From Burkholderia sp. (GTDB lineage Bacteria; Pseudomonadota; Gammaproteobacteria; Burkholderiales; Burkholderiaceae), in assembly GCA_031253835.1 (NCBI GenBank), contig JAIRVP010000064.1:1-64000 (forward strand): 64,000 nt of DNA, given 5' to 3'. Under the pieces are notes generated by a model, which saw only the letters and a program-made list of their open reading frames with translations, did no database searches and was not told the origin of the DNA. Shown piece by piece: positions 1 through 64,000 of this stretch; the first letter of the stretch is position 1; every line of letters starts with the position of its first letter. The position numbers were made by a program, and so were the translations under genes.

Positions 1-361
1 CTGTAACACCTGCAAGGGCCGCTTGATGCGGCGCTAGCGAGTGGAGCACAGGCGTTACCCGAACGCGATTGACCGCCGGGGCGAACCCGCCCTGGCCATC
101 GCTGCGAACGCCGCGACTCCCCCACCTCCACCTTCAACAACTGTCACGACCGTAAGGCCCGTGAGGCTGCGTCACGTCCGACGAACTGGCATGCATGGAA
201 ACGCAAGAGGACATCACCGACGCGTGTTGCCAAAATAATGCACGACGTATACAGTTGCACAAAGTGCATTAAAGGATGGTTCCTGGAGAGCCGGCCGACA
301 CCCGTGCCAAGCCGACGCCCTGCGAAACCTTCGATGTTCAATCCCCGCCATTGGAGCGACG
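1..361. other. Gap with no supported gene
   Basis: I see no convincing gene in this stretch. Short reading frames exist on both strands but lack a family signature or a clear ribosome binding site. The first bases could encode the end of a protein beginning before the window (a C-x-x-C-K tail before a TAG in frame 2), but this is too short to judge. Base composition is less GC-rich than the sequence after 3 kb. Confidence 0.4.
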
Positions 362-397
362 TTGGTGCATCACACGCTATCGACCTTACTCAGCGCG

Positions 398-772
398 ATG
401 TACGACCTTGGCTTTGCGTTGTTCCATTTGACCTTCTGGCGCTGGTTCAAGTGGCCGCGGTCTCTCGAGAGAAGCGGGAGACTCAATCAGGGCATCACCC
501 AGACGCTTAACGTGATGCTGAGTTACGTGTTCGTTGTCTACGCGGTGTCGCTTGTCCTGGCTGCAACGCAAACCCGGGGCCCGCTTGCACTAGCAGGAAG
601 CGGATTCTGGTTGCTGAGGGCGATTGCACAACCCGTGCTGTTTGCCAGAACGCGCTTGAGCTGGATCCTCGCGGCAGTGTTCGCGCTTGGAGCGGGCCTG
701 CATGCCATCGCGTACGTTGCCGCAACGAAGGTGAGCGTCGACGCGTTGTCATCCGCTAGACCACTTTCGTGA
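398..772 (+). CDS. Small integral membrane protein, unknown function
   Basis: About 124 residues if started at the ATG at 398; an in-frame ATG at 362 would add 12 residues. It has an N-terminal hydrophobic segment rich in Phe and Trp (MYDLGFALFHLTFWRWFKW) followed by three further likely membrane helices, ending in a short polar tail. I do not recognise a named family. Seventy-eight bases separate it from the PNPOx-like gene downstream on the same strand, so the two may be cotranscribed. GC content and codon choice are less extreme than in genes after 3 kb, which suggests acquired DNA. A hypothetical membrane protein is the safe call. Confidence 0.6.
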   Translation: MYDLGFALFHLTFWRWFKWPRSLERSGRLNQGITQTLNVMLSYVFVVYAVSLVLAATQTRGPLALAGSGFWLLRAIAQPVLFARTRLSWILAAVFALGAGLHAIAYVAATKVSVDALSSARPLS

Positions 773-850
773 AAGCGGTGTCAGCGCACTTCCGGTTGCC
801 GGATTTTCCCGGCGTTAGAGAAATTTCCCGAAACGCTGTCCAACCTCACC

Positions 851-1369
851 ATGAATGCCGACCAGCTCTTTCAACAAGCCCATGAAATCGTCAGCAACTG
901 CGCGCTCTGTTTTGTGTCTTCGAACGACGCGTCCGGTCAGATCAACTCCCGAGTCGTCGAGATCCTGGAAATCGGAAACGACCTCACGATTCGCTTCATG
1001 ACCGACTCGAGAACGCGTAAAGCGATGGAGATTAGCCGGGGGCGTGCGATCAGCCTGTCCTTCCTCAGTATGGCTGACCGCGGATACGTGACGATCGGGG
1101 CCGTTCCGGTCGTCTCCGCCGACACTGCGTTGAAGCAGCGCATCTGGAAAGAGTCGCTGTTCACCTGGTTTCCGAACGGACCGGACGATCCTTACGTGAT
1201 CGCCGTCACCTGCGTGCCCGCCTGGGTTGAACTGTGGTCGCGCATGCGGGGGATTGCGCCGGATCCACTGGGCCTCAACTCGGTTCGGCTGATTCAGAAG
1301 GATGGCGGCTGGCACGCCCATCACACGTTTCCAGCCGCTCGCGAATCGTTGCGTGAGGGATCCGAATGA
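851..1369 (+). CDS. PNPOx-like split beta-barrel flavin-binding family protein
   Basis: The 172-residue product looks like the pyridoxamine 5'-phosphate oxidase-related fold seen in general-stress-protein-26-type proteins: an N-terminal helix, then strands with N-S-R-V-V-E and F-M-T-D-S-R-T-R-K segments, where such proteins contact the flavin phosphate. These proteins bind FMN, FAD or F420; the substrate here cannot be told. Its TGA overlaps the ATG of the next gene (ATGA at 1366-1369), so it is translationally coupled to the FAD oxidoreductase, and both may act in one redox step. No strong Shine-Dalgarno sequence precedes the ATG at 851. Family call is by pattern only. Confidence 0.7.
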   Translation: MNADQLFQQAHEIVSNCALCFVSSNDASGQINSRVVEILEIGNDLTIRFMTDSRTRKAMEISRGRAISLSFLSMADRGYVTIGAVPVVSADTALKQRIWKESLFTWFPNGPDDPYVIAVTCVPAWVELWSRMRGIAPDPLGLNSVRLIQKDGGWHAHHTFPAARESLREGSE

Positions 1370-2841
1370 CGCGCAATGACAAGCAACCCGCCATCGTAAT
1401 CGGTGCAGGTCTGGCCGGCCTGTCTGCTGCGCTGCTGCTGGCGCGCAATGACAGGCCGGTCGTCATCGTCGAAGCATCGGACGAAGCAGGCGGCTGCTGT
1501 TCCACCACGACGACCGGCGGGTTCACGTTCAACAACGGCGCGGTGTATGTCGCGGTGCCGTCGCTGATTCGCGCGTCTTTCCGGCGTCTCGGTCTCGACT
1601 TCGATCGCGAGGTCCCGATGGTGGCCATCGAGCGCCCTCACGTCACGCATCTGGAGAACGGAACGGCCGTTCATCTGTCCGGTGCCGACACATCCCGGGT
1701 GGAAGGCGATCGGGCCGATTCGCGGACACGGCAACTGCGTGACGGTCTTGGCAGGCTCCAGCAGCAATGGGGGCCCGTCTATCGCACGCTGGTTGATGAA
1801 GTGCTGCCGCAGGAGCCTTCGCTGCTGCGGACGTTGAGCAAACTGTGGCGTTACCTGCCGCGCATGAGCGGGCAGGCCAGCCGTCTGATCGAAGCGCACT
1901 TTGCCGATGCGGACCTGCAGGCGGCGGTTGCATCGACGCTGCTCTACACCGGGCAGGCCCCCGATCGCCTTCCGGCAACGCAGATCATTGGCCTGATTGC
2001 CATGCTGGAGGAGGGGTTCCATTTACCGCGTGCAGGGATGGGCGCGATCAGTTCCGCGATGACGCGCGAGCTGTCCAGGCGATCGGTGCCGATCCGGTTC
2101 GGTGCCCATGTCCGAGAAATCGTCGTGGAGAACGGGGCCGCACGCGGCATCGTGCTTGCTGACGGCGAGCGCATCTCGACGGATTGCGTCGTCGCGACGT
2201 GTTCGGGTTTCGAAGCGGTGCGCCACTTGTTGCCCGACCATGCGGTGCCGCGGCGGCTGGCGCACAAGGCGCGCACGGCACCGCTGTCGCATCGTGCGAT
2301 TTCGATTCAGGTTGGCGGCTCGGGCGCCGTGCTGCCACGTGCCTTCATCACCAATCACGTGCCGTCGATGCGGCAGCAGGGGGCGCTGCATGCATCGACG
2401 CCCGGCGTGCCTCGCTGGCTTGCCTATACTTGTCCGTCGCGGGTGTTGCCGGAGCTTGCGCCGAACGGCAAGACCGTACTGGAGTTGTATGCGCCGGCGA
2501 CGGGCATCCGCTCCGCATCGGAATGGACCGGCGCGATGACAGAGGCTGCGGTCGGCGACCATCTCAACGCGCTACAGAGGCATCTTCCCGGCCTTTGCAT
2601 CGAAAGTGTCCGTGTGTCGGATCCGCAGGATTTTGCGAACGGACGGCATTTGTACGAAGGGGCGCTCTACGGGATTGCACCGGGCACGACGCCCGACAAG
2701 TTCTTTCCGCATCGGACAGGGCTGCGCGGCCTCTATCTCGGCGGGCAAACGACGTTTCCGGGGTATGGCGTACCCACCGCCATGCTGTCCGGCATCCAGG
2801 CCGCGGAAGCGGCCGTGCAGGATATGCGGGGGAATGCGTGA
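1366..2841 (+). CDS. FAD-dependent oxidoreductase, phytoene desaturase (CrtI)-like
   Basis: The 491-residue protein opens with a Rossmann dinucleotide site, G-A-G-L-A-G-L-S-A-A (about residues 13-22), an acidic E at the end of the second strand, and a G-G motif (EASDEAGGC). The C-terminus carries the typical CrtI/amine-oxidase FAD-closing segment GLYLGGQTTFPGYGVP. Enzymes of this family desaturate or oxidise lipids, carotenoids and amines. No carotenoid genes (crtB, crtE) are adjacent, so carotenoid synthesis is not supported. Start overlaps the upstream PNPOx-like stop. Composition is lower in GC than the downstream core, hinting at transfer. Cytosolic; no signal peptide. Confidence 0.8.
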   Translation: MTRNDKQPAIVIGAGLAGLSAALLLARNDRPVVIVEASDEAGGCCSTTTTGGFTFNNGAVYVAVPSLIRASFRRLGLDFDREVPMVAIERPHVTHLENGTAVHLSGADTSRVEGDRADSRTRQLRDGLGRLQQQWGPVYRTLVDEVLPQEPSLLRTLSKLWRYLPRMSGQASRLIEAHFADADLQAAVASTLLYTGQAPDRLPATQIIGLIAMLEEGFHLPRAGMGAISSAMTRELSRRSVPIRFGAHVREIVVENGAARGIVLADGERISTDCVVATCSGFEAVRHLLPDHAVPRRLAHKARTAPLSHRAISIQVGGSGAVLPRAFITNHVPSMRQQGALHASTPGVPRWLAYTCPSRVLPELAPNGKTVLELYAPATGIRSASEWTGAMTEAAVGDHLNALQRHLPGLCIESVRVSDPQDFANGRHLYEGALYGIAPGTTPDKFFPHRTGLRGLYLGGQTTFPGYGVPTAMLSGIQAAEAAVQDMRGNA

Positions 2842-3067
2842 CCTCGGGTAGCGCGCCCGAAACCCGCATCCAATCGGCAAACCATGCCGCCCCCAGCGCC
2901 CCATTTAATGACCAAACCGCAAGACCTAGTGCATAGATATCGTTTGCCGAGCCCTTAATGACTATCGACAATCGTGGCTCGAATTCACCGCCGGGGCGCC
3001 AGAAGCGCCGCGGCGGCCGGCACGTGACGGCTATCCCGGCCGTCCGCGCCCTCCAGCTCACGACGAC

Positions 3068-4267
3068 ATGTACGCGTTCACGCCCTCATTCCAAAACCCC
3101 GCCGGCTCGCCGATCCGCGAGTTGTTCAAGTACCTGTCCGAACCGGGCATGATTTCCTTCGCGGGCGGCTATCCGGCCAGCGACCTGTTCGACGTCGACG
3201 GCCTGAACGCGGCTGCCGAGCGCGCGTACGCGCAGCCCGTCCGCTGCCTGCAATACGGCCCGACCGACGGCCTCGCCGAACTGAAACAGCAACTGATCGC
3301 GCTGATGTCGCGTCGCGGCGTCGCGTGCACGCCGGCCGAACTGCTCGTCACGACCGGCTCGCAGCAGGGCCTCGACCTGCTGCTGCGCGTGATGGTGTCA
3401 CCCGGTGACGTCGTGCTGACCGAACAGCCGGCTTACCCGGCCACGCTGCAGGCGATGCGTCTGCAGCAGGCGCGCATCGTGACGATCCCCGTCGACGGCG
3501 AAGGCCTCGATGTCGATCGTCTCGCGGCGCAGCTTGCGTCCGGCGCGATCGCGCAGCCGAAGCTGCTCTACACGGTCCCGACCTTCGCGAACCCGACGGG
3601 CGCGACGCTCACGCGCGAGCGCCGGCTGAAGCTGCTGCGTCTCGCGGTGCAATACCGTTTCCTGATCGTCGAAGACGATCCGTACGGCGACCTGCGTTTC
3701 GCGGGCGAAGCCGTGCCGTCGATGCTCGCGCTGGCCGGCGAAGTGGACGGCGCGCGCGACTGGATCGTGCATTTCGCGAGCCTGTCGAAGATCGTTGCAC
3801 CTGGGCTGCGCGTGGGCTGGACGATCGCGCCGGCCGAGATCGCGCGGCGCTGCGTGATCGCGAAGCAGACGGTCGATCTGTGCAGCACGCCGTGGACGCA
3901 GGCCACCGCCGCCGAATACCTGGCCGACGGCGCGCTCGAACGCCATCTGCCGCGCATCACGGCCGCGTACCAGCGCAAGTGCGACGCGATGTGCGACGCG
4001 CTGCGCGACGGGTTCGGCGATGCGATCGAATTCCATCGTCCCGAAGGCGGGATGTTCGTGTGGGCGCGGATCGGCGCGGTGTCGTCGGACGTGCTGCTGC
4101 AACAGGCGATCGCCAACAAGATCGTGTTCGTACCCGGCAAGGCGTTCTTCGCGGACAACGTCGACGCAGCGTCGCTGCGCCTGTCGTTCGCCGCGCCGGA
4201 CGTCGATGCGATCCGGGAAGGCGTCGCGCGCCTCGTGCGCGCGTATGGTGCGGCGCTGGCCGCGTAA
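3068..4267 (+). CDS. PLP-dependent aminotransferase, 2-aminoadipate/MocR-domain type
   Basis: A 399-residue fold-type I aminotransferase of the LysN/2-aminoadipate transaminase group. Visible are the N-terminal FAGGYPASDLF segment, the substrate/PLP region VTTGSQQGLDLL, the conserved N in YTVPTFANPTG, the D-Y pair in VEDDPYGDLRF, and the Schiff-base lysine K241 in SLSKIVAPGLRVGW. It likely transfers an amino group between an alpha-amino acid and 2-oxoglutarate. No helix-turn-helix precedes it, unlike full MocR regulators. A well-spaced ribosome binding site 12 bases after its stop begins a 63-residue gene, so the two are probably one operon. Substrate is not deducible. Confidence 0.85.
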   Translation: MYAFTPSFQNPAGSPIRELFKYLSEPGMISFAGGYPASDLFDVDGLNAAAERAYAQPVRCLQYGPTDGLAELKQQLIALMSRRGVACTPAELLVTTGSQQGLDLLLRVMVSPGDVVLTEQPAYPATLQAMRLQQARIVTIPVDGEGLDVDRLAAQLASGAIAQPKLLYTVPTFANPTGATLTRERRLKLLRLAVQYRFLIVEDDPYGDLRFAGEAVPSMLALAGEVDGARDWIVHFASLSKIVAPGLRVGWTIAPAEIARRCVIAKQTVDLCSTPWTQATAAEYLADGALERHLPRITAAYQRKCDAMCDALRDGFGDAIEFHRPEGGMFVWARIGAVSSDVLLQQAIANKIVFVPGKAFFADNVDAASLRLSFAAPDVDAIREGVARLVRAYGAALAA

Positions 4268-4279
4268 GGAGACATCAAC

Positions 4280-4471
4280 GTGAATATCACCGTCAACGAA
4301 ACGGCATCGATGGGCGCAGCGTCAGGCGCGGGCGATAACCGGCCGGCCAAGCATCGGTCGTCGCAGATCAGCGCGGGGCCGCAGTATGTGGCCGACGTGC
4401 TCGGCCGCTTCGGCGCGGAGCCGGCGACCGATGCCGGCGACGCAGCGCCGGTCGTGCTCGGGTACAACTGA
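4280..4471 (+). CDS. 63-residue protein of unknown function between aminotransferase and PNPOx-like gene
   Basis: Starts with GTG at 4280, preceded by AAGGAG at 4267-4272 with good spacing, so translation is credible. The protein is polar, rich in Ala, Gly and Asp, has no Cys and no membrane segment, and ends in PVVLGYN. I recognise no family. It lies 12 bases after the aminotransferase stop and 100 bases before the PNPOx-like gene. It could be a small accessory subunit or a ribosomally made precursor peptide modified by its neighbours; the latter is speculation, because no typical RiPP modification enzyme is present. Confidence 0.6.
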   Translation: MNITVNETASMGAASGAGDNRPAKHRSSQISAGPQYVADVLGRFGAEPATDAGDAAPVVLGYN

Positions 4472-4571
4472 ACTGAGCGGCGCACACGCGGCAGCCGCAT
4501 CACATGCGAGCCGCCGCCGTCGCGAACGGTTAAGCTTGTGCGATCGAAACACTGACGATTGCCGCCGCCTC

Positions 4572-5159
4572 ATGTCCGACTCGACCTCCGAATCGCTCAC
4601 GCAAACGTACGACCGCGTCTGGTCGTGCCTCGAATCCGGCGTCAGCGTGCAGCGCTCGCCGTTCACGATGCTGCAGGCGGCCACGCTCGGACTCGATGGC
4701 GCGCCGAAGGTTCGGACGATCGTATTGCGTCAGGTGAGCCGCGCCGATCGCGTGCTGTCGTTTCATACCGATGTGCGTTCGGAGAAAGTCGCGGAGTTGC
4801 GCCGCGATCCGCGCATCTCGATCGTCGCGAACGATCTCGACGCGCTCGTGCAGATTCGCGCGGAAGGCGTTGCGTCGATCTGCGAAGACGAAGCGCAACG
4901 GCGTGCGATCTGGGAATCGAGCCGTCCGCATACGCTGCTGCTGTATCGCGCGCCGTTGGCGTCCGGCACGCCCGTTACGTCACCGGAAGCAGCGCATCTC
5001 GACAGCACCGCGCCATCCGGCGACGGCTACGAAAACTTCTGCCTGATCCACATGACGGTCACGCGCATCGACTGGCTCGAACTCGCGCGCGCGGGCCATC
5101 GTCGAGCGGTGTTCGATCTGGACGACAGCGGCTATGAATCCCGCTGGATCGCGCCGTGA
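4572..5159 (+). CDS. Pyridoxamine 5'-phosphate oxidase family protein
   Basis: About 195 residues from the ATG at 4572. Residues near 25-70 (MLQAATLGLDGAPKVRTIVL, then SFHTDVRSEKVAEL) match the FMN-binding barrel of PNPOx-type proteins, including the R-T-I-V-L strand and the T-D-x-R-S-x-K turn. The C-terminus lacks the R-L-x-P of true PdxH and reads DDSGYESRWIAP. It is therefore a PNPOx-like flavoprotein rather than proven vitamin B6 biosynthetic PdxH. It follows the aminotransferase and the 63-residue gene on the same strand. A PLP/PMP link with the aminotransferase is possible but inferred. Confidence 0.75.
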   Translation: MSDSTSESLTQTYDRVWSCLESGVSVQRSPFTMLQAATLGLDGAPKVRTIVLRQVSRADRVLSFHTDVRSEKVAELRRDPRISIVANDLDALVQIRAEGVASICEDEAQRRAIWESSRPHTLLLYRAPLASGTPVTSPEAAHLDSTAPSGDGYENFCLIHMTVTRIDWLELARAGHRRAVFDLDDSGYESRWIAP

Positions 5160-5184
5160 CGCTGACGAAGGACGCGCAGGCCGC

Positions 5185-6078
5185 TCAAGGCTGCCCGTCC
5201 GCCACCGCCTGCCCGGTCATCCACTCGCGCATCACCACGATCGCGTCGTCGTCGCGCCGCTCGGCCGGATACACGAGATAGAACCCCACCGATAGCGGAA
5301 ACGCGAAATCGAACGGCTTGCACAGCCGGCCGGCCGCGATGTCGCGTTCGACGAGCGGATCGGTCGCGAGCGCGATGCCCTGGCCGGCGATGGCCGCATC
5401 GATCGCGAGCGACGTCTGGTTGAAGCGCAGCCCCTTGTGCGGATCGATGTCGACGGGCTCGGGCATCGCTTCGAGGAACTCGGGCCACAGGTCGTGCGCA
5501 TCATGCAGCAGCACCTGACCGGCCAGCGCACGCGGCGAAGCCGGCGCGGCCAGCACAGCCGGGCTGCACACCGCACACACGTCGAGCGGAAACAGCGCAT
5601 GCGCGACGAGATGCTTGCCGAACGGCGGCTTGCCGTAGCGGATCGCGAGATCGACGCCGTCGTGGCGGAACGTCGCGATCTGCGGATCGGCGATCACGCG
5701 CACGTCGTAGTCGGGATGGGCTTCGGTGAACAGCGCGAGCCGCGGGATCAGCCACTTCGACGCGAACGACGGCGTCGTGCTGATCGTCAGCGCCGCGCGG
5801 CGCTTCACGAGCTTGTCGGTCGCGTCGGCGATCGCGTGCAGCGCGCGCTGCACGTCGGAGAAATACGCGGCGCCGTCGTGCGTGAGCGCCAGGCCGCGCG
5901 GCAGGCGCTCGAACAGCTTCAGGCCGAGCACGTCCTCGAGGTGGCGCACCTGCTGCGCGACGGCGCCCTGCGTGACGCCGATCTCGTCGGCGGCGGCGCG
6001 GAAATTGAGGTGCCGCGCGGACACTTCGAACGCACGAAGCGCATTCAGCGGCGGCAGGCGGGAAGGACGTGGCGGCAT
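5185..6078 (-). CDS. LysR-family transcriptional regulator, GcvA-like
   Basis: A 297-residue LTTR. The N-terminal winged helix-turn-helix reads LNALRAFEVSARHLNFRAAA then GVTQGAVAQQVRHLE, and the phrase P-P-L-N-A-L-R-A-F-E is typical of the GcvA subgroup. The rest is a type 2 periplasmic-binding-protein-like effector domain. It is divergent from the SDR gene at 6213 with 134 bases between, the classic arrangement for an LTTR and its target. Effector unknown. It converges on the PNPOx-like gene that ends 25 bases from its stop. Confidence 0.88.
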   Translation of the reverse strand: MPPRPSRLPPLNALRAFEVSARHLNFRAAADEIGVTQGAVAQQVRHLEDVLGLKLFERLPRGLALTHDGAAYFSDVQRALHAIADATDKLVKRRAALTISTTPSFASKWLIPRLALFTEAHPDYDVRVIADPQIATFRHDGVDLAIRYGKPPFGKHLVAHALFPLDVCAVCSPAVLAAPASPRALAGQVLLHDAHDLWPEFLEAMPEPVDIDPHKGLRFNQTSLAIDAAIAGQGIALATDPLVERDIAAGRLCKPFDFAFPLSVGFYLVYPAERRDDDAIVVMREWMTGQAVADGQP

Positions 6079-6212
6079 CGTCAGGCTGTAGAAAAACTAT
6101 CGGCTGGCGGCAGAAATACTGGTTCGACAGTCGAAATGGATGCGCCTACATTACCACCATGGCGCGCCGAATGGCGGCTGCGCGGCGGCAGAATCGGAAC
6201 GAGGAGCACATC

Positions 6213-6917
6213 GTGACTGTAGAAAAAGTGGCGTTGATAACGGCGGCAGGCAAGGGCATGGGCGCGGCGATCGCGCGCGAACTGGCGGCGGCGGGCTATC
6301 GCGTCGCGCTGATGTCGCCGTCGGGCAGCGCGGTGGCGCTCGGCGAGGAGCTGGGCGGCTTCGGCATCCAGGGCTCGGTGACGGAAGAAGCCGATATCGA
6401 CACGCTCGTCCAGGAAGCGGTCGCGCGCTACGGCCGGATCGACGCGGTCGTGAACAACACCGGCCATCCGCCGAAGGGCGACCTGCTGGCGATCACCGAC
6501 GACAACTGGCATGCGGGGCTCGACCTGATCCTGCTGAACGTGGTGCGCGTGATGCGCCGCGTGACGCCGATCTTCCAGAAGCAGGGCGGCGGCGCGGTGG
6601 TCAACATCTCGAGCTTCGCGGCGGACGCGCCCGAGCAGCCGATGCCGGTGTCGTCGGCGCTGCGGGCGGCGCTGAGCGCGTGGACGCGCCTGTATGCGGA
6701 ACGCTACGCGGCCGAGAACATCCGGATGAACGCGGTGCTGCCGGGCTTCATCGACAGCTGGCCGGAAACGCCGGAGATCGTCGCGCGCATTCCGGCCGGC
6801 CGCTTCGGCAAGACCGGCGAGATCGCGAAGACGGTCGCGTTCCTGCTGTCGGACGGCGCGGGTTACATCACCGGGCAGAACATTCGCGTCGACGGCGCGA
6901 TCGTCAAGGCGCTCTGA
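6213..6917 (+). CDS. Short-chain dehydrogenase/reductase-like protein lacking the YxxxK pair
   Basis: Start chosen as the GTG at 6213, behind GAGGAG at 6201-6206, giving 234 residues, the usual SDR length. The cofactor loop T-A-A-G-K-G-M-G (10-17), the N-N-T-G segment (81-84) and the N-I-S-S strand (131-134) are present. However, the catalytic Y-x-x-x-K is replaced: the aligned segment is V-S-S-A-L-R-A-A-L, so Tyr becomes Ser147 and Lys becomes Arg151. The C-terminal D-G-A-I-V-K follows the normal S-D-x-A-x-Y-I-T-G motif. Known SDRs need Tyr and Lys for hydride transfer, so this copy may be non-catalytic or use altered chemistry. It is divergent from the LysR gene. Confidence 0.8.
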   Translation: MTVEKVALITAAGKGMGAAIARELAAAGYRVALMSPSGSAVALGEELGGFGIQGSVTEEADIDTLVQEAVARYGRIDAVVNNTGHPPKGDLLAITDDNWHAGLDLILLNVVRVMRRVTPIFQKQGGGAVVNISSFAADAPEQPMPVSSALRAALSAWTRLYAERYAAENIRMNAVLPGFIDSWPETPEIVARIPAGRFGKTGEIAKTVAFLLSDGAGYITGQNIRVDGAIVKAL

Positions 6918-7118
6918 GCGCCGCACCGGTGAGCGAGCGGCGGCGCGGGCCGCTCGCCAGGCAGTTGCTACAAACGCGTACAAATCAGACAAATTCGGGA
7001 TACATCAGACCTTTCAAATGGGCGACGCCGCGTGAGCACGGCGCGCCGGATCGAAAGCCTGGGCGCGATCCCGAGCGCGGCATGTTCACTTTCCATTTCA
7101 TGAAAGGAGATGCCGACG

Positions 7119-8396
7119 ATGTCTTCCACACCGTTTTCCCCGATGCGCCGCCACCTGCTGGCCACTTCCGTGGCCGCCGGCGTATCGGCGCTGTTGCCCA
7201 CCGCGCTGCATGCCGCCACCGGCGCGAGCGGCATTCGCCCGTTCACCGCGCACATTCCGGATGAAGCCGTCGCCGACCTGCGCCGCCGCATCGCGGCAAC
7301 GCGCTGGCCGGGCCGCGAGACCGTCGCCGACGAATCGCAGGGCGTGCGGCTCGCGCGCATGCAGGCGCTGCTGCGCTACTGGGGCACCGACTACGACTGG
7401 CGCAAGGGCGAGGCGCGCCTGAACGGTTTCCCGATGTTCATCACGGAAATCGACGGGCTCGACATTCATTTCATCCACGTGCGTTCGCGGCACGAGAACG
7501 CGATGCCGAGGATCATGACGCACGGCTGGCCCGGCTCGGTCTTCGAGCTGCTGAAGGCGATCGGCCCGCTGACCGACCCGACCGCGCACGGCGCGAGCGC
7601 GGACGATGCGTTCCACGTCGTCGTGCCGTCGTTGCCGGGCTTCGGCTTCTCGGGCCGGCCGACCAAGACCGGCTGGGGTTCGGACCATATCGCGCGTGCG
7701 TGGGGCGAGCTGATGGCGCGGCTCGGCTATACGCGCTTCGTGTCGCAGGGCGGCGACTGCGGCTCGGTGATCTCGCACCGGATGGCGATGCAGCGCGTGC
7801 AGGGTCTCGCCGGGATTCACGTGAACATGCCGGCGACGGTGCCGCCGGACATCGCGACGCTGCTCGCGACCGATTCGCCCGCGCCGGCTTCGCTGTCGCC
7901 GAAGGAGAAGGCCGCGTACGAGAAGCTCGCGACGTTCTATCGCGACAACTGCGGCTACTCGGCGATGATGGTCACGCGGCCGCAGACGGTCGGCTATGCG
8001 CTTGCCGATTCGCCATCCGGGCAGGCCGCGTGGATGTACGACAAGATTTCGCAGTGGACGTACAGCGGCGGCGTGCCGGAGCGCTCGATTCCGCGCGACG
8101 AGATTCTCGACGACATCTCGCTGTACTGGCTGACGAACACGGCGACGTCGGCTGCCCAGATCTACTGGGAGGATCACTCGAACAACTTCAACGCGGTGGA
8201 TATCTCGCTGCCGACGGCGATCACGGTGTTTCCGGGCGAGATCTATCAGGCGCCGCGCAGCTGGGCCGAGCGCAGTTATCACAACCTGATCTACTTCAAC
8301 GAAGTCGACAAGGGCGGGCACTTCGCGGCATGGGAAGAGCCGGAATTGTTCGCGCGTGAAGTGCGGGCCGGGTTCAGGCCGTTGCGGCGCGCGTAA
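7119..8396 (+). CDS. Exported epoxide hydrolase-family alpha/beta hydrolase
   Basis: About 425 residues from the ATG at 7119; the ATG at 7110 sits directly on the AAAGGAG ribosome site, so 7119 has better spacing. An N-terminal SPMRRHLLATSVAAGVSALL signal (Tat/Sec-like, R-R only) ends near A-L-H-A-A-T. An epoxide hydrolase N-terminal domain (FTAHIPDEAVADLRRRI) and an alpha/beta core follow: H-G-W-P-G-S oxyanion loop, and nucleophile elbow G-G-D-C-G in place of the usual G-G-D-W-G. The histidine is probably in the GGHFAAWEEPE segment. Microsomal-type epoxide hydrolases open epoxides with water; juvenile-hormone-like or plant epoxides are possible substrates, but none is shown. Confidence 0.85.
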   Translation: MSSTPFSPMRRHLLATSVAAGVSALLPTALHAATGASGIRPFTAHIPDEAVADLRRRIAATRWPGRETVADESQGVRLARMQALLRYWGTDYDWRKGEARLNGFPMFITEIDGLDIHFIHVRSRHENAMPRIMTHGWPGSVFELLKAIGPLTDPTAHGASADDAFHVVVPSLPGFGFSGRPTKTGWGSDHIARAWGELMARLGYTRFVSQGGDCGSVISHRMAMQRVQGLAGIHVNMPATVPPDIATLLATDSPAPASLSPKEKAAYEKLATFYRDNCGYSAMMVTRPQTVGYALADSPSGQAAWMYDKISQWTYSGGVPERSIPRDEILDDISLYWLTNTATSAAQIYWEDHSNNFNAVDISLPTAITVFPGEIYQAPRSWAERSYHNLIYFNEVDKGGHFAAWEEPELFAREVRAGFRPLRRA

Positions 8397-8468
8397 GCGG
8401 CGGGTGAGGGGGCGCGCGGGCCGGTTCGAACAACGGCCCGCGTGTCTCGATGAAGCGCACCGTGTGCA

Positions 8469-8870
8469 TCAGATAATGCGGCATGTGCCGTGGACGTCCC
8501 TCAACCACGTCAGCAGCCCCGTGGCGGCATAGACGCTAGCCAGCGCAATCAGGAAGCGAAGCCACGTGACGTTGAACCGCGGAAGGCGACGGGCGACCGC
8601 GGCGAATGCGATGCAGGCAACCAGCCCGACGGGTATGAACTCCGGATAATCCCGGGAGACGCCGAAGAGGGCCGCGGCGGAGAAGAGCACGACCCAGACC
8701 ACGGCGCCGCCGAGCGTATCGCAGAATGCGGTCGAGTAGCCGGAGAACCACGCGAGCAAAAGCGCCGCACTTCCGAACACGGTCCAGACCGTCGCGAGCC
8801 AGAGTGGCGTGCTGGCTGCAGCTTGCTTCAGCGCGGGCGTGCCCGGGTCATTGGCATCGGTGTCGGTCAA
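8469..8870 (-). CDS. Small membrane protein, unknown function
   Basis: A 133-residue protein beginning with TTG at 8870 behind a good AGGGGA ribosome site. Four hydrophobic segments are visible: LWLATVWTVFGSAALLLAWF, GGAVVWVVLFSAAALFGV, FIPVGLVACIAFAAVA and LRFLIALASVYAATGLL. No family is recognised. It stands alone on the minus strand between the epoxide hydrolase gene and the MocR regulator gene. The function cannot be told from sequence. Confidence 0.65.
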   Translation of the reverse strand: MTDTDANDPGTPALKQAAASTPLWLATVWTVFGSAALLLAWFSGYSTAFCDTLGGAVVWVVLFSAAALFGVSRDYPEFIPVGLVACIAFAAVARRLPRFNVTWLRFLIALASVYAATGLLTWLRDVHGTCRII

Positions 8871-8978
8871 ATCAGTCCCCTCAAGTCGAATGGATGGTTG
8901 TCATGGCAGGCCGGATATCGCCGTCATCCCGCATCGCACGGCGACTGCCCGATTGCCTCGTCGAGGCCGGCGAGCGTG

Positions 8979-10364
8979 CTATGCCACCGCACTCAGCGCC
9001 TGCGCGAACCGCTTGTCCGCGAGATACGCGACATTGAACCGGCAATACTTCGATGGACGGTCGGCCTGCGGCGAAAACACCGCCCCCGGCGCGAGGATCA
9101 CGCCACGCTCCAGCATTGCTTGCGCGAGCTGCATCGAATCGGGCCAGCCGGGCAGTGCGGCCCACAGATACAGGTTCTGGTCACAGGGCCGATAGACCTC
9201 CGCACCGAGACGGCCGAGCGCATCGAGCGCAGTGCCGGTCGCGCGCCGCAGCTTCTCCTGCAGATGATTCGTATGCCTGAGAAAGTGACCATCGCTGACG
9301 ATCGCGTCGAGCGTGCGTTCGCAGTACTCCGAGCTGCTGACGTGCGTCAGCATCTTCACGTCGGCGAGATCGCTCGCAAGCGCGGCATTGCACGCCAGGA
9401 ACCCGACACGCAGCGCCGCCGACACCGATTTCGAAAAACTGCCGATATAGATGGTCCGGCGCAGCTGGTCGAGCGTCGCGATGCGCGTGAGCGAGCGCGG
9501 CCGCAGGTCGGCGAGCGCGTCGTCCTCGACGAGGATCAGGTCGTGTGCGTCGGCGAGCTGCAGGATGCGGTGCGCCTTGGCCGCGCTCGTATCGGTCGCG
9601 GTCGGGTTGTGGCCGACCGATTGCGTGAAGAACAGCTTCGGCCGGTATGCGGCGACAAGTTCGGCCAGCTTCGCGACGTCGGGGCCGTCGATCTCGCGCG
9701 GCACGCCGACGATGTTCGCGCCGCTCAGCTTGAGCTTGCCGAACAGCGGGTAGTAGCCGGGATCGTCGACGAGCACGGTGTCGCCGGGGCGCACGAAGTA
9801 GCGCAGCACGAGGTCCATCGCCTGGTTCGCGCCGTGCGTGAGCACGATCTGCGCGGGCGGCGCCTCGATCTCGTAGCCGGCGAGCTTCTGCTGCAGCGAC
9901 TGGCGCAGCGGCAGGTAGCCGTAGCGGCTGCCGTAGCGGAACAGCGACGCGGCGCTCGTGCGCATGATGCGCTGCTGGTACTGGTTCAGCCGCGTTTCTT
10001 CGAGCCACTCGATCGGGGGGAAGCCTTCGCCGAGATTGAGCACGTCGGGCTTCACGTGCAGCTGCTCGCGCATCAGCCACACGATGTCCATCGCGCGGTC
10101 GAGCGAGCTCGGCTCGTCGATCTCGGGCGCGGCCGCCGCGCGCCGCGTGACGAAGAAGCCGGAGCCGCGCCTCGGCTCGATCAGGCCGTCGGCCGCGAGC
10201 ATCTCGAACGCGCTGATTACGGTGTTCTTCGAGCAGCCGGACGCCTCAGCGTATTCCCTGATCGAAGGCAGCTTCGCGCCGGCCGGCAACACGCCTTCCT
10301 CGATCTGTCTGGCGAGATTGTCCGCCATCGTGCCAGACAGGCTGGCTTTTGCACGCTGTTTCAT
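8979..10364 (-). CDS. MocR-type regulator: GntR helix-turn-helix fused to PLP aminotransferase domain
   Basis: About 461 residues from the ATG at 10364. The N-terminal GntR winged helix reads [19 protein letters not shown] and ends [11 protein letters not shown]. The C-terminal domain is a fold-type I aminotransferase with [15 protein letters not shown] in [14 protein letters not shown] and the PLP lysine in [17 protein letters not shown]. MocR proteins bind PLP or an aldimine and typically regulate a divergent target. Here the target would be mvaA-tctBA, starting 163 bases away. The spacer carries repeated GGTAC half-sites (see the operator entry). Effector unknown. Confidence 0.9.
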
Positions 10365-10394
10365 CGGAATGTTCCGTCGGGCCGGCCCACTGTC

Positions 10395-10448
10395 ATGGGT
10401 ACGGTTGGGTGGCTGTCTGCGCGTTCTGTACCTTTTCAATGGGTACAG
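10395..10448. promoter_or_regulatory. Candidate MocR operator between the regulator gene and mvaA
   Basis: The octamer ATGGGTAC occurs twice in direct orientation, at 10395-10402 and 10439-10446. The second copy forms a perfect inverted repeat with CTGTACC at 10426-10432 (CTGTACC, 9-base spacer, GGTACAG to 10448). Several MocR regulators bind paired direct repeats next to a divergent promoter, so this is a likely binding site. The assignment is inferred from position and symmetry. Confidence 0.6.
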
Positions 10449-10527
10449 CGTGACTATTATTCGGCTATCCGCTGCCCGCCGCAAGCGCCGACGGGCAACA
10501 CCGCCACCCCGAAACAGCAGACCCATC

Positions 10528-11814
10528 ATGCCCATCGATTCCGCCTTGCCGAACTTCCGCTCGCTCACGCCCGAGCAACGCCTGTCCCACCTGTCCCGCG
10601 CCGTCGGGCTCGACGATGCCGAGCACGCGCTGCTCGCGAAACCCGGCGCGCTGCCGCTCGATACCGCGAACGGGATGATCGAGAACGTGATCGGCACGTT
10701 CGAGCTGCCGATGGCCGTGGCCGGTTACTTCCGGATCAACGATAAAGACGTGATCGTGCCGATGGCCGTCGAGGAGCCGTCGATCGTTGCGGCCGCATCG
10801 TATATGGCGAAGCTGTCCCGCGCGGCCGGCGGCTTCCGCACGTCGAGCAGCGGCCCGCTGATGCGTGCGCAGGTGCAGGTGATCGGCGTCGACGATCCGT
10901 ACGGCGCGCGGCTTGCGATCCTGCGGCATGCGGCCGAGCTGATCGCACTCGCGAACAGCCGCGACAAGGTGCTCGTCGGCCTCGGCGGCGGCTGCCGCGA
11001 CATCGAGGTTCACGTGTTCCCCGATACGCCGCGCGGCGCGATGATCGTCGCGCACCTGATCGTCGACGTGCGCGACGCGATGGGCGCGAACACGGTCAAC
11101 ACGATGGCCGAAACCGTCGCGACGCGTATCGAAGCGATCACCGGGGGCCAGGTACGGTTGCGGATACTGTCCAACCTCGCGGATCTCCGGCTGGCTCGCG
11201 CAGAGGTACGGTACTCGGCCGCCACGCTCGCGACCGACACCTATTCCGGCGAAGAGGTGATCGACCGCGTGATCGACGCGTACGTGTTCGCGGCGACCGA
11301 CCCGTACCGCGCGGCGACACACAACAAGGGCATCATGAACGGCATCGATCCGGTCGTGGTCGCGACCGGCAACGACTGGCGCGCGGTTGAAGCCGGCGCG
11401 CATGCGTATGCGAGCCGCAGCGGCCGCTATACGTCGCTGACGACGTGGGAGAAGGGCGCCAACGGCGACCTCGTCGGCACGATCGAGATGCCGATGCCGG
11501 TCGGGCTCGTCGGCGGCGCGACGAAGACGCATCCGCTCGCGCGTCTCGCGCTGAAGATCATGAACGTGACGTCCGCACAGGAACTCGGCGAAATTGCAGT
11601 CGCGGTCGGGCTTGCGCAGAATCTCGGTGCGCTGCGCGCGCTCGCGACCGAAGGCATCCAGCGCGGCCACATGGCGCTGCATGCGCGCAACATCGCCGTT
11701 GCAGCGGGCGCGACCGGTGCCGACATCGACCGGATCGCACAGCAGATGGTCGCGGCGAAGGACGTGCGCGCCGACTTCGCGGTCGAGTTGCTCGCGGGCC
11801 GCAGCGGCGGCTGA
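10528..11814 (+). CDS. mvaA: Hydroxymethylglutaryl-CoA reductase, degradative (class II)
   Basis: A 428-residue class II HMG-CoA reductase. It aligns collinearly with the Pseudomonas mevalonii enzyme as I recall it: catalytic Glu83 in [12 protein letters not shown], Lys267 in [10 protein letters not shown], Asp283 in [12 protein letters not shown] and His381 in [11 protein letters not shown] fall at identical numbers. The family interconverts mevalonate plus CoA and HMG-CoA; in bacteria without the mevalonate pathway it is catabolic, oxidising mevalonate with NAD(H). The gene is divergent from a MocR regulator and is followed by TctB/TctA-like transporter genes, consistent with uptake and degradation of mevalonate or HMG-like acids. 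No HMG-CoA lyase gene is adjacent. Confidence 0.96.
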
Positions 11815-11901
11815 TGCGCGGACTGCGCGCCGCATGACCCATGCGGCGTGCAGCGCGCCACGCCGGCCAGACCGGCGATAGATCAATCCAGGAGGAGACA
11901 C

Positions 11902-12399
11902 ATGGAACAGACCGGTTCAAGCGCGGTCGCAACCGCGCTGCATCGTGCGCGGTCGCTGGCCGGCGCCGATGCGTCGGCCACGACGCTCGTCGAGGTGTGG
12001 GGCGACACGGTGGCGACGAAACATCTCGCGTGGTCGGTGCTGCTCGGCATCGCGATCAGCCTCGGCGCGTTCGAGATCGGCCGCGTCGTGCTCGCCTCGT
12101 TCGTCCACGACGTGGCGATCGCGCGTGCTTACGCGATGCTGATCGGCCTCGGCGGCTGCCTGCTGGCCGGCACGATCTGCGCGGTGCTGTTCAAGCCGAA
12201 GCGCACGGTGATCGAACATGCGGCCGGTGGCGCGGAGCGCGACGACGCGCTCCGGCAGCTCGCCGAAGCATCGGGCGGGCTGGGCTCGACGAGCGACCTG
12301 TCGGCCAGCGCACGCGCGGAGATGGAGGAGCTCGGGTTGCTCGATCTCTTTGCTTCGTATGAAGCGTCTTCCGAGCGCGCACGCGCGGGAGGCCGCTGA
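11902..12399 (+). CDS. TctB-like small membrane subunit
   Basis: A 165-residue protein from the ATG at 11902, behind AGGAGGAG. It has two hydrophobic stretches, LAWSVLLGIAISLGAFEIG and AYAMLIGLGGCLLAGTICAV, then a polar C-terminal tail of about 75 residues. Its last base overlaps the ATG of the TctA-like permease, and it follows mvaA by 87 bases. Position and topology suggest the small subunit of a tripartite tricarboxylate-type transporter, but it has fewer helices than standard TctB, so the family call is tentative. No TctC binding protein gene is present nearby. Confidence 0.65.
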   Translation: MEQTGSSAVATALHRARSLAGADASATTLVEVWGDTVATKHLAWSVLLGIAISLGAFEIGRVVLASFVHDVAIARAYAMLIGLGGCLLAGTICAVLFKPKRTVIEHAAGGAERDDALRQLAEASGGLGSTSDLSASARAEMEELGLLDLFASYEASSERARAGGR

Positions 12400-13778
12400 T
12401 GGACGCGCTACTGCATGCTTTGCCGAGCGCGTTCGCGATGGGGTTGCTCGGCGCGATCGTGTTCTCCGGCATCGGGCTGATCTCCGGCACCGACGAAACG
12501 ACGACGATCGCGCCGCTCACGTTGCTCGTCGCGCTGCTCGGCGTGCCGCCGGCCGGCGTGTTCACGTTCTTCCTCGCCGGCGCGGTGGCCAAGCACATCA
12601 CGCATTCGATCCCGACCGCGCTGCTCGGCATTCCCGGCGACACGATGGCCGCGCCGCTGTTGCAGCAGGCGACGCTGCTGCGCGCGCTCGGCGTGCCGCA
12701 CATCGCGCTGCGCAAGATGATCTCCGGGGCGATCGTCGCCGCGTTCGTCGCGCTGCCGCTCGCGGTGCTGTTCGCATCGCTGCTCGCGCCGTTCGGCGCG
12801 GCGATCGCGAAGGCCGCGCCGTGGGTGTTCCTCGCGGCGGCCATCGGCATCGCTTACTTCTCGGCGGGGCGCTGGGCGTCGGTGCTGCTGCTCGTGCCGT
12901 TCGTGATGCTGGTGGTCGGGCTGCAGGCGCTGACGGGCCATTACGGCGTGAAGCTGAGCGTCAGCTACTTCCTCGGGATCGCGATCGGGCCGCTGGTGGC
13001 CGACCTGTTCTCGATCCTGTCGCCGGCCGAGCGGCGGCGCATGCGCCGCGACGGGCCGTCGACGTTCGTGCTCGCGCCCGACGTGAAAAGCTGGCGCGGC
13101 TATTTCCCGAATCCGCTGAAGGTGCTCGACCGCGAGCAGGTGGCGTGGACGGTCGGCACGGCCGCCGTGTCGAGCGCGACCTTCGTGTTCAGCCCGGTCG
13201 CGATGACGGTGCTGATGGGCGAGATCGTCGGCGCGCGCGTGCGCCACGCCTACCAGCGCCTGACGACGGTGATCGCCGCGCGTAACGGTGTGACGGAGGC
13301 GACCTACATCGCCGAGGCGCTGATTCCGCTGATCGCGTTCGGGCTGCCGCTGAGCCCGGTGGCGGCCGGCCCGGCCGCGCCGCTGTTCAATGCGCCGCCG
13401 CGCTTCACGGTCGACGCGGCGAGCGGGCAGATCCACAACCTGCATACGCTGATGAGCTGGCCCGAGTTCCTCGGCTACGGGCTGCTGTCGATCCTGCTGG
13501 CCGCGCTGATCGCGTATCCGCTCGCGATGCACCATGCGCACCGCGCGGCGTCGTTCGTCGCGCGCAAGCTGAGCCACGAGGCGATCATCGCGACCTTCGC
13601 GGGGCTGATCGTCGTGATCGGCGTATGGGAGGGGCAGTTGCTGGGGCTCGCCGTGATCGTCACGATCGGCCTGTTCGGCGGGATGCTGTCGCGCCTGTTC
13701 GCGTTCAACACGGGCGTGCAGTTCATGGGCTACTACGTCGCGGTGCTCAGCGTGCCCGCGATCGCCAAGCTGTTCTGA
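12399..13778 (+). CDS. Tripartite tricarboxylate transporter permease, TctA-like
   Basis: The 459-residue protein has about eleven hydrophobic helices and the paired Gly/Pro-rich signature near the N-terminus (FSGIGLISGTDETTTIAPL), which in TctA reads G-x-x-P-G. A second half begins with VTEATYIAEALIPLIAFGLP, as expected of the repeated TctA fold. TctA proteins carry carboxylates by cation symport with TctB and a periplasmic TctC. Linkage to mvaA suggests the solute is mevalonate or 3-hydroxy-3-methylglutarate; this is inferred. The gene starts on the last base of the upstream stop codon, so the two are coupled. Confidence 0.8.
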   Translation: MDALLHALPSAFAMGLLGAIVFSGIGLISGTDETTTIAPLTLLVALLGVPPAGVFTFFLAGAVAKHITHSIPTALLGIPGDTMAAPLLQQATLLRALGVPHIALRKMISGAIVAAFVALPLAVLFASLLAPFGAAIAKAAPWVFLAAAIGIAYFSAGRWASVLLLVPFVMLVVGLQALTGHYGVKLSVSYFLGIAIGPLVADLFSILSPAERRRMRRDGPSTFVLAPDVKSWRGYFPNPLKVLDREQVAWTVGTAAVSSATFVFSPVAMTVLMGEIVGARVRHAYQRLTTVIAARNGVTEATYIAEALIPLIAFGLPLSPVAAGPAAPLFNAPPRFTVDAASGQIHNLHTLMSWPEFLGYGLLSILLAALIAYPLAMHHAHRAASFVARKLSHEAIIATFAGLIVVIGVWEGQLLGLAVIVTIGLFGGMLSRLFAFNTGVQFMGYYVAVLSVPAIAKLF

Positions 13779-14034
13779 CGTACCGGCGCAAGAGGGCCGC
13801 GTGTGCCGCGCGGCCGCCTGAAAACGCCGTTTCCCGCGCGATTTTTGAATCGCTGTGTGTCGTGTTCGCACACAGATACGTTGAGATACAAAGCCTCCGG
13901 ATGGTTCGGATATAAAACCGGTGAAGCGATTCACACGGCGGCGCGGTGCCATGCGCCGCCGCCCCGAACGACGATACCGGCGCGCCCGCACGCGCCGCGC
14001 CCCCTTCCTTAGCGATCGACAATGGAGAAGAGTC

Positions 14035-15078
14035 ATGCCTGATACCGTGAACACCCGCCGCCGCCTGATCCTGGGCTCGACGCTGGCGAGCCTGAGCCTC
14101 GCCGACCTCGGGTTCAGCGCGCTCGCGCAGGCGCAGTCCGCCCCCGATGCATCGACCGGGCAGCGTGCGGGCGGGGTGGCGTCGCTGGGCACGATCCACC
14201 AGATCGACGCGGGCGTGCTCAACGTCGGGTATGCGGACCTCGGGCCGAAGAAGGGCCCCGTGGTGTTCCTGCTGCACGGCTGGCCGTACGACATCTACAG
14301 CTACGCGGACGTCGCGCCGCTGCTCGTCAAGGCCGGCTATCGCGTGATCGTGCCGTACCTGCGCGGCTACGGCTCGACGACGTTCCGCTCGGCCGACACC
14401 GTGCGCAACGGCCAGCAGGCCGTGACGGCCGTCGATATCGTCGCACTGATGGATGCGCTGAAGATCGACAGCGCCGTGTTCGGCGGCTACGACTGGGGCG
14501 CGCGCACGGCCGACATCATCGCGGCGCTGTGGCCGCAGCGCGTGAAGGCGCTGGTGTCCGTCAGCGGCTACCTGATCGGCAGCCAGGAGGCGAACCGCAA
14601 GCCGCTGCCGCCGCAGGCCGAACTGCAGTGGTGGTATCAGTTCTACTTCACGACCGAGCGCGGCGAACTCGGCTACGCGACGAACCGCGACGCGTTCAAC
14701 AAGCTGATCTGGCAACTCGCGTCGCCGAAGTGGAAGTTCTCCGACGAGACGTACGCGCGCTCGGCCGCGTCGTTCCAGAACCCCGATCACGTGGCCGTCG
14801 TGATCCACAACTATCGCTGGCGCCTCGGGCTCGCGAAGGGCGAGTCGCAGTACGACGACATCGAGCGGCGTCTGGCGGCCGGCCCTGCGATCACGGTGCC
14901 GACGATCACGATGGAAGGCGACGCGAACGGCGCGCCGCACCCGGAACCGGCCGCGTACGCAAAGAAGTTCACCGGCAAGTACCAGCACCGGACGATCTCC
15001 GGCGGTATCGGCCACAACCTGCCGCAGGAAGCGCCGCAGGCGTTTGCCGACGCGATCCTGCAAGTGGAGCATCTGTGA
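14035..15078 (+). CDS. Tat-exported alpha/beta hydrolase
   Basis: A 347-residue protein from the ATG at 14035 (GGAGAAG upstream). The N-terminus NTRRRLILGSTLASLSLADL is a twin-arginine-type signal, with cleavage probably after ALAQA. The core shows the oxyanion loop LLHGWPYDIYSYAD and nucleophile elbow G-G-Y-D-W-G (Asp, haloalkane dehalogenase/epoxide hydrolase-like), and a terminal histidine in GGIGHNLPQEAP. Asp as nucleophile points to hydrolysis of epoxide or C-halogen bonds rather than a serine esterase. Its TGA overlaps the ATG of the cytochrome P460 gene, so both are made together and both act in the periplasm. Confidence 0.85.
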   Translation: MPDTVNTRRRLILGSTLASLSLADLGFSALAQAQSAPDASTGQRAGGVASLGTIHQIDAGVLNVGYADLGPKKGPVVFLLHGWPYDIYSYADVAPLLVKAGYRVIVPYLRGYGSTTFRSADTVRNGQQAVTAVDIVALMDALKIDSAVFGGYDWGARTADIIAALWPQRVKALVSVSGYLIGSQEANRKPLPPQAELQWWYQFYFTTERGELGYATNRDAFNKLIWQLASPKWKFSDETYARSAASFQNPDHVAVVIHNYRWRLGLAKGESQYDDIERRLAAGPAITVPTITMEGDANGAPHPEPAAYAKKFTGKYQHRTISGGIGHNLPQEAPQAFADAILQVEHL

Positions 15079-15623
15079 TGCGGGCAGGCATGGAGGTGTT
15101 GCATCGCGGTGCGCGCCGCGTGCTCGTCGCGGGCGTGCTGCTGGGCGGCGCGCTGTCGGCCAGCGGGCCGGCCGCGTTCGCCGAGCAGCCGAAGCCGGCG
15201 GCGGCTGCCGCGTCGCCGATCTACGGCGTGACGATCCCGCCCGGCTACCGGAAGTGGGAGATGGTCGCGCCGGCCGAGGAGGCCGCGCCGCTCGACGAAT
15301 TGCGCGTGGTGCTCGGCAATCCGGTCGCGATCCGCGCGCTCGAACGGGCGACGCTGCCGTTTCCGGACGGCACGATCCTCGTGAAGCTCGCGTACAAGCG
15401 CAAGCAGTCCGACGAGTTCGCGCCGGCGACGGTGCCCGGCCAGGCGACGACCGTGCAGGTGATGGTGAAGGACTCGCGCCGCTATGCATCGACGGGCGGC
15501 TGGGGCTTCGGGCGCTTCATCAACGGCGTGCCGGCCGATATCGGCCAGCATCAGACGTGCTTTGCGTGCCACCAGGCGCGCGTGAAGAACCACGATTTCG
15601 TGTTCACGCGGCTCGCGCCGTGA
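15078..15623 (+). CDS. Cytochrome P460 family haem protein
   Basis: A 181-residue protein with a signal peptide (RRVLVAGVLLGGALSASGPA, cleavage near AFAEQ) and a single c-type haem site C-F-A-C-H near the C-terminus in DIGQHQTCFACHQARVK. The body (YRKWEMV, FPDGTILVKLAYK, GGWGFGRF) matches the P460 fold. P460 proteins oxidise hydroxylamine or detoxify nitric oxide with a Lys-crosslinked haem; many Burkholderia copies are uncharacterised. A plausible cross-linking lysine would be in LVKLAYKRK, not certain. It overlaps the upstream hydrolase by one base and is followed by a clear terminator. Confidence 0.88.
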   Translation: MRAGMEVLHRGARRVLVAGVLLGGALSASGPAAFAEQPKPAAAAASPIYGVTIPPGYRKWEMVAPAEEAAPLDELRVVLGNPVAIRALERATLPFPDGTILVKLAYKRKQSDEFAPATVPGQATTVQVMVKDSRRYASTGGWGFGRFINGVPADIGQHQTCFACHQARVKNHDFVFTRLAP

Positions 15624-15653
15624 CGGGACATGACGACGTGAAGTCGACGGAAA

Positions 15654-15681
15654 AGCGTGCCGTGCGAGGCACGCTTTTTTT
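15654..15681 (+). terminator. Rho-independent terminator after the P460 gene
   Basis: AGCGTGCC at 15654-15661 pairs with GGCACGCT at 15668-15675 around a six-base loop and is followed by a run of T. It lies 30 bases after the cytochrome P460 stop and closes the hydrolase-P460 operon. Confidence 0.85.
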
Positions 15682-15899
15682 ATGGTGCGTGGCGTGAAGG
15701 CGCGCATCGGCAAGCGGGTTTGTATCGCACTGTATCTGCGGCCGTTCCTGAAAAACTGGCATGCAGAAAGCACCGGTTCCGGAAACATGCCGGATACGTG
15801 GGCGGGTTCTACTGTCGACATGCAGCAAGCGTTCGGTGCCAGACGTTCGCACCGGATGCCACGTGATCGATACCCCAACTTCCGTTCAGGAGAATGCTC

Positions 15900-16226
15900 A
15901 TGAAAGCCGCTCGAATCCTCGCCGTTGCCGTCCTCGCCGCCGCTCCCGTCTTGTCGTTCGCCGATACCGGCCACGGCGTCACGCGTGCCGACGTGCGTGC
16001 CGAACTGGTCCGCCTCGAACAGGCCGGCTACAGCCCGGCCCGCAGCGAACCGCACTACCCGGAAGACATCGCGCACGCGTTGCAGGTTGCGCGTTCCGAC
16101 CAGAACAGCCCGTCGAAGTCGCAAGGCGACAACGTGGCAGACGTGTCGACGCCCGCCAGCCATCGCGATGCCTCACAGTCGCGTGCCGCACGGAACGCCG
16201 CCGACGACCTGTACGCGCATTCGTGA
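15900..16226 (+). CDS. DUF4148 domain exported protein
   Basis: A 108-residue protein from the ATG at 15900; the in-frame ATG at 15894 lies too close to the CAGGAGA ribosome site. The signal peptide AARILAVAVLAAAPVLSFAD precedes a short region with the DUF4148 pattern VTRADVRAELVRLEQAGYSP, and a polar Ser/Asp-rich tail follows. DUF4148 proteins are abundant small periplasmic proteins of Burkholderiales with no established role. It stands between the P460 operon and an alpha/beta hydrolase gene, with its own apparent start region. Confidence 0.85.
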   Translation: MKAARILAVAVLAAAPVLSFADTGHGVTRADVRAELVRLEQAGYSPARSEPHYPEDIAHALQVARSDQNSPSKSQGDNVADVSTPASHRDASQSRAARNAADDLYAHS

Positions 16227-16310
16227 TCGGGTGCCGCGCCTGCCGCACGCAGACGCGGCCGCCACTGCAGCACTTCATTTGAACAACACAACAGAGATAG
16301 GAGCATGACG

Positions 16311-17102
16311 ATGGCCGGTTTGATGAAACGCGTTCTGGTGTCCGCCGCGGTGATCGGCGGACTGTTCGGTGCGGTCGCGGCGCAGGCTGCGCCGAAGGAG
16401 GACCTGAAGGGCACGAACGTCGTGCTCGTGCACGGCGCGTTCGCTGACGGGTCGAGCTGGAACCGCGTGATTCCGCTGCTCGAGGCGCGCGGGCTGCACG
16501 TGGTGTCGGTGCAGAACCCGCTGAGCTCGCTCGCCGACGATGCGGCCGCGACGAAGCGCACGATCGACGAGCAGAAGGGGCCGGTCGTGCTGGTCGGCCA
16601 TTCGTGGGCCGGCGTCGTGATTAGCGACGCGGGCAACGACGACAAGGTGAAGTCGCTCGTGTACGTCGCGGCATTCGCGCCCGACAACGGCCAGTCGATC
16701 GCCGACGTCACGCAAGGGCTGCCGGCGCCGGCCTGGGCCGGCGAACTGCGCAAGGATGCAGGCGGTTTCGCGCGGCTGTCGGACAAGGCGATCGCGCAGG
16801 ATTTCGCGCCGGACCTGCCGCCCGCGCAGCAGCACATCGTTGCCGCGACCCAGGGGCCGTGGTATAGCGGTTGCATCTCCGAGAAGGTCACGCAGGCCGC
16901 GTGGCATGCGAAGCCGTCGACCTTCGTCGTCGCGACGCAGGACAAGATGATCGACCCGAAGCTGCAGGAAACGATGGCGAAGCGGATCGGTGCGACGGTT
17001 GCGCGCGTGAACGGCAGCCACGTCGCGATGCTGAGCCAGCCGAAGGCCGTGGCCGACGCGATCATCGCGGCCGCCGAACGTGCGAAGCAGGATACGCAGT
17101 GA
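16311..17102 (+). CDS. Exported alpha/beta hydrolase, salicylate esterase-like
   Basis: About 263 residues from the ATG at 16311, which has the better distance from AGGAG than the ATG at 16305. A signal peptide (VLVSAAVIGGLFGAVAAQAA) is followed by VVLVHGAFADGSSWNRVIP (oxyanion loop), the nucleophile elbow G-H-S-W-A-G (Ser), an acid in VVATQDKMIDP and the His in NGSHVAMLSQP. This arrangement is that of the small plant-like methylesterase/EstC group found in many proteobacteria. The native ester is unknown. It runs just ahead of an amidase gene on the same strand. Confidence 0.87.
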   Translation: MAGLMKRVLVSAAVIGGLFGAVAAQAAPKEDLKGTNVVLVHGAFADGSSWNRVIPLLEARGLHVVSVQNPLSSLADDAAATKRTIDEQKGPVVLVGHSWAGVVISDAGNDDKVKSLVYVAAFAPDNGQSIADVTQGLPAPAWAGELRKDAGGFARLSDKAIAQDFAPDLPPAQQHIVAATQGPWYSGCISEKVTQAAWHAKPSTFVVATQDKMIDPKLQETMAKRIGATVARVNGSHVAMLSQPKAVADAIIAAAERAKQDTQ

Positions 17103-17178
17103 GTGAACACGGTGCCGTGCTTTCGCGAGGAAGCGCGGCGCCGTGAGCGTTTGTGATGTCTTTCCACCAGGAGAAGTC

Positions 17179-18579
17179 ATGACCGAACTCTGGCAACTGT
17201 CGGCAACCGAACTCGCGAAACGCGTGCGTCAGCGTGAAGTGTCCGCGCGCGACGTGGCGGACGCCGTGCTCGATCGTCTCGATGCAGTCAATCCGGCAAT
17301 CAACGCGGTGGTCGAACACCGCCCCGACGACGTGCGGCGGCAGGCCGACGAAGTCGACCGCGCGATCGCGCGCGGCGACGATCCGGGGCCGCTCGCCGGC
17401 GTACCCGTCACCGTGAAGATCAACATCGATCAGGCGGAATGTGCGACGACCAACGGCACGCGCCTGCAGGAAAACCTGATCGCGCACGCCGACAGCCCGG
17501 TGGTCGCCAACATCCGGAAGGCTGGCGGCATCGTGCTCGGCCGCACCAATTCCCCGACGTTCGCATTGCGCTGGTTCACGTCGAATCTCGTGCATGGCCA
17601 CACGCGCAATCCGCGCAATGCGTCGCTGACGCCGGGCGGATCGAGTGGCGGTGCGGCCGCCGCCGTGGCGGCCGGGATCGGTCCGCTGGCGGTCGGTACC
17701 GACATCGGCGGCTCGGTGCGTTACCCGGCCTATGCGTGCGGCGTGCACGGGATCCGGCCGTCGCTCGGCCGCGTGCCGGCGTTCAATGCGTCGTCGCCCG
17801 AGCGTGCGATCGGCGCGCAGCTGATGTCGACGGCGGGGCCGATCGCGCGCACGATCGACGATCTGTCGCTCGCGCTGCGTGCGTTCGCCGCGCCGGACCC
17901 GCGCGATCCATGGAACGTGGCCGTGCCGTTCGCCGGGCCCGAGGTGCCGAAGCGTGCGGCGCTGTGCGTGCGTCCGGGCGGCTTGCAGGTCGTGCCCGAA
18001 GTGGAGGCCGCGTTGCGCGATGCCGCGCGCCGGCTGGTCGATGCGGGCTGGACCGTCGACGAGATCGACGATACGCCGCCGATGCGCGAGGCGGCGCTGC
18101 TGCAGGAACAGCTCTGGCTCGGCGACGGTTTCGATGCGTTGGCGAATGCGGTCGAGACGGACGGCGATCCGGGCGCGGCGGCCGTGATTGCGGCCGTGCG
18201 CGGCAAGGTGCGCGACCTGCCGGCCGACGTGATCAGCCGCGCGCTGGTTCGCCGCACGACGCTGACGCGGCAATGGCGGCTGTTTCTCGATCAGTATCCG
18301 GTGCTGCTGCTGCCCGTTTCATCGGAACTGCCGTTCGCCGACGATCTCGACCGCCAGGGGCCGGAAGGCTTCGAGCGCGTGTGGGAAGCGCAACTCACGT
18401 TGCGCGCGCTGCCCGCGATGGGGCTGCCGGGGCTGGCGGTCACGACGTCGCTCGTGAACGGCGTGCCGGTGGGCGTGCAGGTGGTGGCCACGCATCATCG
18501 CGAGGATCTGTGTCTGCTCGCGGGGCGCGATATCGAAGCGCGTGGCGTGCCGATTGCACCGGTCGATCCGCTGTCGTGA
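17179..18579 (+). CDS. Amidase (amidase-signature family)
   Basis: A 466-residue protein from the ATG at 17179 (CCAGGAGAAGTC upstream). The amidase signature is clear: the catalytic Lys in VPVTVKINIDQAE, the Ser-rich stretch TPGGSSGGAAAAVAAG, and the nucleophile Ser in GTDIGGSVRYPA, forming the Ser-Ser-Lys triad. The family hydrolyses amides from small aliphatic amides to indoleacetamide and glutamyl-tRNA. No GatB or GatC gene is nearby, so a metabolic amidase is likely. No signal peptide, so cytosolic. It is followed by a hairpin that may act as a terminator. Confidence 0.92.
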   Translation: MTELWQLSATELAKRVRQREVSARDVADAVLDRLDAVNPAINAVVEHRPDDVRRQADEVDRAIARGDDPGPLAGVPVTVKINIDQAECATTNGTRLQENLIAHADSPVVANIRKAGGIVLGRTNSPTFALRWFTSNLVHGHTRNPRNASLTPGGSSGGAAAAVAAGIGPLAVGTDIGGSVRYPAYACGVHGIRPSLGRVPAFNASSPERAIGAQLMSTAGPIARTIDDLSLALRAFAAPDPRDPWNVAVPFAGPEVPKRAALCVRPGGLQVVPEVEAALRDAARRLVDAGWTVDEIDDTPPMREAALLQEQLWLGDGFDALANAVETDGDPGAAAVIAAVRGKVRDLPADVISRALVRRTTLTRQWRLFLDQYPVLLLPVSSELPFADDLDRQGPEGFERVWEAQLTLRALPAMGLPGLAVTTSLVNGVPVGVQVVATHHREDLCLLAGRDIEARGVPIAPVDPLS

Positions 18580-18655
18580 CGGTGTGACGGGCGCGTGCAT
18601 CGGCGATGCGCGCGTCATTTGCTCCTGCCCGTTCGTTCCATTTCGGATTCCATGA

Positions 18656-18677
18656 CAATGCGGCTCGCGCCGCATTG
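18656..18677 (+). terminator. Possible terminator hairpin after the amidase gene
   Basis: A perfect nine-base stem with a four-base loop lies about 80 bases after the amidase stop. The following DNA is rich in T and C but lacks an uninterrupted T run, so intrinsic termination is only probable. Confidence 0.45.
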
Positions 18678-18862
18678 ATCGTCTTTCTCCCTTCCTTTCA
18701 AAACCCTTCGGTGCACGACATCGAACGGTCACCCTCCCGCATTTCCCACCCGCCCACGACCGCGCATCGATAGCGCACGTCTGCTATTGCATTCCCCGCG
18801 GCGCTGATTAGGAAATGAAATTTTATTGGTTCTGCTTCCCCGACCGCCCTCGCATAGTGGCG

Positions 18863-18875
18863 CTGACGGCTATAG
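18863..18875 (+). repeat. 13-base motif, copy 1 (upstream of the rhodanese gene)
   Basis: CTGACGGCTATAG lies 73 bases before the rhodanese start. An identical copy occurs at 20658-20670 before the encapsulin shell gene. The TATAG part could serve as a -10 element, or the whole could be an operator shared by two transcripts of the locus. Confidence 0.6.
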
Positions 18876-18948
18876 ACAGCACGCAAGCTGCGACGGCCGC
18901 ATTCCCGGTGTTTTTGTTCATACGAATCTACGAAAACAAGGACGTGTC

Positions 18949-19419
18949 ATGACGGTTGGACTGGAAGAACGAACCGCTGCGCAGCAGGCGCTCGAAGACG
19001 CGCGCGCGGCGGCAGCGGCGGCCGGCACGCCCTATGCGGGCGGCGTCGCGCCGCAAGCCGCATGGGCGTTGTTCTCCGCCGGCGATGCCTTGCTGGTGGA
19101 CGTGCGCACGGCGGAAGAACGGAAATTCGTCGGCCACGTGCCGGAGTCGCTGCATGTGCCGTGGGCGACCGGCACGAGCCTGACGCGCAACCCGCGCTTC
19201 GTGCGCGAGCTGGAAGCGAAGACCGGCAAGGAGGCCGTCGTGCTGCTGTTGTGCCGTAGCGGCAACCGCTCGGCACAGGCGGCCGAGGCCGCGACGAAGG
19301 GCGGCTTCACGCAGGTATTCAATGTGCTCGAAGGGTTCGAGGGCGACCTCGACGAGCGGCAGCATCGCGGTAGCCAGAACGGTTGGCGCTTCCGCGGCCT
19401 GCCGTGGGCGCAGGACTGA
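18949..19419 (+). CDS. Rhodanese-like sulfurtransferase of the Family 2A encapsulin operon
   Basis: A 156-residue single-domain rhodanese from the ATG at 18949. It has the N-terminal D-V-R-T-A-E-E strand, the G-H-V-P segment, and the active loop C-R-S-G-N-R-S with Cys102, which carries the persulfide. Such proteins move sulfane sulfur. It heads a four-gene set (rhodanese, serine acetyltransferase, shell, desulfurase) that recurs around Family 2A encapsulins. There it may take sulfur from or give it to the encapsulated desulfurase; the direction is not established here. Thirty-two bases separate it from the acetyltransferase gene. Confidence 0.92.
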   Translation: MTVGLEERTAAQQALEDARAAAAAAGTPYAGGVAPQAAWALFSAGDALLVDVRTAEERKFVGHVPESLHVPWATGTSLTRNPRFVRELEAKTGKEAVVLLLCRSGNRSAQAAEAATKGGFTQVFNVLEGFEGDLDERQHRGSQNGWRFRGLPWAQD

Positions 19420-19451
19420 TTGATTCACGGCCGTTACAGGGAGAAAGCAGC

Positions 19452-20390
19452 ATGGCCGCATTCGACATCGACGACATCGTTCAATCGCTGCAGACGGTGC
19501 GCCGCGCATGGCGCGAGAAGCAGCGGCGCTCGCTCGAACCGGGCGGGCGCGACCTGCCGGCGCGCGAGGCGCTCGCGCAGATCATCGGCGCGCTGAAGGG
19601 CGTGCTGTTCCCGATGCGGCTCGGGCCGCCCGATTTGCGGCAGGAAAGCGAGAACTTCCACGTGGCCCATGCGCTCGACGCTGCGCTGAATGCGCTGCTC
19701 GCGCAGGTGACGCTCGAGTTGCGCTACGCGGCGCGCCAGCGCAATGCCGACGGGCCGCTCGATAGCGTCGATGAAGTCGCGTCGGCAGCCGTGCAGGCAT
19801 TCGCCGCGCGCTTGCCCGAGATCCGCCGCCTGCTCGACAGCGACGTGCTGGCCGCGTTCCATGGCGATCCGGCGGCCGGCAGCGTCGACGAAGTGCTGCT
19901 GTGCTACCCGGGCATCCTCGCGATGATCCACCACCGGCTCGCGCACGAGCTGTACGGGCTTGGCCTGCCGCTGCTCGCGCGGATCATCGCCGAGCAGGCG
20001 CATGCGGAAACGGGCATCGACATTCATCCGGGCGCGCGCATCGGCGCGGGCTTCTTCATCGATCACGGCACGGGCGTCGTGATCGGCGAGACGGCGATCA
20101 TCGGCGAGCGCGTGCGCGTGTACCAGGCCGTCACGCTCGGCGCGAAGCGCTTTCCGCGCGATGCGGCCGGCCATCTGGAGAAAGGGCTCGCACGCCATCC
20201 GATCGTCGAGGACGACGTGGTGATCTATGCGGGCGCAACGATCCTCGGCCGCGTGACGATCGGGCGCGGCGCGGTGATCGGCGGCAACGTGTGGCTCACG
20301 CAGGACGTGCCGGCCGGCGAGAACGTCACGCAGGCCGTGCTGCGCAGCGAAGCGAACGCCGCGCCGCGCGCGGCGGCGCGGGTTGCCTAG
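19452..20390 (+). CDS. epsC: Serine O-acetyltransferase (EpsC-type)
   Basis: A 312-residue protein, longer than CysE of E. coli (273) and typical of the EpsC group. An all-helical N-terminal half is followed by a left-handed beta-helix of hexapeptide repeats (GARIGAGFFIDHGTGVVIGE, then VRVYQAVTLGAKRFP). The catalytic His/Asp lie in the HPGARIGAGFFIDHG stretch. It makes O-acetylserine from serine and acetyl-CoA, the carbon acceptor for sulfide in cysteine synthesis. Its place between the rhodanese and the encapsulin shell matches known Family 2A loci, coupling cysteine supply to the encapsulated cysteine desulfurase. Confidence 0.93.
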   Translation: MAAFDIDDIVQSLQTVRRAWREKQRRSLEPGGRDLPAREALAQIIGALKGVLFPMRLGPPDLRQESENFHVAHALDAALNALLAQVTLELRYAARQRNADGPLDSVDEVASAAVQAFAARLPEIRRLLDSDVLAAFHGDPAAGSVDEVLLCYPGILAMIHHRLAHELYGLGLPLLARIIAEQAHAETGIDIHPGARIGAGFFIDHGTGVVIGETAIIGERVRVYQAVTLGAKRFPRDAAGHLEKGLARHPIVEDDVVIYAGATILGRVTIGRGAVIGGNVWLTQDVPAGENVTQAVLRSEANAAPRAAARVA

Positions 20391-20398
20391 GAGGCGCG

Positions 20399-20620
20399 AT
20401 GAGCGACCTCATCCATCATTTCGGCGCCAACGTGCGCAAGCTGCGCGAAGCGCGCACGTGGTCGCAGGAGCAGCTGGCCGAACATGCGGGGCTGAACCGC
20501 TCGTATGTCGGCGAGATCGAGCGCGGCGAGGCGATCGCGTCGATCGTCACGGCCGACAAGATCGCGCGCGCGTTCGACGTGTCGATCTCGATGCTGCTGC
20601 CGGGCGTGTACGTCACCTGA
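20399..20620 (+). CDS. Small XRE-family DNA-binding regulator
   Basis: A 73-residue single helix-turn-helix protein from the ATG at 20399, behind GGAGGCG and eight bases after the acetyltransferase stop. The HTH_3 pattern is complete: VRKLREARTWSQEQLAEHAG, LNRSYVGEIERGE, then DKIARAFDVSISMLLPG. It has no ligand-binding domain. Being co-operonic with the sulfur genes and just upstream of the encapsulin shell promoter region, it probably controls this locus, perhaps through the 13-base motif. That link is inferred. Confidence 0.88.
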   Translation: MSDLIHHFGANVRKLREARTWSQEQLAEHAGLNRSYVGEIERGEAIASIVTADKIARAFDVSISMLLPGVYVT

Positions 20621-20657
20621 GGTCGCGTCGCACCGTTTCCCCCTTCGGCTGCACCGC

Positions 20658-20670
20658 CTGACGGCTATAG
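20658..20670 (+). repeat. 13-base motif, copy 2 (upstream of the encapsulin shell gene)
   Basis: CTGACGGCTATAG again, identical to 18863-18875, here 88 bases before the shell gene ATG and 38 bases after the XRE stop. The 137-base gap plus this motif suggests that shell and desulfurase also have their own promoter. Confidence 0.6.
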
Positions 20671-20757
20671 CATGTTGAGCCGGCAGGTGCGTGCTTCCGA
20701 TAATCACCGAGCGTCATAAGCAATCCCGTTTTTCATCTTAAGAACCCGGAGCCACAC

Positions 20758-21690
20758 ATGTCGACCGTTGCAAGCGGCACGGCCGCGCTGAGCGATCACG
20801 CCGCCCGCCAACTAGCGAACGCTACCAAGACCGTCCCCCAGCTTTCCACGATCACGCCGCGCTGGCTGACCCATCTGCTGCAATGGGTGCCGGTCGAGGC
20901 CGGCATCTATCGCCTGAACCAGGTGAAGAACCCGGAAGCCGTGCGCGCCGCGTGCACGCAGCTCGAGGACGAAAGCGTGCTGCCGCAGACCTTCGTGCCG
21001 TACGAGGAACAGCCGCGCGAATATTTCCTGAACGCGGTCAGCACGGTGCTCGACGTGCATACGCGGATCTCCGATCTCTACAGCAGTCCTCACGACCAGA
21101 TCAAGGAACAGCTGCGCCTGACGATCGAGACGATCAAGGAGCTGCAGGAAAGCCAGCTGATCAACAACCCCGACTACGGGCTGCTCGCGAACGTGACCGA
21201 CGAGCAGCGGATCTTCCCGCTGACGGGCGCGCCGACGCCGGACGATCTCGACGAGCTGCTGACGAAAGTATGGAAGGAGCCGGCATTCTTCCTCACGCAC
21301 CCGCTCGCGATCGCCGCGTTCGGCCGTGAATGCACGCGGCGCGGCGTGCCGCCGCCGACGGTCAGCCTGTTCGGCTCGCAGTTCCTCACATGGCGCGGCA
21401 TTCCGCTGATCCCGTCGGACAAGGTGCCCGTCGCGGACGGCAAGACCAAGATCCTGCTGCTGCGCGTCGGCGACAAGCGCCAGGGCGTCGTCGGCTTGTA
21501 TCAGCCGGGCGTCGCGGGCGAGCAGGGTCCGGGCCTGTCGGTGCGCTTCATGGGGATCAACAACCAGGCGATCGCGTCGTACCTGATCTCGCTGTATTGC
21601 TCGCTTGCGGTCCATTCGCCGGATGCGCTGGCTGTCCTCGATGACGTCGAAATCGCCAAGTTCCATGACTATCCCGACACCTACCGTTAA
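20758..21690 (+). CDS. srpI: Family 2A encapsulin nanocompartment shell protein
   Basis: A 310-residue HK97-fold shell protein of the SrpI/Family 2A type. Recognisable segments are TKTVPQLSTITPRWLTHLLQ near the N-terminus, GIYRLNQVK, TDEQRIFPLTGAPTPDDLDE, VSLFGSQFLTWRGIPLIPSD and the C-terminal LAVLDDVEIAKFHDYPDTYR. Related shells assemble into 60-subunit icosahedral capsules of about 25 nm that enclose a cysteine desulfurase; an Acinetobacter member is reported to store elemental sulfur. The final 26 bases overlap the desulfurase reading frame (start 21665), so shell and cargo are translationally coupled. No N-terminal targeting signal; it acts in the cytosol. Confidence 0.93.
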   Translation: MSTVASGTAALSDHAARQLANATKTVPQLSTITPRWLTHLLQWVPVEAGIYRLNQVKNPEAVRAACTQLEDESVLPQTFVPYEEQPREYFLNAVSTVLDVHTRISDLYSSPHDQIKEQLRLTIETIKELQESQLINNPDYGLLANVTDEQRIFPLTGAPTPDDLDELLTKVWKEPAFFLTHPLAIAAFGRECTRRGVPPPTVSLFGSQFLTWRGIPLIPSDKVPVADGKTKILLLRVGDKRQGVVGLYQPGVAGEQGPGLSVRFMGINNQAIASYLISLYCSLAVHSPDALAVLDDVEIAKFHDYPDTYR

Positions 21691-23665
21691 TCCCGGCCTG
21701 GCCGGCGGCGACGCGCATGCGCTGCCGCACGCGCCGCTGCCGGCCGGGTTGCCCGACCCGGCGACGCTCGCGCGGCTCGCGTCCGCGTTCTTCGCGACAC
21801 CACCGGGGCAGGCCACCGCGCCCGGGCTGTCGGCCGGCAGCGGTGCGGCGGGGGGCGTGCCGTCCGCGTTGCCGGCGGCCGCGCCGATCCTCGCGTCGGT
21901 CAGCAACCCGGTGCCGGGCGGTTCGCCGCTCGCGGGCCCGGGCGGCGCGGGCACCGGCGTGCCGGGGCTCGCCTTGCCGCAGGGCAAGGTGCCTGGCGCG
22001 AACCTCGCGCCGTCCGCGCCGACGCACGTGCTGTCGCTCGGCAACCGCGCGCCCGCGCTCGCGCCGCATGCGGCCGCGCAGACCGGGTTGCCCGACAACG
22101 TCGTGTCGATCGCGCCCGCGCTCGAACCGCGTGTCGGCGGCGCGGCGCTCGGCGTGCCGCAGGTGAATGCGCCGGCACCGGAGGGCGCGCCGAAGGTGTC
22201 GCCGTACTACTTCACGGACGGTTCGCTGCAAGGCTGGCAGGCGACGCCGCAGGACATCGTCGTGCCGTCGAACGGCCTCGCGTCGCCGGAAGCGTTCGGG
22301 TTGCCGGGCGACGATGCGCTGCGCGAGCTGCTCGCCGTGCATCGCGAGGCGCCGGTGTCGCGCGCCTCGGGCGCCGACGTGCCGCGCTACTTCATCGAAG
22401 ATGCGCACGCAGCCGGGCCGCAAGGCCAGTTTTATCGCGGCGCACATCCGCCGTTCGACGTGAACGCGATCCGCCGCGATTTCCCGATCCTGCAGGAGCG
22501 CGTGAACGGCAAGCAGCTCGTCTGGTTCGACAACGCGGCGACGACGCACAAGCCGCAGGCCGTGATCGACCGACTCGCGTACTTCTATGCGCACGAGAAC
22601 TCGAATATCCACCGCGCGGCGCATGCGTTGGCCGGCCGCGCGACGGATGCGTACGAGCATGCGCGGGAAACGGTGCAGCGCTTCATCGGCGCATCGTCGC
22701 CCGACGAGATCGTGTTCGTGCGCGGCACGACCGAGGCGATCAACCTGATCGCGAAGACGTGGGGCGTGCAGCATGTCGGCGAAGGCGACGAGATCGTCGT
22801 GTCGCATCTCGAGCATCACGCGAACATCGTGCCGTGGCAGCAGCTTGCCGCGCAGAAGGGGGCGAAGCTGCGCGTGATTCCGGTCGACGATTCGGGGCAG
22901 GTGCTGCTCGACGAATACCGGAAGCTGCTGAACGACCGCACGAAGATCGTGTCCGTCACGCAGGTGTCGAACGCGCTCGGCACGGTCGTGCCGGTGAAGG
23001 AGATCGTCGAGCTTGCGCATCGCGCGGGCGCGAAGGCGCTCGTCGACGGCGCGCAGTCGATCTCGCACATGCGCGTCGACGTGCAGGCGCTCGATGCGGA
23101 TTTCTTCGTGTTCTCCGGGCACAAGATCTACGGGCCGACCGGGATCGGCGTCGTGTACGGCAAGCGCGCGATCCTCGACGACATGCCGCCGTGGCAAGGC
23201 GGCGGCAACATGATCGCGGACGTGACGTTCGAGCGCACGGTGTTCCAGCCGCCGCCCAATCGTTTCGAGGCGGGTACCGGCAACATCGCGGATGCGGTGG
23301 GGCTCGGCGCGGCGCTCGACTACGTGAACCGCGTCGGGATCGAGAACATCGCGCGTTACGAGCACGACCTGCTCGCGTATGCGACGAGCGTGCTCGCGCC
23401 GGTGCCGGGCGTGCGGCTCGTCGGCACCGCGCGCGACAAGGCGAGCGTGCTGTCGTTCGTGCTGAAGGGCTATGAGACGGAGGAAGTCGGGCAGGCGCTG
23501 AACGAAGAGGGAATCGCGGTGCGCTCGGGGCATCACTGCGCGCAGCCGATCCTGCGGCGTTTCGGGCTCGAGGCCACGGTGCGGCCGTCGCTCGCGTTCT
23601 ACAACACGTGCGACGAAGTCGATGCGCTGGTGCGTGTTGTCAGGCGGCTGGCGACGCGCCGTTGA
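21665..23665 (+). CDS. Encapsulated cysteine desulfurase with long cargo-loading N-terminus
   Basis: A 666-residue protein. Residues 264-666 are a SufS/group II cysteine desulfurase: FDNAATTHKPQAV, the PLP lysine K487 in FSGHKIYGPTGIG, and the mobile catalytic Cys625 in RSGHHCAQP. It converts cysteine to alanine and enzyme-bound persulfide. Residues 1-263 are low-complexity, rich in Ala, Pro and Gly, with islands such as LARLASAFF (35-43), GLPDNVVSIAP (141-151) and RYFIEDAHAAGPQGQFYR (241-258). In Family 2A systems this unannotated region directs the enzyme into the shell. The start at 21665 overlaps the shell gene and keeps the frame open. Confidence 0.93.
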   Translation: MTIPTPTVNPGLAGGDAHALPHAPLPAGLPDPATLARLASAFFATPPGQATAPGLSAGSGAAGGVPSALPAAAPILASVSNPVPGGSPLAGPGGAGTGVPGLALPQGKVPGANLAPSAPTHVLSLGNRAPALAPHAAAQTGLPDNVVSIAPALEPRVGGAALGVPQVNAPAPEGAPKVSPYYFTDGSLQGWQATPQDIVVPSNGLASPEAFGLPGDDALRELLAVHREAPVSRASGADVPRYFIEDAHAAGPQGQFYRGAHPPFDVNAIRRDFPILQERVNGKQLVWFDNAATTHKPQAVIDRLAYFYAHENSNIHRAAHALAGRATDAYEHARETVQRFIGASSPDEIVFVRGTTEAINLIAKTWGVQHVGEGDEIVVSHLEHHANIVPWQQLAAQKGAKLRVIPVDDSGQVLLDEYRKLLNDRTKIVSVTQVSNALGTVVPVKEIVELAHRAGAKALVDGAQSISHMRVDVQALDADFFVFSGHKIYGPTGIGVVYGKRAILDDMPPWQGGGNMIADVTFERTVFQPPPNRFEAGTGNIADAVGLGAALDYVNRVGIENIARYEHDLLAYATSVLAPVPGVRLVGTARDKASVLSFVLKGYETEEVGQALNEEGIAVRSGHHCAQPILRRFGLEATVRPSLAFYNTCDEVDALVRVVRRLATRR

Positions 23666-23672
23666 TGTTGTG

Positions 23673-23706
23673 CGCTTGCGGCGGCCCGTACAGGTCGCCG
23701 CAAGTG
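23673..23706. terminator. Hairpin between convergent genes
   Basis: CTTGCGGCG at 23675-23683 pairs perfectly with CGCCGCAAG at 23696-23704. It sits in the 57-base gap between the desulfurase stop and the stop of the ArgB-like gene on the other strand, and could serve both transcripts. Confidence 0.55.
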
Positions 23707-23722
23707 CTTTCCCGCCACGCGC

Positions 23723-24616
23723 TCAGAACCGCACGACCTGTTTCTTCTCGACGCTGAACCCGTCGCGCAGCACGCATGCGGAATCGGCGAAGTAGCGGCG
23801 GGTTTCCGACAGCAGGTCGGTGTTGCCGCGACGGCAGAACACCACGCCCGATCCTTCCTCGGTCAGCAGTTCGTCGATCAGCGATTCGGGTTGCCCGATA
23901 TCGGCGAGGTGGACGTTCTGTACGCCATGCGCGAGCGCATCGAGCGCCTCTCGCACGCACAGCGCCGCATCGGCGGCCGGATGCTCGGCGAGCCATTGCT
24001 CGAGTTCCGTGATGCCGTACAGCCCGGCCAGCTCGCCGAGTTCGTGCAGCAACGCGCTGTCGACCATCATCACCAGCGTGACGGCGCTGGTGCGTTGTGC
24101 GAACAGGCTGCCGAGCCGTTCCGGGCTCAGCAGGCGGTCGTGGCCCGCGTCGTCCGGTGCGACCGGCATCACGACGGGCACCAGTCCGTTCTCCAGAAAT
24201 GCATTCAACGCGGCGCCGTCGAACCGCGCGACCGCGCTCGTGTTCGCGCGGTCGGATTCCGCGCTGGCAACCAGCAAGCCGCCGTCGTGACCGTCGATAC
24301 CGATCGCCCTGGCGCCGTGACTGCCGATCAGGCGCACCAGTTCATGATTGATGCCGGCCATTGCCGCGTGCGCGGTATGGACCGATTGCGTATCGGAAAC
24401 GGCCGGCCCGCTCTGGACGACGATCGGACGAACGCCGGTGAGCGCGAGCAGCGCGACATCCTGCGCGAAGGCCGCACGCGTGTGCGCATCGCTCGCGGCG
24501 CCGCCGTCGACGATGACGACGATCTGCCCGTGCAGCGCCTGCATGAACGGCAGCGAGCGGGCCAGGCCGGCGACGCGCCGCGACGTGAGAGTGGGACTTT
24601 CAGGGTCTGGGAACAT
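23723..24616 (-). CDS. Acetylglutamate kinase (ArgB)-like protein lacking key catalytic residues
   Basis: About 297 residues from the ATG at 24616; a GTG at 24655, 9 bases after the upstream stop, is an alternative start. The fold follows NAGK: LPFMQALHGQIVVIVDGGAA, FAQDVALLALTGVRPIVV, and the C-terminal VHLADIGQPESLIDELLTEE. But the N-terminal catalytic Lys (I-x-K-x-G-G in active kinases) is Val-Asp here, and the H-G-G-G-P loop reads Q-S-G-P-A. It is therefore unlikely to be a normal N-acetylglutamate kinase and may be a regulatory paralogue. It is cotranscribed with a PTS IIA-like gene; no arginine genes are near. Confidence 0.75.
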   Translation of the reverse strand: MFPDPESPTLTSRRVAGLARSLPFMQALHGQIVVIVDGGAASDAHTRAAFAQDVALLALTGVRPIVVQSGPAVSDTQSVHTAHAAMAGINHELVRLIGSHGARAIGIDGHDGGLLVASAESDRANTSAVARFDGAALNAFLENGLVPVVMPVAPDDAGHDRLLSPERLGSLFAQRTSAVTLVMMVDSALLHELGELAGLYGITELEQWLAEHPAADAALCVREALDALAHGVQNVHLADIGQPESLIDELLTEEGSGVVFCRRGNTDLLSETRRYFADSACVLRDGFSVEKKQVVRF

Positions 24617-24664
24617 GGGATTCCGAAAGGATGAAGGGGGCGCCTGTTGCCGCACGGTGCGGCA

Positions 24665-25186
24665 TCAGTGCGTGCGTTGCATCAGCAGGTGAATCTCGCC
24701 GGGCGTCCGTGCATCGCGCGACGCTTGCCGGAACGAGCGTTCGCTGAAGCACCGCGCCGCGTCGGCGAGCAGTTCGAGGTGCGCGCGGTTGTCCTCTTGC
24801 GGCAGGACCAGCACGATGAATTCGCGCACGGGCTTGCGGTCCGGTGCGTTGAATGTAAATGGGTACAGCGCGCGAACGAACAGCGCGACGGCCGCGCCGA
24901 GCCCGTCGACCCGCGCATGCGGAATCGCGACGCCCTGGCCGAGGCCGGTCGAGCCGAGCTGTTCGCGCTTGACGAGTTCGGTCCGGATCCGTTCGGCGGA
25001 TACCGCGCTGCTGCGCTCGACATGGCGCGCGACGAGGTCGAACAACTGGATCGCGCTTTCCACCGGCACGTCGAGCAGGATGTGCTCCGGCGGACAGGCG
25101 TCGGCCAGCCGGGTCGCGAGCGGCGTGCCGCCGCGTCGGTGGGAAAGGTCGGGTTGGCCGCCGACGGCGGCCTGCTGCGTTTGCAT
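24665..25186 (-). CDS. PTS EIIA-like protein (PtsN/fructose IIA family)
   Basis: A 173-residue protein from the ATG at 25186, with GGAGAG upstream. It is an EIIA fructose/nitrogen-type domain: the segment STGLGQGVAIPHARV holds the phosphorylatable His90, followed by FVLVLPQEDN-like strands (EFIVLVLPQEDNRAHLELL). Classical PtsN relays phosphate from EINtr/NPr and adjusts nitrogen and potassium metabolism. This copy is unlinked to rpoN or hprK, so it is a paralogue. It lies 48 bases before the ArgB-like gene on the same strand, and the pair may form a regulatory unit. Confidence 0.85.
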   Translation of the reverse strand: MQTQQAAVGGQPDLSHRRGGTPLATRLADACPPEHILLDVPVESAIQLFDLVARHVERSSAVSAERIRTELVKREQLGSTGLGQGVAIPHARVDGLGAAVALFVRALYPFTFNAPDRKPVREFIVLVLPQEDNRAHLELLADAARCFSERSFRQASRDARTPGEIHLLMQRTH

Positions 25187-25318
25187 GCGGATCTCTCCGT
25201 GTCTGGATGACAGGGAAATCCTAGACAAAACCGTGTAAAGACGGTGTCAGAGACGTGGGGGCCCGGTATTAAAATTTCGTATCGATCGACGATGGAACCG
25301 GGCCTGATACGGGCGCTC

Positions 25319-25537
25319 TCAGGTACCCGACAGCACGAACGGCAGCGTCGTCAGCAGAAAGACCGAAATGCCGACGACCGGCGCGCCGAACGCGATCGCC
25401 GCGAACGCCACCGCGGCGCTGGTCAGCACGAGCGTTCTCGACACCCGGCGGTGCCGGTCGTGCGCGATGGCCCTGTTGTCGCGGTTTGCATCGGTCCGCG
25501 CGCCGATCACGTGTTTCCAGAACGTCAGGCCAAGCAT
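25319..25537 (-). CDS. 72-residue membrane protein, unknown function
   Basis: The ATG at 25537 is preceded by CAGGAGC with good spacing. The N-terminal half is polar (HVIGARTDANRDNRAIAHDR), and the C-terminal half has two hydrophobic segments, TLVLTSAAVAFAAIAFGAPV and VGISVFLLTTLPFVLSG, fit for a helical hairpin. No family is recognised. It lies between a 68-residue gene and the PTS IIA-like gene on the same strand, so it is probably part of that operon. Confidence 0.7.
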   Translation of the reverse strand: MLGLTFWKHVIGARTDANRDNRAIAHDRHRRVSRTLVLTSAAVAFAAIAFGAPVVGISVFLLTTLPFVLSGT

Positions 25538-25595
25538 GATTGCTCCTGGTTGAAAGACAGCCGAGACGCGGCGCGCGATGCGCCGCGCCAGCGCG

Positions 25596-25802
25596 TCAGC
25601 TGCGCTTGAGCTTGAGCACGCGCGAGATTTGCGCGGACGCGCTGCCGTCGCAGAGGATCACGTCGGGTGCGTGCGGGTTGAGGTCCGTGCGCAGGCAGGC
25701 GGCCACGACCTTGCCGTTCTTCGTCGGCAGGAATCCCTGCTTGCTGCCGCCGCAGGCGGTGTGGATGAATTCGCGTGTGTACTGCTTGTCGATCTCGAGC
25801 AT
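25596..25802 (-). CDS. 68-residue cytosolic protein, unknown function
   Basis: The ATG at 25802 follows a CCGGAGACC ribosome site. The sequence is compact and mixed, with an N-terminal basic patch, a Cys in HTACGGSKQGF, a strand-like VVAACLRTDLNPHAPDVI, and a basic end (LKLKRS). No signal peptide or membrane segment. I do not recognise a family. It is the first gene of the minus-strand set running to the ArgB-like gene. Confidence 0.65.
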   Translation of the reverse strand: MLEIDKQYTREFIHTACGGSKQGFLPTKNGKVVAACLRTDLNPHAPDVILCDGSASAQISRVLKLKRS

Positions 25803-26313
25803 GACCGGTCTCCGGTAGCGGAAATTGCCCTGAATGAAATCAGGTATGCAAAGTAAATGGATCGGATCGGCGGATCGATGATGCGTCGTTGCACGGGACG
25901 TGCCGCGTACACACGCTCGAACGCACGCTTCGCGATGCGCGCTTGTCGCATCGACGTCGTGTTCAGGCGTGCACGGGAAGGACTACGGCGCGCACCGTCC
26001 GCCAGGTGGCAGGACGGCGGCTCGGGAAAGCGAGACGCAGGCGTCCTGCCTGTCAGGCAGGGAAGCAACTCGGAGGACGAGGACTTCGGATGCGCATGTA
26101 ACGTGCTCGGTGGTGGATGGCGAACCCATTCTAGTGAACGTATTCGCGGGCGCAAGTAAAAAGGTCGTAAAGGCGTGCGAATGACCCGTTACGCGCACTG
26201 CCGGAGAGGCGCGCCGCTACTACCCCACAGCCATTCGCCACCGTCGACAATGGCTTGCATGGTTGGGATGACGACAAGCGGTGAGGGTACGAAGGGAACG
26301 GGCGCGCAGCGAA
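25803..26313. other. 511-base gap with operator-like and hairpin sequences
   Basis: No gene is supported here. Near the minus-strand start is a palindrome CCTGA-N6-TCAGG at 25829-25844, placed where an operator for the small-gene operon would be. Farther out, GGACG pairs with CGTCC (26012-26046) around an inner CTCG/CGAG hairpin, directly followed by the 17-base near-loopless palindrome at 26045-26061. A structured transcript is possible; no known riboswitch consensus was recognised. Confidence 0.45.
25829..25844. promoter_or_regulatory. Palindromic candidate operator
   Basis: CCTGA-ATGAAA-TCAGG is a perfect 5-6-5 palindrome 27 bases upstream of the ATG at 25802 on the minus strand, within the expected promoter region. 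The regulator is unknown. Confidence 0.4.
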
Positions 26314-26826
26314 TCAGCGTCCGGCCAGCATCCGTCCGCCCACCCCCATCGGCAGCAGGCCGGCCGTCGTATCGAGCACCGCGTTGCGACGGACCAGCAA
26401 CCCACGCACGGAAGGATGCGACGCAAGCAGCGCCATCGTGCAATACCACGCAGCCGAGATCGCGACCGACAGGACGACGACCGCGAGATCGAGCCACGCC
26501 GGCGCATGGGCCGGCACCATCAGCGCGAAGATGCTGCCGTAGAACGCGACCGATTTCGGAATCGTCCTGCTGACGACGTAGCCCTTTTTCGCGGCGTTCC
26601 AGTCGGACGCGGCAGCCGGCGCGGAAACGGGCAGCGGCTTGCGCGCGGTCACGACCATTTTCAGTCCGAGCCAGATCAGGTGCGCGGCGCCCGCGAGCCG
26701 CAGCGCGGTGTGGACCCACGCGACGTGCGTCACGAGCAGGCTCAGCCCGGCGATCGCGATCGCGGCCCAGGTGCCGGACGCGGCGGCGGGGCCGAGCCCC
26801 GTCATCACGCCCGCGCGGGCGGACGG
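26314..26826 (-). pseudogene. Truncated LysE/RhtB-family exporter remnant
   Basis: About 165 residues of a LysE-family amino-acid exporter remain, from ARAGVMTGLGPAAASGTWAA to the normal C-terminus. Typical members are 200-210 residues and begin with a helix containing T-P-G-P, which is missing. Upstream DNA in frame instead runs into the groEL terminator region, so the first 40 or so residues and the start have been lost. Remaining hydrophobic segments include AGLSLLVTHVAWVHTALRLA and WLDLAVVVLSVAISAAWY. It is probably not functional, although a downstream start cannot be excluded. Confidence 0.7.
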
Positions 26827-26879
26827 GCTTTCATCTTGCCCGAGCGCGGCAACGGCCCCGCATGCGGTCGATCCCAATG

Positions 26880-26913
26880 AAAAACGCGTGACGACTTCCG
26901 TCGCCACGCGTTT
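26880..26913 (-). terminator. Rho-independent terminator of groESL
   Basis: Reading the minus strand, AAACGCGTGGCGAC pairs with GTCGTCACGCGTTT (one mismatch, GGAA loop) and is followed by T residues. A second perfect hairpin (GCACGCCGG, CGAA, CCGGCGTGC at 26935-26956) lies closer to the groEL stop at 26968. Confidence 0.75.
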
Positions 26914-26967
26914 CCTGTTCCTGCAGGACCGTACGCACGCCGGCGAACCGGCGTGCACCGTCCATCC

Positions 26968-28620
<1,653 letters not shown>

Positions 28621-28911
28621 TTATTGATTGACGACCGCGACGATGTCTTCTTCGCGCAGCACGAGAAACTCGTTGCCGTCCACCTTGACGGCCTGGCCCG
28701 CGTACTTGCCGAACAGCACGCGCTCGCCGACCTGCAGATCGGGCACGATGCGCTGGCCGTCCGCGTCCTTGCGGCCGGGGCCGACGGCGATCACTTCGCC
28801 CTGGTCGGGCTTTTCGGCGGCGCTGTCGGGGATCACGATGCCCGACGCGGTGGTGGTTTCCTGGTCGAGTCGCTTCACGATCACGCGGTCGTGCAAGGGG
28901 CGTAGGCTCAT
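28621..28911 (-). CDS. groS: Co-chaperonin GroES (additional copy)
   Basis: A 96-residue protein from the ATG at 28911, beginning [18 protein letters not shown], the canonical Cpn10 start. The mobile loop is present in [20 protein letters not shown], and the body [18 protein letters not shown] is standard. It forms the lid of the chaperonin encoded immediately downstream. Transcription begins from a well-formed promoter overlapped by a CIRCE operator, so heat-inducible repression by HrcA is expected. Confidence 0.96.
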
Positions 28912-28943
28912 TTGTTCGTCCTGTGCTGTTCTGTCCGGATTGG

Positions 28944-28970
28944 CTGGCACTCTTTAACAGAGAGTGCTGA
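28944..28970 (-). promoter_or_regulatory. CIRCE operator (HrcA site) of groESL
   Basis: The inverted repeat CTGGCACTC, a nine-base spacer, then GAGTGCTGA differs only at the arm ends from the consensus TTAGCACTC-N9-GAGTGCTAA. It lies directly downstream of the -10 element, where HrcA binding blocks transcription. Confidence 0.9.
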
Positions 28971-28972
28971 CG

Positions 28973-29002
28973 AGTATAAAAATGCGCGGCGGCGCGATCC
29001 AA
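28973..29002 (-). promoter_or_regulatory. Sigma-70 type promoter of groESL
   Basis: On the minus strand, TTGGAT (29002-28997) and TATACT (28978-28973) are separated by 18 bases. The CIRCE operator begins three bases beyond the -10 box, covering the likely transcription start. Confidence 0.75.
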
Positions 29003-29056
29003 TAACGGATTCGGAAAAGCATTTGCGCGAATGCGCTATGGACGGAGGAGGGGCCG

Positions 29057-30016
29057 TCAGATCAGCAGCGATACCGTCCTGAACAGCGCGAGATCCTCCT
29101 TGCGTGCGGATCGCGCATGCCGGCGGATCACGTGCAGCAGGCAGTCGATGAAGCAGCGCGCGGCGTCGCTCAGCGTACTGCTGCGACGCGTGACGACCCC
29201 GAGGTCGCGCGGTTCGAACGTCTCCTTCAACGACAAGGCGCGCATCCGTTCGCCGAACGGCGGCACGGCCGAGAGAATCGTCGGGCACCACGTGCACATG
29301 CCGGCCTGTTCGAGCATCGTCTGCAACATCGCGACGGACTGCGCGCGAACGATGCGCCGTTCGTCGATCCGTGCGCCGTGGTGCGTGAACAGATAGTCGA
29401 CGAGTGCGGCCTGCCCGTCGGCCGCGAAATTCAGCACCCAGTCGTTGTCGAGCAGGTCGTGGATCGACCGCGCGCGTTCGAGCGGATGGCCGGCGCGCAC
29501 CATGACCGACGTCTCGTAGCGCAGCAGCGGTTCGCAGGAAAATTCCTGCGTGCCGCCCGGCGGCACATGCCCGAGCGCGAAGTCCATGCTGCCGTCGCGC
29601 AGCAGCGGCTGGGCGACGGCGATCAGCGCTTCGTGGAGTTCGAGTCGCACGTCGGGCATCCGCTCGCGAAACAGCAGAACCGCCTCCGCGAGAAACGTCA
29701 TCGCGAGCCACGGTGTGACGCCGATGCTCAGCCGGCCCTCGATGCGGCCGCGCATCCGCTCGAGATCGCTCTGCGCGTGTTCGAGCTGCTTCAACACGAG
29801 CTTCGCGTGCGTGAGCAGCGTTTTTCCGGATTCGGTGAAGCCGATTCCTTCCGGCGCGCGCACGAGCAGCGGCAGGCGCTCGCTCGCTTCCAGTTCGCGC
29901 AGTGCGCGCGTGACGGCCGCCTGCGACAACCCGAGCGCGCGTGCCGCACCGCGGATGCTGCCGGCCTCCGCGCTCGCGACGAGGGCCTGCAACTGATGCA
30001 GCTTGATGTTGCTCAT
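29057..30016 (-). CDS. LysR-family transcriptional regulator
   Basis: A 319-residue LTTR with the N-terminal helix-turn-helix KLHQLQALVASAEAGSIRGA, then LGLSQAAVTRALRELEASE. The C-terminal effector domain follows the usual RIEGRLSIGVTPW linker. It is divergent from the M20 amidohydrolase gene (start 30153; 136-base spacer), so that gene and the binding-protein and porin genes after it are the likely regulon. In other Burkholderiales, similar TdcA/CbhR-like LTTRs control such small catabolic units; the ligand is unknown here. Confidence 0.88.
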   Translation of the reverse strand: MSNIKLHQLQALVASAEAGSIRGAARALGLSQAAVTRALRELEASERLPLLVRAPEGIGFTESGKTLLTHAKLVLKQLEHAQSDLERMRGRIEGRLSIGVTPWLAMTFLAEAVLLFRERMPDVRLELHEALIAVAQPLLRDGSMDFALGHVPPGGTQEFSCEPLLRYETSVMVRAGHPLERARSIHDLLDNDWVLNFAADGQAALVDYLFTHHGARIDERRIVRAQSVAMLQTMLEQAGMCTWCPTILSAVPPFGERMRALSLKETFEPRDLGVVTRRSSTLSDAARCFIDCLLHVIRRHARSARKEDLALFRTVSLLI

Positions 30017-30152
30017 GGCGTGATACCCGACAACGAAAGGTTGTCATCATAACGAAAGCGCGGCTGTTCGAAGGGAATTTCGCTGCCTACGATTCGGCCA
30101 CGATTGGTCATGGGAGCAATCGGCAACCGGAACGTGCAAAGGAGAATCGGGG

Positions 30153-31334
30153 TTGGAACAGAGTCCTATCCATCCGGAAATGGCCGCCATCGAAACGGAG
30201 ATGATCGCGCTGCGTCACCGGCTTCACGCGCATCCGGAACTCGGCTTCGAAGAGCATGCGACGAGCGATCTCGTCGCGAGTTTGCTGACAACATGGGGTT
30301 ATCAGGTCACGCGAGGGATCGGCGGTACGGGTGTGGTCGGCACGCTGACGCGCGGTACCGGGAAACGACTCGGGTTGCGTGCCGACATGGACGCGCTGCC
30401 GATTCAGGAGACGACCGCGCTGCCGCATGCCAGCCGGCGCGACGGCGTGATGCACGCGTGCGGCCACGACGGCCATACGGCGATGCTGCTCGCGGCGGCC
30501 TGCTGTCTTGCCGGGCGGGCGGGTTTTACCGGCACGTTGAACCTGATTTTTCAGCCGGCCGAAGAAGGGCTCGGCGGCGCGAAGCGGATGATCGACGACG
30601 GACTGTTCACGCGATTTCCGTGCGATGCCGTGTTCGCGATGCACAACGTGCCGGGCTTGCCGGCCGGCGTGCTCGGTTTCTGCGACGGCCCGGCGATGGC
30701 GTCGGCCGACGAGGTGCGCGTGCGCGTGATCGGGCGCGGCGGGCATGGCGCCGCACCGCACACGGCGGTCGATCCGGTGGTCGTGTGCGCATCGATCGTG
30801 ATGGCGCTGCAGACGGTCGTGTCGCGCAACGTGAATCCGCAGGACCTGGCGATCGTGTCCGCCGGCTCGATTCATGCGGGCACGGCTTCGAACGTGATTC
30901 CGCCGCATGCGGAACTTGCGCTCAGCGTGCGCGCGCTGTCCCCCGACGTGCGCGCACTGCTCGAACGATGCATTCGCGCGATCGTGCACGGGCAGGCCGC
31001 GAGCTATGGCGCCACGGCCGAGATCGACTATCGGTACGGCTATCCGGTGCTCGTCAATCATGCGGCGGAAACGGCATTCGCGCGCGACGTGGCCCGCGCA
31101 TGGGGCGGCGATGCGGCGCTGATTCCGCACATGCGGCCGATCGCGGCGAGCGAGGATTTTGCGTTCATGCTCGACGTGTGCCCCGGCAGCTATCTGTCGA
31201 TCGGCAATGGCGTCGGCAACGACGACGGCGCGACCGGATGCGGGCTGCACCATCCCGGCTACGACTTCAACGACGCGTGCCTCGCGACAGGCGCGAGCTA
31301 TTGGGTCGCATTGGCGGAGCGGTATCTCGCGTGA
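30153..31334 (+). CDS. M20 family amidohydrolase/aminoacylase
   Basis: A 393-residue metallopeptidase-fold enzyme. The start is probably TTG at 30153, eight bases after AAAGGAG; the ATG at 30180 is an alternative. The metal-binding pattern of the hippurate hydrolase/HipO group is present: LRADMDALPIQE, HACGHDGHTAML, then NLIFQPAEEG, and the later His in the GRGGHGAAPH dimerisation loop. Such enzymes hydrolyse N-acyl amino acids (for instance hippurate) or related amides in the cytosol. It heads a plus-strand run with a periplasmic amino-acid-binding protein and a porin, divergent from a LysR regulator. Confidence 0.9.
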   Translation: MEQSPIHPEMAAIETEMIALRHRLHAHPELGFEEHATSDLVASLLTTWGYQVTRGIGGTGVVGTLTRGTGKRLGLRADMDALPIQETTALPHASRRDGVMHACGHDGHTAMLLAAACCLAGRAGFTGTLNLIFQPAEEGLGGAKRMIDDGLFTRFPCDAVFAMHNVPGLPAGVLGFCDGPAMASADEVRVRVIGRGGHGAAPHTAVDPVVVCASIVMALQTVVSRNVNPQDLAIVSAGSIHAGTASNVIPPHAELALSVRALSPDVRALLERCIRAIVHGQAASYGATAEIDYRYGYPVLVNHAAETAFARDVARAWGGDAALIPHMRPIAASEDFAFMLDVCPGSYLSIGNGVGNDDGATGCGLHHPGYDFNDACLATGASYWVALAERYLA

Positions 31335-31408
31335 TGCCGCATCCGCGATGAACCGGCGCCTCAAGAGCCGGACGATTTCGATTCACGATTCACACAAGGA
31401 GACAGGCA

Positions 31409-32191
31409 ATGAAACAGTGGATGGCGGCACTCGCGGTGGTGCTGGCGGCAGGGACGGCGCACGCCGGTGACTGGACAGGCAAGGAGATCCGGCTCGGTGT
31501 CGATCCGACCTACCCGCCGCTCGAATACAAGCTGCCCGACGGCACGTTGACCGGGTTCGGGATCGACATCACGAATGCGTTGTGCGCGGAGCTGCATGCA
31601 CATTGCGTGTGGGTCGAGTCGAGCTTCGACGGGATGATTCCCGGCCTGCTCGCGCGCAAGTTCGACGTGATCGCGTCGTCGATGACGATCACGCCGAAGC
31701 GGATGCAGCAGATCGCGTTCACGAACCGTATCTCGAACGCGCCTGCGCGGCTGATCGCGCACAAGGGTTCGCCGTTGCTGCCGACGGCCGATGCGCTGAA
31801 AGGCAAGCGTGTCGGCGTCGAGCAGGGTTCCGCGCAAGCCGACTATGCGATCGCGAACTGGCAGCCGGCGGGCGTACAGATCGTGTCTTACCAGAACCAG
31901 GACCAGGTCTATGCCGATCTCGTGTCGGGGCGGCTCGATGCGGCTTTCCAGGCGTCGATCGCGGCCAGCGACGGCTTTCTGAAGAAGCCGCAGGGCAAGG
32001 ACTACGTGTTCGTCGGCGCGCCGATCGACGACGTGAAGTATTTCGGACAGGGCGACGGGCTTGGCCTGCGCAAGCAGGACAACGACCTGCGCGATGCGTT
32101 CAACCGCGCGCTGGCGACGATCCTCGCAAACGGCACATACCGGAAGATCAACCGGAAGTACTTCGACTTCGACATCTACGGCGCCCAGTAG
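31409..32191 (+). CDS. Periplasmic amino-acid-binding protein (ABC transporter)
   Basis: A 260-residue substrate-binding protein with signal peptide WMAALAVVLAAGTAHAGD and the SBP_bac_3 pattern IRLGVDPTYPPLEYKLPDG, then GFGIDITNALCAEL. It resembles the lysine/arginine/ornithine and histidine binders. No permease or ATPase gene lies next to it, so it must share an ABC transporter encoded elsewhere. Placed between the M20 amidohydrolase and porin genes, it probably gathers an amino acid or N-acyl amino acid from outside. Confidence 0.9.
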   Translation: MKQWMAALAVVLAAGTAHAGDWTGKEIRLGVDPTYPPLEYKLPDGTLTGFGIDITNALCAELHAHCVWVESSFDGMIPGLLARKFDVIASSMTITPKRMQQIAFTNRISNAPARLIAHKGSPLLPTADALKGKRVGVEQGSAQADYAIANWQPAGVQIVSYQNQDQVYADLVSGRLDAAFQASIAASDGFLKKPQGKDYVFVGAPIDDVKYFGQGDGLGLRKQDNDLRDAFNRALATILANGTYRKINRKYFDFDIYGAQ

Positions 32192-32244
32192 GCGGATCGA
32201 GCCCGGCACGCGGGCGGGCATGACACTATAAATAAGGAAACCGA

Positions 32245-33429
32245 ATGAACTGGAGATCGTTTTTCGTCGCGATTCCGGCGCTGTGCGCGGCACCGGCGTT
32301 CGCGCAGGGCAGCGTCACGCTGTACGGCCTCGTCGATGCGGGTATCGACTATACGAACAACGTCGCTGGCCACGGCGCATGGCAGATGGCGAGCGGCTTC
32401 GCGCAAGGAAGCCGCTGGGGGGTGAAGGGTACCGAAGATCTTGGCGGCGGATACAGCGCCGTGTTCCAGATCGAAAACGGCTTCAACGTGAACAGCGGCA
32501 CGCTCGCACAGGGCGGCCGCATGTTCGGACGGCAGGCGTACGTGGGGTTGGGCAGCACGCGCTACGGCACGCTGACGCTCGGCCGGCAATACGATGCGGT
32601 CGTCGACTATCTCGCACCGACGACCGCCAACGGCAGCTGGGGCGTCTATCCGTTCTCGCACCCGCTCGACAACGACAATACGGGCAACACGTTTCGTGTC
32701 AACAATACGGTCAAGTACGCGAGCCCCGATTTCTCCGGCTTCTCGTTCGGTGGCACGTACAGTTTCAGCAACGACACGGGCTTCGCGAACAATCGGCAGT
32801 GGAGCGTCGGCGCGCAGTACGAGCAGGGCGGCTTGCTCGTCGGCGCGGCCTTCCTGAATGCGGACAACCCGGGCGCGACATCGGGCGGCGGGATCGCGGG
32901 TTCCGGATCGGTCGGCGCCGATGCGAACTTCGTGTCGGCGCGGCTGCGGATCTTCGGTGCGGGCGTCAACTACACGGCAGGGCCCGCGACGGTCGGATTC
33001 GCGTACACGAACAGCAACGTCACACGGCCCGCGGCGAACGTCGGGTACCTGTTCGGCGACGAGACGATCGAACCGTCGGCCGGGCCGCTCGCCGGCGGCA
33101 CGGCGACGTCGATCAAGTACCAGAACTTCGAAGTGAACGGCAAGTATCAGTTCACGCCGGCCTTGTTCGTCGGCGCGCAGTACGTGTACACGACAGTGCG
33201 CTACGACGCGACGACGGGCACCGCGAAGCCGAAGATCCATTCGATCGGCTTGATGGTCGACTACAACCTGTCGAAGCGCACGGATGTCTATCTGATGGGC
33301 GCGTACCAGCGGATTGCCGGTGACGCGACCGGTTCGTCGCTCGATCAGGCGTACGTTCCCGGCGCGGCCGATCTGTCGTCGAATGCGAAGCAGTGGATGG
33401 CGCATGCGGGGATCCGGCACAGGTTCTGA
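32245..33429 (+). CDS. Outer-membrane porin (Gram-negative trimeric, Burkholderia type)
   Basis: A 394-residue porin with signal peptide SFFVAIPALCAAPAFAQ, mature start GSVTLYGLVDAGIDYTNN, and the typical RWGVKGTEDLGGGYSAVFQI and LGRQYD strands. It ends in Phe (AGIRHRF), as required for BAM-mediated insertion. It forms a 16-strand general diffusion pore. It follows the amino-acid-binding protein gene by 53 bases and likely supplies the outer-membrane entry step for that uptake unit. Confidence 0.94.
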   Translation: MNWRSFFVAIPALCAAPAFAQGSVTLYGLVDAGIDYTNNVAGHGAWQMASGFAQGSRWGVKGTEDLGGGYSAVFQIENGFNVNSGTLAQGGRMFGRQAYVGLGSTRYGTLTLGRQYDAVVDYLAPTTANGSWGVYPFSHPLDNDNTGNTFRVNNTVKYASPDFSGFSFGGTYSFSNDTGFANNRQWSVGAQYEQGGLLVGAAFLNADNPGATSGGGIAGSGSVGADANFVSARLRIFGAGVNYTAGPATVGFAYTNSNVTRPAANVGYLFGDETIEPSAGPLAGGTATSIKYQNFEVNGKYQFTPALFVGAQYVYTTVRYDATTGTAKPKIHSIGLMVDYNLSKRTDVYLMGAYQRIAGDATGSSLDQAYVPGAADLSSNAKQWMAHAGIRHRF

Positions 33430-33477
33430 CGAACCGCGGCCGGCAGGTGGCGGGCGGCGGCCCGCCGCCTTGTTCGA

Positions 33478-34497
33478 TTACTGCGCGACGCGAATCACGA
33501 CCTTCCCGAAATGCTGCCCCGACTGCAGGTACGCGTAGGCCTGCGGCGCTTCGTCGAAGCCGAACACGCGATCGACCACCGGCTTGATCCGCTTCGCATC
33601 GACGAGCCGCACGACGTCGTCGAGCATCGCGCGGCTGCCGACCATGAAGCCGTGCAGCTGGCGGACGCCGCCGATCAGCGACAGCAGCCCGAGTTCCGGC
33701 CCGCCGAAGCTGCTGAGGCCGCCGATCACCGACACGATGCCGCCCATCTTCGTCGCGGCGACCGAGCGCGGCAGCGTGTCGCGGCCGCCGACTTCGACGA
33801 CCAGATCCGCGCCCACGCCATCGGTGAGCCGCAGCACCTCGTGCTGCCATTCGGGTGTCGCGCGATAGTTGATCGTTGCATCCGCACCGAGTGCGCGGGC
33901 GCGTTCGAGCTTCGCATCGCTCGACGAGGTCACGATCGTGCGCAGCCCGGCCGCCTGCGCGAGCTGCAGCGCGATGATCGACACGCCGCCCGTGCCGAGC
34001 AGCACGACGGTCGCGCCCGGCCCCAGTCCGCCGTCGACGAACAGCGCGTTCCACGCGGTGATGCCCGCGCACGACAGCGTCGCCGCTTCGTCGTAGTCGA
34101 GGTGCGCGGGAATCGCGACCAGCGCGGTTTCGTCGGAGACGAAGCGTTCCGCGAGCACGCCGTCGAAATGCGAGCCGGCCGACCCCGAGACTTTCCGCGG
34201 CGTGACCGGCCCGTCGATCCAGCGCGGGAAATACGTGTTGATCACGCGGTCGCCCGGCTTGAAGCGCGTGACGTCGCGGCCGATCTCGACGACTTCGCCG
34301 GCGCCGTCGGCGACCGGAATCAGCGCGTCGTTGCCGATGCCGAGATAGTCGCCGCGCGCGAACATCAGGTCGCGATAGTTCAGCGCGGCCGAATGGATCT
34401 TCACGACGACGTCGGTCGGCCCGACCGCGCGGTGCGTCGCGTCGATGCGCCGAAGCCCGGCAATGCCGTCGCCCGGTTTCACTTGCCATGCTTGCAT
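33478..34497 (-). CDS. NAD(P)-dependent MDR-family alcohol dehydrogenase/quinone oxidoreductase
   Basis: A 339-residue medium-chain dehydrogenase. The GroES-like N-terminal domain reads ALNYRDLMFARGDYLG, and the Rossmann domain has ATVVLLGTGGVSIIALQLA. The zinc-ligand Cys/His set of classical alcohol dehydrogenases is absent (N-Y-R-D-L in place of C-x-T-D), placing it in the zinc-independent quinone-oxidoreductase-like group. It is divergent from the LysR gene at 34624, the probable regulator. Substrate unknown. Confidence 0.88.
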   Translation of the reverse strand: MQAWQVKPGDGIAGLRRIDATHRAVGPTDVVVKIHSAALNYRDLMFARGDYLGIGNDALIPVADGAGEVVEIGRDVTRFKPGDRVINTYFPRWIDGPVTPRKVSGSAGSHFDGVLAERFVSDETALVAIPAHLDYDEAATLSCAGITAWNALFVDGGLGPGATVVLLGTGGVSIIALQLAQAAGLRTIVTSSSDAKLERARALGADATINYRATPEWQHEVLRLTDGVGADLVVEVGGRDTLPRSVAATKMGGIVSVIGGLSSFGGPELGLLSLIGGVRQLHGFMVGSRAMLDDVVRLVDAKRIKPVVDRVFGFDEAPQAYAYLQSGQHFGKVVIRVAQ

Positions 34498-34623
34498 GTC
34501 CGCTCCTTTTCGAGATAGTCCGGACTATCATAGTGTTGCGTACAGGGACGCATTGGCGAGAATTCGGCCAACGATTGTCGCCGGTGCGGACACAAACCAG
34601 TCATCCCGTCGGAGCGGAATTGC

Positions 34624-35577
34624 ATGGACGAGCGGTTGAGAGGCGTCGCCGAATTCGTCGACGTCGTGGAATCGGGCAGCTTCGCGGCGGCGGCGCTGCG
34701 CCTCGGCATGACACGCTCGGCCGTCGCGAAGATCGTCGCGCGGCTCGAACACCGCCTCGGCGCGCGTCTCCTGCAGCGCACGACGCGCCAGCTCGGGCTG
34801 ACCGACGAAGGGCTCGTTTATTACGAGCAGTGCCGGCGGCTGCTGGCCGAACTCGGCGAGACGGAGGCCGCGCTCGATGCGGGCCGCCGCGAGCCGGCCG
34901 GGCGCGTGCGCATCAGCGTGCCCGTGCTGTTCGGCCGGCAATGCGTGGCGCCCGTCGCGCGGCGTCTCGTCGAGCGGTTTCCGCGGCTCGAGATCGACAT
35001 GTCGTTCAGCGATCGCGTGGCCGATCTCGTGAACGACGGCTTCGACATCGCGGTGCGCATCGGCGCGCTGGCCGACACGAGCGCGCTCGTCGGCCGGAAG
35101 CTGGGCGTGCAGCGCATGGGCATTTGCGCGTCGCCCGCGTATCTGGACCGTCATGGGCGGCCGTCGGGGCTCGATGAACTCGCGTCGCACGTCGGCATCG
35201 CGTATTCGCGCGGCGGTCAGCCGACGCCGTGGCGGGTCATCGGCGCGGACGGCGCGGTGCACGACCATCGCACGGCCGGCCGACTGCGGTTCGACGACCT
35301 GCAGGCGATCGCCGATGCGGCCGCCGCCGGCGCGGGCCTCGCATGGCTGCCGTGCTGGCTGATGGCGCCTTACGTGCGCGACGGCCGTCTCGCGCTCGTG
35401 ATGGACAGCGACAGCGTGTCGGGCGCCGAGGTGTACGCGGTGCGGCCGGCATCGCGGCATGTGCCGTCGAAGGTGCGCGTCGTCATCGACGCGCTGATGG
35501 ACGAGATTCCGTCCATGCTGGCGTCCGATGACGCCGACGGCGAACGCGTGCCGCAGCGCAGCGCGCACGCTTCGTAG
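34624..35577 (+). CDS. LysR-family transcriptional regulator
   Basis: A 317-residue LTTR of the large DsdC/PecT-like group. The HTH reads GVAEFVDVVESGSFAAAALR, then LGMTRSAVAKIVARLEHRLG. The effector domain begins PAGRVRISVPVLFGR, typical of this branch. It is divergent from the MDR dehydrogenase gene, its likely target, with 126 bases between. The start ATG at 34624 lies four bases after GGAAT, a weak ribosome site. Confidence 0.88.
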   Translation: MDERLRGVAEFVDVVESGSFAAAALRLGMTRSAVAKIVARLEHRLGARLLQRTTRQLGLTDEGLVYYEQCRRLLAELGETEAALDAGRREPAGRVRISVPVLFGRQCVAPVARRLVERFPRLEIDMSFSDRVADLVNDGFDIAVRIGALADTSALVGRKLGVQRMGICASPAYLDRHGRPSGLDELASHVGIAYSRGGQPTPWRVIGADGAVHDHRTAGRLRFDDLQAIADAAAAGAGLAWLPCWLMAPYVRDGRLALVMDSDSVSGAEVYAVRPASRHVPSKVRVVIDALMDEIPSMLASDDADGERVPQRSAHAS

Positions 35578-35645
35578 CGACACGGCAGGTTCGGTTGACG
35601 CGGCGTATGATCACCCGCACAACGCACCGGCAGGGGCACGCTGTC

Positions 35646-35729
35646 ATGAACAGGAAGCTGCAGGTCTTGATCGTCATCGGCATCGTCGTGACCGTGCTGA
35701 ACGTCGTGTATCACCTGATCCGTCGATGA
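35646..35729 (+). CDS. 27-residue single-helix membrane peptide
   Basis: A short open frame encodes MNRKLQVLIVIGIVVTVLNV followed by VYHLIRR: a positively charged start, one hydrophobic helix of about 18 residues, and a basic end. GCAGGGGC lies 5-12 bases upstream as a possible ribosome site. It sits between a LysR gene and a DMT transporter gene on the same strand. Small hydrophobic proteins of this kind are common but usually unannotated; nothing more can be said of its role. Confidence 0.45.
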   Translation: MNRKLQVLIVIGIVVTVLNVVYHLIRR

Positions 35730-35799
35730 TGCGCCGGCCCGCACGCGCCCACTGCACGAACGCGGCAGACGCTCGCCAGGCGCCGCAAGGCGAACGCGC

Positions 35800-36693
35800 A
35801 TGACGGCGATCGATACCCCGATGGCCACGCGACAACCCGGCTGGCTGCGCTTCGCGCCCGCGCTGTTCCTGCTGCTGTGGGCCAGCGGCTTCGTGTTCCT
35901 GAAGCTCGGCCTGCGCTATGCCGATCCGCTCACGTTCCTCGCGCTGCGTTATGCGTGCGTGGTCGCGTTGCTGGTCGGCCCGTTTCTGTGGCTGCGCCCG
36001 CCGTTGCCGCGTACGCGGCGCGCATGGCGCGATCTCGTCGTCGTCGGGCTGTTGCTGCAGGCCGGCTATTTCGCCTTCACGTACCTGAGCCTGAAGCTCG
36101 GCATGTCGGCCGGCGCGGTCGCGCTCGTCACGTCGCAGCAGCCGATCCTCGTCGGGCTGCTCGCGCCGATGATCGCCGGCGAACGCGTCGGCGCGCTGCG
36201 CTGGCTCGGGCTCGCGCTCGGCGCCGCGGGCGCGGTGCTGGTGATCCTCGCACGCTCGTCGGTCGACGTCGCATCGCCGTGGGCGCTGGCCTTCGCGCTG
36301 CTGGCACTCGCGTGCATCACCGGCGGCACGCTGTGGGAAAAGCGTTTCGGCACCGACGTTCATCCCGTTACCGCGAACCTCGTGCAATACGCGGTCGGCC
36401 TGGCCGTCACCGCACCGCTCGCGTTCGCGCTCGAGCCGATGCATGTCGAATGGACGGCCGGCCTCGCCGGTTCGCTCGCGTACCTCGTCATCTGCAACTC
36501 GCTGATCGCGATCTCGCTGCTGCTCGCGATGGTGCGATACGGCGAGGCATCGCGCGTGTCCGCGCTGTTCTTCCTGATTCCGCCCGCGACCGCGCTGATC
36601 GCGCTGGTGGCGCTCGGCGAGACGATCGGCGCGCTCGCGTGGCCGGGCATGGCGCTGGCGGCGGCCGGGCTGTTTCTCGTGATGCGTTACTGA
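35800..36693 (+). CDS. EamA/DMT-family transporter
   Basis: A 297-residue protein with ten predicted helices in two EamA repeats (first FLLLWASGFVFLKLGLRYAD, second near TGGTLWEKRFGTDVHPVTAN). DMT exporters of this family move amino acids or small metabolites out of the cytosol; specificity cannot be read. The ATG at 35800 and one at 35821 are both possible. It is preceded by a LysR gene and a tiny membrane peptide on the same strand, and followed by an MFS transporter gene after 127 bases. Confidence 0.9.
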   Translation: MTAIDTPMATRQPGWLRFAPALFLLLWASGFVFLKLGLRYADPLTFLALRYACVVALLVGPFLWLRPPLPRTRRAWRDLVVVGLLLQAGYFAFTYLSLKLGMSAGAVALVTSQQPILVGLLAPMIAGERVGALRWLGLALGAAGAVLVILARSSVDVASPWALAFALLALACITGGTLWEKRFGTDVHPVTANLVQYAVGLAVTAPLAFALEPMHVEWTAGLAGSLAYLVICNSLIAISLLLAMVRYGEASRVSALFFLIPPATALIALVALGETIGALAWPGMALAAAGLFLVMRY

Positions 36694-36820
36694 AGACGAG
36701 ACCCTGCGGATGTCTCACATATCGAGAAAGCGTCCCGGTAATTGACGCGAATTTCGCGCGCCTCCTAGACTGGCCTGCATGACGCCGCGCCTCACGCGAG
36801 ACGATCCAGGAGACATGCCG

Positions 36821-38128
36821 ATGAATGCTGCCCCCCCGCCGTTGCACGCCGCGACGATGCGGCGCCTGAACCTGCGCCTGATTCCGTTCCTGATGCTGCT
36901 GTACCTCGTCGCGTACATCGACCGCTCGAACATCTCGGTCGCGGCGCTGCAGATGAACGCCGACCTCGGCCTCAGCGCCGAAATGTACGGGCTCGGCGCG
37001 GGGCTGTTCTACGTGACGTACATCCTGTTCGAGGTGCCGAGCAACCTGTTCCTCGCACGCGTCGGTGCGCGCCGCTGGATCGCGCGGATCATGATTACGT
37101 GGGGCATCGTCGCGGCCGCGATGAGTGCCGTTCATACGCCGGGGCAGCTCTACGCGATGCGGCTGCTGCTCGGTGCGGCCGAAGCGGGCTTCACGCCCGG
37201 CATCATCTACTACCTGTCCGCGTGGTATCCGCAGAGCGACCGCGCGCGGGCGATGTCGTTCTTCTACATCGGCGCGACGCTCGCATCGGTGATCGGGCTG
37301 CCGCTGTCCGGCGCGCTGCTGAACCTGAACGGCGTGCTCGGCATCGAGGGCTGGCGCTGGCTGTTCCTGCTCGAAGGCGTGCCCGCGCTGCTGCTCGGGT
37401 TCGTCGTGCTGCGCCGCCTGCCGGATACCCCCGCGCACGCACGCTGGCTGCCGGCCGACGAGCGCGCGTGGCTCGAAGCGACGCTGCGCGACAGCACGCC
37501 GCGCGAGCACCTGTCGCACGGCGTCGCGCTGCGGCGCGCGTTCGGCGACGGCAAGGTGTGGGCGCTGGCCGCGTTCTGGCTGCTGCAGGCGTTCGGCACG
37601 ATCGGCCTCACGCTGTTCCTGCCGCTGCTCGTGAAGAGCCTGTCGGGGCAGTCGAGCTTCGCGGTCGGCAGCCTGTCCGCGCTGCCGTTCCTGTTCGCGT
37701 GCGTCGCGATGTACCTGAACGGCCGCCATTCGGATCTCGGCGGCGAACGCGCGCTGCATCTCGGCGTGCCGATGCTGCTGGCCGGCGCGCTGCTGGTCGC
37801 GGCGATCGCTACGCCGGTGCTGCCGGTCGCGTATGCGCTGCTCGTGCTCGCGGTCGGCTTCAACTGGGCGGCGACACCGGTGTTCTGGGCCGTGACGACC
37901 GAATACGTGTCGGGGCTCACGGCCGCCGCCTCGATCGCGCTGATCAACGCGGTCGCGAACATCGCGGGGCTCGCGCTGCCGCCGGTGATGGGGCGGATCA
38001 AGGACGTCACGCATTCGTACGATCTCGCGCTGCTGCTCGTCGCGGTCGCGTTGCTCGCGGGCGGCGTGCTGGCGCTGCGGATCGCGTCGCGGCGCGCGAT
38101 GCCGGTCGGGGCGAGGCGGGCGGGCTGA
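36821..38128 (+). CDS. MFS transporter, anion:cation symporter (ACS) family
   Basis: A 435-residue, 12-helix transporter. The start at 36821 is seven bases after AGGAGA; the ATG at 36815 is too close. The ACS-family signature is present: LRLIPFLMLLYLVAYIDRSN, then the first-domain loop FLARVGARRWIARIMITWG and GAAEAGFTPGIIYYLSAWY. ACS carriers take up organic acids such as tartrate, phthalate, 4-hydroxyphenylacetate or sugar acids with protons. No catabolic genes adjoin it, so the solute is open. Confidence 0.9.
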   Translation: MNAAPPPLHAATMRRLNLRLIPFLMLLYLVAYIDRSNISVAALQMNADLGLSAEMYGLGAGLFYVTYILFEVPSNLFLARVGARRWIARIMITWGIVAAAMSAVHTPGQLYAMRLLLGAAEAGFTPGIIYYLSAWYPQSDRARAMSFFYIGATLASVIGLPLSGALLNLNGVLGIEGWRWLFLLEGVPALLLGFVVLRRLPDTPAHARWLPADERAWLEATLRDSTPREHLSHGVALRRAFGDGKVWALAAFWLLQAFGTIGLTLFLPLLVKSLSGQSSFAVGSLSALPFLFACVAMYLNGRHSDLGGERALHLGVPMLLAGALLVAAIATPVLPVAYALLVLAVGFNWAATPVFWAVTTEYVSGLTAAASIALINAVANIAGLALPPVMGRIKDVTHSYDLALLLVAVALLAGGVLALRIASRRAMPVGARRAG

Positions 38129-38237
38129 TCGACTTGTGTGTGACGTCGACGAGCATGTGGCCGGGCCCGCTCCGCGCTTCGTGAGCAGCCTGAACCGCGC
38201 GAAGAAAAGCCGGCAATTAGCGTTTTTTTTCAGGTGG

Positions 38238-38441
38238 CTAACGCTTGCGACGTCGAGGATCGATGCCGTTTTGTTCGAGCAGCTTGCGCAGGCGCGTGTT
38301 ATCTATCCACAGCGAAGCGAACGCGGTCGCCATCATCAAGATAGGAAACCATTCGCCGGTCGCGCTGATGATCAGCCAGCCTACGGCCGTGACCATCAAC
38401 GCCGTCACGATGAGAAGCAATCGGTCGGCAATCCACTTCAT
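38238..38441 (-). CDS. 67-residue two-helix membrane protein, possible immunity protein
   Basis: Two hydrophobic segments, LLLIVTALMVTAVGWLIISA and WFPILMMATAFASLWI, are followed by a basic tail NGIDPRRRKR. Its ATG overlaps the stop of the upstream 154-residue gene (ATGA at 38441-38438), so the two are translationally coupled. No family recognised. Coupling to a glycine-zipper protein suggests it protects the membrane against that protein, by analogy with small toxin/immunity pairs; this is inference. The DNA is lower in GC than its surroundings. Confidence 0.65.
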   Translation of the reverse strand: MKWIADRLLLIVTALMVTAVGWLIISATGEWFPILMMATAFASLWIDNTRLRKLLEQNGIDPRRRKR

Positions 38442-38902
38442 CGCGCACCCCGGATCGCCGTGTTCGCCTTCAAACCGAGATAGCTATGCGAGCCTGGTGC
38501 AAGCACTTCGGGATGGCGCAGGATTTGAGCCACGACCAAAGGATGAACTGCGAGTCCGTAGCGTGTGCCCCATTGAGCGACCGTCAGGGACATATTGGTT
38601 CCGTGCTTGCCGGCTCCGCATGCCAATGAGCCATCGGTTGCGACCATCAAGCTGCCAACGACCGCACCCAGGTAGATGCTGCCAAGAATCGAACTGCCGA
38701 GGGTGACGACTTCCAGCTTCGTTGTGGCGCCAATCAGTTCCCCGACCGTTGCATCTGCACCTAACGTTTTTAAGACGCCCATCATCGCGGCAACGCTTGC
38801 GACGGACGTTTGCAGTGTTGCAAAAAGTGTCGTTGGGACGGGCATATGCAACGCGGTCATGTTTGTGTGGAAGGCTTCGAAGAAGCTTGGGCATTTCGAC
38901 AT
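38438..38902 (-). CDS. 154-residue glycine-zipper protein, possible pore-forming effector
   Basis: From the ATG at 38902 behind AAGGGG. The protein has an N-terminal region MSKCPSFFEAFHTNMTALHM, then two hydrophobic glycine-spaced stretches: LATLQTSVASVAAMMGVLKT-like (actual start TLFATLQTSVASVAAMMGVL) and LGSSILGSIYLGAVVGSLMV, followed by a DGSLACGAGKHG turn. No secretion signal. Glycine zippers in a small protein with a coupled membrane partner recall Tse4-like type VI secretion toxins, but I see no vgrG, PAAR or T6SS gene. Base composition (roughly 42-57% GC in sampled lines) is well below the flanks, pointing to transfer. Confidence 0.6.
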   Translation of the reverse strand: MSKCPSFFEAFHTNMTALHMPVPTTLFATLQTSVASVAAMMGVLKTLGADATVGELIGATTKLEVVTLGSSILGSIYLGAVVGSLMVATDGSLACGAGKHGTNMSLTVAQWGTRYGLAVHPLVVAQILRHPEVLAPGSHSYLGLKANTAIRGAR

Positions 38903-39395
38903 TTTGGCTTTCCCCTTATCGAACGCGCAATTATTACATAACCCTTTCATTGATTTGCTTGACGGCCCTGTCTGGTTGTCGAGACGCGCGAGTCCGCGTC
39001 GTCGTGTGCTCGTCGAACCGACGGTTGTGCGACTCGACGCGTAGCCGTCAACGACCATACGCGTTTCGCGTCGCTGCGGCACAAGCCGGCCGGCAGCGAA
39101 GCCGAGCGCAAGGTGCTCGCGACGATTCCCGCACGCCGGCTCGGCACGGCCGACGACGTCGCGGCGGCGATCGCCTTCTTCCTGTCCGACGAAGCCGGCT
39201 TCGTCACGGGGCAGGTGCTGTCGGTGGACGGCGGCGGCAGCCTCGGCGGGCGCAGCTGACGCACCGCGGCGCGATGCGTGCCGACCGGTGCCCATCGCAT
39301 ATTCCCGCACCCCGTTAGCATGTGACGAATCCGACTTTGGGCGCCGCGCGGGCGACGCTAAGATCGCCGATCCCGTAGATCGAGCGTCAACAATA
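38903..39395. other. Gap upstream of the low-GC pair, holding an SDR fragment
   Basis: The left part (38903-39040) is AT-richer and probably holds the minus-strand promoter of the two-gene cassette. The right part holds the degraded SDR 3' end described separately, then about 135 bases with no further feature before the sulfatase gene. Confidence 0.5.
39041..39259 (+). pseudogene. 3' fragment of a short-chain dehydrogenase gene
   Basis: In one frame ending at TGA 39257-39259 the DNA encodes the C-terminus of an SDR: EAERKVLATIPARRLGTADD, then IAFFLSDEAGFVTGQVLSVD and GGGSLGG. This is the classic end of the family. Similarity begins around LRHKPAGSEAE; the cofactor site and catalytic Tyr/Lys are absent and no start exists. 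The loss coincides with the low-GC two-gene cassette on its 5' side, so the cassette probably replaced or interrupted the gene. Confidence 0.75.
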
Positions 39396-41354
39396 ATGAA
39401 AAAGTCCGCTTCGCCGTTGCATGCTTTCCGTTTCCGTGTCGTCTGCGCCGCGATTGCCGGCGCGGTGTCGCTCGCCTCGTGCGGCGGCGTCGACAGCGAT
39501 TCGCCGCCGCCGCAGGCCAATGCGACGCCGCCGCAGGCCGCGAAGCGCCCGAACATCCTGTACATCATGGCCGACGACCTCGGCTATTCCGACATCCATG
39601 CATTCGGCGGCGAGATCAACACGCCGAACCTCGACGCGCTCGTCGCATCGGGCCGCATCCTGTCGAACCACCACACGGGCACCGTCTGTGCGATCACGCG
39701 CGCGATGCTGGTGTCCGGCACCGATCACCATCTCGTCGGCGAAGGCACGATGGGCGTGCCGACCGACGAGCGGCGCGGGCTGCCCGGCTACGAGGGCTAC
39801 CTGAACGATCGCGCGCTGTCGTTCGCACAACTGCTGAAGGACGCCGGGTACCACACGTATATCGCGGGCAAGTGGCACATCGGCTCGGGGATCGTCGGCA
39901 GCGCGACGGGCAGCGGTCAGACGCCCGACCAGTGGGGCTTCGAGCGCAGCTACGTGCTGCTCGGCGGCGCGGCGACGAACCACTTCGCGCACGAGCCGGC
40001 CGGCTCGTCGAACTACACGGAAGACGGCCGCTACGTGCAGCCTGGCCAGCCCGGGCAGCCGGGCGGTACGGGCGGCAGCCCGGCCGTGTTCTATTCGACC
40101 GACTTCTATACGCAGAAGCTGATCTCGTACATCGATTCGAACCAGCGCGACGGCAAGCCGTTCTTCGCGTACGCGGCATACACGTCGCCGCACTGGCCGC
40201 TGCAGGTGCCCGAACCCTGGCTGCACAAGTACGCGGGCGTGTACGACGCCGGCTACGACGCGATCCGCAACGCGCGGATCGCGCGGCAGAAGGCGCTCGG
40301 CCTGATTCCCGCCGACTTCAGGCCGTTCGACGGCCTGCCCGAAACGACGGCCGCGTCGCCCGCGACCGCGAACAACGGCACCGCGAACGCGAAGTACATC
40401 AGCGCCGTGCATTCGGCCGCGGACGGCTACAGCGACTACGGTGCAGGCAAGGTCGACAAGCTGTGGTCGAGCCTGTCGCCGGCCGAACGCAAGGCGCAGG
40501 CGCGCTACATGGAGATCTACGCGGGGATGGTCGAGAACCTCGACTACAACATCGGCCTGCTGATCCAGCACCTGAAGGACATCGGCGAATACGACAACAC
40601 GTTCATCATGTTCCAGTCGGACAACGGCGCGGAAGGCTGGCCGATCGACGGCGGCGCGGACCCGACGGCGACCGACACCGCGAACGGGCAGGAGCCGGTC
40701 TATTCGGCGCTCGGCACCGACAACGGCAAGCAGAACGCGCAGCGCCTGCAGTACGGGCTGCGCTGGGCCGAGGTAAGCGCGTCGCCGTTCCGGTTGACGA
40801 AGGGCTATTCGGCCGAAGGCGGCGTGTCGACGCCGACGATCGTGCGGCTGCCGGGCCAGTCGCAGCAGTTGCCGACGCTGCGCGCGTTCACGCACGTGAC
40901 CGACAACACGGCGACGTTCCTCGCGGTCGCGGGCGTCACGCCGCCGTCGCAGCCGGCACCACCGCTCGTCAACACGCTCACTGGCGTCGACCAGAACAAG
41001 GGCAAGGTGGTCTACAACAACCGCTACGTGTATCCGGTCACGGGCCAGTCGCTGCTGCCGGTGCTCACGGGCTCGGCGACGGGCGAAGTGCATACGACGC
41101 CGTTCGGCGACGAAGCGTACGGCCGCGCGTACCTGCGCAGCGCCGACGGCCGCTGGAAGGCGCTGTGGACCGAACCGCCGCTCGGGCCGCTCGACGGTCA
41201 CTGGCAGCTGTACGACCTCGCGTCGGATCGCGGCGAGACGACCGACGTGTCCGCGCAGAACCCGTCGGTGATCGGCACGCTCGTCGACCAGTGGAAGACG
41301 TACATGAGCAACGTCGGCGGCGTCGAGCCGCTGCGTCCGCGCGGCTACTACTGA
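39396..41354 (+). CDS. Lipoprotein sulfatase (type I arylsulfatase family) with deviant formylglycine motif
   Basis: A 652-residue sulfatase. A lipoprotein signal ends in L-A-S-C (Cys29), so it is membrane-anchored in the periplasm or on the surface. Metal ligands are in NILYIMADDLGYSD. The modification site reads V-C-A-I-T-R-A-M-L-V-S-G, with Cys98: the family consensus C-x-[P/A]-x-R has Ile in the third place. IAGKWHIG and MFQSDNGAEG supply further active-site residues. It should release sulfate from organic sulfate esters once Cys98 becomes formylglycine. The next gene, 16 bases on, encodes the formylglycine-generating enzyme, so conversion is likely despite the odd motif. Confidence 0.92.
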   Translation: MKKSASPLHAFRFRVVCAAIAGAVSLASCGGVDSDSPPPQANATPPQAAKRPNILYIMADDLGYSDIHAFGGEINTPNLDALVASGRILSNHHTGTVCAITRAMLVSGTDHHLVGEGTMGVPTDERRGLPGYEGYLNDRALSFAQLLKDAGYHTYIAGKWHIGSGIVGSATGSGQTPDQWGFERSYVLLGGAATNHFAHEPAGSSNYTEDGRYVQPGQPGQPGGTGGSPAVFYSTDFYTQKLISYIDSNQRDGKPFFAYAAYTSPHWPLQVPEPWLHKYAGVYDAGYDAIRNARIARQKALGLIPADFRPFDGLPETTAASPATANNGTANAKYISAVHSAADGYSDYGAGKVDKLWSSLSPAERKAQARYMEIYAGMVENLDYNIGLLIQHLKDIGEYDNTFIMFQSDNGAEGWPIDGGADPTATDTANGQEPVYSALGTDNGKQNAQRLQYGLRWAEVSASPFRLTKGYSAEGGVSTPTIVRLPGQSQQLPTLRAFTHVTDNTATFLAVAGVTPPSQPAPPLVNTLTGVDQNKGKVVYNNRYVYPVTGQSLLPVLTGSATGEVHTTPFGDEAYGRAYLRSADGRWKALWTEPPLGPLDGHWQLYDLASDRGETTDVSAQNPSVIGTLVDQWKTYMSNVGGVEPLRPRGYY

Positions 41355-41370
41355 GCGCGGGGACGACACG

Positions 41371-42420
41371 ATGCGGTTCCGCTTCTGGACGACCGGCGCG
41401 GCGCTCGCCGCCACGCTGTTCGCCGTCGCGTTCGCGGTGGGCTATGCGAATTCGGCGGCGCCGGCAGGCGGCGCGTTCGACGACTTGAACCGCGGTCGTG
41501 CGCTCGCGCCGCTCGGTTCGGAACGCCAGTGCGAACGTTACGCGGGGCTGCCGGCGAAGTGGCGCGACGATCCGCAGGCCGGGATGGTCCACCTGCGCGG
41601 CGGCGCGTTCGTGTTCGGCAGCACGCGCGGCTATGCGGACGAGCGTCCGGTCGGCGACGGCCGCACGCGCGTCGGCGGCTTCTGGATCGACCAGACCGAC
41701 GTGACGATCGCGCAGTTCGCCGCGTTCGTGCAGGCGACCGGCTACGTGACCGAGGCCGAGCAGCAGGGCGGCGCGGCCGTGTTCCATGTGCCGACGCGCG
41801 ACGAGATGAATGCGCGCGACCTCGCGTGGTGGTCGTGGGTGAAGGGCGCGTCGTGGCGTCATCCGCAAGGGCCCGGCAGCGACGTCGAAGGGCGCGGCAA
41901 CCTGCCCGTCACGCTCGTCACGCAGCGCGATGCGCTCGCGTATGCGCACTGGCTCGGCCGCGACCTGCCGACCGAAGCGGAATGGGAATACGCGGGCAAG
42001 GCCGGCCGCGACGATGCATCGCTCGATGCGGCGCCGCGCGATGCGCAGGGCAAGCCGGCCGCGAACTACTGGCAGGGCGCGTTTCCGGTGCTCGACACGG
42101 CCGAGGACGGTCATGCGGGGCTCGCCTCCGTCGGCTGCTATGCGGCGAACGGCTTCCGGCTCTACGACATGATCGGCAACGCATGGGAGTGGACGAAGGA
42201 CGCGTACACGGGCCCGCACCAGTCGCACACGAACGGCGACACGGCGGCCGTCGCCCCGCCGACGCGCCGGCACGATACGCCGATGGTCATCAAGGGCGGC
42301 TCGTTCCTGTGCTCGCGCGATTACTGCGTGCGCTATCGCGCGTCGTCGCGCGAACAGCAGGAAGCCGATCTCGGTGCGTCGCACATCGGGTTCCGCACGA
42401 TTCTGAGGGATGCATCATGA
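41371..42420 (+). CDS. Formylglycine-generating enzyme (SUMF1/FGE family), apparently exported
   Basis: A 349-residue protein. An N-terminal hydrophobic segment, FWTTGAALAATLFAVAFAVG, suggests export or anchoring, unlike the cytosolic bacterial FGEs known. The FGE domain starts at MVHLRGGAFVFGSTRGYADE and includes LPTEAEWEYAGKAG, MIGNAWEWTKDAY and KGGSFLCSRDYCVRYR. Cys314 and Cys319 match the copper-binding catalytic pair, marking a genuine FGE rather than a look-alike. It oxidises the sulfatase cysteine to formylglycine using oxygen. Its stop overlaps the next ATG. Confidence 0.92.
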   Translation: MRFRFWTTGAALAATLFAVAFAVGYANSAAPAGGAFDDLNRGRALAPLGSERQCERYAGLPAKWRDDPQAGMVHLRGGAFVFGSTRGYADERPVGDGRTRVGGFWIDQTDVTIAQFAAFVQATGYVTEAEQQGGAAVFHVPTRDEMNARDLAWWSWVKGASWRHPQGPGSDVEGRGNLPVTLVTQRDALAYAHWLGRDLPTEAEWEYAGKAGRDDASLDAAPRDAQGKPAANYWQGAFPVLDTAEDGHAGLASVGCYAANGFRLYDMIGNAWEWTKDAYTGPHQSHTNGDTAAVAPPTRRHDTPMVIKGGSFLCSRDYCVRYRASSREQQEADLGASHIGFRTILRDAS

Positions 42421-43229
42421 CGAACGGCTTCGTGCGATTCGTTTCCGTGTGGTTGCTGGCTGCAGGCGGTGTCGTGCATCAGGGCTCGGCGGTTGCCGCC
42501 GAAACCGTCGCACCGGCGGTGCGCGTCGGCGTCACGCGCGGCGTGCATGCGCAGATCCTCGACGAGGTGAAGCGGGTCGCCGCGTCGCGAGGACTGGGTA
42601 TCGACGTCGTCGAATTCGACGATGCCGCGCGCATCGACACGGCGCTTGCCGACGGCCGGATCGACGCGGCCAGCTTCGAGGATGCGCAACAGCTCGCCGC
42701 GACGCGCACGCGGAAGCGCTACGCACTGACCGATGTCGCGCCGACCGTCACGCTGCCGATGGCGTTCTATTCGCGCAAGCTGAAAAGCCTGAACGAACTG
42801 CAACCGGGGGCGACGGTCGCGCTTCCCGCCGATCCGCGCGGCATGGCGCGTGCGCTCGTGCTGCTGCAGAACGACACGCTGGTGACGCTGCGCGAACAGG
42901 CCGGCCTGCATGCGACGCTGCGCGACGTGACCGGCAACCGGCTCGGGCTGAAACTCGTCGCGCTGCGCCGTGACCGGCTGTACGCGGCGCTCGAGACGGC
43001 GGCGTTCGTCGCGATCGACAGCGACGATGCGGCACGCGCCGGGCTGCAACCCGCGCGCGACAGCATCAGCCTCGAGGATGCGCGCTCGCCGTATGCGAAC
43101 GTGCTGACGGTGCGCGACGCCGATCGCGCGCAGCCGTGGGTCGCGCAGCTCGTCGCCGCGTATCACTCGGACGACGTCGCGCGCTTCATCCTCACGCGCT
43201 ACCAGGATTCGGTGCGGCGGCCGTGGTAG
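42417..43229 (+). CDS. NlpA/MetQ-like periplasmic binding protein
   Basis: A 270-residue exported protein (signal FVSVWLLAAGGVVHQGSAVA, cleavage near VAAET) with no lipobox cysteine. The fold follows the MetQ/NlpA family: VRVGVTRGVHAQILDEVKRV, then FEDAQQLAATRTRKRY, where NlpA-type proteins have the F-x-Q-x-x-Y/N motif. Members bind methionine or related amino acids. No MetN or MetI gene adjoins it. It overlaps the FGE stop (ATGA at 42417-42420), so it may collect a sulfur-containing product or desulfated compound. Confidence 0.75.
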   Translation: MTNGFVRFVSVWLLAAGGVVHQGSAVAAETVAPAVRVGVTRGVHAQILDEVKRVAASRGLGIDVVEFDDAARIDTALADGRIDAASFEDAQQLAATRTRKRYALTDVAPTVTLPMAFYSRKLKSLNELQPGATVALPADPRGMARALVLLQNDTLVTLREQAGLHATLRDVTGNRLGLKLVALRRDRLYAALETAAFVAIDSDDAARAGLQPARDSISLEDARSPYANVLTVRDADRAQPWVAQLVAAYHSDDVARFILTRYQDSVRRPW

Positions 43230-44209
43230 AGACCTACTCGCTTGCGTGCAACGCATGCGGGCGCTGCTGCAACAGCGCGCCGGCGTTGTCGTTGCGCGAA
43301 CTGTTCCGGCATCGGCATCGTTTCGTCGGCGCGCTGACGATCCGTCGCGTGCCGAAGCGGCGGATCGGCGAGCGCTGGCGTGCGGGCGGGCGCGAGCATG
43401 CGCTCGATGCGGACGACGTCGCGGCGTCCGATGGGCTCGCTGACCGGCTGTTTCATCGCATCGGCGGCGCGAATGGCGAATGGATCGCGCTGACGCTGCA
43501 GGGCTACGACTATCCGTCGCTCGGCCGTTGCGCGGCGCTGGCCGACGACGGCCGCTGCAGCGTGCATGCGAACAAGCCGTCGATCTGCAGCGCGGTGCCG
43601 CTCGATCCGATGCTGCCCGACCGGTTGCAGTCGCGTGTGCTCGCTGCACGGCGCGACGACGCGGCATGGCTGGGTGCGAACTGCATCGTCGAAGCGGAAA
43701 CCGCGCCCTCTTCCGTTGAAGCGTCATTCCCGATTCCGCTGGTGACGGCCGGGCAGGTCGCAGACCGCGCGGCGCTCGACGCACATCGCCATGCGCTCGC
43801 GTTCGAGCGCGCGGTGTGGCGCGACGCCGTATTCGCGTCGCTGACCGATGGCGGGCAGGACGTGCGTCATGCGCTGTCGCGGCTTGCGCCGGGCGGCTAC
43901 CTGACCGTGTCGATCGTGCCCGTGCTGCTGACGGTCGCATCGGTGTCCGCGCATTGCCGCGCGCTGTGCCTCGACTTCATCGACGCGCAGCTTGCGTTGA
44001 TCGGCGCCAACATCGACGCGGCGCTCGCGCGACGACATGCCGGCGACCGGCCCGCAACGCACGAATTGCGCGGTTTCGCGCAGGCGCTTGAGCGGGCGCG
44101 ACTGGCGCTCGCGGCCATGCCGTCGCCCGCAGCAGGCGCGCGTGAAGAGGCGGCTCGGATCGACGCGTGGCTCGACGACCGGCTGACCGCCGATCCGCTC
44201 GCCGCGTAA
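43223..44209 (+). CDS. YkgJ-family cysteine cluster protein
   Basis: A 328-residue protein starting with GTG at 43223, inside the end of the binding-protein gene. The N-terminus has C-N-A-C-G-R-C-C-N-S-A, and further cysteines are in LGRCAALADDGRCSVHANKP then SICSAVP, the YkgJ zinc/iron-binding pattern. Family members are poorly characterised; a metal-cluster or redox role is assumed. Overlap with the binding-protein gene places it in the sulfatase operon, where it may assist metal handling (FGE needs copper). That is inference. Confidence 0.85.
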   Translation: MVETYSLACNACGRCCNSAPALSLRELFRHRHRFVGALTIRRVPKRRIGERWRAGGREHALDADDVAASDGLADRLFHRIGGANGEWIALTLQGYDYPSLGRCAALADDGRCSVHANKPSICSAVPLDPMLPDRLQSRVLAARRDDAAWLGANCIVEAETAPSSVEASFPIPLVTAGQVADRAALDAHRHALAFERAVWRDAVFASLTDGGQDVRHALSRLAPGGYLTVSIVPVLLTVASVSAHCRALCLDFIDAQLALIGANIDAALARRHAGDRPATHELRGFAQALERARLALAAMPSPAAGAREEAARIDAWLDDRLTADPLAA

Positions 44210-44285
44210 CCGGCGCGTAGCGATCGCGGCACGCCGCGCGTGCCTTACACTTGGCGCTCTTTCAACCGTCTTCGATGGAGCGCGC

Positions 44286-44612
44286 ATGTACGCGTCGACC
44301 TTCATTTTCCGCGCCGGGCAATACGACGACGAATTCCATCGGCTCGACCGGCAGATCGCCGACATGGCGCGCGCGACGCCCGGCTATCTCGGCGAGGAAA
44401 CGTGGGAGAACGCCGAAGCGGGGCTGATCCAGAACGTCTACTACTGGGAATCCGAAGCAGCGCTGCAGCAGTTGATGCAGCATCCGGCCCACCTCGAAGC
44501 GAAGTCAAAGCAGGCACGCTGGCTCGACGGCTATCGCGTGGTGATCTCGAAGGTGCTGCGCGAGTACGGCGACGGCAAGCTGACGCAGCCGCATGCGGGG
44601 CAATCGGCGTAA
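44286..44612 (+). CDS. Antibiotic biosynthesis monooxygenase (ABM) domain protein
   Basis: A 108-residue single-domain protein of the ABM ferredoxin-like fold: YASTFIFRAGQYDDEFHRLD, ATPGYLGEETWENAEAG, NVYYWESEAALQQLMQHPAH and LEAKSKQARWLDGYRVVISK. The conserved YWES and HPxHxxAK positions are as expected. ABM proteins act in small-molecule oxidation or in haem handling; no substrate is visible. It stands 76 bases after the YkgJ gene on the same strand. Confidence 0.85.
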   Translation: MYASTFIFRAGQYDDEFHRLDRQIADMARATPGYLGEETWENAEAGLIQNVYYWESEAALQQLMQHPAHLEAKSKQARWLDGYRVVISKVLREYGDGKLTQPHAGQSA

Positions 44613-44622
44613 GTGTCGCCGG

Positions 44623-45495
44623 TCAAGCGGTCGCTCCGGTTTCATCCGGCGTGGCTGGCTCGCCCCCCGCGCGCGCCCAGATCGGAAAGGTCGCGTTCTG
44701 GATCGACGTCTGCGCGTCGATGACCTTGCGATGATCGATGCCGGGCAGGTCGAGCAGCCGGTCGACCGCTGCCTTCGCGCCTTCGGCGTCCTGCGGGAAC
44801 CCGCACGCAAACTGCTGGTTCGTGTCGAACAGGATCCACCACACATCCGACACGAACGGCCCCTGGTCGCTGGTTTCGATCAGGACCGCACCGAGGTCGG
44901 ACAGCGCGATCCCGCGTGTGGTACCGGTCTGGTCGGTCGACTCGATGCGCGTGCCGGTCGTGGTCACGGTCCAGCCGCTTGGCCGGCCCGACGGGCGGAC
45001 CGGTGACGGTGCGGCATTCGGTGGCACCGGGCTGCCGGTGCTTGCCGGTGCGGCAGCGGCAACCGCAACCGCTTCGGCCGCCATGCTGTCCTTCCGCTGG
45101 CGCCCATCGATCCACGGCAACGCGGCGCCGCCGACCATCGCCACGATCCACAGGTAGTACCCGACGCCGAACGTGCTGATCTTTTCGTAGTTCGCGTCGG
45201 TCGGTATCGTGTGCCACCCGATCGCAAAGACCACGACCCCGGCGAGCAGCGCGGATACGGTACGGTTCGGCCGGATCAGCGCGACGATCAGCAGCGGGTT
45301 GCCGAGCCACGCGAACTGCAGGTCGAGGATCGCGAGCCCGCCGAGCGCGAGCACCGTGTAGCCATGCCACCAGCTCACCGCGCCGGCTGCATTCGGCGGT
45401 TCGGCCGCGACGGGCAGCAGCAGTGACGCGACATACAGCGCGACGATCACGGCGCGCGCGAGGTTCAGGCGGGGGGAAGCGGAGCGGATCGGCAT
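44623..45495 (-). CDS. Membrane protein with C-terminal soluble domain, unknown function
   Basis: A 290-residue protein. Four or five hydrophobic segments occupy the first 130 residues (AVIVALYVASLLLPVAAE, HGYTVLALGGLAILDLQFAW, ALLAGVVVFAIGWHTIP, GYYLWIVAMVGGAALPW). A low-complexity Ala/Pro linker and a C-terminal domain of about 110 residues with alternating strands follow (GWTVTTTGTRIEST, LSDLGAVLIETSDQGP, DVWWILFDTNQQFACGFP). No family recognised. It converges with the ABM gene and is 155 bases before a LysR gene in the same direction. Confidence 0.7.
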   Translation of the reverse strand: MPIRSASPRLNLARAVIVALYVASLLLPVAAEPPNAAGAVSWWHGYTVLALGGLAILDLQFAWLGNPLLIVALIRPNRTVSALLAGVVVFAIGWHTIPTDANYEKISTFGVGYYLWIVAMVGGAALPWIDGRQRKDSMAAEAVAVAAAAPASTGSPVPPNAAPSPVRPSGRPSGWTVTTTGTRIESTDQTGTTRGIALSDLGAVLIETSDQGPFVSDVWWILFDTNQQFACGFPQDAEGAKAAVDRLLDLPGIDHRKVIDAQTSIQNATFPIWARAGGEPATPDETGATA

Positions 45496-45650
45496 GTTGC
45501 CTTCTTGTCGTGCAGGGGCATGCGAAGCGGTGAATGGCGGACGGCCGTGCCGTCATTCACGATGCGTGGCGCGACGATGCAAACACGCCGAAGGCGATTG
45601 TGGGCGATTCCCGTGGCGATGTCGAATGCGCTCGCTCCATTGCATCGAGA

Positions 45651-46583
45651 TCAAAGCGCTTCGACCAGCAGGCGCTTGCTCTTCTCGCAGTACTCGTGGC
45701 ACGCGGCCCGCGCGGCGATCGACGCGCCGTGCACGAACCTCGGTGCATCCGCGCGCCGCGACATCGACACGACGATCGACGGCGGCGACGGCTGCAGCGG
45801 CAGCTCGACGACTTCGCCGCTCTCGATCAGCGCGTCGACGAACAGCACCGGAATCGCGGCGACGCCGAACCCGTCGCGCACCAGCTGCACGATCACCGAG
45901 ATCGACGGCGACCCGGTGATACGCGTCTCCGACAGCGGCACGCCATGCGCATGCGCGAGCGCGCGGACGATGTCTTCCAGCGCACGATGGGGGGCGGTGC
46001 CGCGTCCGTACGTGAGGATCGGCTGGCGCAGCACCTGCCGCGCGAGGCCGGTGCGCGTGTTCGGCAGCAGCCCCGCGCGCGCGATCCAGCGCACCGGGTA
46101 GTTCGCGAGCGCGTCGCACACGACCGACGCCTCGTCGCTGCCTTCCACGCGGATGATCAGGTCGAGCTCGCCGGCCATCAGCCGGCGCTGCAGCACGACG
46201 CTGACGTCGACGGTCAGATCGATTTCCAGCTGCGGATAGTCGGCCGCGAGCCGCCGCATATAGTGCGGCAGCCAGCTGTGCACGACGGTCTCGATCACGC
46301 CGAGCCGCAGCTTGCCGCGCAGCGCGCGCTCGCCGGACGCGGTCGCCTGCAGCTCCTGCGTCGCCTCGACGACGGCCTTCGCATAGCCGAGCAGGTACTC
46401 GCCGTTCGGCGTGAGCCGGAATTCGCGACTGTCGCGATCGACGAGTACCGTCTGCAATTCGTCCTCGAGCGCCTTCAGGCGCTGCGAGATCGCGGCCGGC
46501 GTCGCATGCAGCGCGGCCGCCGTCGTGCGGAAGTTGCGCAGCTTTGCGAGCGTGACGAAGGTTTCGAGAAAACGCGTGTTCAT
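45651..46583 (-). CDS. LysR-family transcriptional regulator
   Basis: A 310-residue LTTR with the HTH RFLETFVTLAKLRNFRTTAA, then HATPAAISQRLKALEDEL. The effector domain begins LRGKLRLGVIETVVHSWLP. It is divergent from the DUF1445 hydro-lyase gene with a 206-base, distinctly AT-rich spacer (for example around 46670-46735), typical of an LTTR operator. The MFS transporter and 5-oxoprolinase genes downstream of the hydro-lyase are probably in the same regulon. Confidence 0.9.
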   Translation of the reverse strand: MNTRFLETFVTLAKLRNFRTTAAALHATPAAISQRLKALEDELQTVLVDRDSREFRLTPNGEYLLGYAKAVVEATQELQATASGERALRGKLRLGVIETVVHSWLPHYMRRLAADYPQLEIDLTVDVSVVLQRRLMAGELDLIIRVEGSDEASVVCDALANYPVRWIARAGLLPNTRTGLARQVLRQPILTYGRGTAPHRALEDIVRALAHAHGVPLSETRITGSPSISVIVQLVRDGFGVAAIPVLFVDALIESGEVVELPLQPSPPSIVVSMSRRADAPRFVHGASIAARAACHEYCEKSKRLLVEAL

Positions 46584-46789
46584 GGCGGATCGGGCAGGCG
46601 GTGGACGCGCAGCTTGCCAGTGAGGAAAAGTGAACGGAGCAGGGGAAAACCCCGAGATCTGTTAAGAAATTCTATACAAGAGACGCAAAAAAACTCGTTG
46701 GCGACAAAATTTTTTCTTTTCTATTCTTCGCCGTATCCGATGACACGCCACCGTCATCCCGACGACACCCTGATCTGCGACAGAACCTC

Positions 46790-47563
46790 ATGACGCCTTC
46801 CGAATTCCGCCAGTCCGTGCGCCACGGCGCGTTCCGCGGCCCGACCGCCGGCCATTGCGGCCCGTTCGCGCAAGCGAACCTCGCGATCCTGCCCGAGGCG
46901 GTCGCGCACGATTTCCTGCGTTTCTGCCAGGCGAACCCGAAAGCGTGCCCGCTGCTGGGCGTCGGCGAACCGGGCGCGTTCCGGATCGACGCGCTCGGCG
47001 AGGATCTCGACATCCGCACCGACGTGCCGAGCTACAACGTGTACCGCGACGGCCGGCTGACCGAGCGCGTCGAGTCGCTGGAAGCGCTGTGGCGCGACGA
47101 TTTCGTCGTGTTCGCGATCGGCTGCTCGTTCTCGTTCGAGGACATGCTCGCCCGCGAGGGGATCGGCCTGCGCCACGTCGAGGAGGGGCGCAACGTGCCG
47201 ATGTACCGCACGTCGATCGCGAACCGCCGCGCGGGCGTCTTCGGCGGCCAGCTGGTCGTGTCGATGCGGCCGATGCGCGGCGCCGACGCGATCCGCGCGG
47301 TGCAGATCACGAGCCGGTTCCCGGGCGTGCACGGCGCGCCGATCCATATCGGCCACCCGCAGGAACTCGGCATCGCCGACCTGAACGCCCCCGAATTCGG
47401 CGACGCGGTGACGATCCGCGACGGCGAGCTGCCGGTGTTCTGGGCGTGCGGCGTGACGCCGCAAACCGCGCTGATGGACGCGAAGCTGCCGCTCGCGATC
47501 GCGCACACGCCCGGCCACATGCTGATGACCGACATCACGAACGCGTCGCTGGCCCTATTCTGA
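46790..47563 (+). CDS. Putative hydro-lyase, DUF1445/YcsI family (D-glutamate cyclase-related)
   Basis: A 257-residue protein matching the DUF1445 family along its length: [20 protein letters not shown], then [47 protein letters not shown], and [20 protein letters not shown] with GHM near the end. In animal D-glutamate cyclase this domain is joined to another and the protein turns D-glutamate into 5-oxo-D-proline. Next to a 5-oxoprolinase gene, the same chemistry is plausible here: dehydrating a glutamate to a 5-oxoproline that the oxoprolinase opens. It is the first gene of the unit. Confidence 0.85.
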
Positions 47564-47645
47564 GTTCCGGGCCGGCAGACGGCCACGCAGGACACACCGC
47601 ACGCACGATTGCCATTCGACGGCGCATAACGACAGGAGCACCACC

Positions 47646-48944
47646 ATGGAAAGCAAGACCCTCGCGGCCCCCGCCGCGGAGCCCGCGAACCGAGAGCGCA
47701 ACGGCCTGTTCTCGTGGTACGCCGATGCGCAGCCGCGCGAGCGCCGCGCATTCTGGAGCTGCAAGGTCGGCTACATGCTCGACGGGATGGACACGCAGAT
47801 GCTGTCGTTCGTGATCCCGACGCTCGTCGCGACGTGGGGCATCTCGCTCGCGGACGCCGGCTTCATCGGCACGATCACGCTGCTCGCGTCGGCGCTCGGC
47901 GGCTGGATCGCCGGCATCCTGTCCGACCGGATCGGCCGCGTGCGCACGCTGCAGCTCACGGTGCTGTGGTTTGCGGTGTTCACCGCGCTGTGCGGGCTTG
48001 CGCAGAACTACCACCAGCTGCTCGCGGCGCGTGCGCTGATGGGCTTCGGCTTCGGCGGCGAATGGACGGCCGGCGCGGTGCTGATCGGCGAAGTGATCCG
48101 CGCGCGCGATCGCGGCAAGGCGGTCGGCCTCGTGCAGTCGGGCTGGGCGATCGGCTGGGGGCTGTGCGCATTGCTGTATGCGCTGCTGTTCTCGGTGCTG
48201 CCGGCCGAGCAGGCGTGGCGCGCGCTGTTCCTCGTCGGGCTGGCACCGGCGCTGCTGGTCGTCGCGATCCGCCGCTACGTGAAGGAGCCGGACGTCTACG
48301 AGAAGGAGAAGGCCGCGCAGGCGAAGGTGGCCGATGCGCCGCGTCTGACCGAGATCTTCGCGCCGAAGCTGATCACGACGACGCTGCGCGCGGCGCTGCT
48401 GACGACCGGCGCGCAGGGCGGCTACTACGCAATCACGACGTGGCTGCCGACCTTCCTGAAGACCGAGCGGCACCTCACGGTGATGGGCACCGGCGGCTAT
48501 CTCGCGATGATCATCTTCGGCTCGTGGGTCGGCTACCTGACGAGCGCTTACCTGACCGACCGCCTTGGCCGCAAGCCGAACTTCATCCTGTTCGCGGTCG
48601 GCTCGATGGTGATCGCCTTCGCGTACACGTCGCTGAACCTGACCAACGCGTCGATGCTGTGGCTCGGCTTCCCGCTCGGCTTCTTCGCATCGGGCATCTT
48701 CTCGGGGATGGGCGCGTTCCTCACCGAACTGTTCCCGACCCGCGTGCGCGGCTCCGGCCAGGGCTTCTGCTACAACGTGGGCCGTGCGATCGGTGCACTG
48801 TTCCCGTTCCTGATCGGCGCGCTGTCGAAGCAGTACGGGCTCGGCACGAGCATCGGCATCTTCGCGGTCGCCGCGTACGGCGTGGTGATCGTCGCCGCGC
48901 TGACGCTGCCCGAGACCCGCGGCCGCGAACTCGACGCCGCGTAA
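47646..48944 (+). CDS. MFS transporter, AAHS/sialate-type proton symporter
   Basis: A 432-residue, 12-helix MFS protein. It shows CKVGYMLDGMDTQMLSFVIP in helix 1, GGWIAGILSDRIGRVRTLQL (the DRxGRR-like loop) and GFGFGGEWTAGAVLIGE in helix 4-5, a pattern shared with sialic-acid, shikimate and aromatic-acid proton symporters. It lies between the DUF1445 and 5-oxoprolinase genes (gaps 82 and 120 bases), so its solute is likely a glutamate derivative such as pyroglutamate. This is inferred from context. Confidence 0.88.
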   Translation: MESKTLAAPAAEPANRERNGLFSWYADAQPRERRAFWSCKVGYMLDGMDTQMLSFVIPTLVATWGISLADAGFIGTITLLASALGGWIAGILSDRIGRVRTLQLTVLWFAVFTALCGLAQNYHQLLAARALMGFGFGGEWTAGAVLIGEVIRARDRGKAVGLVQSGWAIGWGLCALLYALLFSVLPAEQAWRALFLVGLAPALLVVAIRRYVKEPDVYEKEKAAQAKVADAPRLTEIFAPKLITTTLRAALLTTGAQGGYYAITTWLPTFLKTERHLTVMGTGGYLAMIIFGSWVGYLTSAYLTDRLGRKPNFILFAVGSMVIAFAYTSLNLTNASMLWLGFPLGFFASGIFSGMGAFLTELFPTRVRGSGQGFCYNVGRAIGALFPFLIGALSKQYGLGTSIGIFAVAAYGVVIVAALTLPETRGRELDAA

Positions 48945-49064
48945 GCGGCGGGGCGGCCGGCCCTTCGTTTTTCCTCCCCTTTCATCGAGACCGTGACACG
49001 GCGCGCGAAGCGCGCCGTGCGGCGGCGCTCGCCCCTCGATTCCACGACGCTTCGACCCGACATC

Positions 49065-52709
<3,645 letters not shown>

Positions 52710-53272
52710 CCCGTGCAACCCGGCGCGGATGCCCGCGCCGGGGGCTGAAAACATTGCGACGGACTGTGGAATAAAACAACGAATTCACGCACAAAAGGAA
52801 TCAAAAATGGCCGAAAGACGGGGCGCATCGAAGCGATCCGACCCTGTCTGAACGGTGTCGCCCGCGCCGTATCCCGATATGTCGGTGCCGACCGCAAACC
52901 CATGACCAGAAAGGCATTCGGCCGATCCAGCGCGGTCCGTTCCGCAGTGCCGCAAACGGTCTTTCGCATGCCGCCAATCATGAAAAATCCGGCTTGCCAA
53001 TCGAGTCCCGATTCCTTGACACTCCGCTCTAAATGTGAGTGCCAATCCTCATCGTCATTTGATAAGATGGCTCTCATCATTCGTTAGGCAGAACCTGCGC
53101 GCATCACGCGCGAACGCCAGGTCGCATTAGCAGGAAACAAGTACGGAACGAGGACTGCTGTCACGGCAATCACGGCTGCCCTGCCGGGCACGCGCGCGGC
53201 GCGGCCCGGGAAGGCGGTCGACCCACTCGCCTCCGTCTACACTGTGCGTTTTTTCTGGATCGGGGCGTGTCC
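52710..53272. other. 563-base gap upstream of rpfR
   Basis: No protein-coding gene is supported. A 14-codon frame at 52807-52851 has AAAAGGA before it and could be a leader, but nothing shows function. Toward rpfR are the inverted repeat TTGACACTC-N12-GAGTGCCAA (53016-53045) and a possible -10 TAAGAT at 53063-53068, suggesting that the rpfR promoter region starts here. Confidence 0.45.
53016..53045. promoter_or_regulatory. Imperfect inverted repeat upstream of rpfR
   Basis: TTGACACTC and GAGTGCCAA pair with one mismatch across a 12-base spacer. The arms recall CIRCE, but the spacer is three bases too long. It could be an operator for rpfR transcription; the TTGACA at its left end could alternatively be part of a promoter. 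Confidence 0.4.
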
Positions 53273-55276
53273 ATGGATGACGAAAACGATAGCGCGGTGC
53301 TCGAGGCGCATGTCGGTACGCGCAGCCCCTGCTGGCGTCTCGGCAGCGACAGCAATGCGCTCGAGCTGGCCGCCGTGCGCGGCCTGACCGATGTCGCCGT
53401 TGCGCTGACGGGCGAGCAGGCCGCGCGCATCCGTGCGCTGACGGGCGTCACGTCGCACCTCGTGCTCGAGATCGCGCTGTTCGGCAATCCGGTCAGCCTC
53501 CATCTCGTCGGCAGGAAGGTCAACACGACCGACTGGGCCGGCACGGCCTCGGCCTATTCCGATACCGTCTCCGTCGCCGGAGACCTGTCGCACGGGCTCG
53601 CGTTCGCCGAGCAGGTCGTGTCCGAAGTGAATTCCCTCGTCGTGATCCTCGACCGCAACGGGATGGTGCAGCGCTTCAACCGCCTGTGCGAGGAAGTGAC
53701 GGGCAAGCGCGAGGTCGACGTGATCGGCCGCAGCGCGTTCGAACTGTTCATGAGCCCCGAGCAGGGCGCGCAGTCGCGCACCAACATCACGGGCTTTTTC
53801 GCGAGCAACCAGTCGTACGCGGTCGAGCGCTACATCAACACGGTCAACGGGCCGCGCTTGTTCCAGTTCCGCAACAAGTTCGTGCAGAGCGGCAGCGGCA
53901 TCGAGGAGCAGTTCCTGATCTGCTCGGGCATCGACATCACCGAGGAGCGCAACGCGCAGCAGCGCCTCACCGAGCTCGCGAACACCGACGTGCTCACCGG
54001 GCTGCCGAACCGCCATGCGATCAGCGAGCGGATCCGCGCGGCGATCGACGCGGAGAGCGCCGACACGCGCGGCCAGGTCGGCATCCTGTTCCTCGACCTC
54101 GACAACTTCAAGCGCGTCAACGATCACTACGGGCACATCACCGGCGACCGCCTGCTGCAGGACGTGTCGTCGATCATCAGCGGCTGCCTGCCGTCCGGCG
54201 CGACGCTCGCGCGGCTCGGCGGCGACGAGTTCCTCGTGCTGTTCGAGCACGGCACGCGGCCGCTGCTCGAAGCGACCGCGCAGATCATCCTCGAACGGCT
54301 GCGCACGCCGATCCACCTCGGGCTGATGGAGGTCTACACGAGCTGCTCGATCGGCATCGCGATGTATCCGCAGCACGGCGATTCGCTCGAGACGCTGATC
54401 CGCAGCGCCGACACCGCGATGTACGTCGCGAAGGAAGAAGGCAAGCATACGTACCGCGTGTTCTCGCTGGAGATGAACCAGAAGGTCGCGAAGTACATGT
54501 GGCTCGACACGAACCTGCGCAAGGCGCTCGAGGAAGAGCAGTTCGTGCTGCACTACCAGCCGGTCGTCGATATCGCGACGGGCGACGTGCACGGCGTCGA
54601 GGCGCTGATCCGCTGGCAGTCGCCCGACCGCGGGCTCGTCGCGCCGGTCGAGTTCATCCGCTTCGCGGAGGAGTCGGGGCTGATCGCGCCGCTCGGGCGC
54701 TGGGTGATGCGCACCGCGGCCGCGCAGGCCGCCGCGTGGAAGGCGAAGGGGCTCGGCATCCGGATCGCGGTGAACGTGTCCGCGCGGCAGTTGCAGGACA
54801 TGAACATCGTGCACCAGTTCGCGTCGATTCTCGACGGCGCGGGGCTGAAGCCCGGCCTGCTCGACATCGAGCTGACCGAGAGCTGCTTCATCGAGGACGA
54901 GGAGGCCGCGATCGGGCTGATGCGGCAGTTCCGCCAGCTCGGCGCGGAGATCCATCTCGACGATTTCGGCACCGGCTATTCGTCGCTGTCTCAGCTGTCG
55001 CGCCTGCCGCTCGACGCGATCAAGCTCGACCGCACCTTCATCACGGGGATCGACCGAAACCCGCGCTCGCAGGCGCTGGTGCGCTCGGTCGTGTCGCTCG
55101 CGAAGGCGCTGAATTTCGCGGTGGTCGCCGAAGGCGTCGAAACGCATGCGGAAGCCGATTTCCTCAAGCAGCTCGACGTCGATCACGCGCAGGGCTACTA
55201 CTACGCGCGGCCGATGCCGGCGCAGGCGTTCGAGGCGTGGCTCGCAGAGACGAGGAAGCTCAGGCTGATCGCCTGA
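53273..55276 (+). CDS. rpfR: BDSF receptor RpfR: FI-PAS-GGDEF-EAL cyclic-di-GMP enzyme
   Basis: A 667-residue protein with the RpfR layout: an N-terminal RpfF-interaction region (1-95), a PAS domain (about 100-220; LAFAEQVVSEVNSLVVILDR), a GGDEF domain with intact RLGGDEF (316-320), and an EAL domain (EALIRW from 443; DDFGTGYSSLSQL; the terminal VAEGVET). In Burkholderia cenocepacia, cis-2-dodecenoic acid binds the PAS domain and stimulates phosphodiesterase activity, lowering cyclic-di-GMP and altering biofilm and virulence. The convergent neighbour encodes the signal synthase RpfF. Start: ATG at 53273; a GTG two codons earlier is also possible. Confidence 0.95.
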   Translation: MDDENDSAVLEAHVGTRSPCWRLGSDSNALELAAVRGLTDVAVALTGEQAARIRALTGVTSHLVLEIALFGNPVSLHLVGRKVNTTDWAGTASAYSDTVSVAGDLSHGLAFAEQVVSEVNSLVVILDRNGMVQRFNRLCEEVTGKREVDVIGRSAFELFMSPEQGAQSRTNITGFFASNQSYAVERYINTVNGPRLFQFRNKFVQSGSGIEEQFLICSGIDITEERNAQQRLTELANTDVLTGLPNRHAISERIRAAIDAESADTRGQVGILFLDLDNFKRVNDHYGHITGDRLLQDVSSIISGCLPSGATLARLGGDEFLVLFEHGTRPLLEATAQIILERLRTPIHLGLMEVYTSCSIGIAMYPQHGDSLETLIRSADTAMYVAKEEGKHTYRVFSLEMNQKVAKYMWLDTNLRKALEEEQFVLHYQPVVDIATGDVHGVEALIRWQSPDRGLVAPVEFIRFAEESGLIAPLGRWVMRTAAAQAAAWKAKGLGIRIAVNVSARQLQDMNIVHQFASILDGAGLKPGLLDIELTESCFIEDEEAAIGLMRQFRQLGAEIHLDDFGTGYSSLSQLSRLPLDAIKLDRTFITGIDRNPRSQALVRSVVSLAKALNFAVVAEGVETHAEADFLKQLDVDHAQGYYYARPMPAQAFEAWLAETRKLRLIA

Positions 55277-55292
55277 GCCTCGTGCCCGCCCG

Positions 55293-55317
55293 GGCGCCGC
55301 CGGCACGCGGCGGCGCC
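55293..55317. terminator. GC-rich hairpin between rpfR and rpfF
   Basis: GGCGCCGCC at 55293-55301 pairs perfectly with GGCGGCGCC at 55309-55317 in the 48-base space between the two convergent stop codons. T-rich DNA follows on the plus strand. A bidirectional terminator is likely. Confidence 0.6.
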
Positions 55318-55324
55318 TGTTCCA

Positions 55325-56188
55325 TTACACCGTGCGCAGCTTCGACACGCGCCGGTTCTGCAGCATCACCAGGCGTTCCATGTACGCGAGGTCCTTCGGC
55401 TCGATCGTGAACGCCGCATGCACCCACGCTTCCGTGATGTCCATCAGCTCCGAGCGCGACAGCTGGAACACGCGCTCGCGGGCGCGCAGCATCGCGCGCA
55501 CGCCGTTCAGCTTCGGCTTCGTCACGTCGATGAAGGTGCGCGTCGCGAGATACGCGTCGCCGGCATCGAACGTCTGGTCGATCAGCCCGCAGTCCGCGTA
55601 CCACTCGGACGCATGCGCTTCGCCGGTCGCGATCAGCGATTCCGCGAGGCCGCGGTTCGCCTTGCGCGACACCAGCGAATAGCCGCCCATGCCCGGGAAC
55701 AGGTTGAACGCGATCTCGGGAAACCCGAGCTTCACGCCTTTCTGCGCGAGCACGTAGTGATGCGCGAGCGCGGCCTCGAAGCCACCGCCGAGCGCGCTGC
55801 CCTCGACCATCGCGATCGAGATCGCACCGGTGCCGAAGCCCGTGTAGATCTCGTACACGCCGTCGATGCACGAGCGCGCGTAGGCCATCAGCTGGTCGCG
55901 CCGGCCGCTGCGGATCGCGTCGACGAAGAAGCTCAGGTCGCCGCCGACGTTGAACAGCTCGGGGACGAGCGAGCCCGTCACCCAGAAGTCGAACGTGAGA
56001 CCCGAGTCGCGCGCGACGCGCGCGAGATGGATGATGTCGGTAACGAGTTGTTGGTTGAAGCACGGCCGCGGCTCCGATCGCAGCATCATCCACATGACAT
56101 TACGGCCCTCTTCGTAAAAGGCAGTCAGTTGCGACAGTTCGCCGGCTTCGTAAAACGGGCGGCACGCCGGATGGGATTGGAGTTGCAT
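55325..56188 (-). CDS. rpfF: cis-2-dodecenoic acid (BDSF) synthase RpfF
   Basis: A 287-residue crotonase-fold enzyme from the ATG at 56188 (GAGGACATACC upstream). The crotonase core VEGSALGGGFEAALAHHYVL and KLGFPEIAFNLFPGMGGYSL carries Glu138 and Glu158, matching the two catalytic glutamates of DSF synthases. The enzyme dehydrates 3-hydroxydodecanoyl-ACP and releases cis-2-dodecenoic acid, a diffusible quorum signal. Its partner receptor gene rpfR is convergent, as in Burkholderia cenocepacia. The N-terminal start is followed by CRPFYEAGELSQLTAFYEEG, part of the family-specific cap. Confidence 0.95.
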   Translation of the reverse strand: MQLQSHPACRPFYEAGELSQLTAFYEEGRNVMWMMLRSEPRPCFNQQLVTDIIHLARVARDSGLTFDFWVTGSLVPELFNVGGDLSFFVDAIRSGRRDQLMAYARSCIDGVYEIYTGFGTGAISIAMVEGSALGGGFEAALAHHYVLAQKGVKLGFPEIAFNLFPGMGGYSLVSRKANRGLAESLIATGEAHASEWYADCGLIDQTFDAGDAYLATRTFIDVTKPKLNGVRAMLRARERVFQLSRSELMDITEAWVHAAFTIEPKDLAYMERLVMLQNRRVSKLRTV

Positions 56189-56655
56189 GGTATGTCCTCG
56201 TGAGATGTGGTTTTTGAAGACCGCCGCGCCCGGTGCCATGCGGGAACCGGGTTGCCCGCAGGGCGCCGGACGCGAGGCATCGCCATTGTTGCGCGCGCAC
56301 AAAAGACGAACTGCGGGGAACAACGCACGACCGGGACGCGGGCATCGATTGCGTTCAGGCGGACAGGGCGGGAGGCGGCGCGCGAACGGACGGGGATCGC
56401 GAAGCGGCGATCGGCGGGCCGGACGAGGCCGGTACGGGCGGGACGCTCGGCCGGCGGCGGGTTCGCCGGCGCGCGCACACGGGTTCAAACGGCCGTTTCA
56501 GCGCGCGGTTGCCGGCGCCGGGCGCTTACACGCTGAAAGCGGCGCCGGGCCGCCGGGCAGGGCCTATGGAATGTGCGGACTGGCGCCGCGCGCGTGCGTC
56601 GATTAGCTTTAAAGGATCACGCCGCGCGTGGCACCCGGCGTTCCGGGAGGGGACC
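56189..56655. other. 467-base gap between rpfF and the permease gene
   Basis: This divergent spacer holds the promoters of rpfF (minus) and the APC permease gene (plus). Apart from a short AT-rich patch (around 56600, TTAGCTTTAAAGG) just before the permease gene, the DNA is GC-rich with no clear repeat or gene. Confidence 0.45.
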
Positions 56656-58626
56656 ATGACCGCATTCCAGAAGGTGTGGCAACTGCTGGTCGGAAAGCCG
56701 CTGGACCCGCTCGATCCGCGCACGCGGCATGCGATCGCCGTGACGCCGCTGCTGGCCTGGGTCGGGCTCGGCGCCGACGGGCTGTCGTCGTCGTGCTACG
56801 GGCCGGAAGAGGCGTTCCTCGCGCTGGCGCACCACACGCCGCTCGCGCTGTTCCTCGCGCTTGCGACCGCGGCCACCGTGTTCATCATCGCGCTCGGCTA
56901 CAACCAGGTGATCGAGCTGTTCCCGACGGGCGGCGGCGGCTACCGCGTCGCGACGTCGCTGCTCGGGTCGAAGCCGGGGCTGGTATCGGGCGCCGCGTTG
57001 CTGGTCGACTACGTGCTGACCGTCGCGACGTCGCTCGCGAGCGGCGTCGACGCGTTCTTCAGCCTGCTGCCGGTCAGCGCGCAGGCGTTCAAGCTCACGA
57101 CCGAGATCGTGCTGATCCTGCTGATGACGGGGCTCAACTTCCGCGGGATGCGCGAATCGATCATGGTGATGCTGCCGATCTTCATCGGCTTCGTCGTGCT
57201 GCATTTCGGGCTGATCGTGTACGGCGTCGCCGCGCACGGCAGCAACCTCGCGATGATCGTGCCCGACGCCGTGCACGAGGCGCACGGGATGTCGCAGTCG
57301 GTCGGCGCGTTCGTGATGCTCGCGTTGCTGATGCGCGCGTTCTCGCTCGGCGGCGGCACCTATACGGGCCTCGAGGCCGTGTCGAACAACGTGAACATGC
57401 TCGCCGATCCGCGCGTGCCGAACGGCAAGGTGACGATGTGGTACATGTCGACGTCGCTCGCGTTCACGGCCGGCGGCATCATCCTGCTGTACATGCTGTG
57501 GCACGCGCGGCCCGTCGAAGGCGAGACGCTCAACGCGGTCGTGTTCGGCAGCGTGATCGATCATCTCGGGCTCGGCTCGGCGTTTGCGCGCCACGCGCTG
57601 CTCGCGGCCGTGCTCGCGTTCGAGGCCGGGCTGCTGCTGGTCGGCGCGCAGACGGGCTTCCTCGACGGCCCGGCCGTGCTGTCGAACATGGCGTCGGATT
57701 CGTGGGTGCCGCGCCATTTCCGCGACCTGTCGACGCGCCTCGTGCGGCAGAACGGCATCATCGTCGTCGGCCTGTCGAGCCTGCTGATCCTGCTGTGGAC
57801 GCACGGCAACGTCGACGTGCTCGTCGTGCTGTACAGCATCAACGTGTTCCTCACGTTCAGCCTGTCGCTGCTCGGGCTGTGCACGTACTGGTGGCGCCAT
57901 CGCAGCGAGCGCGGCTGGTTCAAGCATTTCTTTCTTTCCGCGCTCGGGCTGAGCGTGACGGCGACGGTACTCGTCATCACGCTGATCGAGAAGTTCACGG
58001 CGGGCGGCTGGCTCACGGTGCTCGTGACGAGCGCGGTGATCGCGCTGTGCTTCATGATCAACCGCCACTATGCGGACACGCGCACGCAGCTCGCGAAGGA
58101 AGATGCGCTGTTCTCCGGCAAGGCGCCCGAAGTGGACGAGGCCACCGCGCCGGGCCAGCCCGACCCGTCGCAGCCGACGGCCGTGCTGCTGGTCGGCAAG
58201 CATCGCGGCGCGAGCATGCATGCGCTGCTGTGGGTCAACCGGCTGTTTCCCGGCCACTTCCGCAACGTGATCTTCCTCGCGGTCGGCGAGGTCGATGCGA
58301 AGGCGTACGACGGGCACGAACATCTCGAACGGCTGCGTCACGCGATCACCGAATCGCTCGACTACTATGTCGCGCACTGCCGCCGCAACGGCATCGCGGC
58401 CGACTACCGGATCGCATTCGGCACGAACCCCGTCGTCGAATTCATGAACCTCGCGTCGTCGACGCTCGACGACTATCCGAATGCGGTGTGCTTTGCGAGC
58501 AAGCTGATCTTCCGGCGCGTGAACTTCCTGACCGCGTGGCTGCACAACCAGACGCCGGTCGAGCTGCAGGCGCGGCTGCATGTCGAGGGCAAGCAGATGG
58601 TGTTGCTGCCGATGAACGTCGGGTAG
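56656..58626 (+). CDS. APC-superfamily permease
   Basis: A 656-residue transporter from the ATG at 56656. It starts with TPLLAWVGLGADGLSSSCYG, includes YNQVIELFPTGGGGYRVATS, and has about 12 helices through residue 440. A cytosolic C-terminal domain follows (VLLVGKHRGASMHALLWVNR ... LLPMNVG), as in large amino acid or potassium permeases of the APC superfamily. Substrate not deducible. It faces away from rpfF, so the shared spacer could coordinate the two. Confidence 0.85.
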   Translation: MTAFQKVWQLLVGKPLDPLDPRTRHAIAVTPLLAWVGLGADGLSSSCYGPEEAFLALAHHTPLALFLALATAATVFIIALGYNQVIELFPTGGGGYRVATSLLGSKPGLVSGAALLVDYVLTVATSLASGVDAFFSLLPVSAQAFKLTTEIVLILLMTGLNFRGMRESIMVMLPIFIGFVVLHFGLIVYGVAAHGSNLAMIVPDAVHEAHGMSQSVGAFVMLALLMRAFSLGGGTYTGLEAVSNNVNMLADPRVPNGKVTMWYMSTSLAFTAGGIILLYMLWHARPVEGETLNAVVFGSVIDHLGLGSAFARHALLAAVLAFEAGLLLVGAQTGFLDGPAVLSNMASDSWVPRHFRDLSTRLVRQNGIIVVGLSSLLILLWTHGNVDVLVVLYSINVFLTFSLSLLGLCTYWWRHRSERGWFKHFFLSALGLSVTATVLVITLIEKFTAGGWLTVLVTSAVIALCFMINRHYADTRTQLAKEDALFSGKAPEVDEATAPGQPDPSQPTAVLLVGKHRGASMHALLWVNRLFPGHFRNVIFLAVGEVDAKAYDGHEHLERLRHAITESLDYYVAHCRRNGIAADYRIAFGTNPVVEFMNLASSTLDDYPNAVCFASKLIFRRVNFLTAWLHNQTPVELQARLHVEGKQMVLLPMNVG

Positions 58627-58705
58627 CGGCGCGCATCGCTTGGTGCCTGCCGGGCCGGATGACGCACATTTGCCACACGATTGCATCCATTCGGGGTCTG
58701 TACGC

Positions 58706-58733
58706 TTGAATGCATCACGTTGTGATATAAAAT
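58706..58733 (+). promoter_or_regulatory. Promoter with palindromic element, DUF1840 gene
   Basis: TTGAAT (58706-58711) and TAAAAT (58728-58733) form a sigma-70-like promoter with a 16-base spacer. Inside it is the palindrome ATCAC-GTT-GTGAT (58714-58726). A near-identical element lies in the promoter of the minus-strand small-gene operon near 60082. Confidence 0.65.
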
Positions 58734-58806
58734 GAAGGCAGACCTCGCCGCGACCGGCGGCGCGCCGCGCCATCCGGGTTCGCGGCGACGACAAGGGGAA
58801 ACGGCG

Positions 58807-59127
58807 ATGCTGATCACGTTCCGGTCCTCCGCCGCACCCGATATCGTGATGTTGCGCGATCTCGCGCAGTATCTGCTGGGACTCGTCGGCAAGGGGCTCG
58901 ACGTCCGCGGCGTGATTTCCATCGACGAGCTGCCGGGCGCGATCGCGCGGCTCGAACAGGCGATCAGGGACGATGCGGCGCAGCAACGCGCACATGCGCA
59001 TTCGACGCTGGCGCTGCGCGACGACGAATCGCCGCATGCCGGCGGGCTCGCGCAGCGCGCGTGGCCGTTGCTGGACATGATGCGTGCGGCCCATGAACAG
59101 GGCCGGCACGTGATGTGGGGCGTGTAG
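58807..59127 (+). CDS. DUF1840 domain-containing protein
   Basis: A 106-residue protein from the ATG at 58807 (AAGGGGAAACGGCG upstream). The sequence LITFRSSAAPDIVMLRDLAQ, then YLLGLVGKGLDVRGVISIDE and QRAWPLLDMMRAAHEQGRHV, matches the DUF1840 family, short helical proteins of Burkholderiales with no proven role. It has its own palindrome-bearing promoter and an intrinsic terminator, so it is monocistronic. Confidence 0.85.
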   Translation: MLITFRSSAAPDIVMLRDLAQYLLGLVGKGLDVRGVISIDELPGAIARLEQAIRDDAAQQRAHAHSTLALRDDESPHAGGLAQRAWPLLDMMRAAHEQGRHVMWGV

Positions 59128-59174
59128 GCGCGCAGCGTGCGCGTGCCGCCCGCGGAACCGGACCTCCGCTGAAA

Positions 59175-59226
59175 GGCCGACGGCTTCGTGTCGAAAGACG
59201 CGCGAGCCGTCGGCCGATTTTTTTGC
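59175..59226 (+). terminator. Rho-independent terminator of the DUF1840 gene
   Basis: GGCCGACGGCT at 59175-59185 pairs with AGCCGTCGGCC at 59205-59215, followed after GA by a run of T from 59218. It lies 48 bases after the stop. Confidence 0.85.
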
Positions 59227-59247
59227 GCGACGCGTTCGCCGGCGCGA

Positions 59248-59406
59248 TTACGGATGATGATGCGTATGCGAGCGCGACGAGCGCCGCGCGGACCGGTGCA
59301 GCAGCCGGTCGCGCGTGCGGTCGCGGCCGCGTTGGGCCGCGAAGAACAGCACCGCGAACACGAGGACCGCGAGCAGCACGAGGGTCTGGACGATACCGTT
59401 TTCCAT
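59248..59406 (-). CDS. 52-residue single-pass membrane protein
   Basis: From the ATG at 59406, behind GGAGGCGAC. One hydrophobic helix near the N-terminus (IVQTLVLLAVLVFAVLFFAA) precedes a basic tail rich in Arg, Ser and His, ending in HTHHHP. It is the last gene of a three-gene minus-strand set starting at 59988. The His cluster could bind a metal ion. No family recognised. Confidence 0.65.
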   Translation of the reverse strand: MENGIVQTLVLLAVLVFAVLFFAAQRGRDRTRDRLLHRSARRSSRSHTHHHP

Positions 59407-59450
59407 GTCGCCTCCGGGCAGGATGGGGGACGAGGGATGCGCGCCGGCCG

Positions 59451-59726
59451 TCAGCCGGCGGGCATGCAGGCGCCGGCGAGTTGCGTGTCGATGAAGCGCT
59501 TCGCCAGCGCGATCGAGATCCTGAGCGCATCCGCATCGTTGCGGAACACGTGGTGCTTCGGGTCGAGCAGGTGCGCTTCGTGGCAGCCGCGTGCATCGCG
59601 CCAGCACACGACCGCGAGCGGCTCGTACAGCGCGCCGAGTTCGAGCCCTTCGCCGGCCACCGGATCGACCAGCGCGACCGCGCGGATCGCGCACTCGCGA
59701 TAGGTCAGGCAGAGCGGCGAGGCCAT
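59451..59726 (-). CDS. 91-residue protein, unknown function
   Basis: A mixed globular protein: CLTYRECAIRAVALVDPVAG, then YEPLAVVCWRDARGCHEAHL, and ending FIDTQLAGACMPAG. It has six cysteines, one early pair (C6, C12) and others near the middle. No signal or membrane helix. I recognise no family. It is the middle gene of a minus-strand set, 44 bases before the 52-residue gene and 76 bases after the 61-residue gene. Confidence 0.6.
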   Translation of the reverse strand: MASPLCLTYRECAIRAVALVDPVAGEGLELGALYEPLAVVCWRDARGCHEAHLLDPKHHVFRNDADALRISIALAKRFIDTQLAGACMPAG

Positions 59727-59802
59727 GACGGTTTCCGTGCGTGACGCCGGCCGTTCCGACCCCGCGTGGCGCGTGATCGGACGAATGGGCGTCGGGACCG
59801 GA

Positions 59803-59988
59803 TCATGTCAGCAGCGGCATCGCTTCGATCAATGCGATGCCGAGCAGTGCGCCGAGCGCGGCGCCGACCAGTTTCGGATGCCACCGCTCGAGATGCAGCG
59901 CCGTCAGCAGCGCGCCGATCAGGATCACGCCCAGCAGCGCGAACGCAATCACGAGGTACCCGATTTCAAAATCGTTGTTGATCAGCAT
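59803..59988 (-). CDS. 61-residue two-helix membrane protein
   Basis: From the ATG at 59988, behind GGGGAAGGAGACATC, a very strong ribosome site. Two hydrophobic segments, IGYLVIAFALLGVILIGALL and LVGAALGALLGIALIEAMP, flank the short loop LHLERWHPK. No family recognised. It is the first gene of the minus-strand set, with the palindrome-bearing promoter about 90 bases upstream. Confidence 0.65.
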   Translation of the reverse strand: MLINNDFEIGYLVIAFALLGVILIGALLTALHLERWHPKLVGAALGALLGIALIEAMPLLT

Positions 59989-60074
59989 GATGTCTCCTTC
60001 CCCGGGGCGGCGTGTCGCGTGCGGCGGTGCACGGCCTGCGCCGCCGACGTCGCACGCACGGATGCCCTGACTGA

Positions 60075-60094
60075 ATTATATATCACAACATGAT
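60075..60094 (-). promoter_or_regulatory. Promoter/operator of the minus-strand small-gene operon
   Basis: On the minus strand, the palindrome ATCATGTTGTGAT (60094-60082) is followed one base later by TATAAT (60080-60075). This matches the DUF1840 promoter: TCA-Y-GTTGTGATATA then an AT-rich -10. Both promoters probably answer to one regulator. Confidence 0.65.
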
Positions 60095-60355
60095 ACAAAT
60101 AACCGTCACACGCGGGATAGGTTGCCTGACGGTGACATTCGGGTGTGACACGGCATGTGACGCCGTAGTGTCCGGCAGGACGTGTCGCGCGCCGGCTTCC
60201 GGCTGCACGGCTTGACGCTCGCCGGCACGTCACCCACACTGGGTCGCACGACGGGCATGCGGCGCGGGGCCTGTCATGTGCGCGTCATGCGGCGCCATTT
60301 TCCGCACCGGCGCGCGGCCCAGGCGTCCCGCCACGAACGCGCGGAGAGCTTCGAC

Positions 60356-62245
60356 GTGGTGCGTTTTTCTTCCCGATTGACTGGCGGCATGCTGGCCTGC
60401 GCGGTGGCGCTGGGCACGGGTGCGGCTGCGGCCGACACACGCGACACCGGCGACGAAGCGCCCGTCACGCTGGTCAGCGACGTCCATGAATTCGTGATCC
60501 GGCACGACGGCTCGCTCGACGAGCACGACGATTCGACGCTGCGCGCGAACAACGCGAACGGCATCGACGCGGTCGCGCAGCGCTACGTGTGGTTCGACAA
60601 GAATCTCGAGCAGGTCGACCTGCTCGCGGCCGAGACGATCGATCGCGACGGCGTCGCGCATCCGGTCGGCGCGGACGGCATCCGCGACGTGCAGGAGCCG
60701 CGCTCGGCCGGCGCGCCAACGTTCCAGGACGGGCTGTTGCGCACCGTCGTGTTTCCCGGCGTCGAAGCCGGATCGAGTACGCGCGTCGCGTTCCGCAAGA
60801 CACGCACGAAGCCCGTCAATCGCGGCTACTTCGGCTACTACGTCGAGCCGTCGCGCGAGCCCGTCGACAGCCAGCGGCTGATCTTCGACGTGCCGGCCGA
60901 CATGCCGCTGTACGCGGATGCGCGCGGCTACGTCGCGCTGCCGCCGGTCACCGCGAACGGGCGCACGCGCTACGAATTCGATTACCGGCACGGCCCGTAC
61001 GACCGCATCGAGAGCGGGGCGGTCGGCTACCCGACCTACGGCGACCGGCTCGTCGTCTCGACGCTGCCCGACTACGCGGCGTTCGCCGCGCGCTACCGCA
61101 ATGCGGCCGTCGATCCGAGCGTGGGCGATCCGGCCATCGTGCAGCTGGCGCGCGGGCTTACCGCGGAGGCCGCCGATCCGCGCGACAAGGCGCGCATCCT
61201 GTACGACTGGGTGCAGGCGAACGTGCGCTACGTCGGACTGTTCCTCGGCGAAACGGCCGCCGCGCCGCATCGCGCGACGGACATCCTGCGCAACCGCTAC
61301 GGCGACTGCAAGGATCATGTCGCGCTGTTCGGCGCGCTGCTCGCGGCGGTCGGCATTCGCAGCGAGCCGGTGCTGATCAATCTCGGTTCCGTGTACACGC
61401 TGCCGTCGGTGCCCGGTTACGGCGGTGGCGCGATCAATCATGCGATCACGTGGCTGCCCGATCTCGCGCTCTATGCGGATACGACGACGGCCGGCATCGC
61501 GTTCGGCTACCTGCCGCCGATCGTGATGGACCGCCCGGCGCTGCTGGTCGACACGGGCGTTCTGTCGCGCACGCCGGCCACGCAGCCGCGCGGCCGCATC
61601 GCGCGCGTCGAGATCGACGCCGCGCAGCCCGGCGCCGCGCGTTTTCATGCGTATGTCGAGGACAGCGGCTGGACGGCGGAACTCGAACGCAACCTGTTTC
61701 GCCGCGCCCCGCACGACCGCATCGAGCCGCTCGCGACCGAACGCCTGCGGCAAAGCGGCCTGCGCGGCCGCGCGCAACTGTCGACCAGCGACCGGCGCGT
61801 GACCGGCGGGCCGTTCGACGTGACGGTCACGGGCACGCTCGATCATTTCGTGTGGCCCGACGGCACGACCGCATTGCCCGCGCTGTCGAGCCTCACGGGC
61901 GGCATCGCGACGCAGGTCGAGAGCTGGCTGGCCGAGCCCGCGCGCACGCAGCCGTGGGGCTGCCTGGGCGGCACGTTCGACGAGACCGGCCAGATCGCGT
62001 TGCCGGCCGGGGTCGTCGTGACCGACCTGCCGGCCGACGCGGCCGTGCACGACCGCTTCGTCGACTTCACGTCGCATTACGTGTTCGACGCGGCCGCGCA
62101 CGTCGTGCAGGTCACGCGGCGGATGACGGCGGATTTCGGCCGTCAGGTATGTACACCCGACGAATTTGCCGCGCTGCGTGCGTCGCTCGAACGCATCGAG
62201 CGCGACACGCAGGCGCAGATCGTCGTGCGGGCGAACGGGCGTTGA
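60356..62245 (+). CDS. Exported DUF3857/transglutaminase-like protein
   Basis: About 629 residues if begun at the GTG at 60356, seven bases after GGAGAG; earlier in-frame starts at 60182 and 60257 have no better site. A signal peptide (TGGMLACAVALGTGAAAADT) leads into a DUF3857 region (TLVSDVHEFVIRHDGSLDEH). A transglutaminase-like core follows, with RNRYGDCKDHVALFGALLAA (Cys) and the His in GGGAINHAITWLPDLALYAD. Members are periplasmic and perhaps cysteine-protease or transglutaminase-like; function is unproven. It follows the minus-strand operon promoter, with no partner gene on its strand except the 56-residue gene after it. Confidence 0.82.
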   Translation: MVRFSSRLTGGMLACAVALGTGAAAADTRDTGDEAPVTLVSDVHEFVIRHDGSLDEHDDSTLRANNANGIDAVAQRYVWFDKNLEQVDLLAAETIDRDGVAHPVGADGIRDVQEPRSAGAPTFQDGLLRTVVFPGVEAGSSTRVAFRKTRTKPVNRGYFGYYVEPSREPVDSQRLIFDVPADMPLYADARGYVALPPVTANGRTRYEFDYRHGPYDRIESGAVGYPTYGDRLVVSTLPDYAAFAARYRNAAVDPSVGDPAIVQLARGLTAEAADPRDKARILYDWVQANVRYVGLFLGETAAAPHRATDILRNRYGDCKDHVALFGALLAAVGIRSEPVLINLGSVYTLPSVPGYGGGAINHAITWLPDLALYADTTTAGIAFGYLPPIVMDRPALLVDTGVLSRTPATQPRGRIARVEIDAAQPGAARFHAYVEDSGWTAELERNLFRRAPHDRIEPLATERLRQSGLRGRAQLSTSDRRVTGGPFDVTVTGTLDHFVWPDGTTALPALSSLTGGIATQVESWLAEPARTQPWGCLGGTFDETGQIALPAGVVVTDLPADAAVHDRFVDFTSHYVFDAAAHVVQVTRRMTADFGRQVCTPDEFAALRASLERIERDTQAQIVVRANGR

Positions 62246-62301
62246 ACGGGTAGCGGCAGTGAGCGCGTCGCCGCCTTCGGTCGACGCGCAGGAGGGCCAT
62301 C

Positions 62302-62472
62302 ATGACGGAACGGGATCACGAGATCGCCGATCTCTCGAAGGAATTGCTGGGCCGGATCGTGCAGGGCGTCGTCGCGAACGGCGCAGTCGTGGATGCGGAG
62401 CAGTGCGCGGCGCTTGCCGTGCAGTGCGCGACGGCGCTGATCGACAAGCTCGACGCGCGTGGCACCGGCTGA
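62302..62472 (+). CDS. 56-residue cytosolic protein, unknown function
   Basis: From the ATG at 62302, preceded by a strong AGGAGG. The product is helical and acidic: MTERDHEIADLSKELLGRIV, then QGVVANGAVVDAEQCAALAV and a tail DKLDARGTG. There are two Cys separated by seven residues. No family is recognised. It follows the DUF3857 gene by 56 bases and converges on the AraC gene. The ribosome site makes translation credible. Confidence 0.6.
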   Translation: MTERDHEIADLSKELLGRIVQGVVANGAVVDAEQCAALAVQCATALIDKLDARGTG

Positions 62473-62493
62473 GCGTTGAAATGACGCCAGGCG

Positions 62494-63543
62494 TTACGCT
62501 TCGACGCGCAAGTCGCCGTCCGCGCGCACCGCGCCCGGCGACTTGCCGACCACGCGCTTGAACGCGCGGCTGAACGCGGCGAGCGACCCGTAGCCGAGCC
62601 GGTACGCGACGGCTTCGATCGTCTCGCCGTCGCGTGTGATCCACTGCGCGGCGAGCCGCATCCGCAGCTCGGTCAGGTAGCGCACCGGCGTCATCCCGGT
62701 CGCCGCGAGAAACCGTTCGGCGAACACCGAGCGCGACACGCCCGCTTCGGTCGCGAGTTCCGCGACGCTCCAGTTGCGGCCCGGGTCGCGATGCAGCGCG
62801 ACGATCGCGCGGCCGAGCTTCGGCTCGCGCAGCGCCTGCACCCAGCCCGTCGCGTCGCCGCATCCGCACTCGACCCAGCCGCGCACGATGAACGCCGCGA
62901 CCACATCCGCGAGCCGCGCGAGGATGCCCGCGAAGCCCGCACGCGCCGTGCATGCTTCGCGCTCCATCGCGTCGAGCATCGGGCGGATTTCCGGGTAGCG
63001 CGCGAGCAGCGTGCCCACGTGCATGAACTCGGGCATCGTGCCGACCAGCGGCTGCATGCCGCCGAGATCGAGCTCCATGCACGCGCTGAAGATCAGCGCA
63101 TCGCCGGCGCCCGGTTCGGTCGTCGCGCAACCGGCCGGCGACGCGCCGGCCGACGCCACCGACGCGACCGTATCGCAGATCTTCGCGACCTCGAAGCCGT
63201 TGAGCTCCCGGCACGGCGCATCCGCGTCGGACACCAGCGCGTGCACGCGGCCGTGCGGCAGCAGGATCGCGTCGCCGGCCTCGAGCCGCATCGTGTCGCC
63301 CGACGCATCGCGCAGCAGCACGGGCCCGCGCACGACGAAATGGAACTGCGCGCGGCCCGCCACATGGCCGAAATTCAGCCCGAACGGCCGCGCGACCTGG
63401 ATGCGGCGGTACTGCACGCCGCTCAGCCGCATCCCCAGCAGCAACTCGCTGACGAGGTCGTGCACATCGGGAATCGGGGGCAGAAGCGGGTCGGACATAT
63501 CGAGATTCGGACGTTCGATCAATAAGTGCGGATTGTATGTCAT
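62494..63543 (-). CDS. AraC-family transcriptional regulator with cupin N-terminus
   Basis: A 349-residue protein (ATG at 63498 would give 334). A cupin-type sensor (FGHVAGRAQFHFVVRGPVLL, then RLEAGDAILLPHGRVHAL) is followed by two helix-turn-helix repeats: WSVAELATEAGVSRSVFAER and ETIEAVAYRLGYGSLAAFSR, the AraC signature. It is divergent from an MFS exporter gene, its probable target; similar AraC-MFS pairs are usual in Burkholderia efflux. Inducer unknown. Confidence 0.9.
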   Translation of the reverse strand: MTYNPHLLIERPNLDMSDPLLPPIPDVHDLVSELLLGMRLSGVQYRRIQVARPFGLNFGHVAGRAQFHFVVRGPVLLRDASGDTMRLEAGDAILLPHGRVHALVSDADAPCRELNGFEVAKICDTVASVASAGASPAGCATTEPGAGDALIFSACMELDLGGMQPLVGTMPEFMHVGTLLARYPEIRPMLDAMEREACTARAGFAGILARLADVVAAFIVRGWVECGCGDATGWVQALREPKLGRAIVALHRDPGRNWSVAELATEAGVSRSVFAERFLAATGMTPVRYLTELRMRLAAQWITRDGETIEAVAYRLGYGSLAAFSRAFKRVVGKSPGAVRADGDLRVEA

Positions 63544-63613
63544 AGACCGTCCTGACGTGGTTCCTTACGATACGCCGTCATCAGTACTTTCCCTAACCGA
63601 CACGGAACCACGC

Positions 63614-64000
63614 ATGAATCCCGGAATCTCCTCGGCAGCCTCGACGGCGGCCCCCCGCGAACCGGCCTGGGGCGCGGTATTCGCGATGACGCTCGGCGTG
63701 TTCGGGCTCGTCACGGCCGAATTCCTGCCCGCGAGCCTGCTGACGCCGATGGCCGACAGCCTCGGCGTGACCGAAGGCGTGGCCGGGCAGGCCGTCACGG
63801 CCACCGCGACGGTCGCGCTCGTCACGAGCCTGCTGATCTCGGCGCTGACGCGCACGATCGACCGCCGGCGCGTGCTGCTCGTGTTCTCGGTGCTGCTGGT
63901 CGCCTCGAACCTGGCGGTCGCGTTTGCGCCCAACCTGACGACGCTGCTGATCGGCCGCGTCGTGCTCGGCATCGCGCTCGGCGGGTTCTGGACGATGGCG
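63614..64000 (+). CDS. MFS transporter, DHA1-type exporter (partial, runs off the window)
   Basis: The first 129 residues of a 12-helix MFS protein: VFAMTLGVFGLVTAEFLPAS (helix 1), VTATATVALVTSLLISALTR, DRRRVLLVFSVLLVASNLAV and LLIGRVVLGIALGGFWTMA. The F-x-x-x-T-A-E-F-L-P motif is that of the AraJ/NepI/YdhP drug, arabinose and purine exporters. The stop lies beyond the window. It is divergent from the AraC gene. Confidence 0.88.
   Translation, partial: MNPGISSAASTAAPREPAWGAVFAMTLGVFGLVTAEFLPASLLTPMADSLGVTEGVAGQAVTATATVALVTSLLISALTRTIDRRRVLLVFSVLLVASNLAVAFAPNLTTLLIGRVVLGIALGGFWTMA

Follow-up and report, generated by a model that had tools for sequence, protein, structure and literature searches.

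The window, by which we mean the whole stretch of 64,000 nucleotides analysed, contains a family 2A encapsulin cluster of five genes, all on the + strand, in the order rhodanese, EpsC-type acetyltransferase, helix-turn-helix (HTH) protein, shell and desulfurase. From the profile matches, the identities of these genes are as good as certain. Gene sets of this kind are known and encode a virus-like protein shell around a sulfur-releasing enzyme. That they form one five-gene encapsulin operon with its own regulator in this bacterium is a reading we consider likely.

18949..19419, + strand: rhodanese-like sulfurtransferase, active-site loop CRSGNRS with Cys102 (PF00581)
19452..20390, + strand: EpsC-type serine O-acetyltransferase (NF041874)
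20399..20620, + strand: XRE/CI-type helix-turn-helix protein, 73 residues (HTH_3, 2.2e-16)
20758..21690, + strand: family 2A encapsulin shell protein, 310 residues (NF041162, PF19307, 8t6r, 6x8m)
21665..23665, + strand: SufS-type cysteine desulfurase cargo, 666 residues, with N-terminal loading region (NF041166; K487, C625)
21665..22453, + strand: N-terminal A/P/G-rich region of the cargo, 263 residues (composition, two motifs)

Gene content of the encapsulin locus

The original prediction had described a complete locus of four genes in one direction. All four were found, together with the claimed 26-base overlap of the shell and cargo frames and the desulfurase residues Lys487 (SGHKIYG) and Cys625 (RSGHHCAQP), whereas its "complete" failed on the overlooked fifth gene, the XRE-type HTH gene at 20399-20620. 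It was also silent on the two candidate sites of this regulator.

Assignment of the shell to family 2A was upheld by two curated profile libraries and by solved relatives. The shell scored 524.7 bits in the profile search with NF041162 encap_f2a (cut-off 380) and 335.2 bits with PF19307 in the Pfam search, and matched the solved relatives 8t6r (562 bits) and SrpI of S. elongatus (6x8m, 487 bits). The family 2B shell model NF041163 was likewise above its cut-off (411.8 against 400), but family 2B was rejected because the 2A score was higher and the protein has just 310 residues. The best stretch of NF041163 covered only positions 217-449 of the 450-position model, and the cNMP-binding domain, a 2B feature, was not found in the shell, where PF19307 was the sole Pfam match. 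The cargo scored 959.9 bits against NF041166 f2_encap_cargo1 (cut-off 800). Its residues 1-263 are rich in A (19.4%), P (16.0%) and G (13.3%), lack cysteine and carry two loading-type motifs, LARLASAFFA at 35-44 and SPYYFTDG at 179-186, both in agreement with the loading motifs reported in the available text of PMC8049743. The rhodanese matched PF00581 with 53.9 bits. The acetyltransferase passed the EpsC model NF041874 (158.5 bits, cut-off 150), and its score of 168.8 lay below the cysE cut-off of 210.65, so classical CysE was rejected. Neighbouring genes scanned were an amidase, hydrolases, an amino-acid kinase and PTS EIIA.

Origin in Burkholderia also held, since the best 80 relatives, out of at least 587, include eight named Burkholderia loci (for example B. 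cepacia, B. lata and B. aenigmatica) whose shell is 100% identical. The shell gene was present in 52 of the 65 genus genomes searched. Encapsulins with a desulfurase cargo were already on record for the genus, with B. cepacia and B. pseudomallei named in a 2021 survey (PMC8346489, available text).

For the HTH protein, no NCBIfam model rose above its own cut-off, and the nearest solved chains were C.BclI and C.AhdI. The recognition helix was kept across 35 aligned HTH proteins and resembled that of C.BclI and C.AhdI; R34 was invariant in the alignment and position 35 was Ser or Thr. By hand tally of the tables, a strong HTH ortholog was present in 52/52 shell-bearing genus genomes and in 0/13 shell-less ones.

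Candidate operators and their distribution

An 18-base near-palindrome occurs twice at the locus, upstream of the rhodanese (18864) and upstream of the shell (20659). The predicted operators have the core GKCTA/TAGMC.

18821..18831, + strand: T-rich box TTTTATTGGTT, possible activator site upstream of the rhodanese promoter (comparison with relatives)
18853..18858, + strand: likely -10 CATAGT of the rhodanese-acetyltransferase-HTH transcript (comparison of promoters)
18864..18881, + strand: candidate operator 1 TGACGGCTATAGACAGCA, centre about +8.5 of the inferred start (own-genome search, weight matrix)
20659..20676, + strand: candidate operator 2 TGACGGCTATAGCATGTT, centre about -43.5 of the shell promoter (matrix, own-genome search)
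20675..20704, + strand: predicted shell-cargo promoter TTGAGC-18-GATAAT (consensus scan)

The shell promoter was one of two consensus-scan matches in 5.5 kb, where 0.7 were expected. The sigma-70 consensus scan did not recover the rhodanese -10; in 44 of 56 distinct promoters, CAT[AG] begins 20-22 bases ahead of the operator centre. Operator 1 scored 23.6 bits on the weight matrix in close relatives carrying the identical 18-mer.

The HTH protein very likely acts at both sites, as judged from how site and gene are distributed. It is improbable that the element belongs to the promoter or serves a different regulator, with the HTH gene an uninvolved neighbour. That reading draws on several Comamonadaceae and Oxalobacteraceae, in which the 3' end of the HTH gene extends into the shell site, so that conservation of the site may be partly coding there. 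Against it, site and HTH gene were present or absent together. Among the best 80 of at least 587 relatives, all related by descent, the weight matrix found the shell site in 73/74 HTH-bearing but 1/14 HTH-less loci, the former count taking in loci used for matrix training (118/148 sites). In shuffled regions, 1/1760 scored as high as the shell site, and a phylum sample had the site in 3/3 loci with the HTH gene and 0/11 without. The single HTH-less locus with a shell site proved to be a naturally split operon of Caballeronia glebae, which kept a site on each half: one contig carries rhodanese, acetyltransferase and HTH genes with site 1 (21.4 bits), the other the cargo and the sole detected shell with site 2 (25.3 bits).

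Near restriction of the element to the encapsulin locus also argues against an uninvolved HTH gene. The exact 12-mer TGAYGGCTATAG has two copies in its own 7.55 Mb genome, both at this locus. Over the 65 genus genomes, 96 of 103 exact sites lay at the encapsulin locus, compared with 39 sites for the reversed control pattern (both hand tallies); one shell-bearing genome (G017) has none and one shell-less genome (G015) has one.

The rhodanese site reached at least 10 bits in 57 of the 74 HTH-bearing loci among the best 80 of at least 587 relatives, and a weak, remnant-like one (3.4 bits) was seen in the HTH-less locus L135. At L165, an extra gene-sized frame separates HTH gene and shell, and the site remains beside the shell. 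Second shell copies (L110, L111) lack a site although their genomes have an HTH gene, and in L083 and similar loci the shell site is degenerate (5.9 bits). Loci with HTH and shell genes were found in Burkholderia, Paraburkholderia, Caballeronia, Cupriavidus, Acidovorax, Variovorax and Duganella among the best relatives listed. HTH residue 35 varied with position 15 of the shell site: Thr occurred with G in 7/7, and Ser with T in 65/67 and with G in 2/67. This pairing is suggestive, yet the Thr rows may be a single clade, and it was given no weight in the argument.

Proposed control of shell and cargo expression

The HTH protein and its two sites probably decide the timing of shell building. 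The placement of the sites points to repression of its own transcript at the rhodanese promoter and to activation of the shell promoter, a pattern shared with controller proteins of restriction-modification (R-M) systems. The protein, probably as a dimer, would act on the two near-palindromic sites. Because site 1 overlaps the inferred transcription start of the rhodanese, acetyltransferase and HTH genes, the protein is expected to hold down its own production. Site 2 stands against the -35 of the separate shell-cargo promoter with its centre at about -42.5 to -43.5, from where a CI-type dimer can activate. The HTH protein has no ligand domain and would thus work as a concentration switch, with rhodanese, acetyltransferase and regulator made first and shell and cargo afterwards.

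At the shell promoter we lean slightly towards activation over repression. A less probable reading is that the HTH protein represses both promoters and never activates that of the shell. Site 2 adjoins the -35, and the shell promoter alone is a fair match to consensus (9/12 bases), as repression would have it; C.Kpn2I offers a precedent, as it inhibits a strong promoter from a site upstream of it, probably by keeping sigma off the -35 (PMC6237814, available text). The geometry speaks for activation: the distance from site centre to TTGA was 7 bases in 71/71 distinct shell promoters, in sites selected by a matrix already containing part of that spacing, while the distance to the -10 varied by one base (30 in 36, 31 in 13). 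Such fixed spacing fits polymerase contact at the -35, and a repressor requires no exact place.

The input is probably sulfur limitation, acting through some activator at the first promoter; this is a guess. Many relatives, including the HTH-less loci L135 and L137-L140, have a box like TTTTATT[GC]GTT upstream of the rhodanese gene. In its own genome TTTTATTSGTT has 2 matches and WTTATTSGTTY 4, the same 2 among them, and a longer pattern matches this locus alone. Matches elsewhere lay upstream of a porin-like frame (our reading), inside a long coding frame and beside no clear target. CysB was considered as the activator and remains a guess; the CysB literature searched, including the available text of PMC10179380, yielded no link to the encapsulin operon.

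Taken as a whole, and tentatively, a Burkholderiales-wide circuit may exist in which a self-repressing regulator activates shell and cargo, in trans if needed, giving delayed, threshold-like assembly, while the acetyltransferase product feeds back on a sulfur-starvation activator of the first promoter.

Function and comparison with known systems

By analogy with published relatives, the shell would self-assemble, the N-terminal cargo region would load the desulfurase, and cysteine would be desulfurated inside; rhodanese and acetyltransferase would link the product with sulfur transfer and the making of new cysteine. Channelling of sulfur to the co-regulated rhodanese instead of storage is possible but doubtful: an Acinetobacter relative reportedly stores elemental sulfur, and the sequence itself favours neither reading. 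Channelling was proposed in PMC8346489, and the rhodanese lies within the same cluster in relatives; encapsulation also raised desulfurase kcat about sevenfold in S. elongatus (PMC8049743; both available text).

The locus shares with the family 2A cysteine-desulfurase encapsulins (SrpI/CyD, S. elongatus) the shell family, a desulfurase cargo with two matching motifs, and the rhodanese and serine acetyltransferase accessories (PMC8346489, available text). It differs in its dedicated HTH gene and two operators, unmentioned in the available text of PMC8346489 and PMC8049743; our literature search found no HTH-type regulator of family 2A encapsulins. The reported trigger of these encapsulins is sulfur limitation or starvation in one cyanobacterium, S. 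elongatus (PMC8049743, available text). With a regulator of one domain and two candidate sites that are compact, the question of how family 2A is switched on becomes testable.

The HTH protein resembles the controller (C) proteins C.AhdI, C.BclI and C.Esp1396I in size and HTH fold class, and has equivalents of C-protein R35, T36 and Y37 (Ser for T36; Thr in some relatives). Both bind, or are predicted to bind, a pseudo-palindrome with a TATA centre and outer TG (GAC-TATA-GTC in the available text of PMC3758141, GKC-TATA-GMC here), in each case adjoining a -35. However, the half-sites read GKC rather than GAC, all 35 aligned HTH proteins lack Arg at the R46 place, no R-M genes were found among the cluster and neighbouring genes scanned, and no second, adjacent operator as used by C proteins was recognised at the locus. 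Membership was rejected on the missing R46 equivalent and R-M genes, and only the statement that the protein works like a C protein was kept.

At PRM, lambda CI activates as a dimer whose centre lies near -42, and it also controls itself. Placement of operator 2 is similar, although the 73-residue protein, unlike CI, has no second domain. C proteins serve R-M systems, whereas the HTH protein would control a metabolic compartment; if true, a switch of the controller-protein type would here serve metabolism, and it would be ready-made for use in engineered compartments.

Gene content and layout of the operon

The gene set, order and orientation of the original prediction, together with its shell/desulfurase overlap, were borne out on the ORFs of the window, and the catalytic Lys487 and Cys625 of the desulfurase were present as described. 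The named genes thus stood, but a gene for a 73-residue XRE-type helix-turn-helix (HTH) protein between the acetyltransferase and the shell (HTH_3, 2.2e-16) had been overlooked. Profile scores for the operon genes were well past chance level, and the rhodanese catalytic residue, Cys102, was in place.

Operon genes and predicted regulatory elements
18864-18881: predicted operator TGACGGCTATAG (from 18864), upstream of the rhodanese
18949-19419, plus strand: rhodanese
19452-20390, plus strand: acetyltransferase, after a 32-base gap
20399-20620, plus strand: HTH protein, after an 8-base gap
20659-20676: predicted operator TGACGGCTATAG (from 20659), upstream of the shell
20675-20704: predicted shell promoter TTGAGC-18-GATAAT, one of two promoter-like matches in 5.5 kb (0.7 expected)
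20758-21690, plus strand: shell, after a 137-base gap
21665-23665, plus strand: desulfurase cargo, overlapping the shell by 26 bases (21665-21690)

In the encapsulin profile search proposed with the prediction, the shell reached 524.7 bits against the curated model for family 2A, and the model for family 2A cargo gave the desulfurase 959.9 bits. Among solved structures, 8t6r (562 bits) and S. elongatus SrpI (6x8m, 487 bits) were relatives of the shell. Solved SufS-type enzymes matched the desulfurase domain from about residue 256 onward, and the cargo N-terminal region was covered by 0 of 60 chains among the matches listed (60 of 80 found). This region contains LARLASAFFA and SPYYFTDG, matching two motifs that the consulted part of PMC8049743 reports in SrpI-associated cargo. 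Many positions of residues 81-165 were at least 90% conserved among 73 aligned cargo proteins (that of the window included), indicating that the low-complexity region is under constraint.

The 26-base overlap is itself conserved. An ATG lay at exactly that place (21665-21690 in the window; L057-L111 among related loci) in 53 of the 76 fetched relatives' loci with cargo, from Burkholderia, Paraburkholderia, Caballeronia, Trinickia, Cupriavidus and unclassified kin; the remaining 23 (e.g. Acidovorax, Variovorax, Duganella) had no ATG there.

Other genes in the window
9958-11814, plus strand: hydroxymethylglutaryl-CoA reductase family protein (PF00368); the mechanically called ORF has about 200 additional N-terminal residues
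23723-25186, minus strand: amino-acid-kinase family protein, adjoining the operon downstream and convergent with it; acetylglutamate kinase similarity under cut-off; a PTS EIIA-2 protein is next
26968-28950, minus strand: GroEL-like and GroES-like frames, a few kb from the encapsulin (by eye, ORF list); GroEL is close to the shell in many related loci
39288-41354, plus strand: sulfatase family protein (PF00884), possibly a further sulfur gene

The HTH gene and its predicted operators

No NCBIfam model exceeded its own cut-off for the HTH protein. All five genes occurred in one order on one strand in 69 of the 80 fetched loci (the best 80 of at least 587 relatives). Among the 11 deviants, four lacked the cargo, all on contigs ending there or nearby, one the acetyltransferase, three the HTH gene, and three the rhodanese, acetyltransferase and HTH genes. 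By hand tally, 52/52 shell-bearing genus genomes and 0/13 shell-less ones had an HTH ortholog with strong similarity (E at most 7.9e-26; best match in the shell-less ones 5.9e-11).

Exact TGAYGGCTATAG occurred twice in the whole 7.55 Mb genome, both times at the operon, with six further matches when one mismatch was permitted. Up to two mismatches gave 8 matches in the window versus 2.66 expected; one was the first site read off the other strand, as expected from its dyad. Across 65 genus genomes, 103 exact sites were found, 96 at the operon locus and 7 elsewhere (hand count), and the reversed control pattern gave 39. The fetched loci gave 148 sites, and a weight matrix built from 118 of them was a near-palindrome with the core GKCTA|TAGMC. 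A shell site of at least 10 bits was present in 73/74 loci with the HTH gene (L083, the exception, had 5.9 bits) and 1/14 without; for the rhodanese site the counts were 57/74 and 0/10. The fetched loci also trained the matrix, so these counts are not an independent test. These counts include kin, as the loci share descent. Only 1 of 1760 shuffled regions attained 10 bits. Of another 32 HTH-bearing stretches from the genus and the family (L145-L176, many from the same species), 31 had the shell site, and among 14 loci checked in the phylum sample (L198-L211) it was present in 3/3 with the HTH gene and 0/11 without.

In several Comamonadaceae and Oxalobacteraceae (L112, L116, L118, L124 and L126-L130 among the loci), the shell site shares bases with the last HTH codons, and these proteins end in LMAIAC, LAAIAC or LTAIAC.

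Natural rearrangements bear on this association. The one HTH-less locus with a shell site was that of Caballeronia glebae, whose operon is split: one contig carries rhodanese, acetyltransferase, HTH and the first site (21.4 bits), and the other the sole shell found by family search, its cargo and the second site (25.3 bits). At L165, a 444-residue opposite-strand frame separates HTH and shell, and the site stays beside the shell. Genome searches found no strong HTH ortholog in two Undibacterium species (no match in either) or in Duganella sp. 1411 (best match 2.5e-7); all three lacked the shell site, and the last kept a weak rhodanese-site remnant (3.4 bits). L110 and L111, each a second shell copy, lacked the site despite an HTH gene beside another shell in their genomes, which counts against the HTH protein acting at the shell site.

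Promoter geometry and proposed regulation

The site centre lay 7 bases ahead of TTGA in 71/71 distinct shell promoters (the matrix covers part of that stretch), and the -10 hexamer began 30 or 31 bases past it in 49; the other 22 lacked ATAAT at the expected place. By this spacing the centre falls between about -42.5 and -43.5. In the case of the rhodanese promoter, whose -10 was missed by the consensus scan, CAT[AG] began 20-22 bases ahead of the site centre in 44/56 distinct promoters, so that the site would cover the inferred transcription start. The simplest reading of this geometry is that the HTH protein would repress its own rhodanese promoter and activate the shell promoter; at the latter, we lean slightly towards activation instead of repression. 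Sulfur as the input at the rhodanese promoter is a guess.

Comparison with known systems

The operon is of a known type, as the survey in PMC8346489, in the part consulted, covers 1281 family 2A desulfurase operons and includes B. cepacia and B. pseudomallei among the carriers of desulfurase systems. The accessory genes that it finds most enriched are those for serine O-acetyltransferases and rhodaneses. Shell-model matches were found in 52/65 genus, 33/150 sampled family and 17/398 sampled phylum genomes; in four of the 17, with frames of 471-520 residues, the main match spanned only about model positions 50-295, and these look like family 2B. Some genomes carry several family 2A shells (three matches in G167; in Paraburkholderia xenovorans, L090 on chromosome 3 and L097 on chromosome 2).

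In a search of encapsulin literature that was largely open-access, no paper was listed as being about such an HTH regulator. The closest solved chains, among the few XRE proteins in the PDB, were the restriction-modification controller proteins C.BclI (1.4e-10) and C.AhdI (2.2e-10). According to the parts consulted, C.Esp1396I recognises GAC-TATA-GTC with an outer TG (PMC3758141), using R35, T36 and R46, with Y37 on the backbone (PMC4041747). R34, S/T35 and Y36 of the HTH protein correspond to R35, T36 and Y37, and the operon sites share the TATA centre and outer TG. R46, however, has no counterpart, and no restriction-modification genes were found near the operon; membership among these controllers was therefore set aside, and the protein is likened to them rather than classed as one. 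By analogy, it may work like a controller protein.
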